Positions 1 to 64,000 of a DNA stretch of 64,000 nt are shown here, one piece after another (position 1 is the first letter of the stretch; every line of letters begins with the position of its first letter). The DNA lies in NCBI GenBank assembly GCA_028714855.1, contig JAQTLP010000007.1, positions 62,001-126,000 on the forward strand. The letters run 5' to 3'. The notes beneath the pieces were generated by a model. It saw only the letters and a list, made by a program, of their open reading frames with translations, was not told the origin of the DNA and did no database searches. A program made the position numbers and the translations under genes. The stretch is from Phycisphaerae bacterium (GTDB lineage: Bacteria; Planctomycetota; Phycisphaerae; Sedimentisphaerales; Anaerobacaceae).

Positions 1-92
1 TTCAGCTGTAACATTTTTATAGTAGAGTTTAATTTGAGATTCCGGCACAACTGTACTCCCTAATAATTTAAGCCCACCGGTAAGACCGGGAG

Positions 93-2225
93 CTAAATAT
101 TATTTAGTTTTTCAAGGTCGGCGTATTTTAACATAAGTGATTTTATTTGTCCTGTGTGAAATTTTATAACGATGACGCTGTTTTCGCCCATATCGACGAA
201 CTCTTTGACGGTTCCGCTACCGAAGAGTTTATGGCGGACGAGCTGGCCCGCAGCAAAGCTGGTGTAAGTTTGACCAGTGTCATCGGTATCGTCATAGCAA
301 TAGTGGGTTTCCTGAGGCTGGCTGGTGAGGTCAGCTCCAATCTCAAAGAGGAATTGTGATGGTATGGTTCGAAGCTGCTGGCCGCGTATTTTCCGGTATT
401 GGGCACAGCTTATATAAAGGCCTGATTTGGCACGAGTGATGCCGACGAAAAAGAGCCTTCGCTCCTCCTCAAGCTCGTCTTCATCACCGGCATTGCTTCT
501 TTCGTGCGGTAACAGACCTTCTTCTACACCTACGATGAAGACGTTTTCAAATTCGAGGCCCTTTGCGCAGTGCAAGGTCATAAAAGCGACACAGCCTTTG
601 GATGCGTCATACGCATCGGTATCGCTGAAAAGAGCTATCTGCTGAAGGTAATCGAGCAATGATGGGGCTTCGGCCTGCTGGTCGTATCGGGCGGCGGCGT
701 TTAGCAGCTCGTTCGCATTATCAATAGCATCTTGTCCGTCGGTACCTGCTTGCCGAAGCGACTTTTCCAAACCAGATTCAGTAAAGATGCGCTCGATGAG
801 CGGTGCAACTTTGCCTGTAATATCTTTTTTGAGTCCCTCGAGCATATTGGTAAAGGCGGTGATTTTAGTTTTTGCGGCTTCGGATAAAGAATCGATATGC
901 CCTGTTTTTCTCAAGGCTTCGAAAAAAGTGATGTTGTTGCGATCGGCATAATTGTGGATTTTGTCAATTGTGGTTTTTCCTATGCCGCGGGCAGGTGTGT
1001 TAATGATGCGCAACAGTGCGACTTCGTCATCGGGGTTGACGAGGATTTTCAGATAGGCGAGTATGTCGCGGATTTCTTTTCTGCCGTAGAACTCCACGCC
1101 TCGAACAATTTGATACGGTATTTTGTTCCTGATGAATGCTTCTTCGAGCAGCCGGCTCTGGGCATTAACACGATAGAATACGGCTATATCATTTAGAGAA
1201 GTGCCTTTATCGCTCAACTGCCTGACGTGATTGGCGACAGCTTCGACTTCTTCTAACTCATCCCCAAAGGCGTTTATGGCGACATCAGCAGAGGGCGGTT
1301 TTGTGGGAATGAGCGTTTTTTGTTTTCTGTTTTGGTTTTGTGCAATCAGCTTATCGGCTATTTCGAGTATCTCGGGTTTGCTGCGGAAGTTTTCTTCGAG
1401 TTTGACGACAGCGGCGTCGGGCCAGTCATTTTCGAAGGCCAATATGTTGCGGATGTCTGCGCCGCGCCAACGGTAAATGGATTGGTCTGGGTCGCCGGTT
1501 ACGCAGATATTATTGTGTGCCGAAACGAGGGATTTGGCGATATTATACTGCGCGTGATTGGTGTCCTGGTATTCGTCAATGAGCAGGAATTTGAAGCGGT
1601 TTCCAAGCTCAGAGCAGACGTCCGGGCAGTCGCGTAGCAAAAAAGCGGTCTTCATCAGCAGGTCATCGAAGTCCAGAGCGTTATTTTCACTTAAGATGCT
1701 CTGGTATCGGGCATATATTTTGCCTAACGTATTGTGAAGAAAATCGTCAGCCTCCGTTTTGAAAATATCAACGTCTATGAGCCTGTTCTTTAACTTGGAA
1801 ATGTTTTCGAGCGTTCGAGAAGGCGGGAAATTTGCGGTGTCAAGCTCGCAGTCCTTGATGGCTTGCTTAATGCATTTGGTCTGGTCGGCATCGTCATAAA
1901 TACTGAAATTTGGGTTTATCTGTGCCTTATCAGCATATTTTCGGAGGATTCTTACGCATAAAGAATGGAATGTGCTGATATAAGCCCCGCCGGAAGCACC
2001 GAGAGAAATTGCCCGCTGGCGCATTTCCTCGGCAGCTTTGTTGGTGAAAGTTATCGCGCAAATATTATGAGGCAGGACGCCTGATTCGATAAGCGCGGCG
2101 ATTCGGTAAGTGATAACCCGGGTTTTGCCGCTGCCCGGGCCGGCAATGACAAGCAGCGGTCCTTCAACGTGAAAGACCGCTTTTCTTTGAGATGGTGTCA
2201 ATTGCTGCAAAAGTTCATTATGCAT
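93..2225 (-). CDS. pcrA: UvrD/PcrA-type superfamily 1 DNA helicase
   Basis: ATP-dependent 3'-5' DNA helicase of the UvrD/Rep/PcrA family, which acts in nucleotide excision repair, removal of RecA filaments and replication-transcription conflicts. All helicase motifs are visible in the 710 residues: Walker A (AGPGSGKT) near residue 29, motif II (LLIDEYQDT), motif III (GDPDQSIYRWRGA), motif IV (LEENFRS), motif V (TLHCAKGLEFENVF) and motif VI (FFVGITRAK). The C-terminus (about 655-705, FAAGQLVRHKLFGSGTV) matches the small Tudor-like domain of PcrA/UvrD that binds RNA polymerase. Length is normal for the family. It is the last gene of the long minus-strand block, starting 34 nt after the unknown membrane protein gene. 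The ATG lacks an obvious Shine-Dalgarno, so translation may depend on coupling. PcrA and UvrD cannot be told apart here; the helicase call itself is secure. Confidence 0.95.
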   Translation of the reverse strand: MHNELLQQLTPSQRKAVFHVEGPLLVIAGPGSGKTRVITYRIAALIESGVLPHNICAITFTNKAAEEMRQRAISLGASGGAYISTFHSLCVRILRKYADKAQINPNFSIYDDADQTKCIKQAIKDCELDTANFPPSRTLENISKLKNRLIDVDIFKTEADDFLHNTLGKIYARYQSILSENNALDFDDLLMKTAFLLRDCPDVCSELGNRFKFLLIDEYQDTNHAQYNIAKSLVSAHNNICVTGDPDQSIYRWRGADIRNILAFENDWPDAAVVKLEENFRSKPEILEIADKLIAQNQNRKQKTLIPTKPPSADVAINAFGDELEEVEAVANHVRQLSDKGTSLNDIAVFYRVNAQSRLLEEAFIRNKIPYQIVRGVEFYGRKEIRDILAYLKILVNPDDEVALLRIINTPARGIGKTTIDKIHNYADRNNITFFEALRKTGHIDSLSEAAKTKITAFTNMLEGLKKDITGKVAPLIERIFTESGLEKSLRQAGTDGQDAIDNANELLNAAARYDQQAEAPSLLDYLQQIALFSDTDAYDASKGCVAFMTLHCAKGLEFENVFIVGVEEGLLPHERSNAGDEDELEEERRLFFVGITRAKSGLYISCAQYRKIRGQQLRTIPSQFLFEIGADLTSQPQETHYCYDDTDDTGQTYTSFAAGQLVRHKLFGSGTVKEFVDMGENSVIVIKFHTGQIKSLMLKYADLEKLNNI

Positions 2226-2259
2226 ACAAAGAGTGCTTGTTCCGCGCCGGACAAGCAGG

Positions 2260-4029
2260 TTACTTTGACTGTTCGAGCTGCTTAAGGAGCTCTTCTTCCT
2301 GTTTTTCGAGCTGTTCGGCCAGTTCCGGCCTTTCTAATTTGATACGGTTATACAGAGCCAGCCTCATATTCGGAGGATACTGCTGGTCGTTCACAAAATC
2401 TATAAGCGCAAGATATCTTAACAAGGTGAAATCGGGCAAGTCAATCCTGGTTTCATCGTGAGGTAACTGGTAATGGTCATAAACTTCTTTTGCCATTTTT
2501 TCTCTGCCGAAAGCTTCGTCGTCGTCGTGCATCGCATATCTGAAGTAGCTTTCCCGCAGCATCATTCCAATAATTTCCTTGGCGTTGTTTACGTTAGTGT
2601 TCCGAAGCTCTTCGCGGAGTCGGTCTCTGACATAGATAACGAGAGGGACTTTGAATCTATCCTCTGGGTAAAGTTTTCTCATTTTGTCGTAGATTTGCTG
2701 GGCCTGCTGAATATGGCCTGCCTGGTAGAAGGAGAAAATGGCGTTCATAAGCATATTTCGGTGGGAGTCTTTAAGGGATTGAAGAGAGCCTGTTTTTTCT
2801 TTCTCGAGAAAACCGTATTTTTCGATTCTTGCCAGAGCGGCGTCGTTGTAGGAATCAAACATTCTCAGGTCCGGCCGCAGGAATATCTTTTTTTCTATTT
2901 TTGTCTGCGGTGTTTGCGAGCCCGAAGATGTTTCGACCGGCACATCATAGATAAATATTTTTCCGTTGCGGAAGAGGTCCTGCAAGCTATGGTTTACTAT
3001 GCGGTCGGTTTGAATTTCAGCTGTGGAAGCATCATTTTTCCCAGCTACCTGTAACCCTTTGACTGCCCAGTAGATTGCGTGTGTGTCGGGGTGCCTCCAA
3101 TCCAGAGGCGAGCGCATGTTGGGGTCATTAAAGTCAGTAGGACCATAAGTTTTATTTAGCTCCTGCATCAGGACGGGGTCAAGCTTCCAAGTGTTTCGCA
3201 GGCTGTAAGCCTTGGCGAAGATATCGAATTTACGAAGGGCTTCTGTGCCTCTGAAATTATCTATTACCTTGAAAGCTTCAGGATTAAACCTGTCAGGGTT
3301 TTGCCTTAAGGATAAATAATTGTTTACAAAATCGTTATTATTTTCGAACGTTTCGTCAGCAGCTTTCAGGGCTGTAATCAGCGGGGTAACATTTGGGTCA
3401 TTTACAATTTGTTTCCAGTCAGTCGGAGCCTCGGCGATCGCCTTGAAATACTCGTTATCCGCCGGGGTAATCAGCGGTTCCATTGCCAGTGCCAGCTGCA
3501 GCTTGTAATATTCGTGCACATCATCTGATACGGAGCCTATTTTGTGCAGGAAGATTCTGGCCATTTCAAAGTAGAGTGAAATGCTTTTGGGGTTCAGCGG
3601 AATGCCTTTATCGCGAAGTAGCTCATAACCGTTCTTGACCCATCGCCATCGTTCTTCGGGCTGAGTTGCGGGTATAGCGACAGAAATATTATAGGCCATA
3701 TTCCACGCATGGAACTCCCATACGGAAGGGAATCGAGGCTGTAAAGTGGTTATCCACTCCGCAATCTGTTTGGCGTCGAAGAATTCGCCCTCGTCTTTCA
3801 GTTTATCCGCCCGCAGCCATAGTATATCCACGAGCAGACCGCGAAAAGCGCCCATAGCGACGGTTGCGAATGCCAGCGAAGGCGGAGCATTTTCAAGGGG
3901 CTCGTTGGTTATCAGCTTCATTTGCTGCCGCTGGGAATTTATGTAATCAAGCTGCGTGCCGGCGGTAATGAGCAAAGAGACGGCGAGCACGATGCAAACA
4001 AACCAAATTATTATGTCTCGCAAACGCAT
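2260..4029 (-). CDS. Membrane-anchored protein of unknown family, helical repeat-like
   Basis: I do not recognise a named family. The 589 residues start with a signal-anchor (about residues 7-25, IIIWFVCIVLAVSLLITAG), then a second moderately hydrophobic stretch near 55-75 (FATVAMGAFRGLLVDILWL). The rest is soluble, helix-rich and reminiscent of TPR-like arrays (for example the FYQAGHIQQAQQIYDKM segment near 440), ending in a Glu/Gln-rich coiled-coil-like tail. It lies 41 nt after the ABC permease gene and 34 nt before pcrA in one transcription unit. It is therefore plausibly a periplasmic-side accessory factor of that ABC system, but this is context only. No enzyme motif is visible. Confidence 0.75.
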   Translation of the reverse strand: MRLRDIIIWFVCIVLAVSLLITAGTQLDYINSQRQQMKLITNEPLENAPPSLAFATVAMGAFRGLLVDILWLRADKLKDEGEFFDAKQIAEWITTLQPRFPSVWEFHAWNMAYNISVAIPATQPEERWRWVKNGYELLRDKGIPLNPKSISLYFEMARIFLHKIGSVSDDVHEYYKLQLALAMEPLITPADNEYFKAIAEAPTDWKQIVNDPNVTPLITALKAADETFENNNDFVNNYLSLRQNPDRFNPEAFKVIDNFRGTEALRKFDIFAKAYSLRNTWKLDPVLMQELNKTYGPTDFNDPNMRSPLDWRHPDTHAIYWAVKGLQVAGKNDASTAEIQTDRIVNHSLQDLFRNGKIFIYDVPVETSSGSQTPQTKIEKKIFLRPDLRMFDSYNDAALARIEKYGFLEKEKTGSLQSLKDSHRNMLMNAIFSFYQAGHIQQAQQIYDKMRKLYPEDRFKVPLVIYVRDRLREELRNTNVNNAKEIIGMMLRESYFRYAMHDDDEAFGREKMAKEVYDHYQLPHDETRIDLPDFTLLRYLALIDFVNDQQYPPNMRLALYNRIKLERPELAEQLEKQEEELLKQLEQSK

Positions 4030-4070
4030 AGGAAAGATAAAGATTAAAATGAAAAAGATACTTTATTTTT

Positions 4071-5453
4071 TTAAACTATAACTTTTGCAATTTCCTTATA
4101 TCTGAAAATAATCAAGGCCGCAAGCCATAATAAAAGCGCCTTAATACCAATTAAAGAAACGACGGCTCTGGCCATTAAAGACCATCGCAATAATCGCGCA
4201 GGAATCAGGAATCTTGCGGGGTTGAGCTGGTCAAACTGTGGTAAGAGCTGAGTGATAGGCTTGATGGTGTAGGAATATATACTGCTTAAGTCTTTGCTGA
4301 GGTAGTCAAAGGACTCTATACAAAAATCGCTGATAGTTCCGGCAAAGAAGATTGTCAGACATAGCAGTATGGCCACGGGGAACGAGAGGAAAGTCGACGC
4401 TAATATTCCCAAACAAGCAAGGAAAATCAAACGGAGTAAGATTAAAAGAGTGCCTCTTATAAAATTAGCAGTGAAGGAGTCTGCTTTATAAAGCAACTCT
4501 AAGCCGTCTTCAGGCGGAAAGATTACGACAGTGTTGTTGTTAAGGGGGGGATTGAAGAACCTGACGGCCAGATAACCATCTTGTGCTACCGCGTCGGCGG
4601 GAACCTCTATCTCGTAGAAAGTGCGGATGAGGTCTTTACGGTCAACGGTATAAAACGGCGTTTGGCGTTCCATGCCGTATTTGAACGGACGGTCGTCACC
4701 TACGAACCATTTACCAAATACCTGTAAGTTGGGAGGATTTACTGAAACCTCATATTTGAATCTTATAAACAAGCTCTGATTAGGGTCGGTAGGTTTAACA
4801 TTATTAAATTCCCAAACCAACTCGTTGCCGACCGCAGCAGCTCGTTTCCTAAATTTTATAGTATGTTCGATGTTTTTTTTGTAATTTTCACGTGAGGCTT
4901 TATTGCCAGTGATGCCCGCCGGCAGTTGTCCGGTTTCTTCAAGCTTCTTATAGGTGTCCTCGACCTCCTGTTTGACATCGTCTTCGGGAGGAAATAAACC
5001 GATCCGTGCGGTGAAAAACTCGTTGTCAGCCTGTATAAGTTCTGCCTGGCTCGCTTTGTAAAATTTCGGTGTGTAAATGGTAACGGTGTATATTACGGCA
5101 GAAAAGAGAATCAACAGTGCCACATCCAGCATTATTATACCAAGCAGTTTGCCAAGAAGAAGCTGGAAACGGCGGATGGGCTTGGTAAGAACGGTGTATA
5201 TTTGCTTTTGCTGAATATCGCTGGTCAATGAATAAACCGAAACTACTATAGTGAGCAGAGAGAGCAGTAAACCAGTGAGTGAAAAGCTGTAGCTTATAAA
5301 GGTTTGGAGCCTGCCTTTCAGAGTGCCGTCGCCTGTCATCGAAACACCCATAAGGGGGAGCAGGACAATCAGCAGGATTATAAAGATAATGGCAGTTTTC
5401 ATCCTGACAGCCTGCTTTAGAGTATTTATAGCGACAGCCCAGATGCTACGCAT
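4071..5453 (-). CDS. ABC-2 type transporter permease
   Basis: Integral membrane subunit of an ABC-2 type exporter. The N-terminus (MRSIWAVAINTLKQAVRMK, then a hydrophobic segment) and a second long segment rich in TM helices at the C-terminus frame a soluble loop of roughly 200 residues, as in large ABC-2 permeases of the NatB/GldF type. I place the start at 5453 rather than at an upstream in-frame ATG (5501). It has an AGGAG ribosome site about 9 nt upstream, matches the usual N-terminus, and gives an 8-nt overlap with the ATPase gene, which indicates translational coupling. Length is 460 aa. It pairs with the ATPase at 5446-6669; the substrate is unknown. Confidence 0.85.
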   Translation of the reverse strand: MRSIWAVAINTLKQAVRMKTAIIFIILLIVLLPLMGVSMTGDGTLKGRLQTFISYSFSLTGLLLSLLTIVVSVYSLTSDIQQKQIYTVLTKPIRRFQLLLGKLLGIIMLDVALLILFSAVIYTVTIYTPKFYKASQAELIQADNEFFTARIGLFPPEDDVKQEVEDTYKKLEETGQLPAGITGNKASRENYKKNIEHTIKFRKRAAAVGNELVWEFNNVKPTDPNQSLFIRFKYEVSVNPPNLQVFGKWFVGDDRPFKYGMERQTPFYTVDRKDLIRTFYEIEVPADAVAQDGYLAVRFFNPPLNNNTVVIFPPEDGLELLYKADSFTANFIRGTLLILLRLIFLACLGILASTFLSFPVAILLCLTIFFAGTISDFCIESFDYLSKDLSSIYSYTIKPITQLLPQFDQLNPARFLIPARLLRWSLMARAVVSLIGIKALLLWLAALIIFRYKEIAKVIV

Positions 5454-6669
5454 TGCCTGAATCTCCTGCCTGTGGCTTGCCGGTCTGCTTTCCGTCGGCA
5501 TTTTGGTCTAATGGATGGTCTGTGAGGTTATCTAAAATACTTTTTTTGACTTGCTCTTTCCGAGGGGCTTGCGGTTCAACCGGTTTTGTTTCAACAACGG
5601 GTTTTGATTCGGCCTGCTCGGTTAGCTTACTAAGCAGCTGCTCATCAGGTTTAGGTTCAGAAGTTCTAACGGGCTCGACTTGCTTTGTTGCCGGAGGTTT
5701 TGAGGGGACTTCCGGCGATACCGACGTGGAGACAAGTTTATCGAGTATGTTTTCGGGATGGTCCTGAGGGGCGAGAAAATGGCCGATTTTGGTGGTACTA
5801 ATTGCACCGCTTGTCGGCGTGGAAAGCTGCTGGGCTTCAGTCACGGTTCTGATGAAAAATGTTTCAAGCTTATCCATTGGAGAGGTAACGACACAATCAG
5901 CCTGTTCATTTCTGACTATCTGCTTTATTTTCTCGACAGCGGTATCACTGATGGAGCTGGTAGTAATCTGCCTTTTGTCGGTCTGCTGCAGAAGCTCTTT
6001 GACTTTGCCTTCGGACTGGATTTTGCCGCCGTAAAGAATCGCGATTCTATCACATACATCTTCGACATCTGCAAGCAGGTGACTGCAAAGCAGGATGGTT
6101 TTACCACGTTTTGCAAGATGAATAATTAAATCCTTTATCTGTCTTGTTCCGATAGGGTCAAGTCCTGTTGTCGGCTCATCGAGCATTAAGAGGTCCGGGT
6201 CATTTATCAGAGCCTGTGCGAGAGCGATTCTTCGTGCCATTCCTTTTGAAAAGGTTCCGATGGGTCTGTTTGCGACGGCCTTTAGCCCGACCATATCAAG
6301 CAGCGCTTCGATTCGCATTTTCCGCAGTTTGGACGGCAAGCCGAATAATCTGCCGTAAAAGTCCAGTGTTTCACGGGCGTTCAAATACCTGTAAAGGTAG
6401 GACTCTTCAGGCATAAATCCTATCCGAGCGCTGATTTTGGGATTGGCGGTCTCTCCGCCGAGACACAGGGCTTTGCCTTTTGTTGGGTAAAGCAGGCCGA
6501 GCAGTATTTTCAGAGTTGTCGTTTTTCCTGACCCATTGGGCCCCAAAAGGCCGAACACTTCATTGTACTGAATCTGTAAATTAAGGTCATCTACGGCATA
6601 AACCCTGTCCCTGCCCCACCAGTCGGAGAAAATTTTGGTCAAAGAAAAAGTTTCAATGGCATATTCCAT
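5446..6669 (-). CDS. ABC transporter ATP-binding protein with long disordered tail
   Basis: Cytoplasmic ATPase of an ABC exporter. Seen motifs are Walker A (GPNGSGKTT, about residue 43), the signature (FSKGMARR), Walker B with D-loop (LLMLDEPTTGLDP) and the H-loop (LLCSHLLADVEDVCD). The nucleotide-binding domain occupies about residues 1-235. From about 290 to 407 there is a low-complexity Pro/Glu/Lys/Thr-rich extension (repeated PVETKPVEP-like runs) that looks disordered and is longer than in typical family members. It overlaps the permease start by 8 nt and follows the metal ATPase gene by 54 nt. The exported substrate cannot be predicted. Confidence 0.9.
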   Translation of the reverse strand: MEYAIETFSLTKIFSDWWGRDRVYAVDDLNLQIQYNEVFGLLGPNGSGKTTTLKILLGLLYPTKGKALCLGGETANPKISARIGFMPEESYLYRYLNARETLDFYGRLFGLPSKLRKMRIEALLDMVGLKAVANRPIGTFSKGMARRIALAQALINDPDLLMLDEPTTGLDPIGTRQIKDLIIHLAKRGKTILLCSHLLADVEDVCDRIAILYGGKIQSEGKVKELLQQTDKRQITTSSISDTAVEKIKQIVRNEQADCVVTSPMDKLETFFIRTVTEAQQLSTPTSGAISTTKIGHFLAPQDHPENILDKLVSTSVSPEVPSKPPATKQVEPVRTSEPKPDEQLLSKLTEQAESKPVVETKPVEPQAPRKEQVKKSILDNLTDHPLDQNADGKQTGKPQAGDSGNA

Positions 6670-6723
6670 AGTTTCGTATCTCGTATTTCATATTTTAAAT
6701 GAGATGCACCTGACGTATCGCAA

Positions 6724-8649
6724 TTATGGTTCGTGGCTGAGTTCCTCGCCAAAGCGCACAAGCCGCGCACTATTAAAAACAACAACCAATGAGCCGACGA
6801 AATGCAGAACTGCGGCATAAATGGCCGGCAGCCACGCGGCGGCGGCAGCAGCAACGCCAAGAATGATAAAGATAATTCCGAAACAAAGGTTTTGACTGAT
6901 AACACCTCTGGTTTTTCGCGAAAGGCGAACAAGAAAAGGCAGCCGCCTCAAATCGTTACTCATAAGTGCAATAGAAGCGGAATTTATAGCGACATCGCTA
7001 CCTGCGGCCCCCATAGCTATACCAAGGTCGCCTGCCGCCAGGGCCGGCGCGTCGTTTATGCCGTCACCGACTACTGTGACGGTGTGTCCGGTGGCTTTAA
7101 TTTGCTCGACAATCGAAAGTTTGTCCTGCGGCAAGCACTGTGCTTTAAAATCGGTGCAGCCGAGTTCGGCAGCGACACGGTTTGCGACCTCATCTCTGTC
7201 GCCGGTGAGCATAGTTATCCTTTTTATGCCGAGGTCGAGCAACTCAGTAACGGCCTGTTTAGCTTCGGGTCTGGTTTTGTCCTGCAAGCCAATCCAGCCG
7301 ATGCACTTGGAATTCTTTGCCACATATAAAGTGCTGAAACCGTGCTCTTCGTGAAGGCCTGGGGCAGCGACTGTGGTTGTGTCCACATTGTTTTCCTTCA
7401 GGAAGGATTCTCTACCGAGGACAATTTTGGCAGAGTCAACGAGGGCGGTTATGCCTTTGCCGGGGGTTTCTTTAAAGTTGCTCGGTTCAGGCAGTGTAAG
7501 GTTTGCCTCTTTTGCTACCTCGTGGAGAGCTCTTGCTACGGGATGTTTACTCATTTGTTCAGCAGAAGCAGCGACTGACAGCAGTTCAGCCGCTTCAACA
7601 CCTTCCGCGGGCGTCAATTTTGTTACATACAGCCGGCCGGTTGTTACCGTGCCGGTCTTATCGAAGACCATCGCTGTCATCTTCCCGGCAATCTCAAGGT
7701 CAGCGACGTTCTTTATCAGAATTCCAAGCCGGGCCGAAGCTGAAATCGCCGCGACCATTGCCGTAGGAGTCGCTAAAATCAACGCACAGGGACAGGAAAT
7801 AACAAGTATCGTAATTGCCCTGTTAACATCGCTGGTAAAGAAAAGGACGATGCCTGCAATCATTAGTATAGTTGGCGTGTACCACTTAACATAACTGTCG
7901 ATTATCCTCATAATCGGTATCTTTGTCAGCTCGGCCTGAATAATCAAAGACTGGACCTTGCCGAGAGTTGTATCCTTGCCGGCTTTTGTTACGGTGATAT
8001 CGAGGACGCCGGTAAGGTTCGTTGTTCCGGCGAAGACCTGCATTCCCGGCACCTTATCGACAGGGAGGGATTCTCCGGTTATTGTCGCTTCATTAACGGA
8101 GCTGAGTCCTTTTACGATTTCGCCGTCGGCGGATATATTATCTCCCGGCCTGACCCGGATGCAATCGCCGGCCTGAAGGGCACTAACGTTTACTTCCTTT
8201 TCAGAACCGCCCTGCTCGATCAGGTTTGCCCTGGTGGGTGTAAGTTTAATAAGCGATTCAATAGATGCACGTGCGCCAAGAGCGGTTCGGCTTTCTATAA
8301 GCTGACTCAGAAGCATAAAGAATGCAACGACCCCTGCAGTAACATAGTTTTGCGTTGCAAAAGCGGCGATTATTGCCAGAGCTACCAGCTCATCCATATG
8401 CATTTCTTTTTGTAGGAGGCTTTTTACTGCGTGCAGAACAATGGGTGCACCAAGCAGTATTGCGCCGGCCATTGCCAGGAGCTCAGTATTGAAACTACCG
8501 TGGCCATAGAAGAAGCCGGCTAACCAGCTGTTTATCAGCAGCACTCCGCCTGCCAATGTGCCCAGCATCGCGATGCTTACGCGGATTTGTTTGCCGCGGG
8601 TATGCTCAACGGTAATTTCATCTTTCAAATGTAAGTGGTCGTGAGCCAT
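6724..8649 (-). CDS. Soft-metal-transporting P1B-type ATPase (Zn/Cd-like)
   Basis: Heavy-metal efflux P-type ATPase in the inner membrane. Visible signatures are the actuator motif ITGESLPVDK, the metal-binding CPC in TM helix 6 (ISCPCALILATPTA), the phosphorylation site DKTGTVTTG, the HP locus (SKHPVARAL) and the hinge GDGINDAPAL. The C-terminal LVVVFNSARL resembles ZntA/CadA-type pumps, favouring Zn2+/Cd2+/Co2+ over Cu+. The family's usual N-terminal HMA domain with its CxxC is absent. Instead the protein begins with a short His-rich leader (MAHDHLHL) and goes straight to the TM helices, giving 641 aa. It sits 12 nt after the HflK-like gene in the same block; a functional link to the SPFH proteins is uncertain. 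Confidence 0.92.
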   Translation of the reverse strand: MAHDHLHLKDEITVEHTRGKQIRVSIAMLGTLAGGVLLINSWLAGFFYGHGSFNTELLAMAGAILLGAPIVLHAVKSLLQKEMHMDELVALAIIAAFATQNYVTAGVVAFFMLLSQLIESRTALGARASIESLIKLTPTRANLIEQGGSEKEVNVSALQAGDCIRVRPGDNISADGEIVKGLSSVNEATITGESLPVDKVPGMQVFAGTTNLTGVLDITVTKAGKDTTLGKVQSLIIQAELTKIPIMRIIDSYVKWYTPTILMIAGIVLFFTSDVNRAITILVISCPCALILATPTAMVAAISASARLGILIKNVADLEIAGKMTAMVFDKTGTVTTGRLYVTKLTPAEGVEAAELLSVAASAEQMSKHPVARALHEVAKEANLTLPEPSNFKETPGKGITALVDSAKIVLGRESFLKENNVDTTTVAAPGLHEEHGFSTLYVAKNSKCIGWIGLQDKTRPEAKQAVTELLDLGIKRITMLTGDRDEVANRVAAELGCTDFKAQCLPQDKLSIVEQIKATGHTVTVVGDGINDAPALAAGDLGIAMGAAGSDVAINSASIALMSNDLRRLPFLVRLSRKTRGVISQNLCFGIIFIILGVAAAAAAWLPAIYAAVLHFVGSLVVVFNSARLVRFGEELSHEP

Positions 8650-8661
8650 ATTTTATGTTTT

Positions 8662-9939
8662 TTATTTTTCCTCAGATTTCGGTTTTAGCGTTTGGTCTTT
8701 GTTCAGGAGAAGTCTAATCTCCCTGCCTTTGATACCTGCATCCGGCTGAATTATGATTTTTTCGTCTACGTTGTTAAGGATATATTCTATAGCATCCTGA
8801 TAGATTTTTTGAACAACCAGTTCAGGCCGTTTGCGGTATTCTGGCAGTAGTTTTTGGAGGTATTCCGCATTTGCTTTGGCGGTTTCCACCACTTTTGTTC
8901 TATATGCTCTGGCGCCGGCGATTTTTTCCTGAGCTTGGCCGGCTAACTGAGGCCACAGCAGTTCTTTTTCCTCTTCGCCGGTAGTTTCATTCTTAAGGGT
9001 TTCAAAAAGCTGGGCGGCGACAGGACCTGCGACTTCGTTAAGAGTATTTTCAGCATAGCCCTTTGCTTCACTAATGGTCTTTTGACTGTCCTGGCTCGCC
9101 TTGATAGAGGCCAGGAATGCTCTATCAACCTGCCGGGGCCAGGTTATGTCGGTGAGTTGTACCGATACAACTGCTATGCCGCTTTCTATATGGTCTAATT
9201 TTTCCTGCAGCAATTTTTTAACGTGTTTCGGGATTCTGTCCTGGCTTGAGATTGCCTCGTCAATGGTGTAGTTGACCATTGCGGTTACAACCGCATCCTC
9301 GAACAGGTCCTCCAATAACGGCCTTATACTTTTTTCTATAACGTCAGCGTAGTTTTGCCCCGGCGATGTATCATCCGTGTAAGTATTTTTAAAGAAGCGT
9401 TCGGGGTCGCCAATTTGATAGGTGAGCTGCCATTTGCAATGGACAATATGGTAGTCGCTTCCGGTAAGTCCGGGGATAGTTTGGCTCTGTTCTTCACTCC
9501 GGATGATACAATAACCTTCTCTTATAGGGTTTAATGTCGCCGGCACTCGAGATTTTCTAACTTCCGGGCTCAGCAGCAATTCGTCCGGCCGCTGATAATA
9601 CCAAAATGAGTCGACCGGCAAATTTAGCTTTTTGGCTACGGGGATTTTTACAATTTTGTCTATCGGATATGGAAACACCCACTTCAATCCCGGCCCAAGG
9701 ATTCTGTTTTCTCCTATACCGCAAATCTTTCCGAACCTCAAAACAAGCGCCTGCTCGTCGGGCTCAACGGTTCTAAAACCCGAGGCGAGAAAAACAACAA
9801 TGAGCACAATCATTATTATCTTTAGGACAATAAAGCTGATTCGTAACGCCTCCGACAGGGATTTACCGGCGGCATCAAGCTCATCGCCGGCGGCTTTTCC
9901 GGGCGGTTGTATCAGATGTTTATTATTATCGTCTGTCAT
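8662..9939 (-). CDS. hflK: SPFH/band-7 protein, HflK-like
   Basis: Membrane-anchored SPFH-family protein resembling HflK, the partner of HflC that modulates the FtsH protease in Proteobacteria. One TM segment (about residues 37-56, IVLKIIMIVLIVVFLASGF) is followed by the SPFH start TVEPDEQALVLRFGKI and a long helical, coiled-coil-prone C-terminus with many Ala/Lys/Glu residues. At 425 aa it is near the length of HflK. The SPFH core carries an insertion with SFWYYQRPDELLLSPEVRKS that is not typical of E. coli HflK. An AGGT ribosome site sits just upstream of the ATG. It follows the HflC-like gene by 10 nt, the reverse of the E. coli hflK-hflC order. Confidence 0.85.
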   Translation of the reverse strand: MTDDNNKHLIQPPGKAAGDELDAAGKSLSEALRISFIVLKIIMIVLIVVFLASGFRTVEPDEQALVLRFGKICGIGENRILGPGLKWVFPYPIDKIVKIPVAKKLNLPVDSFWYYQRPDELLLSPEVRKSRVPATLNPIREGYCIIRSEEQSQTIPGLTGSDYHIVHCKWQLTYQIGDPERFFKNTYTDDTSPGQNYADVIEKSIRPLLEDLFEDAVVTAMVNYTIDEAISSQDRIPKHVKKLLQEKLDHIESGIAVVSVQLTDITWPRQVDRAFLASIKASQDSQKTISEAKGYAENTLNEVAGPVAAQLFETLKNETTGEEEKELLWPQLAGQAQEKIAGARAYRTKVVETAKANAEYLQKLLPEYRKRPELVVQKIYQDAIEYILNNVDEKIIIQPDAGIKGREIRLLLNKDQTLKPKSEEK

Positions 9940-9949
9940 AATTACCTAA

Positions 9950-10843
9950 TTATTTTTTCGGTTTGATATTGGGCATTCCCTTTAACAATTCAAACGGCTC
10001 TGTATCAGTGCTGAAAACAATAGTTGACCTTTTCTCCAGAAATTTTTTGAGAGCATCGATATTCCGCAGAAAGATTGCAAAGTCTGGGTCTTCCTCGAGC
10101 AATTTATAATATTTCGCGGCTTCGGCGTCGCCCTCAGCACGTATTGCCTTTGCCCTTGCCTCCGCGGCGGCAAGCAGCTCTGTCTTTTTTGAATCGGCGT
10201 CTGTTTTTATCCTGGTGGCTTCGGCGTTTCCTTCGGCAATAGTGGCTTCGGTCTTACGGTTTCTTTCAGCCCTCATTCGTTCAAAAACGTCTTTGCTGAC
10301 CTCCTCACTGATTTTAAGTTGCTTTATTCCGAGGGTTTTGATTTCAATGCCATAATTGGCCCTGACAGGCTGTTTGAGGTCGGCAAGCATCTCGTTTTGA
10401 ATCTCTTCAAATTTTATTTTTGAAGGGTTGCTATTCACAAATTCAGCGAAATCGTGCCCGCCGATTATCTTATTCTGCGTATCGCTAAGCTGGCTGAGCA
10501 ATTTGTTTTCGGCTTCCTTGATAGTTCCGACGGCATTGAAGAACATGAGCGGCTCGGCAATTTTCCAAACGACGTAGGTGTTCACGATAATGGGTACGGC
10601 CCCCTTGGTTGTTGTCTCGCCGAGGTCGGCTTCGAAGACCCTCATTCGGGAATCAAATTTATAAACCTGTTCGATTGGAGCAGGCCATTTGAAATACCAG
10701 CCCGGTTCGGTGATTCCGCGGGTGGGTTTGCCGAAGGTAGTTACCAAAGCAGATTCTATCTCCCTGACCTGGAACGAGACAAAATACAGCACCATAATGG
10801 CAACTATCAATATGATAAAAATTGTAATGGCTATATTTTTCAT
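9950..10843 (-). CDS. hflC: SPFH/band-7 protein, HflC-like
   Basis: HflC-like membrane protein of 297 aa. It has one N-terminal TM helix (about residues 5-23), then the SPFH opening (VREIESALVTTFGKPTRGITEPGWYFKWPAPIEQVYKFDSR is the recognisable stretch, given here only by position 27-67). A coiled-coil segment rich in AEA/RAEGDAEA follows at about 195-245, as in HflC. The family partners with HflK to form a cage around FtsH. Its start overlaps the end of the third SPFH gene by 4 nt (ATGA type), so the two are likely translated in a coupled way. No ftsH gene is visible in this window. Confidence 0.87.
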   Translation of the reverse strand: MKNIAITIFIILIVAIMVLYFVSFQVREIESALVTTFGKPTRGITEPGWYFKWPAPIEQVYKFDSRMRVFEADLGETTTKGAVPIIVNTYVVWKIAEPLMFFNAVGTIKEAENKLLSQLSDTQNKIIGGHDFAEFVNSNPSKIKFEEIQNEMLADLKQPVRANYGIEIKTLGIKQLKISEEVSKDVFERMRAERNRKTEATIAEGNAEATRIKTDADSKKTELLAAAEARAKAIRAEGDAEAAKYYKLLEEDPDFAIFLRNIDALKKFLEKRSTIVFSTDTEPFELLKGMPNIKPKK

Positions 10844-12903
10844 TTTTTGTTACTCTCCTGAAGACCGCTTAATTCATATAAACTCGGCGTTAGTTTGTCC
10901 TGAGCGTCGAATATAAAAACCTGTGTATCATTCTGGTCGGCGACCACAACATATTTTCGTGTGTTCTCAAGAGCCTCCTCCAAAGCCGCTAATCTCTGTT
11001 CCTGTTTATAAATCTCTTTTGCGGCCCTGTAGGCTTTAAGCTGGCTGTCGAATCGCTGTCCCGTCGCCTGAGCAAGTGTTGCTTTCTCAAAAGCGTAGCT
11101 TTGCGCTTCTCGTAATGTGCTGAATATCTTGCCCTTTGCTTCTGCGAAGGCCGAATCCAAATCATTGGCAAGTTTTTCGATTTCCTTGGGCTGATTTTTC
11201 TCCTTAACCTGCTGGTATTTGGCTGCGAGACTATAAAGCCTGTCAGCGTCCTCTACAGAACCTGCGAGGGCGCTCAAAACTTTGTTGCGCTCTGCATAAG
11301 CACCGAGGATAAGTGCCTGTTTCTTTTGAACGGCCCCAATAACCTTTTGATAGTCTCCTGCGACTTGGGGCGGTGGGTGAATCCCCTGAAGGCCCAAAAA
11401 TATGATTTCAACACCTAGGCCGGCTTCGTCAGCAGCGGCCTGAATGCGGCTGATTAAAGTACGCTCAGCTTCGGCACGGCCGGCTCCAAGCAGGCTCTGA
11501 TTTATACTGGCTTCGTCATTCACTTCAATCTTTGCACTGGCTGCGAACCGGGTAAGCTCGTGATAACAGATAGACTCAAGCAGCTTTTCCGGCTCGTTAT
11601 GGTTATAAATGAAAGAATACAAATCTTTTATTTTGTATTGAACGGGAACGGTAGCAACTATGAGACTTACGGGGACAGCTCCGGCGGCCGTCTTGGAACT
11701 TGTCTGTTCACTGGCGACCAGCAAAAGGTCTTCCTTTTCGTAATGAGCTTTACCCCACAGCAGCGGTTCACGGTCAAGCTCTTTGGTGCCTGGTTTGTAC
11801 TTCGGGACAAAACCTATGCTGATTTCTGAAACCATTTTCGTGGGATGCTTATAGGTGATATCGATGGGCCAGGGCCATTTGAAAGTCAGTCCGGGCTTGG
11901 CAAGTCTAACCTGGTTGGTTTCGCTTAAGGGATTGCCGAAATGCTCTATTATTGCCTCTTCGTTCGGGTTCACTACTACGATACAACTCAACAGATACAG
12001 TGTAACCGCAGCAAAAAGAATCAAAGGTGCTATTGCTTTTTCGAGGAGTTTATAAAACCATGTTTGAGAAACTTTAAAACCGAACTGGTAATCGATGGTG
12101 CTTGCGGCTGTTCGGAATAATCCGCCCGGCTCATTTATAGTCCCAAGCAGTCTGCTGTCAAAAGCGCTTTTGGCATATTGGCCTTTTAGCCTCGGGCGGT
12201 AGATATCGAAGACGATGTTCAGAGCGGTTTCTGCACCAATGGCGAGCAGCAGGATAGGGACAATAAGATCGATTACATTAATCACAATGAAAATCTTGAA
12301 TTGTGCCAACGCCAGGCTAATAGCCAGCGCGAAACACAAAATAGCTATACCGAGCAAGATACTGCCGCCGGCCCTTAAGGGTTTCCACTGCAGTTGTGCC
12401 GACATACCCGTGGCATAGCGGGAAATTATGAAGCTGACGAACGCCACGGCCGTCATACAAGCGGCACAAACTAAAGGCTGCTTCGCCTCGTGCTCGGCAG
12501 CGGCCTGGACAGCTTTTAATAAGTACAGCCCAATGGCTATCTGGTAAGCGGCTATAATTGCGGAGAATATGGGAATGAACCATTTTTCGAGCAAATCAAG
12601 CCGGCGCTGGGCAACAGCGAACATAACAGCCCGTTCCCCCCCTGCCTGGAATATGGTGGTGGCCTGCTTGCTCTCGGCCAATTGGCCCATATCGAGCTTT
12701 TCCTGCTCGGCCAAGGCCCGTTGATGAAACTGAATGGCCAGAACAAACCAAATCAGGGCTGCCGAGAGGATAAGCCAACTGATTGCAGAAAGCGCGAAGA
12801 ATCCGCTCCATCGGCCCACAAAAAAGACGATGCCGAAAAACACGATGCTTAAAATCAGGGATGCTCGAGCTATATGTTCAGCACGTTTGGACGATGTTGT
12901 CAT
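10840..12903 (-). CDS. Large polytopic SPFH/band-7 protein
   Basis: Third SPFH protein of the cluster (687 aa). Unlike HflK/HflC, its N-terminal 330 residues are an integral membrane region with about seven hydrophobic segments (for example 16-32, 36-56, 90-115, 150-165, 180-235, 290-315). The SPFH domain then begins near 318 (VVVNPNEEAIIEHFGNPL). The C-terminal third is a long helical stalk ending in FIFDAQDKLTPSLYELSGLQ. It is the promoter-proximal gene of the eight-gene minus-strand block and overlaps hflC by 4 nt. It probably forms an expanded HflKC-like assembly with the two following genes (inference). I know no named function for this architecture. Confidence 0.8.
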   Translation of the reverse strand: MTTSSKRAEHIARASLILSIVFFGIVFFVGRWSGFFALSAISWLILSAALIWFVLAIQFHQRALAEQEKLDMGQLAESKQATTIFQAGGERAVMFAVAQRRLDLLEKWFIPIFSAIIAAYQIAIGLYLLKAVQAAAEHEAKQPLVCAACMTAVAFVSFIISRYATGMSAQLQWKPLRAGGSILLGIAILCFALAISLALAQFKIFIVINVIDLIVPILLLAIGAETALNIVFDIYRPRLKGQYAKSAFDSRLLGTINEPGGLFRTAASTIDYQFGFKVSQTWFYKLLEKAIAPLILFAAVTLYLLSCIVVVNPNEEAIIEHFGNPLSETNQVRLAKPGLTFKWPWPIDITYKHPTKMVSEISIGFVPKYKPGTKELDREPLLWGKAHYEKEDLLLVASEQTSSKTAAGAVPVSLIVATVPVQYKIKDLYSFIYNHNEPEKLLESICYHELTRFAASAKIEVNDEASINQSLLGAGRAEAERTLISRIQAAADEAGLGVEIIFLGLQGIHPPPQVAGDYQKVIGAVQKKQALILGAYAERNKVLSALAGSVEDADRLYSLAAKYQQVKEKNQPKEIEKLANDLDSAFAEAKGKIFSTLREAQSYAFEKATLAQATGQRFDSQLKAYRAAKEIYKQEQRLAALEEALENTRKYVVVADQNDTQVFIFDAQDKLTPSLYELSGLQESNKK

Positions 12904-12995
12904 TCTTTATCCTTACTTTTATACTTCGAACAAAAAGCCGCGAATACGGTATATATCCAGATATATACAAACTCTTTACAATCTATAGATTGCGT

Positions 12996-13025
12996 AATAT
13001 AATAATAAACATCATTTAGAGTCAA
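12996..13025 (-). promoter_or_regulatory. Sigma-70-like promoter for the SPFH-pcrA block
   Basis: On the minus strand, -35 TTGACT (13020-13025) and -10 TATATT (12996-13001) are separated by 18 nt, giving a start near 12989 and a leader of about 85 nt before the SPFH gene. This is the only good hexamer pair seen ahead of the eight-gene block. Confidence 0.55.
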
Positions 13026-13074
13026 TTACAAAAAACTTGTTACTTAAAATTATGCCGCAAACGGGTAGTGAATA

Positions 13075-14040
13075 ATGCATAAGAAATTATTTACAATAGC
13101 TAAAAACACCTTTATAGAGACATTAAGACAGCCCGTCTACGCCGTAATAATCTTCGCGGCCCTGTTTTTATTCTTTATAAGTCCATCCCTGACTATGTAC
13201 ACAATGAGCGACGACAATAAACTTTTGCGAGAAGTAGGGTTATCTACGCTGTTTTTGGCCAGTTTGTTCATAGCAATATTTTCCGCATCCGGGGCCGTGG
13301 CCGAGGAAATCGAAAATAAGACGATAACCACCGTCCTTACTAAGCCGGTGCAACGTCCGATATTCATTATTGCGAAGTTTTTTGGTGTTTCTGCCGCAGT
13401 GGCTCTGGCACATTATATCTGTACTATCGCCCTACTGATGGCAATCAGGCATGGCGTAATGCTATCGGTGAATGATACGACCGACTGGACGGTTGTAGGC
13501 ACAGCGGCGGTTGTGTTTGCGGCGGCATTTTTGTTAAGTGCTTTTTTCAACTATGTTTATGACTGGAAATTTTCGTCAACGGCCATCGTACTGCTTGGTA
13601 TGTTTGCTACGGTCGGCATCATATTTCTATATTTTATAGACCGAAACTGGCAATTTAACCCAAAGGACAACGGCATAAATACGCTGGATGTCTATGGGGC
13701 GATATTGCTGTTGTTAGCTGCCCTTATAATTGTGGCTCTGGCGGTGGCGTTTTCTGCCCGTTTTAATATTATGGTAACGCTCTCAGCCTGTATTGGGATT
13801 TTTTTGTTGGGTCTTATAAGCGATTACACGTTCGGCAGGTTCGCAGAAACGCAATTGTGGGCCCAAATAGGCAGGCTTTTGGTGCCGAATTTGCAGGTTT
13901 TCTGGATAAGCGATGCGATTTACGAGGGCAGTGAAGTGCCTCTGAAGTATATACTAATAAGCGCTTCTTATGCCTCGTGCTATACGATAGGTATTCTTGC
14001 TTTAGCTGTTGCTTTCTTCCAGCGCCGGCAGGTAGGATAA
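13075..14040 (+). CDS. ABC-2 type transporter permease
   Basis: Polytopic membrane protein of 321 aa with six evident hydrophobic segments. Its N-terminus (FTIAKNTFIETLRQPVYAVI) is typical of ABC-2 permeases of the NatB/CcmB-like kind, as is the phrase EIENKTITTVLTKPVQRP. The same phrase pattern (TVLTKPI) occurs in the permease at 4071-5453, so the two are distant paralogues. No ATPase gene adjoins it on this strand. It may share the ATPase at 5446-6669 or use one encoded elsewhere. It is transcribed divergently from the SPFH block. Substrate unknown. Confidence 0.82.
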   Translation: MHKKLFTIAKNTFIETLRQPVYAVIIFAALFLFFISPSLTMYTMSDDNKLLREVGLSTLFLASLFIAIFSASGAVAEEIENKTITTVLTKPVQRPIFIIAKFFGVSAAVALAHYICTIALLMAIRHGVMLSVNDTTDWTVVGTAAVVFAAAFLLSAFFNYVYDWKFSSTAIVLLGMFATVGIIFLYFIDRNWQFNPKDNGINTLDVYGAILLLLAALIIVALAVAFSARFNIMVTLSACIGIFLLGLISDYTFGRFAETQLWAQIGRLLVPNLQVFWISDAIYEGSEVPLKYILISASYASCYTIGILALAVAFFQRRQVG

Positions 14041-14636
14041 TTCGCTGTTCGCATCTCGTATCTTGTCCCTGATTTCCCAGAGTTGCGCAAAATAAAATAG
14101 CCGCGATTAGTCCAACAGGCGAAATGTCACGTCATAGCGGCAGTAACCTTCCAAATACAGAGATGGCCGTGCCGTAAAACAACAGCGTTTTTGGCCCAAA
14201 ATCAGCGTTCGTCCGAGAAAACCCGGAAAATTTGGCTATTTTCAGAATTTAGTCTTGACATTCCGGATGGTGGAGGGGTACAAGGTAGTTTATGTGGAAT
14301 TAGGCCGTTCTTTTGTTACGGCCGTAAGAAGGAGGTTGAGAGTGGTGATGCGGAGGAAAAAGCATTCCGTTTATAAGCCCATATGTGCGGCGACCGTGCG
14401 CACATCTCTTTTATCCCATAAAACTTCAACTATCCTTAACACATCCGGATAATATTTTTGAGAAGAAGAAAACTATCAAAAACTAAAAGAAGAGGTTGAG
14501 AGTGATGGAAGGCAGGTGGAGTGAGAAATTCGAGGCACTGGTCAGGATGTCTTGGTTTTCTTCCGATTTCCCCATTTTCTTTCAGCAGCTTAATTTCTTC
14601 GGTAAAGGATACTTGAGATTTTCTGGAGGAGTAGAG
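14041..14636 (+). other. Intergenic stretch with repeated ribosome-site modules
   Basis: No convincing gene. A 13-nt string GAGGTTGAGAGTG occurs twice exactly 160 nt apart (14332-14344 and 14492-14504), each time just before an ATG (14348 and 14505). The resulting reading frames are only 34 and 49 codons and unlike any family I know. A GGCCGT/ACGGCC hairpin lies at 14303-14323 but lacks a U-run. The stretch looks like decayed leader or start regions of former secreted-protein genes. Confidence 0.4.
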
Positions 14637-14848
14637 ATGAAAAAAAAGGAATGACAATTTGTGCGGTTGGAACAATGGTAATGGTATGCGCGTTACCCGC
14701 AATGGTGACGATAAATGACTGTCCCTATTTTTCAAAAGGCAAGAGAAACAGGGGAAATAAACTAAATTTAAATGAAGGAACCATATTATGTCTACTCGAC
14801 GAAGAAAAAATTATTATATTGTGCCTTCCCTTGTCATCAGTATCTTAG
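14637..14848 (+). pseudogene. Frameshifted secretion-signal fragment
   Basis: A strong ribosome site (GGAGGAGTAGAG) precedes ATG 14637, followed by eight A residues and a stop after five codons. One extra A would give MKKKGMTICAVGTMVMVCALPAM, a good Sec signal peptide. Beyond that the frame (14651-14848) becomes low-complexity and runs over the start of the PEP-CTERM gene in another frame. It is either a decayed duplicate of a PEP-CTERM gene start, a homopolymer sequencing error, or a slippage site. Confidence 0.45.
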
Positions 14849-15579
14849 TTGTGATGGCTCTTCCTGCACCTGCCTTATGTGAAACCTTAACTACAGAAAT
14901 ACTTATCTCAGGCACGATCAATGGTGAAGCCTTGGCCGGGACCGGTACAAGCATTTTGAATTTGGACAACGGCTATGCGAATACAACGATCCAGTTTACC
15001 TCGATTCCCACATCTTTCGACATAGTCGCGTATGGAAAGTCGTGGAAGACTAAGCATCATCCGAAGAAGCCCCCGGTATTTGCGTTAGCCGCCAACTTTG
15101 ATGACTTGAGTCCAACCGGTTATAGTTTCGAAACCACTATTATGTATGATGGCGGATTAGGCATACTTGTTAACACGGGGCAGGTAGTGCCGACTGCTTG
15201 GAACGAGGACCGCTACGAACTCGATGTCCAAGGGACATATTCCGGCTATTTAGGTGGTGTCGGCATCCAAGCATTTGGTGGAAGATTTGAGAACGTGATT
15301 AGTGTACCAGGCGATATATTCATGACAGATACTGAAGTTATCGACTTCGGCAACGGCAATACACTCGGTCTCACGGAAACTGGGACTTTTACGCTTTTCT
15401 CAGGGGCGACTCTGCCGGTTGACCCGCAATTCTTGATTTTTGATGAGGTGATCGTTTCATTCGATCCCAGTAGTGGGATATTGAACCTAGATACTCAGGC
15501 ACTGTTTGTGCCCGAACCCACTACACTTTTTCTGTTTGGTTTGGGCGGTTTGCTGTTTCGCAGAAGAAAACGTGCATAA
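14788..15579 (+). CDS. PEP-CTERM sorting domain protein
   Basis: Secreted protein of 263 aa. It has an N-terminal signal peptide (basic MSTRRRK, hydrophobic core about 12-28, ALC|ET cleavage region) and a C-terminal PEP-CTERM tripartite signal: VPEPTT at about 242-247, a hydrophobic helix, then RRRKRA. Such proteins are processed by an exosortase and exported to the surface or extracellular matrix. The middle region is beta-rich with many Gly/Thr/Asn and has no recognisable catalytic motif. The ATG has only a weak ribosome site (GGAACC) and lies inside the decayed reading frame 14651-14848. A strong terminator follows at 15622-15653. Confidence 0.82.
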   Translation: MSTRRRKNYYIVPSLVISILVVMALPAPALCETLTTEILISGTINGEALAGTGTSILNLDNGYANTTIQFTSIPTSFDIVAYGKSWKTKHHPKKPPVFALAANFDDLSPTGYSFETTIMYDGGLGILVNTGQVVPTAWNEDRYELDVQGTYSGYLGGVGIQAFGGRFENVISVPGDIFMTDTEVIDFGNGNTLGLTETGTFTLFSGATLPVDPQFLIFDEVIVSFDPSSGILNLDTQALFVPEPTTLFLFGLGGLLFRRRKRA

Positions 15580-15621
15580 GTTCTGACTTTGTCTGTTTTC
15601 AGTTAAGACAAATAAGAAAAT

Positions 15622-15653
15622 AAAGGGCGTCGTAAAACTGCGACGCCCTTTTT
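15622..15653 (+). terminator. Rho-independent terminator
   Basis: An 11-bp stem (AAAGGGCGTCG / CGACGCCCTTT) with an 8-nt loop is followed by a T-run. It lies 43 nt after the PEP-CTERM stop. The A/T-flanked stem could also terminate in the other direction for the convergent acetyltransferase gene. Confidence 0.85.
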
Positions 15654-15678
15654 ACTTAAACAGTCCTTCGAGATACGA

Positions 15679-16137
15679 TTAACAAGATAGGGTCTTAATA
15701 ACCGCTATTTCATCGCAATTTTGCTGCTTGGAGCATCTGGCACAATCGCTCCAGACCTTCATAGGCAGTTTGTCCATTTGTATCACTTCAAAGCCAAGCT
15801 TTTGAAAGAACTCAGGATATAATGTAAGAGCAACAACCTGCGGTGCGCCGAGCAGAACAGCTTTTTCAACAGCGGCCGCCACGAGCGATTTGCCAATTCC
15901 CTTATTGGTGTTTGCTTCCTCGACTGCCAGCGATTTTATCTCTGCCAGGTCTGACCATATTACCTGCAGGGCGCAGCAGCCCACCACCCTGCCGTCTAAT
16001 TCAGCAACCAAAAAAGATTGCAGGTTCTCGTAAATGTCAGCCATTGGCCGGAACAGCATCTTATTCTCTTCCGCATAAAAATTAATCAGAGAATGAATGG
16101 CTTTGGCATCGGTAATTTTTGCACTGCGTACCTTCAT
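15679..16137 (-). CDS. GNAT N-acetyltransferase, short N-acetylglutamate synthase-like
   Basis: GNAT-fold acetyltransferase of 152 aa. The acetyl-CoA loop is visible as NKGIGKSLVAAAV (about 88-100), preceded by the beta-strand IKSLAVEE. The C-terminus with VWSDCARCSKQQNCDEIAV contains a four-Cys cluster shared by short, stand-alone N-acetylglutamate synthases that replace ArgA in several phyla. By this resemblance it may supply N-acetylglutamate for arginine synthesis, which fits argG elsewhere in the window. The substrate is inferred, not proven; the GNAT fold is secure. Confidence 0.78.
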   Translation of the reverse strand: MKVRSAKITDAKAIHSLINFYAEENKMLFRPMADIYENLQSFLVAELDGRVVGCCALQVIWSDLAEIKSLAVEEANTNKGIGKSLVAAAVEKAVLLGAPQVVALTLYPEFFQKLGFEVIQMDKLPMKVWSDCARCSKQQNCDEIAVIKTLSC

Positions 16138-16274
16138 AGATAAAAAGTATATCCAATCGTGTGCTATTTTCCAACATTAATCTTGTTGGAAACCCGGTCA
16201 GATGCGGGAAACACCAAAAAAGAAAGGAAAAAAGACTGGAAAAGAGATTGCTTATAGTTACAATGGCCGGGATT

Positions 16275-16739
16275 ATGAGATTTATACTCATTGATAAGGT
16301 TGTTTTGCTGGAAACAGGCAAAATGATAAAGACGGTCAAGGGCGTTTCTCTGGCCGAAGAATATCTGGCGGACCATTTTCCGACATTTCCGGTGCTGCCG
16401 GGTGTGTTTCTACTGGAAGGGTTGATTGAGTCAGCGTCTTGGCTGGTCCGGGAGGCGGAAAATTTTGCCCACAGTATGATATTGCTTGAAGAAGCGAGAA
16501 ATGTAAAGTATAAGAGTTTCGCGGCGCCCGGTGCCCAGATAGAATATACAGTCCAGGCAAAAACACTAGAAGAGAACATCAGTGGTTTCGCCGGCTTTGG
16601 TGTGTCAGGCGGCCAGCAGATTGTGGAAGCAAAATTTGGATTAAGACACTTTAACCTTGCCGATAAGGATTCCGCGATGGCGGCGACCGATGCGAAAATA
16701 ATCGAAAATATGAAGAAACGATGGGAACTGCTAAGATAA
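16275..16739 (+). CDS. FabZ-like 3-hydroxyacyl-ACP dehydratase
   Basis: Hotdog-fold protein of about 154 aa. It shows IDKVVLLETGK and the active-site region DHFPTFPVLPGVFLLEGLIESA, matching the FabZ/FabA catalytic His-containing segment (HFPxxPVxPGV). The acid residue on the partner helix is Glu, as in FabZ. An upstream in-frame ATG at 16161 would add 38 basic, unconserved residues. I choose 16275 because MRFILIDK aligns with MRWIWIDK of the second dehydratase at 23412. It is followed 26 nt later by an acyl carrier protein gene, so it works in a lipid or polyketide-like pathway. Confidence 0.85.
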   Translation: MRFILIDKVVLLETGKMIKTVKGVSLAEEYLADHFPTFPVLPGVFLLEGLIESASWLVREAENFAHSMILLEEARNVKYKSFAAPGAQIEYTVQAKTLEENISGFAGFGVSGGQQIVEAKFGLRHFNLADKDSAMAATDAKIIENMKKRWELLR

Positions 16740-16765
16740 ATCGTAGTTGCTGGAGGTAAAAAACT

Positions 16766-17161
16766 ATGGCAATGAGTCGGGATGAGATTTTTCAGGAGGT
16801 TCAGGAAGTTCTGGTTGATGCGCTGGGGGTTGACAATGATGAGGTTACGACCGGTGCAACCTTGATGGGAGATTTGGGAGCTGAAAGCATTGACTTTCTG
16901 GACATAGTATTCCGATTGGAAAAGGCGTTTGGAATAAAGATTCCGCGAGAGGAGCTGTTTCCTGCCGAGAGTCTGATGAGTAATCCCGCGTTTATCAGTA
17001 ACGGGAAATTGACCGGGGCAGGACTGGTTGAGTTGCGGGAGAAAATGCCGCATACCGACCTGGCCACATTCGAGAACGACCCGGATATCAATAAGCTGGG
17101 CGATTTGTTTACTGTCGGTGCGATTGTAAATTACATAGATACTAAGCTGAACGCTGCGTAA
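16766..17161 (+). CDS. Acyl carrier protein, long form
   Basis: Acyl carrier protein. The phosphopantetheine attachment serine lies in DLGAESIDFLDIVFRLE (about residue 40), followed by EKAFGIKIPREELF as in AcpP. At 131 aa it is longer than ordinary ACPs (about 80), because of an insertion of about 40 residues after helix II (SLMSNPAFISNGKLTGAGLV region) before the final FTVGAIVNYIDTKL helix. A GGAGGT ribosome site precedes the ATG. It is dedicated to the neighbouring dehydratase/ketosynthase genes rather than being the housekeeping ACP (inference from context and length). Confidence 0.88.
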   Translation: MAMSRDEIFQEVQEVLVDALGVDNDEVTTGATLMGDLGAESIDFLDIVFRLEKAFGIKIPREELFPAESLMSNPAFISNGKLTGAGLVELREKMPHTDLATFENDPDINKLGDLFTVGAIVNYIDTKLNAA

Positions 17162-17180
17162 AATTTTCGACACGGACTTG

Positions 17181-17204
17181 TCCGCTACAGGCGGATTTTA
17201 ATTT
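17181..17204 (+). terminator. Possible weak terminator after the ACP gene
   Basis: TCCGC-TACAG-GCGGA hairpin followed by TTTTAATTT, 20 nt after the ACP stop. The short stem makes the call uncertain. It marks the left edge of the inserted cassette. Confidence 0.35.
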
Positions 17205-17385
17205 GATATTATTTCTAACGTCAGGTTCACACTGTTAACCATTTGTATGATGCAACGCGGAATATCTAAGCAAACAGAGAGGCCTTGGCTGCAATTAGAA
17301 GTTAGTAGATGCCGCGTGCTGCAACCTTTAGAATATATATGTTTATTAACACATAATCCGAAAAGCATTTATTGGAGCGTTTTTG

Positions 17386-17820
17386 ATGTCGGAAAAGCCT
17401 TTTGCGTTATCAGTCAAAGTCGTGATACTTGATAAGAATGGCCGCTGTCTGCTTTTAAAGCGGTCGATGAGCTCCAAGTATAATAAAGGCAAATGGGATC
17501 TTCCTGGGGGTAAAGTCGATACAAACGAGGATTTTGAAAAAGCATTACTTCGCGAAGTGGCAGAGGAAACAGGTCTAAAAATATCACTGGAAAAAGTAGT
17601 CGGTTCAGCTCAATCCGAAACTCCCACTAAAAAAGTAGCATACATAATACTGGAAGGAACGATTATTTCCGGTGAAGTTAAACTCAGTGATGAACATAAT
17701 GAATACATCTGGGTCGATCAGAGCAACTTGGCAAAGATGGACCTTTGTAAACAGTTCTACCACTTTGCTAAGATATATAGCGGTTCGTCTTCGGAACAGA
17801 AACGGGACTCGTTCGATTGA
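17386..17820 (+). CDS. Nudix hydrolase
   Basis: Nudix-fold pyrophosphohydrolase of 144 aa. The complete Nudix box G-x5-E-x7-REVAEETGL (about residues 43-65, starting GKVDTNE) binds the metal. The upstream LPGGK and the N-terminal FALSVKVVILDKNGRCLLLKRS strand are typical of NTP or nucleoside-diphosphate-X hydrolases. The start is ATG 17386 with GGAG at 17374; a TTG directly before it is less likely. It ends 37 nt before the RelA/SpoT-SLOG-RyR gene. It may hydrolyse the nucleotide signal of that system (alarmone, ADP-ribose derivative or NAD product), but this is inferred from position. Confidence 0.9.
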   Translation: MSEKPFALSVKVVILDKNGRCLLLKRSMSSKYNKGKWDLPGGKVDTNEDFEKALLREVAEETGLKISLEKVVGSAQSETPTKKVAYIILEGTIISGEVKLSDEHNEYIWVDQSNLAKMDLCKQFYHFAKIYSGSSSEQKRDSFD

Positions 17821-17857
17821 TATTGTAGTATAAAAGAGAATCGTTCAGGAGGTATTT

Positions 17858-20362
17858 ATGCCGCTGAGTGATAGTAAACTTACCAACGAAGAGTTGGTTC
17901 GGAAAAAAATCAAACGGTATGCCAAAGAAAGACCTCGCTATAACAAATATGCGGAAATTCTTAAAGTGATTTTGGAGAAAGCTGCTAATCGATACGCTCC
18001 ATTGGCTATTATCCAAGCCCGAGCAAAAACAGTAGCCAGCTACGCAGAAAAAATACTGCGTAAGATTGAGAGGTACCGACTGACAGACAGTGACGGCAAT
18101 CCACTTCATCCTGTAACCGATCTCTGTGGAGCCAGGGTGGTTACTCATACTTTATCCCATGTAAAAGCCATGTCCAGATTTATTGAAGAACACTTTGAGA
18201 TTGATAAAGAAAATAGTGTTGACTTGGCTAAGCGTCTTAGGGCTAATGAATTTGGATATTTATCAGTTCATTATATTGTACGATTCCGGCGTGGTGTTTT
18301 CCCAACAAAAGAGATACCTATTAAGATTCCCATGGATGTCTATAGGCTTAACGCAGAAATTCAGGTCAGAACACTTCTCGAACATACGTGGGCGGACATC
18401 GAACATGGCCTGCTTTATAAGAGCAACATTAACACCCACAAAAAATGGGAGCGTGAATTTGCTCGTCTCGCGGCGATTCTCGAAGATGCAGATAAATCTT
18501 TCGAAAGGCTTGAAGCAGCTATCAAGGACTATAGTAGCAATTACATTGCATATATGAATAGACAAGAGATCAAAAAGGAAATGGCTATACAAGACATCGT
18601 TTTGTCGGTAGCTCCTAAAGATGTTGAGGTTGCACATCGTATAGCCAAGCTTGCTATGTGTTTGGGGGATTGGCAGAAAGCAATTAGAACACTTAGGCCG
18701 TTTGAAAATCTGGATGTCGGGCCTATACTGCGTGACCTTGGCATTTCAGAGTGTAAGTTATATAAGAAAAATAGCAGAAGGTTTCAGTTAGGACAGAAAC
18801 GTATAGAAAAAGCTATCGAACTTAATCCCACAGATTCCGATGCTTTGTCGGCACTTGGCGGCACATGGAAAAAAATCAGCGGGAAAAAGGCAGCGGCACA
18901 ATACCGGCGTGCTTATGAAATAGTTCCGGATGATCCTTATCCACTCGGCAATTATCTAGAATACGAAATCGCCAAAAGCAAGAACCTTAGTCCCGTTTCG
19001 CTGGCTAAGCCAAGTTTAATCAATGCCATTAAAAAATGCTGGAATCAAATTGATATTGGTGTAAATATACCATGGGCTTATTACGATATGGGAAAGTTCT
19101 ACTTATTGCTCAATGAGCCTTATAAAAGTTTAGATATGTATGCAAAGGCAGTACAACTTAGCACCTCTGCATTTATGATTGAGATATCATTGAATTCTTT
19201 AAATAAAGTTGCTGTTGTCAGGCGATTCCTTACAGGATATGAATGGGTATACAAACTTTTACAGCTTTCTTTAGCAGCCAAATACCCTAAAAAGACAAGT
19301 AAATATGTGCTCCAAGTGTTAAAAAAGAGGGCTTCTGGACATGTTCACAAACCTGTGGTGATAGTTGCTGGCAAATGCGCTTCGAGTATGCAAAAAGAAC
19401 TTCGGAAATATAGGAATATCCTTTTCAATGCCTTTCGAAAATTTAAGGGTGTGGTAATATCGGGTGGTACGACATCTGGCATTAGCGGATTTATAGGAGA
19501 TATAGCAGGAAAGCATCCCAATACCATCAGGGCTATTGGTTATATCCCTCGGAGACTGCCGAAAAATACAAGATTGCACAAACGCTATAGCAGAGTACGC
19601 CATACTAAAGGTACAAACTTTAGCCCCCTTGAATCCCTGCAAAGCTGGACGGACATTATTGTTTCAGGAATTGACCCTGCAAATGTTAAGGTTATCGGCA
19701 TAGGTGGAGGTACGATAACAGCATCTGAGTATAGGATTGCATTAGCTTTAGGGGCAAAGGTCGCTGTTCTCGACGAGAGCAGTGGCGAAGTCGCAAAAAT
19801 TATCCAAGATGACCAATGGAACACATGTAAAAATCTTTTACCTTTACCTGCCGATTCAACAACCATCGGCACTTTCATAAGATATGATATTCCTAAATTA
19901 CCTTCTGGTGTACGAGATACCATTGCGATGGCTATTCACCGACAGTACAGACAGGACCAAATTGGAAACTTGCTTACGGAAAAACCTTCGACTTCGGAAT
20001 GGAGCAATTTACCAGAAAATCTCAAAGAGTCTAATCGGCAACAAGCGGACCACATATTCGAAAAGCTCGACAGTGTCAGCCTAACCGTTCATAAAGTTAG
20101 GGGACGCGGAATTAAACTGCTGAAGTTCAGCGATAAAGAAGTTGAGATTTTAGCAGAAATGGAGCATGCCCGTTGGAACATTGAACGTATTCTGGACGGC
20201 TGGAAATTGGGGCCAGAAAAAGACCTTAATAAAAAGGTTAGTCCATATCTGGCACCTTGGGAGAAACTCCCTGAGGACGTCAAAGAGTGGGATAGGCAGA
20301 CCGTTCGAAAAATCCCGGAATATCTGGCCAAAGTAGGCCTTGAAACTCGTCGGAAGTCATAA
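17858..20362 (+). CDS. RelA/SpoT synthetase-TPR-SLOG-RyR fusion protein
   Basis: An 834-residue multidomain protein. (1) About 40-230: RelA/SpoT nucleotidyltransferase domain, with ARAKTVASYAEKILRK (ATP-binding basic helix), DLCGARVV, FGYLSVHYIV and EIQVRTLLEHTWADIEH including the catalytic Glu of ExQ. It looks intact and has no HD hydrolase domain. (2) About 250-470: helical TPR-like region. (3) About 496-650: SLOG Rossmann-type domain (VVIVAGKC, SGGTTSGISGFIG, GIGGGTITASEYRIALALGA). (4) About 757-834: RyR domain (MEHARWNIERILDGWKLGP, LPEDVKEWDRQTVRKIP). SLOG and RyR domains are seen as nucleotide sensors in conflict systems, so the likely role is ligand-gated alarmone synthesis. An AGGAGG site precedes the ATG. 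It is probably co-transcribed with the Nudix gene. Codons are A/T-richer than in the flanking lipid genes, consistent with transfer. Confidence 0.88.
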   Translation: MPLSDSKLTNEELVRKKIKRYAKERPRYNKYAEILKVILEKAANRYAPLAIIQARAKTVASYAEKILRKIERYRLTDSDGNPLHPVTDLCGARVVTHTLSHVKAMSRFIEEHFEIDKENSVDLAKRLRANEFGYLSVHYIVRFRRGVFPTKEIPIKIPMDVYRLNAEIQVRTLLEHTWADIEHGLLYKSNINTHKKWEREFARLAAILEDADKSFERLEAAIKDYSSNYIAYMNRQEIKKEMAIQDIVLSVAPKDVEVAHRIAKLAMCLGDWQKAIRTLRPFENLDVGPILRDLGISECKLYKKNSRRFQLGQKRIEKAIELNPTDSDALSALGGTWKKISGKKAAAQYRRAYEIVPDDPYPLGNYLEYEIAKSKNLSPVSLAKPSLINAIKKCWNQIDIGVNIPWAYYDMGKFYLLLNEPYKSLDMYAKAVQLSTSAFMIEISLNSLNKVAVVRRFLTGYEWVYKLLQLSLAAKYPKKTSKYVLQVLKKRASGHVHKPVVIVAGKCASSMQKELRKYRNILFNAFRKFKGVVISGGTTSGISGFIGDIAGKHPNTIRAIGYIPRRLPKNTRLHKRYSRVRHTKGTNFSPLESLQSWTDIIVSGIDPANVKVIGIGGGTITASEYRIALALGAKVAVLDESSGEVAKIIQDDQWNTCKNLLPLPADSTTIGTFIRYDIPKLPSGVRDTIAMAIHRQYRQDQIGNLLTEKPSTSEWSNLPENLKESNRQQADHIFEKLDSVSLTVHKVRGRGIKLLKFSDKEVEILAEMEHARWNIERILDGWKLGPEKDLNKKVSPYLAPWEKLPEDVKEWDRQTVRKIPEYLAKVGLETRRKS

Positions 20363-20413
20363 CGAATTAAATTCCAGTAAACGATCAAGGATTGAGATTT
20401 CTTATGAGGCGGT

Positions 20414-20776
20414 TTAGAAGCCAAGCAGTTTTTTTATCCATTGATACCGCCGGTCCAAGTAAAAGCCTGCCAGTAAGAGCAACATCACAATGGTATATCC
20501 TGGTGCCTTATCGAAAACTGTCCCGCATATAACTGAAAGGATATAAACCGTCAGGACAATTCTCTGCACAAGTCGCGTAATTTGGAGCCCGGAACAATGA
20601 TTTAAACAAGCTAGTAACATATATATGCTCATCCCGAACTCTGTCAGAATACGAAGCATACGCGGCATTTCCTTAAAATATTCAACACTAACAATGCTCT
20701 GCGTGCCCGAATAGTACCCAATCAGTTCCGCACATCCAAGTAAAAAAAAATGCAACCAACTCCACCCATAGCCCAC
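20414..20776 (-). CDS. Membrane protein, C-terminal part of a frameshifted gene
   Basis: A 120-aa frame with three or four hydrophobic helices (for example LHFFLLGCAELIGYY, IYMLLACL, IVLTVYILSVICGTVF, TIVMLLLLAGFYL) and a basic end. It overlaps the upstream frame 20722-21102 by 55 nt. The switch between frames lies at a run of nine T (minus strand, 20742-20750). With ten T residues both parts would join as one protein of roughly 215 aa with six TM helices. Its own start (ATG 20776) has no clear ribosome site, which supports the joined reading. No family recognised. Confidence 0.6.
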   Translation of the reverse strand: MGYGWSWLHFFLLGCAELIGYYSGTQSIVSVEYFKEMPRMLRILTEFGMSIYMLLACLNHCSGLQITRLVQRIVLTVYILSVICGTVFDKAPGYTIVMLLLLAGFYLDRRYQWIKKLLGF

Positions 20777-21102
20777 GCTAACAATTGAGCAAACAAGGCA
20801 TAGCGTTTATCCAGCAAGATTAAGGCGTAACTCAATAACCAGATTAAAAATGAGATTGCGAAGATTACTTCCAGCAATAATTTCACTGTGGGGGTTCGAG
20901 CAAAGGACCAAAGAGATACAAGCGACCACACTCCGCATCCAACTCCAGTACCAGCAAAAATATACGCTAGGAACTCACCCCAAGCACCAGCCTCTTTTTG
21001 TAGATGACGCACATTTAGATGCCACCGGCAGTACTCCTCGCCTTCTATGGCAAGTCTACTACATCCTCGGACACCATAATTCTCACCGCATTGAAACCTC
21101 AT
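20722..21102 (-). CDS. Cys-rich N-terminus plus TM helices, N-terminal part of a frameshifted gene
   Basis: A 126-aa frame starting with a small metal-binding-like module (C5, C14, C26 and H29 in the pattern C-x8-C-x11-C-x2-H, ending YCRWH), followed by three TM segments (about 45-65, 73-95, 102-120). A GAGGAAAG ribosome site precedes the ATG, 20 nt after the TIR-ATPase stop, so the two genes form an operon. The frame ends just after a T9 run, where a one-base shift leads into 20414-20776. It is probably the membrane partner of the TIR protein (inference). No named family. Confidence 0.65.
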   Translation of the reverse strand: MRFQCGENYGVRGCSRLAIEGEEYCRWHLNVRHLQKEAGAWGEFLAYIFAGTGVGCGVWSLVSLWSFARTPTVKLLLEVIFAISFLIWLLSYALILLDKRYALFAQLLAWAMGGVGCIFFYLDVRN

Positions 21103-21122
21103 TGTAACTTTCCTCGATTAAT

Positions 21123-23117
21123 TCAACCACTCAATCTCTGCTTCTCGGCTTCAATCGCCTCTTTGAAGATTTCCTTAAGCCACTTCAATGCTCCGGTTTC
21201 TTTGGATTTTCGGAAGAGTTCATCTAAATACCGTTTATCCGCGCCTCTTTGGGAAATCTCTACAAGCAGCGCCTTCCGACGACGCCACTTCACATATAAG
21301 AATGGAGAAAGCCCCGCTAGAATGAAACCGAGAATCAATCCAAGTGCTCCAACAAATCGCGCAAGCTGGTATCGCATGGCGTTTTCGGTTTGAGAAGCAA
21401 GCTTCTCGACTAAGCGAACCAGGTAAAATTTACCCCGTACTTGAAATACCTGGTCACATGTCGCTCCAGGAAGCGTTTTCTCAAGGACACTCTGGAGCCC
21501 TTCAATTACGCCAATTCCAGGCACTGGAGACAGTGGTGCTATGGGCTTATCGATAACACCTCCAACTGCCGCTGTTTTCAGATCCGTCGATAATTCTTCA
21601 GCGACCTTTGAGAATCCTTCACCCTTCACGATTCTCTGCTTGGCCATTTCTGCTGTGTCCCTGCTGTCAACCTGAATCACGGCAAGCTTATATGAGGGCT
21701 GTCCTTTGTTGATATTATGGTAACCAAGATATCCAAAGCCGCCGATCATCACCACTCCGAGCACCAGCAGCATAAAGCCCGCCAAGCATTTGGATCGAAA
21801 CCACCAGTTTCGCATCAGTTTCCGTGACAGATTGCGTTCCACGAGCACTTTGATGTACGGCCTGACCCATACATCAAGCTCGTCCGGCAGAAGTTTCTGA
21901 TCGGTGCTCAAAAAGTGTTTATGGTGAACAGCCAAGACATCCTCGTACAAGGAAGTTAGTCCAACAAGATTGAAATCAAGGGTGCCTTTGTCCACATTTT
22001 CTCTTACTGTGGGGTCTTCACGTACAAAGGAAGCGTTCATGCCATCCCAGAGCTGTTTTGTCTTACCAGTGGCCATGTTAACTATTAGATGCATTGACGG
22101 CACATTGTTATCAGGATAGCGTTGTTGATGAATATTGTCTAAGCGAGACAAGTCACGTGCTAATTCGATGGTAGGACGGCAGATTACGTAACCGTAGCTG
22201 GCTAAGGCAAATCCTGCGCTTACCAAAGGAGTATCGTCCGCTGGTGAATCTATTAGGATTGCACCAATTGGCGCTGGTGCACTTCTTTGCATTGTTTCTT
22301 CGAGAATCTCCATAGCCGCAAGGTTTCTATCTTTCAGGCCTGCCACAGCTTCAAATCCTGGGCGGTTGTCGCTAGCATGTCGGCCCGGTATGAGAAAAAT
22401 CTGCCCGAAGCGTTTCTCGTGAAGAAACGGTGGCGTAACTTCCCACATTCCCAAGTCTCGGTTGGACGCGATATTTCCTCCGGTTTTTGCGTATGTAGCA
22501 TCCAATACAGTCCAAACACGTGGCCGCCGATTCGCACGTGGTGTCAGATAGCCAGCAATGCCGGCTGTGTTAGTATCCATATCAATAATAAGGACATTGG
22601 TACCCGTCATGGCTATCAGGTCGGCCGTAGCAGTGATGAATGTTGATTTTCCGACGCCTCCTTGCCTACCCATAACTGCGATAATTGGACAATCCTTGGC
22701 GGATGGAGTGTCATATAGTTCCCTTCGTATCCTTTCAACTAATTCTTTATAGGAATCTTCAAAACCTAAGAGGTACTCAAGTATTTTTTCTTGGGTTACC
22801 AGGATTATCTCAAGACCACTGGCAGAGCTCTTTGGGATAGCTTCTAAGAAAACGGGAATAATTCGAATTTCCCTTTCATCGGCCCGCAGCACTTCACGCC
22901 TTACAAATCTCGACTTTAGACCGGCTTGTGAGACAAAGACGATTAATACATCTGCTTTTGTCGTCTGAGCGGCTAATACCTCAAGAAAATCGTCTCCATA
23001 TTTGCCTATCTTCCTATCCCAGAATACTTCAATATCAGGTTCATTCTCGAGACGAGAGACATACTTTTGAACTTTTTCTCGATCCTCATTCGCATAACTG
23101 ACAAAGACATTTTTCAT
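21123..23117 (-). CDS. TIR-P-loop ATPase-TM-parvulin-TM fusion protein
   Basis: A 664-residue fusion. Residues 1-135 are a TIR domain: start NVFVSYANEDRE, BB-loop region VFWDRKIGKYGDDF, then FVSQAGLKSRFVRREVLRA with Glu75 at the position of the NADase catalytic Glu. Residues 145-400 form a ParA/MinD-like P-loop ATPase (GRQGGVGKST at 150-159, IIDMDTNTAG, ILIDSPADD); the signature first Lys of the deviant Walker A is Gln. A TM helix lies at about 443-465, then a PpiC/parvulin-like domain (about 475-575: KQRIVKGEGFSKVAEELSTD, GGVID, FYLVRLVEK), a second TM helix (about 583-606) and a basic cytoplasmic tail. So the TIR and ATPase face the cytoplasm and the parvulin-like domain the other side. GGAG lies 8 nt before the ATG. 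It is convergent with the RelA/SLOG gene. Confidence 0.85.
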   Translation of the reverse strand: MKNVFVSYANEDREKVQKYVSRLENEPDIEVFWDRKIGKYGDDFLEVLAAQTTKADVLIVFVSQAGLKSRFVRREVLRADEREIRIIPVFLEAIPKSSASGLEIILVTQEKILEYLLGFEDSYKELVERIRRELYDTPSAKDCPIIAVMGRQGGVGKSTFITATADLIAMTGTNVLIIDMDTNTAGIAGYLTPRANRRPRVWTVLDATYAKTGGNIASNRDLGMWEVTPPFLHEKRFGQIFLIPGRHASDNRPGFEAVAGLKDRNLAAMEILEETMQRSAPAPIGAILIDSPADDTPLVSAGFALASYGYVICRPTIELARDLSRLDNIHQQRYPDNNVPSMHLIVNMATGKTKQLWDGMNASFVREDPTVRENVDKGTLDFNLVGLTSLYEDVLAVHHKHFLSTDQKLLPDELDVWVRPYIKVLVERNLSRKLMRNWWFRSKCLAGFMLLVLGVVMIGGFGYLGYHNINKGQPSYKLAVIQVDSRDTAEMAKQRIVKGEGFSKVAEELSTDLKTAAVGGVIDKPIAPLSPVPGIGVIEGLQSVLEKTLPGATCDQVFQVRGKFYLVRLVEKLASQTENAMRYQLARFVGALGLILGFILAGLSPFLYVKWRRRKALLVEISQRGADKRYLDELFRKSKETGALKWLKEIFKEAIEAEKQRLSG

Positions 23118-23259
23118 TCTTGTATCTCCGTTTCAGCAACTCCGCCTGTTCCTTTTGGGAATTTAACGAATTACCACCCATCCTTCGGATTTTAGCATCT
23201 TTTGCCATGTTTTTATCTGAATATCCGTGAATCGCTCTAAAACATTACATTATTAGTCT

Positions 23260-23288
23260 ATTGTCTTCTCATTCTCTATTTTTGTCAA
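23260..23288 (-). promoter_or_regulatory. Sigma-70-like promoter for the TIR operon
   Basis: Minus-strand -35 TTGACA (23283-23288, perfect) and -10 GACAAT (23260-23265) with 17-nt spacing. Predicted start is near 23253, with a leader of about 135 nt to the TIR gene. Confidence 0.55.
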
Positions 23289-23374
23289 TTCTTAAGGTCG
23301 AATAATGAAAAATTCGTTTTAAGCTGAAATGGTGTCTCTTTGTGACAATACGGAGGAATTTGGGCAAGTTTTGC

Positions 23375-23403
23375 TTGAAGAATTGTGGAAATTGTCTTAT
23401 TAT
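23375..23403 (+). promoter_or_regulatory. Promoter placing the TSS at the ATG (leaderless)
   Basis: TTGAAG (23375-23380), 17-nt spacer, TATTAT (23398-23403). Only 8 nt separate the -10 from the ATG at 23412 and there is no ribosome site. Transcription would therefore start at or within two bases of the start codon. Confidence 0.55.
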
Positions 23404-23411
23404 GACGGTTT

Positions 23412-23915
23412 ATGCGCTGGATATGGATTGATAAATTTGTTGAGTTTCACAGCGGCGAGAGTGCTGTGGCGGTAAAAAATGTAACGCTCGCCGAAGAGCA
23501 CTTACATGACCATTTCCCCGGCTTTCCTGTTATGCCGGAGAGTTTAATGATAGAAGCGATGGCCCAGACGTCGGGGATACTTGTCGGGGAGGCAAACCGT
23601 TTTAAGGAAAAGGTGATTCTTGCAAAGATAAAGAAGTGCGTCTTCTTCGACTACGTCAAGCCAGGCGATACACTAAAATTATATGCGAAGATTGAAAGCA
23701 TCGCCCCCGAAGCGGCAAGCACAAGCGGCAGGATTACCTGTGAAGATAAATTGATTGCCGAGATAGATTTGATGTTCAGCCATATTGACCAGAACCTGGC
23801 CGGCAAAGAGTTCCCGAAAGAAAATTTCGTGTTCACTGACACGTTCAAATCACTTCTGCATGGCCTGTCTATTGATAAAGGTGATTCCGGCACGACGGAA
23901 TCAGGACAAGATTGA
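23412..23915 (+). CDS. FabZ-like 3-hydroxyacyl-ACP dehydratase
   Basis: Second hotdog-fold dehydratase (167 aa), paralogous to 16275-16739. Both share the opening IDKxVxxxxGxxxxxVKxVxLAEExLxDHFPxFPVxP. The active-site stretch DHFPGFPVMPESLMIEAMAQTSG carries the FabZ His and Glu. It predicts dehydration of 3-hydroxyacyl-ACP. Its stop overlaps the ketosynthase start by 4 nt, so it is translationally coupled. The start ATG has no ribosome site and sits directly behind a promoter, suggesting a leaderless mRNA. Before the cassette insertion it probably continued the operon begun by the dehydratase and ACP genes at 16.3-17.2 kb. Confidence 0.86.
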   Translation: MRWIWIDKFVEFHSGESAVAVKNVTLAEEHLHDHFPGFPVMPESLMIEAMAQTSGILVGEANRFKEKVILAKIKKCVFFDYVKPGDTLKLYAKIESIAPEAASTSGRITCEDKLIAEIDLMFSHIDQNLAGKEFPKENFVFTDTFKSLLHGLSIDKGDSGTTESGQD

Positions 23916-25231
23916 TGAATTCAGCCCGCGTAGTAATAACCGGTCTCGGTGCGGTAAGTCCCCTTGGATTGACCGTCAAACAAATGTGGGATGGGTTGTG
24001 TGCCGGCAGATGCGGGATAGGCAAAATTACGGCGTTTGACCCTGCTGGCTTCGACTGCAAACTGGCAGGACAGGTTCCCGATTATAAGATACAGCAGTAC
24101 GTGCCCAAAAGCCATCGTAAGGCTGTCAAACTGATGTCCAAAGACATAGAGCTGGCAGTCGTTGCGGCAAACGAGGCCCTGACTGACAGCGGACTTATTA
24201 CAAAAGGAATCGACCCGGAAAAGGTCAATGTTAACCCGGAACGTATGGCAGTCAATATGGGTGCCGGGCTTATAAGCTGTGACCTGATTGAGATGGCCCC
24301 TGCCGTGGCGGCAAGCATTACGGACGGCAAGTTTGACATTCGTAAGTGGGGTAAAGATGGTCTTTCGCTGGTGACGCCCTTATGGCTGCTGAAATACCTG
24401 CCCAATATGCTGGCCTGTCACATAGGCATCATTCACGACATACAAGGGCCGAACAATACGATAACCTGCGCGGAGGTTGCGGGACATATCGCGATAGCCG
24501 AAGCTGCGGAGGTCATCAGACGCGGCAGCAGCGACATTGCGCTGGCCGGCGGTGCGGAATCGAAGATAAATCCTGTATTGATAATGCGCCAGTGCCTGAT
24601 TAAAAGAGCAACTACCCGGCATAATGATGACCCGGAAAATGCGTGCAGACCGTTCGACGCCGATGCAAGCGGCTCGGTGTTCGGCGACGGCGGCGGTGTC
24701 GTTATCTTGGAGAATCTCGATAACGCGGCAAAGCGCGGCGCAAAAATTTACGCCGAATTAGTCGGCACCGCTCAAAGCGCCTGTATAAACCCTGTATATG
24801 AGCATATCGAACCGGATGGCAAAGGTATTACTATCGCCATCGAAAAGGCCCTTGCCCAGGCCGACATTTCGCCTAAGGACATAGATTTGATAATCCCGCA
24901 CGGCGTAGGTATTCCGCAGGATGACCTCGCCGAGGCCAGGGCGATAGAGGCCGCGATGGGACAGGAAGCAAAACGAATACCTGTCTGGCCGACGAAAAGT
25001 ATGCTCAGTAACACAGGAGCTGCGTGCGGCGGAATCGATGTTGTCGCGGCGGTTTGTGCTATGCGGGATGGCCTGATACCTTCTGCGAAAAACTGCGAGA
25101 AAACGGCGGACGGATGTAATCTTAATATCGTTAAAGAAACAATCAAAGCCGACATCCGCTACGCGCTATGCTGCGGCTACACCTACGGCGGACAGACGGC
25201 AGCGGTTGTACTGAAGAAATTTAAGAATTAG
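23912..25231 (+). CDS. Beta-ketoacyl-ACP synthase-like protein with altered triad
   Basis: Thiolase-fold ketosynthase of the FabF family (439 aa). The nucleophile Cys is present in TITCAEVAGHIAIAEA and the first His in LIIPHGVGIPQDD. Where FabF has KSxxGHxxGAAG, however, this protein reads KSMLSNTGAACGG, so the second catalytic His is Asn. The triad is Cys-His-Asn instead of Cys-His-His. It may be a specialised condensing enzyme, a decarboxylase or loader, or the non-equivalent partner of a heterodimer with the next gene, like the chain-length-factor arrangement of aromatic polyketide systems (though those lack the Cys). It overlaps the dehydratase by 4 nt and precedes the canonical ketosynthase by 6 nt. 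Confidence 0.85.
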   Translation: MMNSARVVITGLGAVSPLGLTVKQMWDGLCAGRCGIGKITAFDPAGFDCKLAGQVPDYKIQQYVPKSHRKAVKLMSKDIELAVVAANEALTDSGLITKGIDPEKVNVNPERMAVNMGAGLISCDLIEMAPAVAASITDGKFDIRKWGKDGLSLVTPLWLLKYLPNMLACHIGIIHDIQGPNNTITCAEVAGHIAIAEAAEVIRRGSSDIALAGGAESKINPVLIMRQCLIKRATTRHNDDPENACRPFDADASGSVFGDGGGVVILENLDNAAKRGAKIYAELVGTAQSACINPVYEHIEPDGKGITIAIEKALAQADISPKDIDLIIPHGVGIPQDDLAEARAIEAAMGQEAKRIPVWPTKSMLSNTGAACGGIDVVAAVCAMRDGLIPSAKNCEKTADGCNLNIVKETIKADIRYALCCGYTYGGQTAAVVLKKFKN

Positions 25232-25237
25232 ATTAAA

Positions 25238-26563
25238 ATGGCGCACAACGGAAAAAATGAGCGAGTAGTTATAACCGGAATGGGGATTATCTGCCCGCTT
25301 GGTCACGACGTCGAGACGATGTGGCAGGCTGTGCTGGCGGGTAAAAGCGGGGCCGCCAAAACTACCATTTTCGATGCCTCGACTTTCCCGACAACATTCA
25401 GCTGTGAGGTGAAGGACTACGATGTCGCAAAGTTCACGAAAAACCCCAATCTGCACAAGGAAGGTAACCGTGGCAGCAGGTTTGCCGTCGGAGCGGTGGC
25501 TCAGGCCTGCAAACAGGCAGGTCTGGATATCGAAACCGACAAGCCCTCGGACGGCATCGATCGAAAACGAATGGGGATATATCTGGGCGCTGGTGAAGGA
25601 GCGGCTAATCACGAGGCCTTCTTCGGCGCGATCGCGGCCGGATGGGATAATCAGGCAAACCAGATGGATTGGAAAAAGTGGGCTGATGTGGCCTCAGTAA
25701 AAATGAAAGCGATGCACGAGCTGGAGCAGGAGGCGAATATGCCTGCTGCCCATATCGCGGCACTCACAGGCGCTCGCGGCCCGACGAGAAGCTGTCTTAC
25801 CGCCTGTGCGGCGAGCACCCAGGCCGTCGGCGAGGCGACGATGATGATTCGCAGGGGAGATGCGGATGTAGTAATCGCCGGCGGAGCCCATTCGATGATA
25901 CACCCGCTCGGCATCACCGGCTTCAACCGCCTTACCGCCCTATCGACAAGAAACGACAGCCCCGAAACCGCCTCAAGGCCGTTCTCAGCCAGCAGGGATG
26001 GTTTCGTCATCGGTGAAGGCTCGGCGATAGTTATTCTCGAAAGCTTAATCTCTGCCAAGAAAAGAGACGCGAAGATTTTAGCTGAGGTCATCGGCTACGG
26101 CAGCAGTTCCGACGCCTTCAGGATTACGGATATGCACGACCAAGGCCGTGGCGCGGCTCAGGCGATAACTTGGGCGTTGGCCGATGCGGGAATCAGCTTT
26201 GCCGACGTAAATTACATAAATACGCACGGCACAAGCACCGCGGAAAACGACTCAATCGAAACCAAGGCCATCAAGGCTGTCTTTAAGGATAAGGCGAAAA
26301 GCACCCCTGTCAGCAGCGTCAAAAGCACCCTCGGACATTTAATCGGTGCCGCCGGCGCTTCGGAATTGATTACCTGCGTCCTCGCAATCCGTGATAATAT
26401 AGTCCCGCCGACTATGAACCTCAACGACCCCGACCCGCAGCTCGATTTGGATTACGTTCCGAATAAGCCTCGAAAAATGCAGGTCGATATCGCGATGAAG
26501 GAATCCTTCGGCTTCGGCGGGCAGAATAATGTTGTCATCGTCAGGCGTTTCAGAGAAAATTAA
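25238..26563 (+). CDS. fabF: Beta-ketoacyl-ACP synthase II-like
   Basis: FabF-type condensing enzyme of 441 aa with a full Cys-His-His triad: TACAASTQAVGEA, NYINTHGTSTAENDSIET and KSTLGHLIGAAGA. It elongates acyl-ACP with malonyl-ACP. About 60 extra residues near 120-170 (NHEAFFGAIAAGWDNQANQMDWKKW region) distinguish it from housekeeping FabF. Together with the preceding altered-triad paralogue, two dehydratases and a long ACP it forms a dedicated set, for example for an unusual lipid or aryl-polyene-like chain. No ketoreductase is seen in the window. serS starts 3 nt after its stop. Confidence 0.88.
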   Translation: MAHNGKNERVVITGMGIICPLGHDVETMWQAVLAGKSGAAKTTIFDASTFPTTFSCEVKDYDVAKFTKNPNLHKEGNRGSRFAVGAVAQACKQAGLDIETDKPSDGIDRKRMGIYLGAGEGAANHEAFFGAIAAGWDNQANQMDWKKWADVASVKMKAMHELEQEANMPAAHIAALTGARGPTRSCLTACAASTQAVGEATMMIRRGDADVVIAGGAHSMIHPLGITGFNRLTALSTRNDSPETASRPFSASRDGFVIGEGSAIVILESLISAKKRDAKILAEVIGYGSSSDAFRITDMHDQGRGAAQAITWALADAGISFADVNYINTHGTSTAENDSIETKAIKAVFKDKAKSTPVSSVKSTLGHLIGAAGASELITCVLAIRDNIVPPTMNLNDPDPQLDLDYVPNKPRKMQVDIAMKESFGFGGQNNVVIVRRFREN

Positions 26564-26566
26564 GCT

Positions 26567-27844
26567 ATGATAGATATTAAGCAGATTCGCGAAAATCCGG
26601 ACAAATTCAAAAAAGCCGCAATCGACAAACGCATCGACGTCGATATCGACAAGCTGCTGAAGGTTGAAGCCGCGTTACGAAAGGACAAATCAGAGCTTCA
26701 GGAGCTTACCGCCGAAATTAATACGCTCGGAAGGTCGGTGCCGAAACTTACAGGTACTGAAAAACAGAAAATGATAATTGAGCTTTCGGCGCTGAAGCAA
26801 AAGGCCTCTGCCCTCAGTGAAAATATAAAAGAGCTTCAGCCGAAATACGATAAGCTGATTCTTCTGGTTCCTCAGCCGACTGATGATAATGTGCCTATCG
26901 GCAAAGACGATACAGAGAACGTCGAAATCCGAAAAGAAGGCAGCGTTCGGCAATTCGATTTCGAACCGAAAGACCACGTCCAGCTTGGTTCCGCTCTCGA
27001 TATTATCGATATCGAGCGCGGCGTGAAACTGGCCGGGACGAGAAACTACTTTCTCAAAGGCGATGGCGCGCTTCTGCACTGGGCTGTTTTGCGGTTCTCT
27101 ATGGATTTTATGGTCGGCCGCGGCTACACGCCGATGTCGGTGCCTATCCTTATGAAAGATGAGGCGATGAGAGGGACCGGCTTTTTCCCCGGCTCGGAAG
27201 ACCAGACATACCGGATGGAGGCAGACCAGCTTAACCTTGCGGGCACCGCGGAGGTGCCGCTGACCGCTTACCGGATGGGCGAAATACTCAAGGCAGATGA
27301 GCTGCCGTTAAAATTCGTGGCGATGTCAAGCTGCTTCCGCCGCGAAGCTGGCGCTGCGGGCAAGGATACTTACGGTCTGTATAGAATCCATCAGTTCGAT
27401 AAAATCGAGCAGGTAGTAATCTGTGAAAATAGCGTCGAGCAAAGCAATAAGTTTCACGAGGAGATTCTTGCCAATTCGGAAGGCGTAATGAAAGCCCTTG
27501 AACTGCCCTACCGTGTTGTGAACGTATGCACAGGCGATTTGGGACGGGGCCAGGTGAAAAAATACGATATCGAGGCGTGGATGCCTTCTCGCAAAAATTA
27601 CTGCGAAACGCACAGTGCAAGTAAATTTTATGAGTTCCAGGCAAGAAGAATGAATCTGCGCTATAAAGACGCAGAGACGAAGAAAAATCTGTTTTGCCAT
27701 ACGTTGAATAATACAGTTGTCGCATCCCCAAGAATTTTGATACCGATTCTTGAAATGTATCAGAACGCCGATGGCTCGGTAACAATACCAAAAGTCCTTC
27801 GGCCGTATATGGGAGGAAGGGAAAGAATAGAAAGCTTTGTTTAG
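26567..27844 (+). CDS. serS: Serine-tRNA ligase
   Basis: Class II aminoacyl-tRNA synthetase of 425 aa. It has an N-terminal coiled-coil arm for tRNA-Ser (about 28-105), motif 1 region (LHWAVLRFSMDFMVGRGYTPMSVP by position about 165-188), motif 2 (FVAMSSCFRREAGAAGKDT) and motif 3 (NNTVVASPRILIPILE). It ends VLRPYMGGRERIESFV. Length is normal. The stop codon TAG is part of the GTTTAG head of a REP repeat, and a diverged copy of the last 43 coding bases before that tail lies at 28638-28680. This suggests the C-terminal residues were altered by the element. Confidence 0.97.
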   Translation: MIDIKQIRENPDKFKKAAIDKRIDVDIDKLLKVEAALRKDKSELQELTAEINTLGRSVPKLTGTEKQKMIIELSALKQKASALSENIKELQPKYDKLILLVPQPTDDNVPIGKDDTENVEIRKEGSVRQFDFEPKDHVQLGSALDIIDIERGVKLAGTRNYFLKGDGALLHWAVLRFSMDFMVGRGYTPMSVPILMKDEAMRGTGFFPGSEDQTYRMEADQLNLAGTAEVPLTAYRMGEILKADELPLKFVAMSSCFRREAGAAGKDTYGLYRIHQFDKIEQVVICENSVEQSNKFHEEILANSEGVMKALELPYRVVNVCTGDLGRGQVKKYDIEAWMPSRKNYCETHSASKFYEFQARRMNLRYKDAETKKNLFCHTLNNTVVASPRILIPILEMYQNADGSVTIPKVLRPYMGGRERIESFV

Positions 27845-27904
27845 CAGTCGCCGTAACGGCGACTATGCTTATTGAACAGTAGTCGTTCCGATTACTGCTA
27901 AACG
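27839..27904. repeat. REP pair upstream of the RAYT gene, head-to-head
   Basis: Two REP palindromes in opposite orientation. REP1 (27839-27870) has head GTTTAG and stem AGTCGCCG-TAA-CGGCGACT at 27846-27864. REP2 is inverted (27877-27904): read on the minus strand it starts GTTTAGCAGTAATCG and folds with one G-U pair. They flank the 5' side of the transposase gene and belong to the same family as the four copies downstream. Confidence 0.85.
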
Positions 27905-27919
27905 AATATCGGATCGTAA

Positions 27920-28465
27920 ATGATTATTGCTTATCATACTATATTTACTACATACGGTACTTGGTTGCCGAACGACCCGCGTGGTTCATACTCAAAAGAT
28001 GTTTACATCAGGCAATTACAATCCTTGGGGACTGTAAAATACGGACGCCAGAATCCGCAACCTGCAAAGAAGACTCTTCAAAAATTTTGGGCTGTAGCAA
28101 GACATTGCACAACTCGCCCGCCGTTTTTCATTAACGATAGAACAAGACCGCTTGTAGCATTGGGTTTTCGAACAGTTATTAACAGATTTAATGTTATAGT
28201 GCCTGCCTGTGCGATAATGAACGACCATGTGCATATACTTGTTATGCGACCGGAATACACGATCGAATATCTTGTCAACCAGTTAAAAGGTGCGGCTACC
28301 AAGGCGATGGAACTCGATCGTACTCCATGGACACGAAGTTTCTGGAAAACGTTTATCAATGACGCTGATACCCTAAGTGCCGCTGCCAGATATATCTGTG
28401 CTAACCCTGAGAATTCAGGCCTTCCCCCTCAATCTTGGGATTTTGTCACCCAATTGAACGTTTAG
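27920..28465 (+). CDS. REP-associated tyrosine transposase (RAYT, Y1 HUH family)
   Basis: Single-strand DNA transposase-like protein of 181 aa of the IS200/RAYT group. The HUH motif is seen as NDHVHILVM (about 95-103). The catalytic Tyr is in ARYICANPENSGL (about 157). The N-terminal YHTIFTTYGTWLPNDPRGS is typical of RAYTs. RAYTs process REP hairpins, and here six REP copies flank the gene, two before and four after. There is no tnpB and no IS200-type end, so it is a domesticated or stand-alone REPtron rather than an insertion sequence. Its stop TAG is again supplied by a GTTTAG string. Confidence 0.88.
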   Translation: MIIAYHTIFTTYGTWLPNDPRGSYSKDVYIRQLQSLGTVKYGRQNPQPAKKTLQKFWAVARHCTTRPPFFINDRTRPLVALGFRTVINRFNVIVPACAIMNDHVHILVMRPEYTIEYLVNQLKGAATKAMELDRTPWTRSFWKTFINDADTLSAAARYICANPENSGLPPQSWDFVTQLNV

Positions 28466-28468
28466 TTT

Positions 28469-28612
28469 GTTTAGCAGCCGTCGGAACGACGGCTTTTTAT
28501 CTTGTTTAGTGTCCGTCGTCGGCACGACGACGCTTTACTCTGAATCCAGTTTAGCAGTCGCTGGCACGGCGATTTAGTGAATTTCCGTTTAGCCGTTGTC
28601 GGCACGATAACG
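28469..28612 (+). repeat. Tandem array of four REP palindromes
   Basis: Four direct copies, each GTTTAG followed by a hairpin with a 3-nt loop. Heads are at 28469, 28504, 28549 and 28587. Stems are 28476-28494 (loop GAA), 28514-28532, 28558-28572 and 28594-28612 (loop GCA). Compensatory changes (for example CGTTGTCG/CGATAACG) keep the stems paired while the sequence drifts, which argues for selection on structure. The first copy, with its trailing T5, could also terminate the RAYT transcript. Confidence 0.85.
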
Positions 28613-28637
28613 TTTATCATTCCCGCAAAATTTATCC

Positions 28638-28680
28638 CCGAAAGTGCTTCGGCCATATATGGGTGGGAAAGAGAAAATAG
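28638..28680 (+). repeat. Diverged duplicate of the serS 3' end
   Basis: An ungapped 43-nt alignment with serS 27788-27830 shows 34 identical positions. Read in frame it encodes PKVLRPYMGGKEKIVTDLSS and then a stop, a plausible SerS C-terminus. It lies just after the REP array, so the RAYT/REP unit is bracketed by two copies of the serS tail. Confidence 0.75.
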
Positions 28681-28768
28681 TCACTGATTTATCAAGCTGA
28701 GCAAGTGTGCCTTTTACCGAGTACAGCTAACTTCATTTTGAGAATTGGTTTATAGGGTTACGGCTTGG

Positions 28769-30178
28769 TTAGTTTCGATTAGGCACCTTTTTAGAATTGT
28801 TCCTAAGTCTTTCTATTCTAAACCTTGCTTCTTTAACCCATTGCGAAAACTTAGGTATTGACTCGGAGACTTTAATAAATTCTTGGTATTCAGTAATTGC
28901 TAGTTTGACATCCCCAAATCCTTCATTTAACAGAGCGTAAATAAATTTAAACTGTGGCTTGTCAGGATATTTAGTAATAGCTTGAGTTAGGAAAAATAAC
29001 ACTGAATTTAATAATGCTAATGATGGTGCATATGTCATTATTCGCTTATAAATTTTTTTGGCTTCACGCAAATTCCCCTCGTATGCAAGCAAAAAAGCTT
29101 CTGAAAAATCGCATGATATTTGGGTTTCTTTTTGAAGGTTGTTACGACTCATACGAATAGATGTTTTTGCAGCAGGAATGTCACCTAAAAGAAATTGGAA
29201 AATAGCTATAAGTGCATATGAGGTAGTGCTATTGGCAGGATCAAGTTGAAGTGCTGAGTTAGTCTGTTTTAACCAAGCTTCAAGTTTTGGTTGTGGTATC
29301 TGGAATAGGCGTTCTTCGTAAAGTTCTTGAAGGTATTCAAGTCGAACTTCTTGTAACAGTGAAATGGCATACAATTGCTTTATATTTTCAATAAATCGAC
29401 TAATAGGGGCAATACGTCGCCTTTGGTTATATTTTACATTAACATCGGCATATAACAGACCTAATAAAACCTTAGATTCATTGAACCTATTTTGTGAAAA
29501 AAGTCCAAGGGCGACTATATATCTAGAAAGTTCGGCGAGATTGTTTGCTACTATATTCTTATCAATAGTATTTTCTATATTCCAACCTAATTTCTTTTCA
29601 GACAACGCATCTGCTATCATCTGTGGCTTTAGTAGTATAGTTTTAATGCACGAAATGGTAAGCGATGAAAATCCTGTTAATTGTTTACCTTTTACTGTCA
29701 GGCATTCAAATCTCCCACAAATCAAAACTTGTCCCCTAGCTTTGTTTAATAGTCTGATATTTATGTCATGTGGACCTGTTAAGTGGTTTGGAGGTATCTG
29801 CTTGATTGAGATAAGATTTGTAAAATCGCGGCTACGTATTTCGGATTCTAGCCTCTTGCGAAGGTCTGATAGTTCTTTTGAAAGTTCTTCATCACGTACA
29901 GGACCAAAAAGGATCCCTATTTGCTTTTGATTAAATGTCGGAACTCGCCGTAGGCTCAGCCATATTATAAGAACTATAGCAGAAATTAATATGATGCAGG
30001 AATATAAAAAAATCCCTCTTGTAATTAAAATGTCTTGTGGTGGTAGTATCTTTGTAAATAGACCATAAACAGAAAGGAAAAACAATAAGGAAGCCAGTTC
30101 GGTTAGCAACAAACCGGTAAATGAATAAAAATAATATTTTGCTAGCCTGAAGATCTTGAGTGCATCAATCTCATCCAT
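28769..30178 (-). CDS. Membrane-anchored TPR-like protein, unknown function
   Basis: A 469-aa protein with two N-terminal TM helices (about 20-42 and 53-75), a possible beta-rich domain (about 85-175: IGILFGPVRDEEL, QVLICGRFECLTVKG) and a C-terminal helical repeat region with TPR character (about 300-450: ALQLDPANSTTSYALIAIFQFLLGD and ANLREAKKIYKRI-like units). It is visibly richer in A/T and in Asn/Ile/Lys codons than neighbouring housekeeping genes, suggesting acquisition. It stands alone between the REP array and typA with long flanks. No catalytic motif is seen; I cannot name a function. Confidence 0.65.
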   Translation of the reverse strand: MDEIDALKIFRLAKYYFYSFTGLLLTELASLLFFLSVYGLFTKILPPQDILITRGIFLYSCIILISAIVLIIWLSLRRVPTFNQKQIGILFGPVRDEELSKELSDLRKRLESEIRSRDFTNLISIKQIPPNHLTGPHDINIRLLNKARGQVLICGRFECLTVKGKQLTGFSSLTISCIKTILLKPQMIADALSEKKLGWNIENTIDKNIVANNLAELSRYIVALGLFSQNRFNESKVLLGLLYADVNVKYNQRRRIAPISRFIENIKQLYAISLLQEVRLEYLQELYEERLFQIPQPKLEAWLKQTNSALQLDPANSTTSYALIAIFQFLLGDIPAAKTSIRMSRNNLQKETQISCDFSEAFLLAYEGNLREAKKIYKRIMTYAPSLALLNSVLFFLTQAITKYPDKPQFKFIYALLNEGFGDVKLAITEYQEFIKVSESIPKFSQWVKEARFRIERLRNNSKKVPNRN

Positions 30179-30605
30179 AAACTTGTTCCAATTTTAGATA
30201 GTACTTATCCACTTTCTGGTTTTTTCCTAACCCCATAACGCTTTTTCTCCACCGTTGCTCACCTAATTTTACCCCATTTTCTAAATTCTCACAACACTTT
30301 TGTTTTTTCCCTATCTCCTACACCTAATCCTTTTTTCAATCAAAACCGTTGGTAGTTGGGCATCTAAAATTAATTTTCTGAAATTTTTTTATCCCTTTTA
30401 CCGCAACGACTTACCCAAAACCGCACTCCGAAAACCCCATAATTTTCGCATCAAACGCGCAAGTTCCTCTAATTATAGAAAGGACGTATTCTGTTCCTTG
30501 TGTAATTAGTTAAGGATTCGTTTATGGTTTTTATGTTTTCTTTATTCTGAATACTGTCTTCTGAATTCTGTATTCTGTTTTTTTCGTCTGTTGTCTGCTT
30601 CAAGC
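30179..30605. other. A/T-rich intergenic region without a supported gene
   Basis: About 430 bases upstream of the TPR membrane protein gene. There are reading frames (for example 30300-30509) but no ribosome site or familiar protein. It ends in a TTCTGAATACTG/TTCTGAATTCTG near-repeat at 30545-30585 leading into the dispersed repeat. I see no RNA gene. Confidence 0.5.
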
Positions 30606-30784
30606 GGCTTCGGAGATTGTCTATTTACAGCGGAAAAATCAATCAAAATGAATTAAATTATGCGAAACGAACCCAATTTCCAGAAAGCCAAAAATGAACT
30701 TAACCCCCTATTCGACAATGACTAACAACCCAAAACCACGAACTACCAACTTTGAAAAACGAACCCAAACGAAGCCAATTTTAT
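30606..30784 (+). repeat. Dispersed 180-bp repeat, copy A
   Basis: Nearly collinear with the reverse complement of 45679-45857. Shared blocks include GAAAAATCAATCAAAATGA, TTAATTATGCGAAAC or close variants, CCAATTTCC, TAACTAACAACC and CAACGAACTA-like strings. Neither copy encodes a recognisable protein, so it is an interspersed non-coding repeat, possibly MITE-like, though no terminal inverted repeat is obvious. Confidence 0.7.
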
Positions 30785-30896
30785 CGTTACTCGGCGCGGA
30801 GCCAGTTGGCGGCGAAAATCGCGAAGTCAGCAAAGGCGGAGAGAATAGAAAATCGAGAGTCGAAAGTTGAAAGATGAGTTATTTTGCTTTTGCCTA

Positions 30897-32750
30897 TTAC
30901 CCTTTTCTTGAAGCGCGGCGGCGATCCTGTTCTTTGAGGAAGCGTTTCCGGATTCGGATAGAATTGGGGCAGATTTCAACAAGCTCATCGGCCTGGATAT
31001 ATTCCATCGCCAGTTCGAGACTCATTTTTCGAGCCGGTCGGATTTGAGCGGCGTCATCTTTGCCGGCCGTACGCATATTGCTCATCTGCTTGACCCTTAC
31101 CGGATTTACAGGTATGTCGTTATCCTTGCAGTGTTCGCCTACAACTTGGCCGTCGTAAATTTCTTCGCCCGGCTCGACGAAGAAGAAGCCGCGGTCGTAT
31201 AAGGCGTCAAGTGCATAAGCGGTTACCCGGCCGGTGTTGGTCGCAATCATAACGCCTGCCTTGCGCTGGGGAATGGAGCCGCGCATCGGCTCGTATCTTT
31301 CGAACGAATGGTGCATAATAGCTTTGCCCTGCGTGGCGTTCATCATCCTCGCGTGCAGGCCGAACAGGCCCCGCGACGGCAGAAGAAATTCCATATGAAT
31401 GAAATCGCTCGTTCCCGTTTTGGCATCTATTTTCATTACTTCGCTTCGCCGTTCGCCTAAAAGAGCCATTATGGCACTCTGGCATTCGATGGGGCAATCG
31501 ACCGCAAGCAATTCTATAGGCTCGTGGTGAACGCCATCGATTACTTTTACGATTACCTCGGGTTTGCCGACACAAATCTCGTAACCTTCCCGTCGCATAT
31601 TCTCCAGCAGGATACCGAGATGCATCAGGCCGCGGCCTGAGACAATAAATTCTTCGGGCGTCAGGCCGGGCTCAACTCTTAGCGCGACATTATGCTGAAG
31701 CTCCCTTTCGAGCCGTTCGCCGATTTGCCTGCTGGTAACGTATTTGCCGTCGCGGCCGGCGAAAGGGCCATCGTTGACGCGGAAGGTCATTGACATTGTC
31801 GGCTCATCGACGGCGATAACAGCGAGCCGAGAGGGATTATCGGCACAGGCGATAGTGTTGCCGATATCGATGGGGTCAAGGCCTGATACCGCGCATATAT
31901 CGCCGGCTAAAACGGTCGGGACCTGCTTTCGGCCGAGGCCGTCGAAAAGATGGACCTGCAGGACCTTCTGCAGGGTATGGACATTGTCGGCGTCGATGAC
32001 AGTAACATTCTGGCCCTCGCTTATTTGTCCCGCGAAGACACGACCCACGGCGATTTGTCCCACATAATCGGAATATTCAAGACTGGTTACGAGCATCTGC
32101 AGCGGAGCGTCGGGGATAACCTGCGGGGGAGGGACATTTTTGATGATGGTCTCGAATACGAGCTGCATATTGCTTGTCTTTATGTCGGGGTCGGTTGTCG
32201 CCCAGCCCTGCCTTGCGGAGGCGTAAACGATGGGGAAATCGAGGGCCTTATCGTCGGCGCCGAGCTGAACGAGCAAATCGAATATCTCGTTGACAACGTC
32301 GTGCGGGCGGCTGTTTTCGCGGTCAATCTTATTGACTACAACAATGGGCCTTACTTCATTCTCGAGGGCCTTGCTTAAGACGAATCTTGTCTGCGGCATA
32401 GGGCCTTCGAACGCATCGACCAAAAGGAGGACGCCGTCGGCCATCTTCAGGACTCGTTCGACCTCTCCGCCGAAATCGGCGTGGCCGGGCGTGTCGATTA
32501 TATTAATCTTGTATTCGTTGCCTTCGGCGTCGGTATAGTAAATCGCGCAGTTTTTGCTGAGGATTGTTATGCCCCGCTCGCGCTCGATGGGGTTCGAATC
32601 CATAATCAAGTCGTGCTTGCTGCCGGCCAGCTTGTCGAGCTCCTCGGTCCGGAACGTGCCGGACTGGTAGAGAAGCTGGTCAACCAGGGTCGTTTTGCCG
32701 TGGTCAACGTGGGCGATTATCGCCACATTACGAATATAGTCTGAATACAT
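30897..32750 (-). CDS. typA: Ribosome-associated translational GTPase TypA/BipA
   Basis: TypA/BipA GTPase of 617 aa, related to EF-G, acting in ribosome assembly and stress adaptation. G1 AHVDHGKTTLVDQLL, G2 region RERGITI, G3 DTPGHADFGGEVERVL and G4 NKIDRE are all clear. Domains II, III and V follow, and the TypA-specific C-terminal domain starts near 490 (TGRVTAYALDALYDRGFFFVEPGEEIYDGQVVGEH spans about 512-546). The C-terminus is basic. Divergently transcribed from comEC with its own promoter. Confidence 0.95.
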   Translation of the reverse strand: MYSDYIRNVAIIAHVDHGKTTLVDQLLYQSGTFRTEELDKLAGSKHDLIMDSNPIERERGITILSKNCAIYYTDAEGNEYKINIIDTPGHADFGGEVERVLKMADGVLLLVDAFEGPMPQTRFVLSKALENEVRPIVVVNKIDRENSRPHDVVNEIFDLLVQLGADDKALDFPIVYASARQGWATTDPDIKTSNMQLVFETIIKNVPPPQVIPDAPLQMLVTSLEYSDYVGQIAVGRVFAGQISEGQNVTVIDADNVHTLQKVLQVHLFDGLGRKQVPTVLAGDICAVSGLDPIDIGNTIACADNPSRLAVIAVDEPTMSMTFRVNDGPFAGRDGKYVTSRQIGERLERELQHNVALRVEPGLTPEEFIVSGRGLMHLGILLENMRREGYEICVGKPEVIVKVIDGVHHEPIELLAVDCPIECQSAIMALLGERRSEVMKIDAKTGTSDFIHMEFLLPSRGLFGLHARMMNATQGKAIMHHSFERYEPMRGSIPQRKAGVMIATNTGRVTAYALDALYDRGFFFVEPGEEIYDGQVVGEHCKDNDIPVNPVRVKQMSNMRTAGKDDAAQIRPARKMSLELAMEYIQADELVEICPNSIRIRKRFLKEQDRRRASRKG

Positions 32751-32812
32751 AATAAACTCTAAACAGGGAATTCATTCAAGATTCGGTTCAATCCTTGTTG
32801 TGAGAGCGAACT

Positions 32813-32840
32813 ATATTACATTATTCTCAGTAAATGTCAA
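32813..32840 (-). promoter_or_regulatory. Sigma-70-like promoter for typA
   Basis: Minus-strand TTGACA (32835-32840, perfect) and TAATAT (32813-32818), spacing 16 nt. Start near 32806 gives a leader of about 55 nt. Confidence 0.55.
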
Positions 32841-32872
32841 TGCAAAAGGCGATATTGCTGAAGAATTTGGTC

Positions 32873-32901
32873 TTGAGTCTTGCGTTTTGTTTTTGTAATT
32901 T
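32873..32901 (+). promoter_or_regulatory. Promoter placing the TSS at the comEC ATG (leaderless)
   Basis: TTGAGT (32873-32878), 17-nt spacer, TAATTT (32896-32901), then only 9 nt to ATG 32911 and no ribosome site. This is the same geometry as the promoter before 23412. Confidence 0.45.
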
Positions 32902-32910
32902 GTTCGCTTA

Positions 32911-35454
32911 ATGGACGATATACGGCGGAAGTTAGAACGGATTGATGAGCAGCTTGCGGGAGGCTTGGGATATTATCACAAGCAAATCATAAGCACAGCC
33001 CCCCTGCTGTTCGCGGCGGCGGGTTTAATCGCGGGGATTTTAATACAAGACATATTCGATCTATCGGTTTGGGGTTGGCTTGCATTCATTGGGGTTTGCA
33101 CGGCTGCGACAATTCTTTTGTATGTCATGTATCGCAGTAGAGAAGAACGACTACCATATATATTGGCCTATACGGTTTTGATTTGCTTTGTTTGTCTCGG
33201 TGCGATTCGGTTGAGCAGCTACGAGCGGCCTGCGAGCAACGACATTCGCAATTTTGTCACTGGGGAGCGGGTGTTGGCGACGATTCGGGGTTTTGTTATT
33301 TCCAAACCATACATCAATAAAAATGAGAACTGGGAATTTGTAAGGTTTACGCACAAAGACCCAACGAGCAGTTTTTATCTGAAGCTCGGCGAAGTTGAGA
33401 CTGTCAACGGCTGGGCAAAGGTGGGCGGGACGGTGCGTGTGCAGGTTGATGAGCCGGTGCTGGATTTGAAGGCTGGCGATTATATACAGGCGTACTGCTG
33501 GCTGGACAGATTTAGAGATGCAACTAACCCGGGCCAGTTCGATGTAAGCCAATATCTGGCAAGGAAAAATGTTTTCGTTGCGGCATCGGTTAAATCGCGA
33601 GACGGTATTGAATTGCTTGAAAGTAAAGGCAAAGGCGTATTTACAAAAATAAGAGGAAAGTTTCGGGCAACAGCTGCACAAGCATTGTTGGGCGACTCGT
33701 CGATAGAAGAGAATAACCGCGGTTTGCTTGAGGCACTGCTGCTCGGTTACAGAGGAAATATCGGCAGCGATACTTACAGGGCGTTTCGTAAAACGGGACT
33801 GCTGCACTTCATCAGTCTTTCCGGGATGCATCTGGGAATTTTGGCGGGGATTGTCTGGTGGTTGTGCAAAACAGCGGGATTGCTGAAACGCGGGCGAGCG
33901 ATTATTTGCATAATTGCATTAGGCGTTTTCCTGATGATAGTCCCGCCAAGGGCACCGACGCTACGAGCAGCTATAATAGTTTTTGTTTTTTGCATATCGT
34001 TTTTCTTTCACCGACCTCCCAATTCTCTTAATACATTATCATTGGCAGCAATAATCCTTTTGCTAATAAGGCCGACACAGTTATTTGGGGCCGGCTGGCA
34101 GTTATCATTTGCCTCAGTACTTGGACTTTTGCTTTTTTGTCGACGGAACTATCTATTCCTTTATGAAGGAATTACAGATATTTTTTCGTTCAAAGAAGCT
34201 TCAAAAAGCAAACCTTTTTTTCAAATAGCCTCAAGACCCGGGCCATATTTATTACAATTATTTTCTACAGGTTTTACTGCATGGGTAGGCGGGGCAGGGA
34301 TTTTGCTGTATCATTTTTATACGATTAACCCCCTTACGGTTATCTGGACAATAATTGTTTTTCCATTAGTAGCCGGGATTTTGACTTTCGGATTTGTAAA
34401 AATCATTTTGTCTTTTTTATTACCGAGTGCAGCGATGGTATTGGGCATAATCGTGAATTTCCTGTCTGATTGTCTGATTTGGGCAGTAAAACTCTTCGCA
34501 CAAGCAGGCATCTCGCAAATTCTTGTAGGGCACGTGCCGATTACAATGATTATCTTTTATTACTGCTTTATTCTTTTCGCTTTTTTTGTTTACTTCCGTC
34601 GCCATCTGCTGATTAAAAAAGTAATTTGCACAGCGATGATTTTAACATTGGTTACTTTCTTGGGTGTAACTAAATGGCAAAGGACACACCGGGACAATCT
34701 GACAATCACCTGTCTGGATGTCGGACACGGGCAGGCGATATTGGCCCAACTGCCGGGCAAGGCCAATATTTTGTTCGATGCAGGCTCGCTATACAGTAAA
34801 GATATCGGCAGACGGATTGTAACACCATTTCTGGATTACAGTGGAATAAGTGAAATTGACTCTATTATCATAAGTCATAACGATGTAGACCACATCAATG
34901 GGATACCTGAGATAGCCAAGTGCTGCGAGGTCGGCGGTGTTTATGCCAACGAAGCTTTTTTGGATAAGACAGACCAATGGGGCACGGCAAAATTTCTCAA
35001 AGAATCGCTAAGCAAAAAAGGATTTAGAATAAGAAACTTAGAAGATTTTAATTCAAACAGCGCCGCAAATATAAAAATACTCTGGCCGAGTGAACAGGTA
35101 TGTCAGGATGAGCAATTAGACGATAATGACAAATCGATAGTTTGCCTGATTGAATATGCCGGCAGAAAAATACTTCTGTGTTCTGATATTGAAAAATTTG
35201 CACAGAGAGAACTGCTTCGACTGAATCCAAGCCTGAAAGCTGATGTTGTTGTAGCTCCTCATCATGGTTCACGCAGGACTATATCGCCGGATTTTTTGAA
35301 AAAGCTTGATGCTGAGATTTTGATATTCAGCTGCAGCCGCAGCGATCGCGAAAAAAACCGGATAATAAAGCCAACGGGTAGCGCCAAATATTTTTATACA
35401 GCTGAGGACGGTGCGGTCGTTGTTTGCATCGAGAAAGACGGTGTGATAAGATAA
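32911..35454 (+). CDS. comEC: ComEC/Rec2 family DNA-uptake channel protein
   Basis: Inner-membrane DNA translocation channel of natural transformation (847 aa). It has an N-terminal DUF4131-like region with an OB-like part (about 25-215) and the competence domain with many TM helices (about 270-570; motif FRKTGLLHFISLSGMHLGIL). A C-terminal metallo-beta-lactamase-like domain follows (about 590-840), with CLDVGHGQAILAQLPG, FDAGS, ISHNDVDHINGIPEI and VAPHHGSRRT as metal-site motifs. Full length for the three-domain form. Prepilin peptidase and a prepilin-like gene also occur in the window. The alkaline phosphatase gene begins 27 nt after its stop. Confidence 0.93.
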   Translation: MDDIRRKLERIDEQLAGGLGYYHKQIISTAPLLFAAAGLIAGILIQDIFDLSVWGWLAFIGVCTAATILLYVMYRSREERLPYILAYTVLICFVCLGAIRLSSYERPASNDIRNFVTGERVLATIRGFVISKPYINKNENWEFVRFTHKDPTSSFYLKLGEVETVNGWAKVGGTVRVQVDEPVLDLKAGDYIQAYCWLDRFRDATNPGQFDVSQYLARKNVFVAASVKSRDGIELLESKGKGVFTKIRGKFRATAAQALLGDSSIEENNRGLLEALLLGYRGNIGSDTYRAFRKTGLLHFISLSGMHLGILAGIVWWLCKTAGLLKRGRAIICIIALGVFLMIVPPRAPTLRAAIIVFVFCISFFFHRPPNSLNTLSLAAIILLLIRPTQLFGAGWQLSFASVLGLLLFCRRNYLFLYEGITDIFSFKEASKSKPFFQIASRPGPYLLQLFSTGFTAWVGGAGILLYHFYTINPLTVIWTIIVFPLVAGILTFGFVKIILSFLLPSAAMVLGIIVNFLSDCLIWAVKLFAQAGISQILVGHVPITMIIFYYCFILFAFFVYFRRHLLIKKVICTAMILTLVTFLGVTKWQRTHRDNLTITCLDVGHGQAILAQLPGKANILFDAGSLYSKDIGRRIVTPFLDYSGISEIDSIIISHNDVDHINGIPEIAKCCEVGGVYANEAFLDKTDQWGTAKFLKESLSKKGFRIRNLEDFNSNSAANIKILWPSEQVCQDEQLDDNDKSIVCLIEYAGRKILLCSDIEKFAQRELLRLNPSLKADVVVAPHHGSRRTISPDFLKKLDAEILIFSCSRSDREKNRIIKPTGSAKYFYTAEDGAVVVCIEKDGVIR

Positions 35455-35481
35455 TACGTATATGGAAAGGATATCGATATT

Positions 35482-36711
35482 ATGAAAAACTTCACGAAGA
35501 CACTAACGGCGATAATCCTAAGTGTCGTTGCCTTCACAGTCATATTCGGCTGTACACACGCAGAAACACACAAAGGTGATTCAGCCGAAAAGACTGGTTC
35601 ATTAAAATCTGGTCAAAACTTAAATGATGCGAAGGTCAAAAACATAATATTTTGCATCGGTGATGGAATGGGGCTGTCGCAGACGGCTCTTACGAGGATT
35701 CAGAAACTTGGGCCGGATGGTATGCTCAATATGGAAACGATGCCAGTAGTTGGCATTACCCGAACACACTCACTGGATTCTCTTGCTACCGATTCACCTG
35801 CGGCCGGCACTGCCCTTGCAACAGGGGTAAAAACCAACAACGGCATGATTGGTATGATACCTGACGGAACAAAATACCAGACAATCCTCGAAGCCGCCAG
35901 GGACGCGGGACTGCGCACGGGATTTGCCGTGAATGTCCAGATAACAGATGCTACACCGGCTGCCTTCGGTGCCCATGTAAAATCACGATATGAGGAATCA
36001 GTGATAGCAGAACAGTTACTCGCCAACAAATTCAATGTTTTGCTTGGAAGCAGAAAGGAGTTCTTTCTGCCTAAGACAGCCCACGGCAGCAAGCGAGAGG
36101 ACAATAGAAACCTTATAGCCGAGGCAAAGGAAATGGGCTATGAATACGTCGAAACCGCAGAACAGCTCAAATCAGCGGCAAAGCCGTATCTGCTAGGCCT
36201 TTTTGAACACAAATCTCTTACCAGCGAGCAGCCGGTGCCGAGTCTTGCCGAAATGACGAAAAAGGCTATTCAAATTCTCACGGCTAATCACGAGGACTCT
36301 TCGGCAGAAAACTCTGGTTTCTTTCTTATGGTCGAAGGCCATCAAATAGACTGGGCGTGTCACCTCAATGACGCAGATAAAATGGTAAAGCAGACGTTGC
36401 TGTTTGACGAGGCAGTTAAAGTCGCCCTTGATTTTGCTTCGGCTGACGGCCAGACTTTGGTAATTGTTGTCGCTGACCATGAAACAGGCGGCTTGACAAT
36501 CAGGACTAAAACTTATGGCGAGAAGGCTAAAGCTCCATACCCGGTATGGTCACATGATAACCATACAGGCATACCCGTTCCAATCTATGCTTACGGTCCT
36601 CAGGCGCATATATTTACCGGAGTGTATGATAACACGGATGTTCCCAGAAAATTTGCAAAACTTTTGGGAATAACTCCATTTCCAAAAGTGTTCTCAGAAA
36701 AACAAAAATAA
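35482..36711 (+). CDS. Alkaline phosphatase, predicted lipoprotein
   Basis: PhoA-superfamily alkaline phosphatase of 409 aa that releases phosphate from phosphomonoesters outside the cytoplasm. The signal peptide ends in a lipobox (VIFGC, Cys at about 24), so it is probably membrane-tethered. Metal and active-site motifs are IIFCIGDGMG, the nucleophile Ser in ATDSPAAGTALATG, EGHQIDWACHLND, VVADHETGG and WSHDNHTGIPV. The family's length and motif order are conserved. It may be co-transcribed with comEC. A strong terminator follows directly after the stop. No Pho box was identified by eye. Confidence 0.93.
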   Translation: MKNFTKTLTAIILSVVAFTVIFGCTHAETHKGDSAEKTGSLKSGQNLNDAKVKNIIFCIGDGMGLSQTALTRIQKLGPDGMLNMETMPVVGITRTHSLDSLATDSPAAGTALATGVKTNNGMIGMIPDGTKYQTILEAARDAGLRTGFAVNVQITDATPAAFGAHVKSRYEESVIAEQLLANKFNVLLGSRKEFFLPKTAHGSKREDNRNLIAEAKEMGYEYVETAEQLKSAAKPYLLGLFEHKSLTSEQPVPSLAEMTKKAIQILTANHEDSSAENSGFFLMVEGHQIDWACHLNDADKMVKQTLLFDEAVKVALDFASADGQTLVIVVADHETGGLTIRTKTYGEKAKAPYPVWSHDNHTGIPVPIYAYGPQAHIFTGVYDNTDVPRKFAKLLGITPFPKVFSEKQK

Positions 36712-36745
36712 AAGCGGCCTTTATATTGTAAAGGCCGCTTTTTAT
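36711..36745. terminator. Bidirectional Rho-independent terminator
   Basis: A 13-bp stem AAAGCGGCCTTTA (36711-36723) / TAAAGGCCGCTTT (36729-36741) with a 5-nt loop and flanking A/T runs on both sides. It serves the phosphatase (+) and the convergent OmpA-family gene (-). Confidence 0.88.
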
Positions 36746-36767
36746 TTCAACATATCAGCAGTAGTTG

Positions 36768-37427
36768 TTACTTCATATGAACAACGATTTCAACTCTCCG
36801 GTTCTTTGCTTTACCGCTAGCGGTTTTGTTAGAGGCAATAGGCTGACTTTCTCCACGGCCTATGGCTTGGATATTCTCCTGAGGAATTCCGTGTTCGACC
36901 AGGTATCTGACCACGACGTTAGCTCGCTCAGTAGAAAGCTGCATATTATCTTTCCACGGAGATTTCTTGATAGGGTCCGAGTCGGTATGGCCTATAACAT
37001 CTAACTGTCGGCCGGAGTACTTGCTCTGCAATACTGACTTGATATGGTCAAGCTCAGTGCTGCTGCTTTTTTTCAGATTGGCTTTTCCCGGGTCGAAAAG
37101 TATTTTATCCGAAAGTGTTACCGTAAGTGTTCCCTCTTTAGAGTTGAGCGCTACATCATAACCTTCTCCGAAACCACTGGCCTGGGCCGCGGTTTGCTGA
37201 CGTTCGGCAATTTGTTTCTGGAGCTCTTCTATTGTCTGGCGGCTTTGTGAAACCTGCTCATTGAGCTGGCCTTTCTCTGTTTTTTCCTTTTCGAGCAGAC
37301 CTTTTATATTTTCGTGCTCCACATTCAGGGCCTTGTACTTTTTCTTCCAATCGGTGCAGCCGGGTAAAAGTGCAGCTGATGCAAGACAGATGAGCAGAAT
37401 GATTGCTTTTTTGTTAACGGTTCGCAT
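36768..37427 (-). CDS. OmpA/Pal-family peptidoglycan-binding lipoprotein
   Basis: Outer-membrane-type lipoprotein of 219 aa. The signal peptide has lipobox LLPGC (Cys about 24), followed by a coiled coil (about 35-82, many Glu/Gln/Lys) and then the OmpA C-terminal domain (about 100-218). Within the latter, LSDKILFDPGKANLKKSS, IGHTDSDPI, STERANVVVRYLVEHGI and GRGESQPIASN are the family motifs that bind diaminopimelate in peptidoglycan. It ties the envelope to the cell wall. No tol genes are seen beside it. Convergent with the phosphatase gene. Confidence 0.92.
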   Translation of the reverse strand: MRTVNKKAIILLICLASAALLPGCTDWKKKYKALNVEHENIKGLLEKEKTEKGQLNEQVSQSRQTIEELQKQIAERQQTAAQASGFGEGYDVALNSKEGTLTVTLSDKILFDPGKANLKKSSSTELDHIKSVLQSKYSGRQLDVIGHTDSDPIKKSPWKDNMQLSTERANVVVRYLVEHGIPQENIQAIGRGESQPIASNKTASGKAKNRRVEIVVHMK

Positions 37428-37483
37428 TTTCGTATCTCCTTTATATCAAAATTAAGTTTTTCCGTTAGTTTCAGCTTTTAATA

Positions 37484-38632
37484 CTAAAATACCGCGTTTA
37501 AGTAGTCAAGTATTCTATCGTGAAAAATCATAACAGTAAATACACCTAAAGACAAGAAAGGGCCGTAAGGAATTTGTCTGGTTTTTTTAGAAAGTGTTCT
37601 AATGCCCGCCCAAGCCAGGCCGAAGAATGGTGCGATAAAGAATGCCACAACAACCAGACTTGCGCCTATTACCGTTCCCGCAGCACCCAATAAATGCACA
37701 TCACCAAGCCCCATAGCCTCTTTTCCAAAGCCCAAAGTGCCCAAAATACGTGCAAACCATATGACTCCGCAACCGACAAAGTAGCCCCAGAGACTTCCCA
37801 GAAGTCCTGCAATTACAGGATGTTGTGAGAAATTCAGCCACCAGGTGCGTATCGAAAGGTTTCGGGAAACGAGCCAATAGGCCGCCAGCGAACAGATGAT
37901 AATCGGCAACAAAAAGATGATTTCCCTGCAAATCTCCAGACGGTGGTTAATTGGTTGCTCTGTCGGTTCTTCCGGCTTCTGGGAGAATTCCTGAAGGTTT
38001 TCGGATTCGTAACTTCTTTTAATCAGGCCGGTTGCCAACAGGCCCCAGGATATTGCCAGTCCTATCACGGCTCCTGCGGCCAGCGATGCAACCTTGGCTG
38101 AGGCGCTTGGCAAAAGGGCGTAGTTACGAATTGCGGCAGAGTCGATTATGTAACCTCCGAGCGCCGAACTGATTAAACCCACTACGGTGGCGAACCAGCA
38201 AATTGAGAGTGGAATGACCCACAACTGCAGGTCGATGGCCGAAGCGGCAATCAGGGCAGCCAGCAAAATAATATAAATAAGATAGACGAACCAGCCGCCC
38301 TGCAAAAATGACCCGATACCGGTGCGCAAGTCAGTGCTAAACAATAAAAAAAACAGACTAACGAAAATCAAGCCGGTCAGCAATTCGATAACAAAATAAC
38401 GCGGTGAGATTGGAGCTTTGCAATCCCGGCACTTAGCACCTAACAGCAGCCACGAGACCAGCGGGATGTTGTCATAAAAACGAATGTGCGTGCCGCACGC
38501 AGGACAAGCCGAGGGCGGTTTTATCAGGGATTCGTCGCGGGGCAGGCGGTAAATGACAACGTTGAGAAAGCTGCCTATACAACAGCCAAACGCAAAAATA
38601 AAGATAAACCAAATCCATTCCGGTACCGCCAC
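37484..38632 (-). CDS. pilD: Prepilin peptidase, A24A family
   Basis: Bifunctional leader peptidase/methyltransferase of type IV pilus or type II secretion systems (382 aa). The N-terminal DUF2078-like part has FGCCIGSFLNVVIYRLPRDES and the zinc-binding double CxxC (CPACG and CRDCK). The second catalytic Asp motif is GLGDVHLLGAAGTVIGA near 315. A long insertion between TM helices (about 205-290, KRSYESENLQEF to LSIRTWW) exceeds the classical 270-290 aa length, as often seen in Planctomycetota homologues. It would process the prepilin-like protein at 60742. Confidence 0.92.
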   Translation of the reverse strand: MAVPEWIWFIFIFAFGCCIGSFLNVVIYRLPRDESLIKPPSACPACGTHIRFYDNIPLVSWLLLGAKCRDCKAPISPRYFVIELLTGLIFVSLFFLLFSTDLRTGIGSFLQGGWFVYLIYIILLAALIAASAIDLQLWVIPLSICWFATVVGLISSALGGYIIDSAAIRNYALLPSASAKVASLAAGAVIGLAISWGLLATGLIKRSYESENLQEFSQKPEEPTEQPINHRLEICREIIFLLPIIICSLAAYWLVSRNLSIRTWWLNFSQHPVIAGLLGSLWGYFVGCGVIWFARILGTLGFGKEAMGLGDVHLLGAAGTVIGASLVVVAFFIAPFFGLAWAGIRTLSKKTRQIPYGPFLSLGVFTVMIFHDRILDYLNAVF

Positions 38633-38665
38633 AACGCCTCCTTTGCGTTAGAACCCGGGGCTAAA

Positions 38666-39883
38666 TCATTTCTTTTTGTTTCTTTTAATTGCTCCGGTGA
38701 TTTTCATCTGCAAGCCGAACAAACGAATAAACCCGGTTGCATCCGTCGACTGGTATTCGGCGCCCATTTTGAAACTTGCCAGGTCTGTCCGGTACAGGCT
38801 GTTCGGGCTTTTTACGCCGGCCGGTGTGCATTGTCCCTTGAATAGTTTCATCTTGACCTCGCCGGTGACGTTTCGCTGAGTAACATTGACAAACGCATCG
38901 AGCGCTTCGCGCAACGGAGAAAACCACTGGCCGTAATAGACAAGCTCGGCGTATTTCAGGGCAAGCATCTGTTTGTAGTGCATAGTTTCTTTATCGAGCG
39001 TGAGGCTTTCGAGGGCTTTGTGCGCCGTAACGAGAATCGCTCCGCCAGGCGTTTCATACACGCCGCGGGATTTCATGCCGACCAGACGATTTTCGACAAT
39101 ATCAACTTGGCCGACGCCGTGCTTGCCGCCGAGAAGATTTAGCTGCTCAATCAGTTTTACACCGTTTATCTTTTTGCCGTTAAGTTTTGTCGGCACACCT
39201 TTATCGAAGCCGACCTTGATATAATCGGGCTTATCAGGGGTTTTCGAGACCGGGCGGGAGATAACGAACAGATTTTCTTTCGGTTCATTGGCCGGGTCTT
39301 CGAGGTCTGCCCCTTCGTGGCTGATGTGCCAGAGATTGCGGTCGCGCGAGTAGATTTTTTTCTTGCTCTGGTCGATGGGGATTTTGTGTTTCTTTGCGTA
39401 ATCGACGGCCGCTTCCCGGCTGGTCAGCGTGAAGTTAGGGTCTTTCCACGGAGCTACGATTTTCAGCTTTGGGTCAAGCGCCATATATGTTAGCTCAAAG
39501 CGCACCTGGTCATTGCCTTTGCCAGTTGCACCGTGTGCGACGGCTGCGGCGCCCTCGGCATGAGCAACTTCAACCTGATGCTTTGCGATTAACGGCCGGG
39601 CGATGCTTGTTCCCAGTAGATACCCATTTTCATATACAGCGCCGGACTTTAGCATTGGCCAGAGATAGTCTTCGACAAACTCTGCTCTGAGGTCTTTGAC
39701 TACGCATTTGACTGCGCCAGATTGCAGAGCTTTTTTCTTGATGCCGGACAGCTCGTCTGCCTGTCCCAAATCGGCCGCAAAGGCGATTACATCGTAGCCG
39801 TAGGTCTCTTTCAGCCAGGGCAGGATTACGCTGGTATCCAGCCCGCCGCTGTATGCCAAAACAACTTTTTCTTTCTTTGCCAT
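38666..39883 (-). CDS. argG: Argininosuccinate synthase
   Basis: ArgG, which joins citrulline and aspartate with ATP in arginine biosynthesis (405 aa, normal length). The ATP-binding PP-loop is [18 protein letters not shown] at the N-terminus. [15 protein letters not shown] and [20 protein letters not shown] are family signatures. A possible promoter on the minus strand has TTGCTC, an 18-nt spacer and TATATT upstream. It stands between the prepilin peptidase and an unknown gene, with no other arg genes close by except the short acetyltransferase at 15.7 kb. Confidence 0.96.
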
Positions 39884-40068
39884 CTTTATCTTTCGACACG
39901 GATTAACACAGATTTACACTGTTTTAGTTTGCTTTAATATACCAGTAATTGCTCCCGCAGAGCAACAATTAAATTGCTGAAGACTAAAAGTCTATCCGAG
40001 TTATCTGAGATTTGTATAATTGTCGAAAAATAAAATTTCTCACGCTGGCTTAATAATCTCTGCACTCT

Positions 40069-40875
40069 TTATTCAATAAGCAAATCTGGACTTAACTGTA
40101 GTGGGATTTCTGAATATTCAGGATGGAACTGCTTAATCCAACTGAAGACAGTCTTTTCGAGGGGGTAATCCGCCGATGGGTTGTGGTATGCTGCTGATTG
40201 CGACAGCCTTAACTTAAACTTTCCTTTTGATACATAGCGTTCCAGATAGACCGAAGCTGACAATTCTTCTGGCATCGCAGATGCATCTAACAATGTATCT
40301 GCGAAAGAATGATGACGTTGTGTTCCGAACCCACTCGACGTGGTATAATCAAAAACAACGAGAACGCTTGGCTTCTGTTTATCGTAACCATACTTAAGTT
40401 GGTTTATCTTCTCAGCAATCTTCCCCCGGATACGTAATGCTTCTTTGTCGTGATTAGTAATGGGTATATTTTTGCCATTTGCAGATAAATTCCGATCAGT
40501 TTGAGAAATATTGAGAGTCGTAATTTCACAATAAAAGTGCGTGGGTGAAATTACATTGAAGTCAGGCGCGCTTTTCTTTTCCTTCACCGTTTGCAAATCC
40601 CATCCAAGGGACTTTGCCAAATTACACCAAAACAGTTCATCGACAGCACCAAGGTGATCTTCAGTAACCACACTTTCAAGGCGCTTTTTCATATGTTTTG
40701 ATTGTTTAGTACTACAAGGAAATTTTAGAAACCACTCTCTAATTTTGTATAGATAGATGCCACCATATCCGCCAATATCTCTTAGCACATCTTCTACCCA
40801 CGAAGATGAAATATTTTTGGATTTTACATTGTTTAGCCAGTTGTCATCATAGAGTTGTTGTAATCGTGTATTCAT
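40069..40875 (-). CDS. Unknown protein, possible PD-(D/E)XK-like nuclease fold
   Basis: A 268-aa soluble protein I cannot assign. A central stretch reads AVDELFWCNLAKSLGWDL, then SAPDFNVISPTHFYCEITTLN (about residues 93-138). The spacing E...PDF...CEIT resembles the PD-(D/E)XK nuclease core (Glu, Asp, then E-x-K), but the final Lys is Thr here, so activity is uncertain. A DKQKPSVLVVFDYTT strand and the basic, Ser-rich remainder have no motif. It is A/T-richer than argG and aroDE on either side and has its own flanks, suggesting acquired DNA. A solitary restriction-type or defence nuclease is one possibility. Confidence 0.55.
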   Translation of the reverse strand: MNTRLQQLYDDNWLNNVKSKNISSSWVEDVLRDIGGYGGIYLYKIREWFLKFPCSTKQSKHMKKRLESVVTEDHLGAVDELFWCNLAKSLGWDLQTVKEKKSAPDFNVISPTHFYCEITTLNISQTDRNLSANGKNIPITNHDKEALRIRGKIAEKINQLKYGYDKQKPSVLVVFDYTTSSGFGTQRHHSFADTLLDASAMPEELSASVYLERYVSKGKFKLRLSQSAAYHNPSADYPLEKTVFSWIKQFHPEYSEIPLQLSPDLLIE

Positions 40876-40896
40876 CTGTTGGCCACAAACATTTTT

Positions 40897-42456
40897 TCAT
40901 TTTTGACTAAGGCAATTAGAAATGGTTTTTCTCATGAGTTTAGGGTCGGTGTCTTTGCCTGTGAAAAGTTTGAATTGGGCAGCGGCCTGCTTTGTAAACA
41001 TTAATAAGCCATCGATTGTTTTTGCACCGGCTTGCTTTGCCTGTTTCAATAACAGGGTTTCGGCTGGATTATAAATCGTATCGAAGACTACCATATCTTT
41101 TTTCAGGTATTCCCGCGGTATAGGCGTTTCATCAATGTTCGGATACATTCCGACACTGGTGCAGTTTACAACTAATTTCGCATCCAAATTTGTCAAATCC
41201 TCTAAAGGCACAGATTGGCAACCAAACTCGGCTGCCAGCTTTTTGCCCCTTTCAACAGTGCGGTTGTAAACAGTGATTTTGGCGCCGGCGTTGCTCAAGC
41301 CTGCTACTATGGCTTTTGCCACGCCGCCTGCGCCGACGACAGCCGCCGGCAAATCTTTCAAATTGGTCTTGGAGCCAAGCGTCGAGATAATAGCATCCAT
41401 CGCCGCCGAGTAATCGGTATTGCAAGCGGACAATTTGCTGTCGGGGCTGATGATAATGGTGTTGACGGCGCCGATTTTATCGGCTAAAGGTTCAACAAAG
41501 CCGCGATTTTCCTTTACGAAATTGAGGGCGTTTTCCTTGTGCGGGATGGTTACGGATAAACCGCTAAGGCCCAGCCAGGGACGCGAGAGGATATTATCCA
41601 TAAAGGCATTAAATTCGGCCTGCCCCCCCGCTACTAACAAAGGCAGGTAAACTTTATTTAAGCCGGCTTTGGCGAAACAGGCATTGTGGATGGCGGGACT
41701 TAGCGAATGGGCAATCGGTGAGCCGATGACACCATAAAATTCGGTCTGAACGTTTATGGATTCCCAGCGATAAAGATTTTTTAACTGGGCAATTGTCGAT
41801 TGTCCCGGCGCGGTCGCGGTCTTTTCGTCGATGCTGGCAAATGTTAGAGAGCCATCTAATTTTTTGGCGAGGATCCTCGTAATAAAACCCGGCTCATTCA
41901 TACAAAAAGCGATAAGGTCGCCTTTCCGGCCGTGCAGCAAATCCAGAATGTCGAAACAGTCGTTGATGTGACGGGCCGTATAGACCAGCTTTGGAATTGC
42001 GGCCGGGTATAAAGTCTGGATGTTACGATGGAGTTTTATGATGTCGGGAAATTTAGTCTCGAAATTATGGGCGGACAAAATCAACCGGCCCTTTGACACC
42101 TGCGACAGGGCTTTGCGTATTCTTTCCTGGTTTTCTGCAGAGAGAAAGCTTTCATATTCAAAGTCAATAAATTCGGCATGGGCTTTCAGGGCTTCTGTGA
42201 GTATCTCAATTCGCAGCCGGACTGGATAATCAATCGCGCCGCCCTGCCGCTTGTCGCGACAAGTTACGATTATCGGCGGCGGAGGAGACGCAGTTTTAAC
42301 TTCGGCAATTAAATTTTTAACCAAATCAACACTGATATTTTCGAGATAATCAGTTCGCAATTCGAGCATCTCGGCGTCTTCGGCTACGGCGGCCTTGATT
42401 TGCTGCTTTGCCTGGTCCTGATTTTTAGCTGCTATGGGAACGGCTAAATATGTCAT
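40897..42456 (-). CDS. aroDE: Bifunctional 3-dehydroquinate dehydratase/shikimate dehydrogenase
   Basis: Fusion of type I AroD (about 1-225) and AroE (about 240-510), catalysing dehydroquinate to dehydroshikimate to shikimate. AroD: LELRTDYLE near the start, catalytic His in LILSAHNFE and the Schiff-base Lys in IPKLVYTA. AroE: YGVIGSPIAHSLSPAIHN (substrate site), VTIPHKENAL (catalytic Lys), DKIGAVNTI, NTDYSAAM, and NADP loop VVGAGGVAKAIVAGL with VYNRT. The fusion is known from plants and some bacteria including Planctomycetota. It is divergent from the ADH synthase/DHQ synthase II pair, so four consecutive shikimate-route steps meet here. Confidence 0.94.
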   Translation of the reverse strand: MTYLAVPIAAKNQDQAKQQIKAAVAEDAEMLELRTDYLENISVDLVKNLIAEVKTASPPPPIIVTCRDKRQGGAIDYPVRLRIEILTEALKAHAEFIDFEYESFLSAENQERIRKALSQVSKGRLILSAHNFETKFPDIIKLHRNIQTLYPAAIPKLVYTARHINDCFDILDLLHGRKGDLIAFCMNEPGFITRILAKKLDGSLTFASIDEKTATAPGQSTIAQLKNLYRWESINVQTEFYGVIGSPIAHSLSPAIHNACFAKAGLNKVYLPLLVAGGQAEFNAFMDNILSRPWLGLSGLSVTIPHKENALNFVKENRGFVEPLADKIGAVNTIIISPDSKLSACNTDYSAAMDAIISTLGSKTNLKDLPAAVVGAGGVAKAIVAGLSNAGAKITVYNRTVERGKKLAAEFGCQSVPLEDLTNLDAKLVVNCTSVGMYPNIDETPIPREYLKKDMVVFDTIYNPAETLLLKQAKQAGAKTIDGLLMFTKQAAAQFKLFTGKDTDPKLMRKTISNCLSQK

Positions 42457-42496
42457 TTTTCACTCGCAGTTCATAACAAAGCTATAAATTGACGAT

Positions 42497-42525
42497 ATGA
42501 TATGCTATGGAGGGATATATTGCAA
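42497..42525 (-). promoter_or_regulatory. Sigma-70-like promoter for aroDE
   Basis: Minus-strand TTGCAA (42520-42525), 17-nt spacer, TATCAT (42497-42502); start near 42490 with a leader of about 33 nt. Confidence 0.45.
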
Positions 42526-42621
42526 CGATGGTTATAAGCTTAAGGGTTAGGCGGTTTTTTCTTGCGTTTTTGACAACTTTGAGTAGATTCTACAAATAAA
42601 ATTATGATTGGAGATTCCGCA

Positions 42622-43416
42622 ATGATAGGAAAAAAGATAAGATTAGAGAGAATAATCGACCGCAATTCTGGTAGAACGGTAATTGTTCCAATGGACCACG
42701 GCGTTACTGTCGGGCCTATTGAAGGGCTGACGGATATGCGAGAGGCGGTCAGCAAAGTCGTGGCCGGCGGAGCAAACGCTATCCTGATGCACAAAGGGAT
42801 GGTTCGTGCAGGCCACAGAGGCGCAGGCAAGGACATCGGGCTGGTTATCCACCTCTCGGCAGGAACGTCAATGAGTCCTGACCCAAACGCAAAAGAGCTG
42901 GTTTGCACCGTTGAGGAAGCGATTAAGCTGGGCGCTGACGCCGTGTCGGTACATATAAACCTAGGTGCCGAGACGGATAAAGAAATGCTGGGGCAATTGG
43001 GCTTCGTAAGCGAGCGGTGTATGCAATGGCAGATACCGCTTGTTGCGATGATGTACACGCGCGGGCCCAAAATCAAAAATGAATACGATGTTGCCAATGT
43101 CAAGCACGCCGCCAGAGTCGGGGCAGAACTTGGCGCCGATATTGTCAAGGTGCCATACACCGGCAGTGTCAAAAGTTTCGCCACGGTAGTCCAGGGCTGT
43201 CCTGTGCCGGTGGTGATTGCAGGCGGGCCGAAGATGGAAAGCGACAAGGACATATTTGAGATGGTCGAAGGGGCATTGAAAGCCGGTGCCGCGGGTCTTT
43301 CTATCGGCCGAAACGCTTTCCAGCACAAAAATCCTGAAAAAGTAGTCGGTGTTCTTTGCGAAATGGTACACGAAGGCATCAGCGTCGAAAAGGCAGTCAA
43401 AATGCTTCGGGGTTAA
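42622..43416 (+). CDS. aroA': 2-amino-3,7-dideoxy-D-threo-hept-6-ulosonate synthase
   Basis: Class I aldolase of the DeoC/FbaB family (264 aa) that makes ADH, the precursor of 3-dehydroquinate in the archaeal-type early shikimate route. The barrel motifs are [40 protein letters not shown]-like ([13 protein letters not shown]), [10 protein letters not shown] with the Schiff-base Lys, VVIAGGPKM and [10 protein letters not shown]. An upstream in-frame ATG (42604) exists, but a GGAG site lies 8 nt before ATG 42622, which I choose. The pairing with the next gene supports ADH synthase over fructose-bisphosphate aldolase. Confidence 0.9.
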
Positions 43417-43444
43417 CATACGTAGCCGATAAGGAATTAACAGA

Positions 43445-44440
43445 ATGAAAAAGCTATGGGTAAATGTTGTTCCATACGAAAAGGACATTGCTATAGCTGC
43501 GCTTGAAAGCGGTGCTGAAGCAGTGGTTTTGCCGGACGGAAAAAGCGCAACTGTTCGCGAGTTCGGTAAAATCAAAACGGTCGAGAAAAACGGCGATATT
43601 AAACCCGGCATTGATGTTGAGTTCGTCGATATAGCAGGCAAAGCAGACGAGGATAAAGCTGCGGCGGTGCCCGAGAGCAAAATCATTGTGCTGCGAATGC
43701 TCGACTGGACGATTATCCCGATTGAGAATCTGCTGGCCAAGCGCGGCAGAAATATAATGGTGCAGGTGAAAAACAGCGAACAGGCCAAATTGATGGTCGA
43801 GATATTGGAGAAAGGCGTCGACGGCGTTGTGCTGAATACGACAGACGTCAACGAGATTAAAAAAACCGCTGACCTCATTCAGGGCGTAAGCGAAAAGGTC
43901 GCTCTTGTAACAGCTACTATTACAGCCGCAAAACAGCTCGGGATGGGTGACCGGGCTTGCCTCGATACCTGCACGCAAATGGAGCTGGGTGAGGGTATGC
44001 TCGTCGGAAATACGGCTTCGGGTTTCTTTTTGGTGCATTCGGAATCCATCGACAATCCTTATGTGGCATCTCGGCCTTTCCGCGTCAATGCCGGTGCGGT
44101 GCACGCATACACTCTGGCGCCTGGCGGTAAAACCATGTATCTGGCCGATTTGAAGGCCGGTGACGAGGTGATGGTGGTAGATTTTCAGGGCAAAAGCCAG
44201 ACGGCATATCTGGGCAGAAACAAGATTGAGAAAAGACCTATGATACTTATTGAAGCCGAGGCCGAAGGTATGCCGATAAGTCTTGTTATGCAGAATGCCG
44301 AGACAATCCGATTAGTCAGCCCCGATGGGAAAGCGATTTCGATTACGAGTTTGAAACTGGGCGATAAGGTGCTTGGCCATATCGAAAAGGCCGGCAGGCA
44401 TTTCGGTATGCAAGTCGATGAAACTCTCATAGAAAGGTAG
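43445..44440 (+). CDS. aroB': 3-dehydroquinate synthase II
   Basis: NAD-dependent DHQ synthase II (331 aa), which converts ADH to 3-dehydroquinate. It is unrelated to AroB. Typical stretches are [69 protein letters not shown] and [16 protein letters not shown]. Full length for the family described in methanogens. It follows the ADH synthase gene by 28 nt. With aroDE divergent next to it, the locus bypasses DAHP synthase and AroB, starting from aspartate semialdehyde and a 6-deoxy-5-ketofructose phosphate. Confidence 0.95.
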
Positions 44441-44444
44441 CTCT

Positions 44445-44876
44445 ATGAACTGGACAGGTGATATATTTGCCATACTGCTGGCGGTTTGCTGCGGGGCTGC
44501 CATCGGCCTCGAACGTCAGCTCAAACGCAAACCCGCAGGCCTGCGTACGAATGTTCTGATATGCCTTGGCGCAGCCGTTTTCACTATAATCTCGGCGAGA
44601 ATGGCCGGCGATAAGGATTCTATCACAAGAATCGCGGCCCAAATCGTAACAGGCGTAGGTTTTCTCGGTGCAGGCGCGGTCATTCAGGACAGGGGCGGCA
44701 TCCACGGCCTGACCACCGCCGCGACAATCTGGCTGGTGGCCAGCGTCGGTATGGCCTGCGGCGCAAAGTTGTATCTGCTGGCGGTCATATCAACTCTCAT
44801 CGCGGTTATTGTTCTGGTGGGTCTTAGACGTTTGGAAAACCGCTTTGGACGTTCCGATAAAAAACACGAACAGTGA
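44445..44876 (+). CDS. MgtC/SapB family inner-membrane protein
   Basis: A 143-aa membrane protein of the MgtC/SapB family. Its signature is ILLAVCCGAAIGLERQLKRKPAGLRT at the N-terminus, then GVGFLGAGAVIQDRGGIHGLTTAATIW and ASVGMACG, with four TM helices. It lacks the soluble C-terminal domain of Salmonella MgtC, as most bacterial members do. In that family it is linked to Mg2+ stress and ATP synthase control, but the short forms are uncharacterised. It starts 4 nt after aroB' and so is probably co-transcribed; the metabolic link is unclear. Confidence 0.9.
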   Translation: MNWTGDIFAILLAVCCGAAIGLERQLKRKPAGLRTNVLICLGAAVFTIISARMAGDKDSITRIAAQIVTGVGFLGAGAVIQDRGGIHGLTTAATIWLVASVGMACGAKLYLLAVISTLIAVIVLVGLRRLENRFGRSDKKHEQ

Positions 44877-44899
44877 ACATATATAATCCGTTCTTTTAT

Positions 44900-45625
44900 T
44901 CAGCTATCACGCTCGGCTGATAAGATTACTGCAAAGGCCAAAGCCGCTGTTTCAATGCGAAGGATTGTATTTGTAAGTTGAACGAATCTTGCTCCGAAAT
45001 CCTCTAAAAGGGTTTTTTCACCTTCTGTTATTCCGCCTTCGGGGCCAACAAATGCTATTATGTCTTTTGTGTCGAGCCGCTTTGTGGTTAAGGCCGGTGA
45101 ATTTGGCTCAAGGCTGCCAACCAAAATTTCCGCCTTGTTGTGCTGATTTTTCAGGGCTGAAAGAATCTTGTCCAGAGTCACAGGCATATCGATTTGCGGC
45201 AGGAAAATTCGCCGGCATTGCTTGGCTGCTGCTATCGCTATATTTCGCCATCGCTGAACAGCTTTAGGATTCTTCGGCTGTTTTATAGTCCGCTCGAAGA
45301 TAACAGGGATGATACGGTCAATTCCAAGCTCTGTGCATTTTTCGAGCAGCCAGTCAAATCTTTCGCCTTTCGGGGGACTTACCGCTATCGCGATTTCGGG
45401 TTTGTCGGGCTTATCTATTTTTTTGAGGTCGATAATTTTTAATGACACAGATTTACTCGCTGCCTTTTCAATGGAAGCCGTCGCCAATATTCCTGCTCCA
45501 TCGAAGAGCTCGACCTTGTCGCCTGTTTTCAATCTGCACACATTGAACAGATGATGTGCTTCGCCGCCGGTCAGCTCAACTGCCGGTTCTTTCAGAGACT
45601 CGCAGTAAAATCGATTCAAATGCAT
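44900..45625 (-). CDS. rsmE: 16S rRNA (uracil1498-N3)-methyltransferase
   Basis: RsmE of the SPOUT superfamily (241 aa), which methylates U1498 of 16S rRNA. It shows the N-terminal PUA-like start MHLNRFYCESL, GGEAHHLFNVCRLKTGDKVELFDG by position about 23-46, KGERFDWLLEKCTELGIDRI, and the knot motifs FVGPEGGITEGE and LTNTILRIETAALAF. The frame is open for 48 codons further upstream to 45769, but that extension lies within the dispersed repeat and reads as Gln/Asn/Ser/Pro-rich residues. I place the start at 45625, where homology begins. Confidence 0.93.
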   Translation of the reverse strand: MHLNRFYCESLKEPAVELTGGEAHHLFNVCRLKTGDKVELFDGAGILATASIEKAASKSVSLKIIDLKKIDKPDKPEIAIAVSPPKGERFDWLLEKCTELGIDRIIPVIFERTIKQPKNPKAVQRWRNIAIAAAKQCRRIFLPQIDMPVTLDKILSALKNQHNKAEILVGSLEPNSPALTTKRLDTKDIIAFVGPEGGITEGEKTLLEDFGARFVQLTNTILRIETAALAFAVILSAERDS

Positions 45626-45678
45626 AATATGCTCACATAAGATAGTCTTAGAAGAGTCCCGATTCAAGGGTGCACCTT

Positions 45679-45857
45679 TTGAAATTGGGTTTGATTGGGT
45701 TTGTTTTTTCGAGTTCATAGTTCGTTGTTTTTGGTTGTTAGTTATTGTTAACACTAAAGTTATATTCATTTTGGGGGTTTTGGAAATTGGCTTTGTTTCG
45801 CATAATTAATATCATTTTGATTGATTTTTCAGCTATAAACAGAAAATCTCCGCTGCC
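45679..45857 (-). repeat. Dispersed 180-bp repeat, copy B
   Basis: Reverse-strand copy of the element at 30606-30784 (see there for shared blocks). It lies directly upstream of rsmE, so the rsmE transcript must begin inside or upstream of it. It creates a spurious in-frame N-terminal extension of rsmE containing KKQTQSNPISKGAPL. Confidence 0.7.
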
Positions 45858-46232
45858 GAAATTTCAGCCACAGAGAAAAAAGAGAAGTAAATTACAAACA
45901 GTATTAATTGGTTATTTGAAACCGCTCATTGGTTATTCCTTTCAAGATAGACTGATTCTCTACTGTTGGAGGAACATGCGCGATTGATGCGAAAATTGCT
46001 TTCGTCTCTCGTCGCTTGGCCCTCGTAACTCGATGTGGGAAAAGGAGTAAGAAAATTTTAGATTTTTTAGTTTTTGGTGTTCGGGTATATGCGCGTTTGA
46101 TTGAAAAGATGATAGGGTGTAGGGTTTAGGGTGCAGGAGATAGGAAAAGATGGATTAACCACGAATGGACACGAATTAACACAAGGATGGAGTGTGCAGC
46201 GGTGCCGACTCGCCTCGCTTCGCTGGGACCTA
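45858..46232. other. Intergenic region, no supported gene
   Basis: About 375 bases between the dispersed repeat and the relic leader. It contains the phrase CCACGAATGGACACGAATTAACAC (46160-46183, given here in part), which recurs as CACGGATTAACACAGATTTAC near 39898, suggesting another low-copy interspersed sequence. No RNA fold or protein is recognised. Confidence 0.4.
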
Positions 46233-46325
46233 TTAGAGATTGAACATATAGGATTTGGCAAGTGCCGCCAAGGTCAAAAGTGTAACTGCTGTTATTTTCA
46301 GCCGGGGGGTATTCATAATTTTCAT
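46233..46325 (-). pseudogene. Relic signal-peptide reading frame
   Basis: A 30-codon frame starting MKIMNTPRLKITAVTLL and ending soon after ALAKSYMFNL has a good ribosome site (AGGAAAGGCTG). It reads as a Sec signal peptide with no mature protein. Its ribosome site and first codons (GGCTGATGAAAATTA) match those of the RHS gene starting at 47789, so one may have been copied from the other. It is probably the truncated front of a secreted protein. Confidence 0.45.
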
Positions 46326-46362
46326 CAGCCTTTCCTGCTAAAAAAATTACTCTTTAATTTTT

Positions 46363-46827
46363 CTATTTGTTGCTCATTTTCGATTCTTTTTCTAATTCTT
46401 CAAAACTTTTTGTTTCTGTATACCACCACCAATTCCAGTAATGATACCTCCATCCAATAACAAGAAATGAATATTCTGAACCTATATGGCAAGCAGGCGC
46501 CTCAAGCTGATAAAGATGATTTTGGGTTTCTACGCAAAAGCAGGCAATTGAAACAAGAAATAACAATAACAGAAATAATGTAGCCTTACTCTTTTTTTTG
46601 TATATCATCAGAGAAACCATTATAGAAGCAAAAAACAATAAAATACTTGGAATGGCAGCAACCATTCTTCGCCAATTTATGTTCCCATCTTCCCATTTAA
46701 ATTTAGGTATCCATATCTCAAAATGAAACCACGTTATTAGAGAAATAAGAAAATGCAAAACAAACAATAAAGAAATCAGCAACGTTAACTCTTGCAAAAT
46801 TCTCTTTTTATTATAATTAAGGCTCAT
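46363..46827 (-). CDS. Membrane protein after RHS tip C (candidate immunity protein)
   Basis: A 154-aa protein with three TM helices (about 12-34, 55-76, 82-102), followed by an aromatic-rich segment (IGWRYHYWNWWWYTETKS) and a charged end. No family recognised. It is the next gene after the RHS tip at 46857-47789, 29 nt away on the same strand. In polymorphic toxin loci that position normally holds the cognate immunity gene, and membrane location would fit a toxin acting at the membrane. The immunity role is inferred from position only. Confidence 0.55.
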   Translation of the reverse strand: MSLNYNKKRILQELTLLISLLFVLHFLISLITWFHFEIWIPKFKWEDGNINWRRMVAAIPSILLFFASIMVSLMIYKKKSKATLFLLLLFLVSIACFCVETQNHLYQLEAPACHIGSEYSFLVIGWRYHYWNWWWYTETKSFEELEKESKMSNK

Positions 46828-46856
46828 TTTGGACTCTCATAATAAGATTTAATTTA

Positions 46857-47789
46857 TCACTCTTCCGTTAGTCTTCTTATATATTCTGCATTTAATTCTG
46901 TGATAACAGCTTCCATCCTTTTCAATTCTGCTTCGATCTGACGCTCCATCCATCCTGCAGGATCTTTGCTATATTCATAAGGTTTCGGGAATTCCATAAA
47001 GATATCTGGGTGGTTTTTCATCAGATTATCGAGATCTTCAAAATGTGAGATTATTTTTCTTTGCCCGTAAGGTAGCTTATGTCCCTCACCTACGACTCCA
47101 CAACCAAATAAACCTACACCATATACTCCTTTGCTTTCGAGAGTTTCTTTCAACTGGGATAATGTTGTTATCCCGTGGTTACTCTTCTGTAGATCGCTTA
47201 GTACATCGTATGCAGTAGAACTTCTCGCTATTGACTTTTGAATATCAATATCCTGTATTCTCCCAAAAGATAGTCCCTGAATATCAAAATAATCCCAATA
47301 ATGATGCAAAGCATAAAATGCGGCACCAACGGTTAATGCGCCGCCAGCAGCTATCCAAGGAAATTCTCCTTTTGGATCCAATTTATTAACCGGATTGTTC
47401 TGACAGTAAAGGTATTTATGCAACGTCATCGGTTCTTCAAATTTGCCGAAGACGGGGTCGCGGGAAGTAAATCTATAAAGATATGGGGCGTATTGTCGGG
47501 CACGGAGGTAATACTGGCCGGTGTCGCTGTCGTAGTATTGGCCGGTGAAGCGGAACGAAGCTACCATTCCTATAGCTGCATTGCTTTCCAGAGTCTCACC
47601 AAATGGACCATACGTCGAATAACCGTTTACGGCGCCAGTATCAATAAAAGCTTCGCGGACACTGCCGAGACGGTCAGACAGATAGAAATTTTTCATCGTA
47701 TAACTGCCGTTGTGCTGCATAAGCGGCTGGCCGTTGGCCCGCCACACGGATGGCGGGTAAACGTGGATGTAGGTCTTGTTAATTTTCAT
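46857..47789 (-). CDS. Orphan RHS core with C-terminal tip (tip C)
   Basis: A 310-aa fragment of an RHS/YD-repeat protein. The last part of the RHS core is intact: PLMQHNGSYTMKNFYLSDRLGSVREAF, FGETLES, FRFTGQYYDSDTGQYYLRARQY and the RHS-associated core end FTSRDPVFGKF...LHKYLYCQNNPVNKLDPKG (residues about 25-145 in all). After this comes a unique tip (about 146-310) starting with a hydrophobic stretch (WIAAGGALTVGAAFYALHHYW) and then a charged region of unknown fold. The long YD-repeat shell is missing. It has its own start with a GAAGGG ribosome site, and residues VYPPSVWRA interrupt the core relative to its neighbours. Confidence 0.8.
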   Translation of the reverse strand: MKINKTYIHVYPPSVWRANGQPLMQHNGSYTMKNFYLSDRLGSVREAFIDTGAVNGYSTYGPFGETLESNAAIGMVASFRFTGQYYDSDTGQYYLRARQYAPYLYRFTSRDPVFGKFEEPMTLHKYLYCQNNPVNKLDPKGEFPWIAAGGALTVGAAFYALHHYWDYFDIQGLSFGRIQDIDIQKSIARSSTAYDVLSDLQKSNHGITTLSQLKETLESKGVYGVGLFGCGVVGEGHKLPYGQRKIISHFEDLDNLMKNHPDIFMEFPKPYEYSKDPAGWMERQIEAELKRMEAVITELNAEYIRRLTEE

Positions 47790-47826
47790 CAGCCCTTCCC
47801 GATTAAACTACCCTTCTTTCTCACTT

Positions 47827-49242
47827 TCACTTATTCTCGTTTTCAAGTTTATTAGCATCCTCAATTGCTTTTCTTTTGATACTCTCAAGATATGCTGTTC
47901 TAACAGCCTCACGAACTTTTACTTCTAGTTCAGGCGAAGGTTTCGACACAAAACCTGACAAGAAGAATTTACCCTTTTCATATTCAACGTTTGCAAAAAA
48001 AACATCACCATTTTCAAAAACGATTTGACAGTTACCATGCCCGCCAAAACCAAAATTATAACATCCAACAAAAACGTTGAAATTGCCAGACATTCTTCCG
48101 ATACTGTTATTTAACCTTTCAATCGCAATCTCTTCTGCATTATTCTTGTAGAATTCAGTCTGATTACGTACTGAATCAATAATCTGATAGACAAAAGTTT
48201 GCATTTGATCTTGTTTTTGTTGTTCTCTATATTTAACAAAGCCAAACACCGAACCAACAATAAAAACGAAAATAGCTGTCACGATTACAAACTTGCCAAT
48301 ATCGAGCAGCGATTGTCTAACAGGGTAATAGGAATAAACTTCGCCTGTTTTGCTCGCCGCACTGGTTTTCAGATTTTTGAGGACAACCCAGTTTCTAAAA
48401 TAAACTTCTGCCATATAAACAACCGTGCATCCAAGAGCTATTACAGCCATCGCATAAATTGGTAAACGGCTCAGATGATAACCCGGATCCGTGACATACT
48501 GCGGCACATTCAAATTGATGGCAGATGGTAAAAAGAAGATTTCCGCGAATGTAAAGGCGACAAAATAGAGCACGTCACATTTCCACCATTTCAGCTTTAG
48601 GGCGTAAGCAGTATTGTAAATAATTATTGCTGGCAACAAACCCGTTAAGTAAATTATTCCTTTTGTGATAAATATTGGTTCTAACCGAAAGTTTATAAAT
48701 CCTGAACCAGTTGCCGCGACAAAAACAACTACAACGGCCATAACGCACGATCTGACAACTCCAATCAAAATCGCTCGCGAGTGTTTAGAGATATTTCCTT
48801 GATTAAACTTCTCGAGTACTTCTTTGTGCCTTAGTTCTTTTATACTTCTGTGAGTTCTAAAGATGGTTTCTGCAAGGTAAACAGCAATGCCGATGAACGT
48901 AAGAATATACAGGAAAAAGACGATAAATCCGTCCTCTCCATCACCAGATGGATGTACATGCACTAAAATAAGACTGATGCAAAAAAACAATTCTAAGGAA
49001 AGAAAACCGATGAAATAAAGTATATCGCAGGTGAACTGCTTTAGCTTCAAGGCACAACCGAGATTATAGAGAAGCATCGCAGGAAGAAGAAACAGTATAG
49101 CTAAAAGGGCTGCTGGAACAACTTCAAGGTCTCCACCGGCAATCACAATACCTGTTGTAATCGCCACCAATACACCTATGGCACTAAGTCTGACAAAATT
49201 AATGGCCACAAGCATTAACTGATATGAATTTTTTTTAAGCAT
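47827..49242 (-). CDS. Polytopic membrane protein with internal duplication (candidate immunity protein)
   Basis: A 471-aa protein with about nine TM segments. Its first 130 residues and residues about 160-290 are repeats of one another. Each contains four helices and a similar hallmark: LLPAMLLYNLGCALKLKQFTCDILYF versus LLPAIIIYNTAYALKLKWWKCDVLYF, and VYLAETIFRTHRSIK versus VYMAEVYFRNWVVLK. A further TM (about 318-338) leads to a soluble C-terminal domain (about 340-470). It starts 16 nt after RHS tip B and is its likely immunity partner by position. No known family. Confidence 0.6.
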   Translation of the reverse strand: MLKKNSYQLMLVAINFVRLSAIGVLVAITTGIVIAGGDLEVVPAALLAILFLLPAMLLYNLGCALKLKQFTCDILYFIGFLSLELFFCISLILVHVHPSGDGEDGFIVFFLYILTFIGIAVYLAETIFRTHRSIKELRHKEVLEKFNQGNISKHSRAILIGVVRSCVMAVVVVFVAATGSGFINFRLEPIFITKGIIYLTGLLPAIIIYNTAYALKLKWWKCDVLYFVAFTFAEIFFLPSAINLNVPQYVTDPGYHLSRLPIYAMAVIALGCTVVYMAEVYFRNWVVLKNLKTSAASKTGEVYSYYPVRQSLLDIGKFVIVTAIFVFIVGSVFGFVKYREQQKQDQMQTFVYQIIDSVRNQTEFYKNNAEEIAIERLNNSIGRMSGNFNVFVGCYNFGFGGHGNCQIVFENGDVFFANVEYEKGKFFLSGFVSKPSPELEVKVREAVRTAYLESIKRKAIEDANKLENENK

Positions 49243-49258
49243 AACAACTCCCTATCAA

Positions 49259-50254
49259 TTAATAGTCGAAATACCAATCATCAATTAAGTAATCTTGACC
49301 TAGACTAATGCCAGAAAAGCTACCACCTATTATATGCCGTCTTGCTTCACTAATTCCAGCAGATCGGAACATTGAATTAACCCAACTTGCACAATTCGGT
49401 CCATTCCGCAAATCAAAATCAATGGGCGCAGATTCCTCTTTATCTACATAAATAAAGGCCTGTAACACCAACTTGTATACAAACGAGGTATCATCTTCTT
49501 CCGACATGACCTCACGCCTATCAAAGTCCCAACTGCGTAAAGACCTAGATTCACCCCAATACTGACGAGAAGAATCAATATCATATCCTTTGTTAAATAC
49601 AGCTTTCAGTCTATCATTTTGACTTTCAGCACCCATTGCAAATCCCTTCTCGCCTCCACCAATATTTTGTAGAATACCAACACCATCCTCACTCATCGCT
49701 TTAAATATCTGATCTAAAAATGTAAAATCACCTGGTTTATCTGGAGCAGCTAAGATAAAGTGATGATTCGCAAAAGGGGAAAAAGAGGTGTCTCTTGCTG
49801 CCCAATAAACCTTTCTTCCATCGAGGTCAACTCCATCAACAGGGTCATTCTGACAATAGAGATATTTATGCAGTGACATTGGCTCTTGGAATTTTCCGAA
49901 GGCTGGGTCGCTCGATATAAACCTGCTGATATATGGGTCGTATTGTCGGGCACGGAGGTAATACTGGCCGGTATCGCTGTCGTAATACTGGCCTGTGAAG
50001 CGGAACGAAGCCAGCAGCCACATCAGTCCATTTTCTTCGAGAGTTTCGCCAAACGGACTATACGTCGAATAACCGTTTACGGCGCCGGTATTAGTAAAAG
50101 CCCCGCGGACGCTGCCGAGCCGGTCGCACAGGTAGAATTCTTTCGCCGTGTAACTGCCGTTGTGCTGCATAAGCGGCCGGCCGTTGGCGTGGACATATGT
50201 CTTCTGGATGCTCATATTATCGTTCGGGTTTAATTCGAGTAAAACAGTCGGCAA
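49259..50254 (-). CDS. Orphan RHS core with C-terminal tip (tip B), possible Cys-His hydrolase
   Basis: A 331-aa RHS fragment. The core end (LCDRLGSVRGAF, FTGQYYDSDTGQYYLRARQY, LHKYLYCQNDPVDGVDLDG) spans about 15-145. The unique tip (about 146-331) includes FANHHFILAAPDKPG and, near the C-terminus, NGPNCASWVNSMFRSAGIS. This His-then-Cys order with NCASWVN resembles permuted papain-like (NlpC/LRAT-type) hydrolases, but the match is only by eye. The frame has no ATG at its 5' edge: it opens at a TTG (50254) and the first ATG is 50215. In-frame homology continues upstream to a TAG, so it is 5'-truncated and may be silent or coupled. Confidence 0.72.
   Translation of the reverse strand: MPTVLLELNPNDNMSIQKTYVHANGRPLMQHNGSYTAKEFYLCDRLGSVRGAFTNTGAVNGYSTYSPFGETLEENGLMWLLASFRFTGQYYDSDTGQYYLRARQYDPYISRFISSDPAFGKFQEPMSLHKYLYCQNDPVDGVDLDGRKVYWAARDTSFSPFANHHFILAAPDKPGDFTFLDQIFKAMSEDGVGILQNIGGGEKGFAMGAESQNDRLKAVFNKGYDIDSSRQYWGESRSLRSWDFDRREVMSEEDDTSFVYKLVLQAFIYVDKEESAPIDFDLRNGPNCASWVNSMFRSAGISEARRHIIGGSFSGISLGQDYLIDDWYFDY
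49977..50193 (-). repeat. 217-bp identical repeat, copy in RHS tip B
   Basis: Base-for-base identical to 51384-51600 over 217 bp. It covers the RHS core segment from the ANGRPLMQHNG to the FTGQYYD region. The flanking core sequence differs, so the identity is patchy and implies recent recombination or gene conversion. Confidence 0.9.
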
Positions 50255-50284
50255 ATTGCCAGCAATGTCGATTTTCTATTATTT

Positions 50285-50662
50285 CTAAATTCCAAGCATA
50301 TGTAAAAGCATAACAATACTCAAAACCAACAGAAACAAGATAAACCAAACAAGCAAACATGATTTGGCATATTTATCTGCTTTTGCTGATTTTTCCTTTA
50401 GAGCAGGATCATTAATGGATTTTATTGCTTTGCCATATTCAGCACTCTTTTTGAACGATTTACCATCAGGAATTTCCCATATGTCAAAATGATGATTTTT
50501 CATATATCTATTCATACGGAAACCGTTAACCATCATTATCAATATTGCCAAAGCAACAGAGACCCCAAATGAAATTATTCCAAAGTATATAAGAAAGGCA
50601 AATTTTGCTTCACCTGAAAACAAATTGTAGATAAATCCCAATATTGTAACAACCTTAACCAT
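50285..50662 (-). CDS. Small membrane protein after RHS tip A (candidate immunity protein)
   Basis: A 125-aa protein with two TM helices at the N-terminus (about 5-20 and 25-45), a charged middle (MKNHHFDIWEIPDGKSFKKSAEY, residues about 55-78) and a C-terminal TM helix (about 103-122, CLLVWFILFLLVLSIVMLL). No family recognised. It lies 21 nt after the RHS tip A gene in the same orientation, the usual place for immunity. A/T-rich codons mark it as different from the RHS core. Confidence 0.55.
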   Translation of the reverse strand: MVKVVTILGFIYNLFSGEAKFAFLIYFGIISFGVSVALAILIMMVNGFRMNRYMKNHHFDIWEIPDGKSFKKSAEYGKAIKSINDPALKEKSAKADKYAKSCLLVWFILFLLVLSIVMLLHMLGI

Positions 50663-50683
50663 TTGATCTAATACTCCTATCTA

Positions 50684-52030
50684 TTACCACTCGTTAACCC
50701 ATGCACGTCCTCTATATATGTGACCTTCACCACCGACACCCCAAGTAGAAAGCCCCGGACCTCCAGAAAGGGTGTATAATTTAGTTCCATTGTCACTTAC
50801 TGAATAACTAAAAGCGCCAGTTGCGAACCAAAAGGGAGAACCAACTGGTGCAGGAAAAGTAACTGAACCTCCATACTCTGTATACCATCCTTCAAGATCC
50901 GAAGCTTTCATTGCATTAGGTGAAAAACTAAAATCCGCCGTAAATGAAGCACCAGACATGCCAACAGATCCGCCAGCTGCTGCCCATCCTATATCTCCCC
51001 AGAACCAACCGCTGGTATTAAGCCACCCTGTTTCTTCAGTATTTTTACCAAAAAATATCCCCGCTCCTGCTGTTCCACCTACCCCTGCCATATCAATAGC
51101 TTGTGAACAATATGACAAAACACCTATGTAGTACCCCATAAGACCAAAGCCGCTGGTTAAAGAAGAGGCACCTCCGATTGTAAGATTACCACTGGCACTA
51201 CCGCCTATTATAACTGCGAAATTACCATCTAAATCAATATAGTTAATAGGATTGTTTCCGCAGTATAGATACCTATGTAACATCAATGGGTTTTCAAACA
51301 GACCTTCCGCAGGGTCTCGGCTTGTGAACCTGCTGATATACGGGTCGTACTGGCGGGCGCGGAAATAATACTGGCCGATATCTCTGTCGTAATACTGGCC
51401 TGTGAAGCGGAACGAAGCCAGCAGCCACATCAGTCCATTTTCTTCGAGAGTTTCGCCAAACGGACTATACGTCGAATAACCGTTTACGGCGCCGGTATTA
51501 GTAAAAGCCCCGCGGACGCTGCCGAGCCGGTCGCACAGGTAGAATTCTTTCGCCGTGTAACTGCCGTTGTGCTGCATAAGCGGCCGGCCGTTGGCGTGGA
51601 TATAGGTCCTAAAGATCGAACCGTTTACTGGATTGATTTCCATCAACATGGTCGGCAGGCCGCCCACGATATCAACGATATACTTGCGTTTCGTCGAACC
51701 GTCGGCCGTCTCTTTATATATGCGGTTGCCGAACGGGTCATATTTGAGAGCAAGTTTAACGTATTCGCCGTCTTTGAAGCGGCGGAGCTTGTTGTCCCAG
51801 TTGTATTCGAGGGTTTTGGCGGAGGCGTTATTAAGCATATTGCCGTTTTCATCGTAGTCGAGGCCTGAACCGCCTGCTGTTATCATCTGGTTGCCTGAAT
51901 AGGTAAAATCAGTCTGATTCGCCTGTATCATCCTGCTAATCATATCGCCGTTTTTATAATAAGAGTAGTTCGCAACCCAATTGCCGCCATTTATATTGGA
52001 TATATTGGCATCTGTCAACTGTGAACGCAT
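50684..52030 (-). CDS. Orphan RHS repeat protein (tip A), 5'-truncated
   Basis: A 448-aa RHS fragment and the longest of the three. It keeps one or two YD repeats (YDENGNMLNNASAKTLEYNWDNKL, YDPFGNRIYKE), then the complete core end (PLMQHNGSY...FTSRDPAEGLFENPLMLHRYLYCGNNPINYIDLDG). The unique tip (about 275-448) is extremely Gly/Ser/Ala-rich and hydrophobic (GGSASGNLTIGGASSL, AGVGGTAGAGIFFG), suggestive of a membrane-acting toxin, but unassigned. The RHS frame is open to 52072 (IAYDMRSQLTD at the start), where it meets a stop inside an inverted-repeat element. The gene has thus lost its 5' end; ATG 52030 has no ribosome site. Confidence 0.75.
   Translation of the reverse strand: MRSQLTDANISNINGGNWVANYSYYKNGDMISRMIQANQTDFTYSGNQMITAGGSGLDYDENGNMLNNASAKTLEYNWDNKLRRFKDGEYVKLALKYDPFGNRIYKETADGSTKRKYIVDIVGGLPTMLMEINPVNGSIFRTYIHANGRPLMQHNGSYTAKEFYLCDRLGSVRGAFTNTGAVNGYSTYSPFGETLEENGLMWLLASFRFTGQYYDRDIGQYYFRARQYDPYISRFTSRDPAEGLFENPLMLHRYLYCGNNPINYIDLDGNFAVIIGGSASGNLTIGGASSLTSGFGLMGYYIGVLSYCSQAIDMAGVGGTAGAGIFFGKNTEETGWLNTSGWFWGDIGWAAAGGSVGMSGASFTADFSFSPNAMKASDLEGWYTEYGGSVTFPAPVGSPFWFATGAFSYSVSDNGTKLYTLSGGPGLSTWGVGGEGHIYRGRAWVNEW
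51384..51600 (-). repeat. 217-bp identical repeat, copy in RHS tip A
   Basis: Partner of 49977-50193; identical throughout. Confidence 0.9.
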
Positions 52031-52046
52031 ATCGTAGGCGATCTGG

Positions 52047-52103
52047 ATTCCTGCTTCCTCCTTTGGGATGGCTTACGCCATTAGGGATAAATTATGCAGG
52101 AAT
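52047..52103. repeat. Short inverted-repeat element at the RHS break point
   Basis: Arms ATTCCTGC (52047-52054) and GCAGGAAT (52096-52103) enclose 41 nt. It coincides with the point where the RHS frame of tip A is lost. Similar GGATTCCTGC...GCAGGAATGAC units are common interspersed repeats in bacteria. Confidence 0.5.
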
Positions 52104-52201
52104 GACAAAAAATTGCCAAAAGTGAGGGGACGACCACCAACGTGAAGTTGGGGGCTTTCGGATTAAGCAGACAAGTGCCGGCGATGGCTAAATGAAAAAG
52201 A

Positions 52202-52232
52202 AAAGGCCGAGTCGTTAAACGAATCGGCCTTT
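52202..52232 (-). terminator. Rho-independent terminator
   Basis: AAAGGCCGA (52202-52210) pairs with TCGGCCTTT (52224-52232). On the minus strand the stem is followed by TTCTTTTTC. It lies 30 nt after the stop of the PEP-CTERM gene. Confidence 0.75.
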
Positions 52233-52262
52233 ATAAATTCAGGTTGATTTATGCCCTTATTT

Positions 52263-52934
52263 TTACTTTGTGCGTTTTCTTAACAACGCGATTCCGCCGA
52301 GAGCAAGGAAGGCAATTGACATCGGCTCCGGAACACCTGTAAACTGGATATTGTCCTGCCAATAGTCGCCGCTTAAATCGTTCTCGTCGAAGTCGTTTAT
52401 TCGAAATTGGACGGATGGCTGATTGTTTATGGCTGTCAGCGATGACAAATCATAACTAAACTGGTGCCAAGCATCGTCCCTGGTAATCGCGTAGTTATCC
52501 ACAATATTGGTCCACTCGCCATCGTCAACCTGATAATCCAAATCAAAGCTTACAGGTCCTGTCTTGTCGCCGGAGTTGTCCGACATATAATCCCAGCGGA
52601 TTGACATATCCTGCCAGCCAGTGGTGTTGATTGTAATAATGATGTAAGCATCGTTGTCACCGCTTTTCGATACGTCGCCCCAATGAAGGGCCTGCCCAGC
52701 AATGTGATAATTACCTGCGGCGTCAGTAAACTCAACGCCATTTCCGCCGTTGTCGTCGTAATCGGCATTGCCAGCGTCTAAAGTAGGTACTCCTGAGACA
52801 TATTCATACTGCGGAACGAGCGTGTAATAGTCTGAGCTAGGACCAAAATCCCAGACGGCCATAAGGTTTGCGTTGGCTGCACTAGCCAGAACCAATAAAA
52901 AAACCACGCCCAATAGAAAAATTAATCTTTTCAT
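52263..52934 (-). CDS. PEP-CTERM sorting domain protein
   Basis: Secreted protein of 223 aa. It has an N-terminal signal peptide (KRLIFLLGVVFLLVLASAANA) and a C-terminal PEP-CTERM signal (VPEPMS, hydrophobic helix, RKRTK). The mature part is a beta-rich domain with many Asp/Asn/Trp (DMSIRWDYMSDNSGDKTG, NDFDENDLSGDYWQDNIQF), resembling the cohesin- or lectin-like domains common in planctomycetal PEP-CTERM proteins. It would be sorted by an exosortase not present in the window. A good promoter and a terminator bracket it as a single-gene unit. Confidence 0.83.
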   Translation of the reverse strand: MKRLIFLLGVVFLLVLASAANANLMAVWDFGPSSDYYTLVPQYEYVSGVPTLDAGNADYDDNGGNGVEFTDAAGNYHIAGQALHWGDVSKSGDNDAYIIITINTTGWQDMSIRWDYMSDNSGDKTGPVSFDLDYQVDDGEWTNIVDNYAITRDDAWHQFSYDLSSLTAINNQPSVQFRINDFDENDLSGDYWQDNIQFTGVPEPMSIAFLALGGIALLRKRTK

Positions 52935-53006
52935 CTCTACTTCTCCTTCTTCTGTGGCTAAAGATGCCCTATTTAGATGTCTACAAACCCCTCCCTTACA
53001 AATTCC

Positions 53007-53036
53007 ATCATACCAAAATTATTTTATAAAAGTCAA
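53007..53036 (-). promoter_or_regulatory. Sigma-70-like promoter for the PEP-CTERM gene
   Basis: Minus-strand TTGACT (53031-53036), 18-nt spacer, TATGAT (53007-53012); start near 53000 with a leader of about 66 nt. Confidence 0.65.
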
Positions 53037-53152
53037 GGGAAATAGGCAAAGCGATAATATTTTCCCTGATTTTTACCTTTTTTAAGGGTTTTTCAGCTTT
53101 TAACGGCCGGATTCAAATCGGCAATTTCCGGCTTATAAATGTCAGTTTTCGC

Positions 53153-56100
53153 TTAATTGTCTACTTCGTAGTCAGCCTCGCTAAGCGCGCTCCATTTTTG
53201 TGTGCTGCCTATGTAAGCGCGGGCTTTTAGAGTGGTGTTTGTATTGATATTAAAACCACCCATGTATTCAATCGCACTGGGCGAGATAGTCGGGTCGGTG
53301 GAACTGCCGCTAGTAGCGGCTTCCAACTCGGCGCAAATAAGAAAATCTGTACTAGTTACAGAATTATTCAGGCCGTGAATGGCCAGGATGTTGCTGCCGG
53401 GATGCAGCAGATTTATGTAGTCCGAAATGCCATAAGAATACCATGCGGATGTTGCCTCGGGCGACGACGACGTGCTATTAGAGTTCCACGCCGGAGTGCC
53501 GGTGAAATAGACTCGTTTTACCTCTACACCATTAATATATGCAACGTAGCCATCGTCTTGTCGCATACGCAGCGTAAGCGAGGAGATTTGACTGATATCG
53601 CAGGGGTCTATATTGAACGGGATGCGGATATAACAGGTCGCGTTGATGTTATACATAGCCGTTTCGACGTCGATACCAATGAAGGGGTCGTAGCTTGATT
53701 CTCTCTCGTATCCGACGCCGCTGGTGCCGCTTGTCCAGTTCGCATCGTCGTATGGCTCACTGCCGCCCTGCCAGGTTGTGCCGATATCGCCGGTCGGAAC
53801 CCGTGCTTTTTTGGCTGCGCCGTCTGAAACCAGTAAGATTGTATCCGGCGGAATAACTTCGCCCGGAACCCTTGGGTCGCTGCCGTCTAATGTGTAATAA
53901 ATGGTAGCTGTGCTACACGAGTCTGTAATGGTTAATGTGTCGCTGGTTAAGACATTACCGCCATGCTGCTGAGAGCCATTGACATAGAAAACAGGGGCAT
54001 CGAGGGCCGGATAAAGGTCCTTGCTTCGCAGAAGATTGATTAGGGCGTAAGAGTTATTGGAATTGTGAATGTCAGGGATATAGTAATTGATTATGCAGTC
54101 GCGCTCTTTAATCCAAGAATCTTCCCGCGTGAAGTAATAGTTTGGCCAGGGGCCATGCGGAGGCGCCGGGTAGAAAATATTGTTCGGATCATTCGGGTCA
54201 CTTGGTATGTCAATAGCGCTTCCATACGGAGTTTTCATCCGGGTGTCACCCCAGCGTGCTGATTCGGCGACTATAGCTTTATCTATCATATTGGCAACTT
54301 CGAGGTAGCGGCTTTGAGAGTTGGCGATATTAAGCGCTCCACCGTTAAAGCAATGTTTCTGGAAGCGGTCGGCGAAGAGAAGCCGGAATTCCGCGCTGGT
54401 GCGCATTTTCTGGAAAAGCGCGCCGACCCCGCTGCTGTCATCGATGCGCTGGGCGGCACGTCCGTGGTAATCGAGCGCTATCTCCTGGTCCCAGACGAAG
54501 AATCGCAACTTGCCGTCGCCGCTGACGGCATTTGCGGCGGCAAAGCCGTTGTGGCTGGGCCAATCTTCGGCGTCTGCATAGAAATGCAAAAGCATATAGT
54601 CTGCGAAGTTTTCGATGTCGATGTAATTCAGGGCCTGGGTGTAACCTACTAGTGTAGATACGTCGGTAGCCATTATCGCGTTCCAGCGGGCATCAGGGGT
54701 GTAGAAATCTTTATTGACTGTCCAGTCTTCAGCTTCGCCTCCGAGGTGTTCAGCGAAGAAATCGTCCCCCACAAGTTCGGTGAGGTTGAAGACGCCGAAG
54801 TAAAGCCCATTGACGTAGAGGTTCACGTAGTTTCCGTAACTGGAGGGCTGACCCATATCGCGCAGGCTTTCCTTCATCCAGACATCACGGGTGTATTGAG
54901 AATCGTTCGGACGGTAACGTGTATTACCCCAAGAGACAAGGCCCCATGAATCGGTAAAGCAGGCGCGAAGAAGCAGCTGGTTGAATACCTCCACAGGAGA
55001 ATCCGGAAAGAGCGGGTAATTAAGCTTTGCCGGGCCGTATTGGCTGGTGAAAGTGAGCCGAAGGTTATGTTTCTGCATGCGATAGGGGCGCCGGCTGGAC
55101 CCGCCGTGATTTTCAATTTTGCAGTCGTACTGGAATCCTTCGCCGTGTAGCGGGATATATTCTATCGAGCATTTGTATTCCGTGGTGCTTTGTGGATTGG
55201 CCCAAAGGCCGATGGCGTCACTGATGAATTCGTCTGGATTCATCGAGATGGAAAAGGCAGGGATATCGAGCAGAGCATCGCGGATAGAATATCCCGGCAG
55301 CGTGCTGGTGACGACCCGCGGGTCCATCTCGTAGTCGGACGGCGTAATATCGCCGCACTCCGAGCAGTAGCCCCAGTCGCTCGGCCAGCCGGGCGGATTG
55401 GTCGGCTGCTCGGCGACGTCGTCGATGAAGATGTAGGTGTGGGTTGTTCTGCTGGGCTTGTCTCCTGCCTTATATGCTATGGCACGCAGGCACCTGGTAG
55501 TTGTAATAGGGATTCCCACGCCTGGGGTGTAAACCGTCCCAATTGTTTCACTTGGTTCTGTTCCATCCAACGTGTAGCGTATCGCAGCTCCATTAGTATC
55601 ACAGGTCAGTAACAAGTTAAAGGCGCTTTCGTAGAAACCCCGCTCATGATTGACCTCGATTTCATGAACAAAACCGTAGTATGTTCCGTTATTGTCCGCC
55701 AGCGGAGTTGGAACAGCAAAAAACTGTAAGTTATCACTGGCATCTGGATAACGGCCATAGGAAATATTGGGAACTTGTTCGCCGAAGATAATGCCGTCAA
55801 CCATAGTATCAGCATCGAGAAATAGCCCGATTTCTTCACCGTCTGCGCTCAGCTTGAAACTGGTGTGCAGCGGCCCCTCGCTAGTCTCATCATCGGCCCA
55901 GAAAAGGACAAAACCATCGGCGGGAACAGTTGTTTGCGACGGGTAGCCATAAGGGACCTGCCACTTCGTCGGGTTACCGAAGTTATCCGTCAGATACATC
56001 CCGGCAAGGTTTATTGGCGTATCGCCGAAATTGTAGATTTCGAACCAGTCATCCCAATCACCCAATGGGTCATGGATGCCGCTGTCGCTGTTGTTAGAAG

Positions 56101-56386
56101 CCATAAATTCGTTGATGACCAGAGGTATGCCGCGGTTAAGCCATTGATTTGACAGAACCGAGAAATCGACGAGATTAATTTTGCCATTACTGTCTAGGTC
56201 GGCACAGCCGGGCTGCTGACAATCTTCTTCTATATCTATATCATTAAGCCACTGGTCTGTGAAAATTCGAATATCCTCCCAATCGACCTTGCAGTCGTTG
56301 TTGAGGTCGTCTGGAGGGCATAATTTGGCAATGACAGAACTAGCCAAAAATACAGCGATTAGCAGAGAAAAAAGCGAAATTCTCAT
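53153..56386 (-). CDS. Secreted CotH-kinase-like protein with dockerin and lamin-tail domains
   Basis: Surface or secreted protein of 1077 aa from ATG 56386. AAGGACC lies upstream and a signal peptide starts immediately (MRISLFSLLIAVFLASSVIA), so the open frame further to 56458 is not used. Order: two dockerin-like EF-hand repeats (DLNNDCKVDWEDI, DLDSNGKINLVDF; about 25-75); lamin-tail domain (VINEFMASNNSD...WFEIYNFGD, about 80-210); chitobiase C-terminal-like domain (IRYTLDGTEPS, about 240-320); CotH domain (about 350-760; NLRLTF, LLLRACFTDSW, RDVWMKESLRDMG, FFVWDQEIAL); a second YYTLDGSDPR domain; and a C-terminal beta-sandwich module (about 890-1020). CotH proteins phosphorylate protein targets in spore coats. 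Here a role in extracellular matrix or polysaccharide assembly is possible. Confidence 0.85.
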   Translation of the reverse strand: MRISLFSLLIAVFLASSVIAKLCPPDDLNNDCKVDWEDIRIFTDQWLNDIDIEEDCQQPGCADLDSNGKINLVDFSVLSNQWLNRGIPLVINEFMASNNSDSGIHDPLGDWDDWFEIYNFGDTPINLAGMYLTDNFGNPTKWQVPYGYPSQTTVPADGFVLFWADDETSEGPLHTSFKLSADGEEIGLFLDADTMVDGIIFGEQVPNISYGRYPDASDNLQFFAVPTPLADNNGTYYGFVHEIEVNHERGFYESAFNLLLTCDTNGAAIRYTLDGTEPSETIGTVYTPGVGIPITTTRCLRAIAYKAGDKPSRTTHTYIFIDDVAEQPTNPPGWPSDWGYCSECGDITPSDYEMDPRVVTSTLPGYSIRDALLDIPAFSISMNPDEFISDAIGLWANPQSTTEYKCSIEYIPLHGEGFQYDCKIENHGGSSRRPYRMQKHNLRLTFTSQYGPAKLNYPLFPDSPVEVFNQLLLRACFTDSWGLVSWGNTRYRPNDSQYTRDVWMKESLRDMGQPSSYGNYVNLYVNGLYFGVFNLTELVGDDFFAEHLGGEAEDWTVNKDFYTPDARWNAIMATDVSTLVGYTQALNYIDIENFADYMLLHFYADAEDWPSHNGFAAANAVSGDGKLRFFVWDQEIALDYHGRAAQRIDDSSGVGALFQKMRTSAEFRLLFADRFQKHCFNGGALNIANSQSRYLEVANMIDKAIVAESARWGDTRMKTPYGSAIDIPSDPNDPNNIFYPAPPHGPWPNYYFTREDSWIKERDCIINYYIPDIHNSNNSYALINLLRSKDLYPALDAPVFYVNGSQQHGGNVLTSDTLTITDSCSTATIYYTLDGSDPRVPGEVIPPDTILLVSDGAAKKARVPTGDIGTTWQGGSEPYDDANWTSGTSGVGYERESSYDPFIGIDVETAMYNINATCYIRIPFNIDPCDISQISSLTLRMRQDDGYVAYINGVEVKRVYFTGTPAWNSNSTSSSPEATSAWYSYGISDYINLLHPGSNILAIHGLNNSVTSTDFLICAELEAATSGSSTDPTISPSAIEYMGGFNINTNTTLKARAYIGSTQKWSALSEADYEVDN

Positions 56387-56479
56387 GATTTTAGGTCCTT
56401 TATAGACCTCACCCTTACCCACTTTATCCATTTTAACGTATTTCGGCAGTAAAATCAATAGGTAATTATGCGCAAAGGA

Positions 56480-56510
56480 AAAGGCCGATGTCTTTAGGAC
56501 ACCGGCCTTT
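56480..56510 (-). terminator. rRNA operon terminator
   Basis: Stem of 80-92 with 98-110 (AAGGCCG/CGGCCTT core, GTC/GAC extension, one mismatch) located just after the 5S rRNA 3' end on the minus strand. Confidence 0.8.
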
Positions 56511-56514
56511 ATAA

Positions 56515-56623
56515 TCCTGGCGATACCTACTCTCGCCCCAGAGGACTACCATCGGCCGCACGGGCTTAGCTTCTGAGTTCGGAATGGGATCAGGCGTTTC
56601 CCCGTACGTATGGTCACCAGGAA
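56515..56623 (-). rRNA. rrf: 5S ribosomal RNA
   Basis: About 109 nt. Terminal helix TTCCTGGTGACC at the 5' end pairs with the 3' end region GGTATCGCCAGGA. The universal loop C region CCCATTCCGAACTCAGAAG is present. It lies about 100 nt after the 23S 3' end and 5 nt before the terminator. Ends are estimated to within a few bases. Confidence 0.93.
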
Positions 56624-56724
56624 GTTTGTTACATCGGGGCAAGTTTGCCCTGATGATGTATTCACTTATAAACAAGTAATATGCAGATGCGAATATGAGC
56701 GTTAACCAAATCAACCAAAGATAG

Positions 56725-59728
<3,004 letters not shown>

Positions 59729-59830
59729 CAATCTTTGATTGTATTGGTCTGTGTTCCCTAAGTTATCGCTCATAATTGTAAAGTTTTTCGTCGGAAAATA
59801 CGAAAAACATTCACGCATCTGCATATTCAC

Positions 59831-59844
59831 TTGTAAAAGAACAA
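59831..59844 (-). promoter_or_regulatory. boxA-like antitermination element before 23S
   Basis: Minus-strand TTGTTCTTTTACAA closely matches the boxA consensus found before 23S genes, which is bound by NusB/NusE (S10). Confidence 0.65.
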
Positions 59845-59862
59845 CAATGTCCTTCAACGCAT

Positions 59863-59914
59863 CCCGATAAATCGGGGTTTGCTCAGGACATTTAATTCGC
59901 CTTCGCGAATTAAA
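59863..59914 (-). other. Two processing hairpins between tRNA-Ala and 23S
   Basis: A perfect 10-bp stem TTTAATTCGC/GCGAATTAAA with loop CTTC (59891-59914) abuts the 3' end of tRNA-Ala. A second palindrome CCCGAT-AA-ATCGGG lies at 59863-59876. Both probably guide spacer processing. Confidence 0.55.
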
Positions 59915-59987
59915 TGGAGACGACCGGGGTCGAACCGGCAACCTCCGGCTTGCAAAGCCGGCGCTCTCCCAGTTGAGCTACGTCCCC
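59915..59987 (-). tRNA. tRNA-Ala (anticodon TGC)
   Basis: 73-nt cloverleaf without encoded CCA. Acceptor GGGGACG/CGTCTCC contains the G3-U70 pair that identifies tRNA-Ala; D-arm GCTC..GAGC, anticodon loop TTTGCAA, T-arm CCGG-TTCGACC-CCGG. It is the second tRNA of the spacer pair normally found between 16S and 23S. Confidence 0.97.
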
Positions 59988-60029
59988 CGGAACCCAACAA
60001 ATTTGAAACATGAAATCTCAAACTAAAAG

Positions 60030-60103
60030 TGGGCCCGGGAAGAGTCGAACTTCCGACCTTGCGCTTATCAGGCGCACGCTCTAACCAACTGAGCTACGAG
60101 CCC
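60030..60103 (-). tRNA. tRNA-Ile (anticodon GAT)
   Basis: 74-nt cloverleaf without encoded CCA: acceptor GGGCTCG/CGGGCCC, anticodon loop CTGATAA, T-loop TTCGACT. It lies 42 nt upstream of tRNA-Ala. No 16S gene precedes it. Confidence 0.97.
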
Positions 60104-60203
60104 AAACTCTTTTCGGTCGGCTGTTTGAAGCAACTGCCTTCAAGACGCAAGCCGTAAACCAATATCGACAAATTGAGTCGAGGTCGGATAGTTTACATAT
60201 TCA

Positions 60204-60216
60204 GTTAAAAAAGAGC
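60204..60216 (-). promoter_or_regulatory. boxA-like element in the rRNA leader
   Basis: Minus-strand GCTCTTTTTTAAC, preceded by TT, resembles the leader boxA (TGCTCTTTAACA). It follows a terminator-like hairpin by 3 nt. Confidence 0.55.
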
Positions 60217-60218
60217 AA

Positions 60219-60250
60219 CAAAAAAGGCCGCTCAAAACTGTCAGCGGCCT
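60219..60250 (-). terminator. Terminator-like hairpin inside the rRNA leader
   Basis: AGGCCGCT (60243-60250) and AGCGGCCT (60225-60232) form an 8-bp stem on the minus strand, followed by six T. It sits between the promoter and tRNA-Ile. It could release a roughly 150-nt leader RNA, act as an attenuator overcome by boxA antitermination, or be a remnant of a lost upstream gene end. Confidence 0.7.
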
Positions 60251-60385
60251 GTGCATGCACAAGTATCCGTTTATTAACAGTTCAAAGCCAGAAAACACTA
60301 GTTATTAAGATCTTCTTTAAAATCCTAACAAACCCTTTCTGATTGGGTTGTTAATCACCCCAATCTCACCCACTACTCATATGTG

Positions 60386-60445
60386 ATTCTATTATGGTAT
60401 CAACCCCCCGTCAAGAATTTTTTATTATTTTTAAAAAATTTTCAC
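60386..60445 (-). promoter_or_regulatory. Strong rRNA promoter with UP element
   Basis: Minus-strand -35 TTGACG (60409-60414), 17-nt spacer, -10 TAGAAT (60386-60391), preceded by an A/T-only UP-like tract (60415-60445). Predicted start is near 60379, giving a leader of about 275 nt to tRNA-Ile. Confidence 0.8.
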
Positions 60446-60485
60446 TACCCGCTTTTTTACTACTGTTATCGCAGGGATATTGTTC

Positions 60486-60519
60486 AAAATCGGCCTAAAA
60501 ATCAGATTTTAGCGATTTT
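60486..60519. other. Inverted repeat upstream of the rRNA promoter
   Basis: AAAATCG...CGATTTT arms with an inner CTAAAA/TTTTAG pairing. It lies about 40 bp upstream of the UP-like tract between the divergent transcription units. No U-run follows on either strand, so it is not a terminator. It may be a protein-binding site, or nothing. Confidence 0.3.
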
Positions 60520-60656
60520 CTCCCTAAGTCAGAGCAAATTCAGCATAATCGGCGTCTCAAATTAGAGGAGAAGGATCTTTACGCCGGCAACGGTGAGGGG
60601 AATCACTGCTGTTTCAATGGAACGGATAGTTGCGAATAAGGAACAACTTTTAATGT

Positions 60657-60685
60657 TTGCAGGCCGGTTTCGACTGTTATACAAT
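60657..60685 (+). promoter_or_regulatory. Possible promoter for the prepilin-like gene
   Basis: TTGCAG (60657-60662), 17-nt spacer, TACAAT (60680-60685); start near 60692 and a 50-nt leader. The -35 match is weak. Confidence 0.35.
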
Positions 60686-60741
60686 ATCTTTTAATATTTA
60701 CTGATAGGTCTTATTCTTTGAATTAAAACAAAGAAAGGCAC

Positions 60742-61497
60742 ATGTCTAAGCGGCAGGAAACAACGGGTCATAAAATTAAACTGAGAGGATTTACTCTCGT
60801 CGAACTGCTTGTGGTCATGTCCATCATATCCATGTTAATGTCTATTCTTCTTCCGTCGTTAAGCAGAGCCATGGAAGCAGGCAAACGTACGGACTGCCTT
60901 TCACACTTGAGGCAGCTGACGCTGGCCTGGTATTTGTATTCTATGGATAACAACGATAATCTTTGTTCACCAGATACGTACTGGAATGATTCGGGGGGTA
61001 ATTACTGGGTTGCTGATGGGTTGGATATACCAAGTAATGATACAGGCAATACCGAACAAGCTATCGCAGAAGGAGCGATGTGGTGTTATACCGAGGAGAC
61101 TTTAGGCCTGTACAAGTGCAAAAGCGACCGGTCTAATTTTTTGCGGAGTTATTCCCTCTGCAGAGGTGGGAACTTGGCTGGTATTTCGGGACCTTCATCA
61201 AAGATGATTTTTGTTGGTGCAAGCAGCAGTTGGAGATGGATACATGGCAGCTACTTTCCTATAAAAAAGCAATATGCTGGAGTGCGGCAATGGTGGTCCT
61301 GGGATGACCCTTACCATCGACAGCAGATAACTGCAAGGCACCGTGGCGGTTGCAATGCGTCTTTCGCAGACGGTCACTGCGAGTGGTGGAAGTGGAAGGA
61401 CCAGCGGACAGTCAAATTTGCAAATCGGGAAATATCAGCAGAAGAAGCTTCGGTTAATAACCCTGATATTGAACGTTTGCTTGAAGCGCTCAAGTAA
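60742..61497 (+). CDS. Prepilin-type N-terminal methylation protein with H-X9-DG motif
   Basis: Type IV pilin-like or pseudopilin-like protein (251 aa). The prepilin cleavage site and helix are seen as LRGFTLVELLVVMSIISMLMSILLPSLSRA (cleavage after Gly, Glu at +5; residues about 14-43). The C-terminal HRGGCNASFADG is the H-X9-DG motif of the large planctomycetal prepilin-like families, which each genome holds in many copies. It would be processed by the prepilin peptidase at 37484. An AAAGG ribosome site precedes the ATG. Its function (surface filament or secretion pseudopilin) is not known. Confidence 0.9.
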   Translation: MSKRQETTGHKIKLRGFTLVELLVVMSIISMLMSILLPSLSRAMEAGKRTDCLSHLRQLTLAWYLYSMDNNDNLCSPDTYWNDSGGNYWVADGLDIPSNDTGNTEQAIAEGAMWCYTEETLGLYKCKSDRSNFLRSYSLCRGGNLAGISGPSSKMIFVGASSSWRWIHGSYFPIKKQYAGVRQWWSWDDPYHRQQITARHRGGCNASFADGHCEWWKWKDQRTVKFANREISAEEASVNNPDIERLLEALK

Positions 61498-61563
61498 ATC
61501 TTGTTTGAGAATTATTTCTGTTTAAAGTGGATGTATCTCAGCGCAGAAAGGATGTTTAGATAA

Positions 61564-62145
61564 ATGTTTTTTACACTTCCTGATTGGTTGCGATACGAAA
61601 TTCAAGAGCGATGGGGGCAATTAGACCTAAGGAAATGGATTAACAAAAATCCAATGATAATCGTCAGCATCACTCTCGCTTCTGTGCTTATACTATTGGT
61701 GATTATAGGGTTGTCAATGCCTGAAAAGACCGTAACAACAGTCAAGGAGTATGAAGAAGAGTGGTTCTATGACCCAAATACCGGCAAACTTTTCGTCGCA
61801 GAAAGCGATGATGTTTCACCCATTGAGGCCACTTCGGGCACGTTGCCCAGCCAAAAGCGAGCGCCTGTCAAAGCTTACGTATTCAGTTACGCCGACGAGC
61901 CGAACGAAACAAACCGTTTTATTGGCTTTTTAGAAATGCCTAACCCTGCGGTAAAAAAAGAGGGACTTGAGCCTGGCGGTTCAGGAGCAAGTGGTGCTAA
62001 GCGGTGGGGAAAGGGAAGACTTATTCGCAGGGTTGATGATGAGCAGTGGGTGCCAGCTGACAGCAACGAAGGACAAGCTATTTTGAAAGAGCTTGCCCTC
62101 CCGAATAAAAGCGGAAAGATTGCTCATTATTGTCAAATCGAATGA
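61564..62145 (+). CDS. Membrane-anchored protein of unknown function
   Basis: A 193-aa protein: a short cytoplasmic part with a MFFTLPDWLRYEIQ start, one TM helix (about 34-54, IIVSITLASVLILLVIIGL) and a soluble outer domain with WFYDPNTGKLFVAESDDVSPIEA and RRVDDEQWVPADSNEGQ. Similar one-TM proteins occur beside H-X9-DG prepilin genes in planctomycetal genomes as I recall them, but I cannot name a family. It follows the prepilin-like gene by 66 nt, so co-transcription is plausible. An AAGGA site lies 12 nt upstream of the ATG. Confidence 0.65.
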   Translation: MFFTLPDWLRYEIQERWGQLDLRKWINKNPMIIVSITLASVLILLVIIGLSMPEKTVTTVKEYEEEWFYDPNTGKLFVAESDDVSPIEATSGTLPSQKRAPVKAYVFSYADEPNETNRFIGFLEMPNPAVKKEGLEPGGSGASGAKRWGKGRLIRRVDDEQWVPADSNEGQAILKELALPNKSGKIAHYCQIE

Positions 62146-62163
62146 GGATTTTTTGCTATCAGG

Positions 62164-63144
62164 TTACTTGAATTGTTCCGCAGCAGCATCAAAAATGAGC
62201 TTTTTGGCGTTTTCAATCGGTCCCGGCAGATGAGCGCCCGCAGCCATTTTGTGTCCGCCGCCCCCGAATTTCGCGGCGATTTTGCAGACATCGACGGCCC
62301 CCCTGCTCCGCAGCGAAACTTTCACCTGCCCGTCAGCTTGTTCCACAAACAAAGCCGCTGCCTCGACGCTGCTTATCCGCCGGCATTCATCAATCAGATT
62401 TTCCGTATCGCTTAATTTCGCGCCCGTTCGTTTGAAATCAGCCTGTGATAAATGCTGCATTACGAAACGCTCGTCAAGGTGCAGTTCGAGCGTATTGAAC
62501 ATCGCCACCATCAGCCTGAATCGCTGCGGTGAAGAGTGTTGATACAAATTGCGATATATCCGTGAAGGATTTGCACCGGCATCAATCAGCTCAGCACAAA
62601 CCTTCATCGCCCTGCTGTCGGTATTATCGAACTGAAACCAGCCCGTATCAGTGGAGACCGACACGAAGAGCGCTTCTGCTATTTTTTTCGTAATTGGCCA
62701 GCCGGCGTATTTCAACAAATCAAAGACGATTAGTGCCGCAGCCGCAGCGCTGCTGTCAATCAGTTTGACGGCGCCGAGGCCGTCGTTAGTTACGTGGTGG
62801 TCTATCGCCAAAATCAGCTTATCTGATTGTTTTAGATATTTGTCTAATCCGGGCAGCTGGTTATGAGCGGCAGTATCGACGATAATGGTTAAATCGGAAT
62901 CCATTTTTGTTTCTTTGCTGAACGTTTCCGGCTTCTGCTCAAATAAAAAATCGTACCACGCCGGCAATTCCGAGAGTAGCAATATTTTTACGTTCTTGCC
63001 GAGAGCGGTTAACGTTTCAGCAATCGTTGCAATACACCCGCACCCGTCGCCGTCCGGCCGAGTATGCGTCGTCAGCAAAACCCGCTTTGATTTATTAATT
63101 AATTCAACCGCCTTTTGAAAATCCGAATTATCAATCATAATCAT
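62164..63144 (-). CDS. nrnA: DHH/DHHA1 phosphoesterase, oligoribonuclease/pAp phosphatase NrnA-like
   Basis: A 326-aa two-domain phosphoesterase that degrades nanoRNAs and dephosphorylates pAp in Firmicutes and other phyla lacking Orn. The DHH domain has LLTTHTRPDGDGCG, TIIVDTAAHNQLP and LAIDHHVTND. The DHHA1 substrate-binding domain ends in FGGGGHKMAAGAHL. The length matches NrnA. If pAp or 2-5 nt oligonucleotides accumulate in alarmone signalling this enzyme could connect, but it is a housekeeping gene by context. Convergent with the gene at 61564. Confidence 0.92.
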   Translation of the reverse strand: MIMIDNSDFQKAVELINKSKRVLLTTHTRPDGDGCGCIATIAETLTALGKNVKILLLSELPAWYDFLFEQKPETFSKETKMDSDLTIIVDTAAHNQLPGLDKYLKQSDKLILAIDHHVTNDGLGAVKLIDSSAAAAALIVFDLLKYAGWPITKKIAEALFVSVSTDTGWFQFDNTDSRAMKVCAELIDAGANPSRIYRNLYQHSSPQRFRLMVAMFNTLELHLDERFVMQHLSQADFKRTGAKLSDTENLIDECRRISSVEAAALFVEQADGQVKVSLRSRGAVDVCKIAAKFGGGGHKMAAGAHLPGPIENAKKLIFDAAAEQFK

Positions 63145-63177
63145 TTTCCGCCGCTAACCAATTATTAATTAACCAGC

Positions 63178-64000
63178 TCAATGTCCGATGACGGTCACCA
63201 TAGCTTCCGATACCTTCTTTCTGCGGAATTTACGCGGTACCACTTTGAGGCCATCGCTTTCTATAACTTCGCCACCCTTAAGGGGTCCTACCTGCTGCAC
63301 ACACCATTCAGCAACAGTTGGGACCTTGCCGTCGCCGAATTTACCCGACCAGTCAAGCCCTACCATGAAAGTCACTACACCCATCGAGACGCCGCCCCCT
63401 ACAACCCAGCAGGACGAGCCGCAGGGATGAATATGCGTGGGTAAACGGTCAAACTCATCTTCAATCTCGCCAACGAGTTCCTCGATAATATCTTCCAATG
63501 TTACCATTCCAACTATGGTTCCGTCACCGGATATAACAATTACTATATGATTTTTCTCCCGTATCATCTCTTCCAGAAGCCGGGATAAAGGCATATCTTC
63601 ATTGACCTTTTTTATAGGCCTTGATATTCCTCTGATGGTAGGATCGGATGGATTTACCCTCATCGCCGATACAACATCCTTGAAGTTGACGTAACCCTCG
63701 ATACTTTGGGGGTCATCTTTCTTCGTACAAACGGGAAATCTTGTGTGCATATCGAGATGTGCTTTGACAAGTGCCTCCGGCAGGCTGCTGCCGATATAAA
63801 TCGTCGATATATCCTGCGCCGGCATCATAATATCTCGTACCAGATGAGTAGATAGATGTGCGGCGGCTAAAACTATCTTTTCTTCCCGCTCGCCCATAAG
63901 TTGTGAGGTCCTGGCCAGCGAAACTGCGGCCCTTAACTCGTGCAGCCAGTGTCTCTGGCTGCTTGGTTCTATACCGCCCCACCGGGTAAGCAGACCTACC
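63178..64000 (-). CDS. CBS-pair/CorC-HlyC domain membrane protein, partial
   Basis: The 5' end lies outside the window: the frame is open to base 64000, continuing upstream of the internal ATG at 63897 with HWLHELRAAVSLARTS. The visible part is a CBS pair (about from VRDIMMPAQDISTIYIG to GTIVGMVTLEDIIEELVGEI), followed by the CorC/HlyC C-terminal domain (VPTVAEWCVQQVGPLKGGEVIESDGL is cited by position near the C-terminus, residues 185-210 of the 239 after the ATG). The missing N-terminus presumably holds the DUF21 membrane domain of Mg2+/Co2+ efflux-associated or hemolysin-like proteins. Confidence 0.85.
   Translation of the reverse strand, partial: VGLLTRWGGIEPSSQRHWLHELRAAVSLARTSQLMGEREEKIVLAAAHLSTHLVRDIMMPAQDISTIYIGSSLPEALVKAHLDMHTRFPVCTKKDDPQSIEGYVNFKDVVSAMRVNPSDPTIRGISRPIKKVNEDMPLSRLLEEMIREKNHIVIVISGDGTIVGMVTLEDIIEELVGEIEDEFDRLPTHIHPCGSSCWVVGGGVSMGVVTFMVGLDWSGKFGDGKVPTVAEWCVQQVGPLKGGEVIESDGLKVVPRKFRRKKVSEAMVTVIGH

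What the first reader, a model, noticed from the sequence alone, without database searches (positions are those of the whole stretch)
17858..20362. Four-domain protein linking a RelA/SpoT synthetase to SLOG and RyR sensor domains
Seen: intact RelA/SpoT synthetase motifs, a helical spacer, a SLOG Rossmann domain with GGTxxG and GGGxxxxxE motifs, and a C-terminal RyR module in one 834-aa chain. Known: SLOG domains bind NAD-derived or nucleotide signals (for example in Thoeris ThsA), RyR domains recur in prokaryotic conflict operons, and RelA/SpoT domains make (p)ppGpp or related alarmones, including toxic ones. Inferred: a ligand-gated alarmone synthetase that arrests growth on sensing a nucleotide signal. 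I do not recall this exact architecture as an experimentally studied system.
Basis: partly seen in the sequence, partly recalled or inferred. Interest (0 to 1): 0.85.

Follow-up and report, generated by a model that had tools for sequence, protein, structure and literature searches.

The report
Alarmone synthetase with built-in nucleotide sensors
A gene in a planctomycete-like bacterium encodes an enzyme that probably makes a growth-stopping "alarm" nucleotide, fused to two domains that in other proteins bind ADP-ribose-type immune signals; the same design, usually beside a gene likely to destroy the alarm molecule, recurs in about 20 phyla, so it may be an unstudied nucleotide-relay stress or anti-phage system.

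Summary
ORF 17858-20362 (834 aa) is a RelQ/RelP-like alarmone synthetase, a TPR superhelix, a TRPM-type SLOG and a tandem RyR module (AlphaFold pLDDT 92). About 70 full-length homologues occur patchily in ~20 phyla including archaea; the synthetase catalytic residues are invariant in 63/63. In 48 of 79 loci a same-strand Nudix gene adjoins it (window 17386-17820). Four loci instead carry a small alarmone hydrolase there, nested among Nudix loci in the tree. The simplest reading is that the Nudix protein destroys the alarmone. The RyR glycosidase pair known from phage RyDEP, which binds or cleaves 2'/3'cADPR, is invariant (H770, D812, 63/63). In the window the operon lies in a 6.2-kb insert, absent from five relatives, together with the genome's only TIR_2 gene; this is also the genome's only RelA_SpoT domain. 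TIR genes are about 12-fold denser beside homologues than 5-8 kb away. Best reading: a cADPR/ADPR-type signal gates alarmone synthesis to arrest growth, and the Nudix/SAH enzyme resets it. The ligand, the product, the TIR link and any phage-defence role are inferred, not shown. It is a new variant of known kinds (toxSAS-like effectors, Thoeris-like signalling).

The parts
17386..17820 (+). Nudix hydrolase (144 aa), MutT/NudG-like, Nudix box intact (E57, E60, E61); first gene of the apparent operon, 37 nt upstream of the synthetase; proposed alarmone-degrading partner
   Evidence: Pfam NUDIX E 6.7e-20; PADLOC candidate PDC-S07 E 3.7e-23; nearest NCBIfam equivalogs PRK08999, NudG, NudI, MutT; neighbour conserved in 48 of 79 homologous loci; E57/E60/E61 invariant in 48/48
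17858..20362 (+). 834-aa RSH synthetase - TPR - SLOG - tandem RyR protein
17903..18532 (+). alarmone synthetase (SAS-like) domain, residues ~16-225; R55 K57 S61 K65 R68 D88 R93 Y134 E167 Q169
   Evidence: Pfam E 1e-15; R55, K57, S61, K65, D88, R93, Y134, E167 and Q169 conserved 63/63, R68 59/63; SAS1/RelQ Z 17.5
18542..19282 (+). TPR superhelix, residues ~229-475
   Evidence: Pfam TPR families, weak TPR-S match E 0.0015; MamA/OGT TPR structures
19349..19888 (+). TRPM-type SLOG (LSDAT) Rossmann domain, residues ~498-677
   Evidence: LSDAT_prok E 2.7e-5, 37/41 homologues; 1rcu Z 17.5
19847..20359 (+). tandem RyR (R12-like) unit, residues 664-834; canonical repeat 752-829 with H770, W773, D812
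   Evidence: Pfam RyR E 1.2e-13; 6uhi Z 15.0 over 664-834; H770 and D812 63/63, W773 62/63
21123..23117 (-). TIR + ParA/KGGVGR-type ATPase + membrane protein (664 aa), the only TIR_2 match in this genome; candidate maker of the signal
   Evidence: TIR_2 E 5.8e-15; AAA_KGGVGR E 5.1e-10; only TIR_2 hit in the genome
20414..21102 (-). two small overlapping ORFs (20414-20776, 20722-21102), hydrophobic by inspection, downstream of the TIR gene in the same insert; no family match
17168..23411 (.). ~6.2-kb insert between an acyl-carrier-protein gene (ends 17161) and a FabZ-like gene (starts 23412), absent in five relatives

Best explanation
A nucleotide-gated alarmone effector module. The N-terminal domain transfers pyrophosphate from ATP to a nucleotide (GDP/GTP or ATP; a tRNA 3' end is not excluded). 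The TPR superhelix holds it off until the C-terminal SLOG and tandem-RyR sensors bind an ADP-ribose-type signal such as a cADPR isomer, most simply one made by a TIR enzyme responding to infection or damage. The alarmone then stops growth in a host that often has no stringent response of its own. The adjacent Nudix enzyme, replaced in one clade by a SpoT/Mesh1-type small alarmone hydrolase, destroys the product, sets a threshold and allows recovery. Supported here: architecture, conserved catalytic residues, the Nudix/SAH exchange, recurrence across phyla, the insert with a TIR gene. Inferred: ligand identity, product, gating, TIR as source, growth arrest, defence role.
For: Synthetase residues, equivalent to the ATP/Mg/acceptor residues of FaRel2 (R64 K66 S70 K74 D90 R95 Y128 E145 Q147; PMC11782079), are invariant in 63/63. 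Nudix adjacent on the same strand in 48 of 79 loci (46, plus L020 and L086), of at least two Nudix types and on either side; density 0.34/kb within 1 kb versus 0.004/kb at 5-8 kb. Four loci have instead an HD hydrolase directly upstream that matches 7p1y (E 1e-47), Mesh1 and Rel hydrolase structures; that clade is nested among Nudix loci (L079 Nudix is sister to L075 SAH, support 100). The most divergent homologue (L021) has a Mesh1-like HD gene ~3.4 kb away. E. coli MutT and NudG degrade (p)ppGpp (PMC7593582), and these Nudix proteins score best against MutT/NudG-type models. RyR-domain phage proteins bind or cleave 2'/3'cADPR with H75/W78/H100/D117 (PMC13232231); the equivalents H770, W773, D812 are kept. 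The SLOG region resembles TRPM2 MHR1/2 bound to dADPR. TIR density is 0.175/kb within 1 kb versus 0.015/kb far away. The genome's only TIR_2 gene shares the insert; the genome has no other RelA_SpoT domain.
Against: No biochemistry. The RyDEP phosphate-binding His (H100) is Ser in the window protein and S/H/N across the family, so the ligand may differ from cADPR. Of eight phage RyR homologues tested elsewhere none cleaved and two did not bind. TIR neighbours are frequent, not universal: 34 loci within 8 kb, and in the window the TIR gene is on the opposite strand. Only four loci show the SAH swap, one (L071) on a 5-kb contig that may be mis-binned. PADLOC matches near versus far are few.
Confidence: 0.5

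Rival explanations
1. The Nudix enzyme acts on the input: it hydrolyses the ADP-ribose-type ligand of SLOG/RyR (as the NUDT9-like part of some TRPM2 channels does), so it terminates the signal and not the alarmone.
For: TRPM2 joins a SLOG-type MHR1/2 region to a Nudix-like NUDT9-H domain (known family biology; 8e6v is); Nudix enzymes commonly act on ADPR/NAD (PMC9503650).
Against: In one clade the position is taken by a SpoT/Mesh1-type alarmone hydrolase, whose known substrates are alarmones. NCBIfam scores favour MutT/NudG/NudI models; ADPR-pyrophosphatase models are not among the matches shown.
Confidence: 0.22
2. A conventional stress alarmone synthetase: it senses a metabolic nucleotide (NAD/ADPR pool) and stands in for the missing stringent response, with no role against phages.
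For: The host genome has no other RelA_SpoT domain, 54 of 61 genomes searched lack the domain, and PVC bacteria lack long RSHs (PMC3153485). Nearest solved homologues are the ppGpp synthetases RelQ/RelP.
Against: Patchy, transferred distribution; absent from the genus and family mates sampled; lies in an insert with a TIR gene; neighbours enriched in TIR, AAA_16 and DUF4062.
Confidence: 0.25
3. The RyR unit is an enzyme (RyDEP-like glycosidase) that consumes the signal while SLOG senses it, giving a built-in timer; it is not a second sensor.
For: The RyDEP catalytic pair H75/D117 is invariant here as H770/D812 in 63/63.
Against: H100 is not conserved. In the phage set only RyDEP itself cleaved; the eight other homologues tested bound the signals (six) or did not, but none degraded them, despite high sequence conservation.
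Confidence: 0.2
4. A toxSAS-type tRNA pyrophosphokinase: the target is the tRNA CCA end and not a free nucleotide.
For: FaRel2/CapRel share the same catalytic residues; CapRel is detected at E 6e-6. SAH enzymes neutralise toxSAS products (PMC11782079).
Against: Closest profiles are RelQ/RelP (about E 1e-21 to 1e-13); FaRel2 is only marginal at E 0.008. A Nudix partner fits a free nucleotide more simply.
Confidence: 0.15

Closest known systems
Small alarmone synthetases RelQ/SAS1 and RelP/SAS2
   Same: synthetase fold and all catalytic motifs
   Different: those are single-domain enzymes; this one carries TPR, SLOG and RyR sensors and a dedicated hydrolase gene
toxSAS toxin-antitoxin modules (FaRel with the SAH antitoxin ATfaRel) and fused CapRel
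   Same: synthetase paired with an alarmone hydrolase in some loci; the synthetase can be an abortive effector
   Different: here the usual partner is a Nudix protein; sensors are nucleotide-binding SLOG/RyR, where CapRel uses a pZFD phage-protein sensor; toxicity untested
Thoeris (TIR ThsB makes cADPR isomers, SLOG ThsA effector)
   Same: SLOG-containing effector, TIR gene in the same insert, ADPR-type ligands plausible
   Different: effector is an alarmone synthetase and not a SIR2 NADase or membrane protein; SLOG is of the TRPM/LSDAT type; TIR gene is not in a fixed operon
RyDEP and other RyR (R12, PF02026) proteins
   Same: RyR fold, with the catalytic/ligand pair and the Trp kept
   Different: here in tandem at the end of an enzyme; phosphate-contacting His not conserved; cellular, not viral
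TRPM2 MHR1/2 with NUDT9-H
   Same: TRPM-type SLOG region; Nudix functionally linked
   Different: channel versus alarmone synthetase; Nudix is a separate gene

Membership tests
RelA/SpoT synthetase (RSH/SAS) | synthetase fold with RxKxxxS, Asp, G-loop Tyr and ExQ motifs | tested here: met
   Pfam E 1e-15; residues 63/63; SAS1 Z 17.5
RelA/SpoT synthetase (RSH/SAS) | makes (p)ppGpp or (p)ppApp | not testable with these tools
   needs an enzyme assay
Long RSH (Rel/RelA/SpoT) | HD, TGS and ACT domains with the synthetase | tested here: not met
   none found by Pfam; TPR, SLOG and RyR instead
toxSAS toxin-antitoxin | cognate neutralising gene in the operon | tested here: inconclusive
   Nudix in 48/79 loci, SAH in 4; neutralisation untested
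toxSAS toxin-antitoxin | synthetase toxic when expressed without partner | not testable with these tools
   bench test needed
CapRel (fused toxSAS) | pseudo-zinc-finger antitoxin/sensor domain | tested here: inconclusive
   no such domain reported by Pfam or among the structural rows shown, but the lists are not exhaustive
SLOG, TRPM/LSDAT type | LSDAT profile and Rossmann fold with GGT and GG...E motifs | tested here: met
   37/41 homologues at E <= 0.01, window protein just under Pfam cut-off; 1rcu Z 17.5; motif residues conserved
RyR (PF02026) | profile over cut-off and R12 fold | tested here: met
   51.6 bits vs 27.4; 6uhi Z 15.0
RyDEP cADPR glycosidase | H75, W78, H100 and D117 equivalents | tested here: not met
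   H770, W773, D812 kept; H100 equivalent is S795
Thoeris | ThsA effector (SIR2-SLOG or membrane/macro type) with adjacent ThsB TIR | tested here: not met
   no SIR2 or macro domain found in the protein; a TIR gene is in the same insert but on the opposite strand
TPR-S (NAD-signal TPR sensor) | PF20308 over its cut-off | tested here: inconclusive
   19.5 bits vs 27.6 for the window protein, full profile length; 7/41 homologues at E <= 0.01
MutT/NudG-type Nudix (partner gene) | Nudix box with catalytic Glu residues | tested here: met
   Pfam E 6.7e-20; E57, E60, E61 invariant in 48/48; equivalog cut-offs not reached
Small alarmone hydrolase (partner gene in L069, L071, L074, L075) | HD...ED and D(R)xxN hydrolase motifs, Mesh1/SpoT-like profile | tested here: met
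   motifs in A3; 7p1y E 1.4e-47, Mesh1 and Rel hydrolases

The most novel reading that the evidence does not exclude
A TIR-made cyclic ADP-ribose signal is converted into an alarmone: a Thoeris-like cascade whose effector is a synthetase of a second nucleotide messenger, with its own eraser enzyme, spread across bacteria and archaea, including hosts that lack the stringent response.
Probability: 0.3. Interest if true: 0.9.

Novelty: new variant of a known kind. Interest (0 to 1): 0.75.

Why it matters
If right, two nucleotide-signalling worlds, NAD-derived immune signals and (p)ppNpp alarmones, meet in one polypeptide, with the eraser enzyme next door. It would give RyR domains a role inside cellular effectors, and explain alarmone synthetases in planctomycetes, verrucomicrobia and methanogens that lack Rel. 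It is directly testable: homologues sit in cultured strains (Oligosphaera ethanolica DSM 24202, locus L083; Thiocapsa marina 5811, locus L095).

Tried and rejected
Chance ORF or gene-fusion artefact: rejected, full-length homologues at 27-50% identity recur in about 20 phyla. Degenerate synthetase: rejected, catalytic residues 63/63. Phage-borne system: no full-length member among viral contigs, only synthetase-domain matches, nor among phage or plasmid records. Mobile-element ends at the insert: no terminal direct or inverted repeats found and no clear base-composition break. A published description: the text searches of the open library found none with this architecture; two likely papers (Burroughs 2015, doi 10.1093/nar/gkv1267; 10.1128/JB.00365-20) are not held, so prior mention is not excluded. 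PADLOC near/far comparison gave only a modest difference.

Full report
WHAT WAS CHECKED. The 834-aa ORF is at 17858-20362 (+) as described. Pfam finds RelA_SpoT (55-190, E 1e-15), RyR (752-829, E 1.2e-13), several TPR families and LSDAT_prok, the prokaryotic TRPM-type SLOG (499-653, E 2.7e-5, slightly below the curated cut-off). Scanned one by one, 41/41 homologues match RelA_SpoT, 41/41 RyR and 37/41 LSDAT_prok. An AlphaFold model from 63 homologues has mean pLDDT 91.8 and pTM 0.82. In structural comparison the parts align to SAS1/RelQ (18-225, Z 17.5), TPR proteins such as MamA and OGT (229-475), the SLOG protein TM1055 (498-677, Z 17.5) and TRPM2 MHR1/2 in dADPR (Z 15.7), and a two-repeat RyR R12 structure (664-834, Z 15.0). 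So the 'helical spacer' is a TPR superhelix, and the C-terminus aligns as a tandem RyR unit with a degenerate first repeat.

DISTRIBUTION. The protein is absent from the other 60 genomes of the nearest-relatives sample (one weak hit in G023 covers only the synthetase region). A 392-genome sample of the phylum gave four full-length homologues (G202, G216, G218, G117). A scan of 84,980 species genomes gave 78 loci from bacteria (Planctomycetota, Verrucomicrobiota, Chloroflexota, Acidobacteriota, Actinomycetota, Nitrospirota, Bacteroidota and others) and archaea, mostly MAGs, with two cultured strains. Identity to the window protein is 27-50%. The tree does not follow phyla: 34 changes of phylum label where 18 is the minimum, though less scattered than shuffled labels (mean 39). 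Transfer is the simplest reading; mis-binned contigs may contribute some of it.

CATALYTIC COMPETENCE. R55, K57, S61, K65, D88, R93, Y134, E167 and Q169 are identical in 63/63 (R68 in 59/63). They correspond to the ATP-, Mg- and acceptor-binding residues named for FaRel2 (PMC11782079). By profile the domain is nearest to RelQ/RelP (about E 1e-21 to 1e-13), with CapRel at 6e-6 and FaRel2 at 0.008. Whether the acceptor is G, A or tRNA cannot be told from sequence.

THE PARTNER GENE. A Nudix gene (17386-17820) lies 37 nt upstream. Among 79 loci (duplicates removed, many truncated at contig ends) 46 were scored automatically with a same-strand Nudix within 600 nt (29 up, 17 down); L020 and L086 (gene split by a frameshift) bring it to 48. 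Nudix density is 0.34/kb within 1 kb and 0.004/kb at 5-8 kb. The partners fall into at least two sequence types ('WDLPGGK' and 'WCLPGGK'), all keeping the three catalytic Glu residues, and sit on either side of the synthetase gene, with about ten changes of partner state on the tree. In L069, L071, L074 and L075 the gene directly upstream is instead an HD protein with SpoT/Mesh1 motifs whose profile matches the HD hydrolase 7p1y at 1e-47, then Mesh1 and Rel hydrolases. That clade is nested (support 100) among Nudix loci, and L075 (SAH) is sister to L079 (Nudix). No locus has both adjacent. Exchange of two unrelated hydrolases at one position suggests a shared substrate, and the known substrates of SpoT/Mesh1-type hydrolases are alarmones (Mesh1 is also reported to act on NADPH; PMC9765508 abstract). 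E. coli MutT and NudG degrade (p)ppGpp (PMC7593582), and both Nudix types here score best against MutT/NudG/NudI-like models. This is inference; Nudix substrates are hard to predict. Caveat: L071, labelled Methanosarcina, is almost identical to L074 and lies on a 5-kb contig, so it may be mis-binned.

THE SENSORS. A May 2026 preprint (PMC13232231) shows that phage RyR-domain proteins bind 2'cADPR and 3'cADPR, one of them (RyDEP) cleaving them with H75/D117, aided by W78 and H100. By the Pfam/PDB alignments and spacing, the equivalents here are H770, D812 (63/63), W773 (62/63) and position 795, which is S, H or N. A ligand pocket therefore seems retained, but the phosphate contact differs. The SLOG part keeps GGTxxG and GG...E.

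GENOMIC SETTING. In five relatives (G001, G002, G004, G005, G013) an ACP gene is followed within about 100 nt by FabZ; in the window 6.2 kb intervene. The insert holds the Nudix gene, the synthetase, two small unmatched ORFs and a TIR-ParA membrane protein. It carries no evident terminal repeats and no clear composition break. That TIR gene is the only TIR_2 match in the genome, and this synthetase the only RelA_SpoT match; 54 of 61 genomes searched have none, in line with the reported absence of long RSHs in PVC bacteria (PMC3153485). Across loci TIR domains are about 12 times denser within 1 kb than at 5-8 kb. In a near/far sample (Nudix and SAH genes left out), TIR_2 is 9 vs 3 and TrkA_N 11 vs 2 of 94 proteins; RyR (7) and AAA_16 (7) are among the commonest near families and are not among the 25 families listed for the far sample. 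Matches to catalogued defence models are few, so 'linked to TIR/conflict genes' is supported but 'defence island' is weaker.

MECHANISM AND CONFIDENCE. Shown by sequence or model: domains, intact catalytic residues, conserved Nudix or SAH partner, insertion, TIR proximity. Inferred: (a) ADPR/cADPR-type ligand, ~0.6; (b) gating of the synthetase by it, ~0.6; (c) Nudix destroys the alarmone, ~0.65; (d) TIR genes make the ligand, ~0.4; (e) growth arrest as a phage defence, ~0.45. The overall model stands at 0.5.

NOVELTY. The parts are known kinds: SAS/toxSAS, SLOG effectors such as Thoeris ThsA, and RyR signal binders. I found no paper describing this combination, but two likely sources could not be read. 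I therefore call it a new variant of a known kind.

Noticed in passing
L029:78-2189, L036:126-1787, L038:6133-7881, L094:5154-6965 and others: TrkA_N-containing proteins, hydrophobic near the N-terminus by inspection and several ending in a RyR domain, recur beside the synthetase (TrkA_N 11 of 94 near genes versus 2 of 94 far). They could be bacterial RyR-gated channels.
   Followed up: partly
L019:11819-14539, L074:10595-13213, L097:5899-8697: Genes of ~870-930 aa ending in RyR domains next to the synthetase; the L019 protein also has an AAA+ domain.
   Followed up: partly
window 21123-23117 (-): TIR fused to a KGGVGR/ParA-type ATPase and membrane segments with a weak rotamase-like match; only TIR_2 gene of this genome.
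   Followed up: partly
G000 and relatives: No housekeeping Rel: RelA_SpoT domain found in only 7 of 61 genomes searched, the window's own included.
   Followed up: partly
L071 and L074: Near-identical copies (with the SAH gene) in a Methanosarcina bin and a Bacteroidales bin: recent inter-domain transfer or mis-binning.
   Followed up: no
L131-L164: IMG/VR viral contigs carry synthetase-domain matches at 26-39% identity to this one; related stand-alone synthetases in L008 and L010 are ~340-360 aa, and the window domain matches PADLOC candidate PDC-S33.
   Followed up: no
L041:10701-11621: 307-aa downstream protein that looks like two degenerate Nudix-like halves, without a Pfam match.
   Followed up: no
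L086:7989-10507: The homologue in a Methanomicrobiales contig is split into two reading frames, a frameshift or assembly error.
   Followed up: no
window 27920-28465 (+): ORF that by eye resembles a REP-associated (IS200-like) transposase, beyond SerRS; not searched against a library.
   Followed up: no
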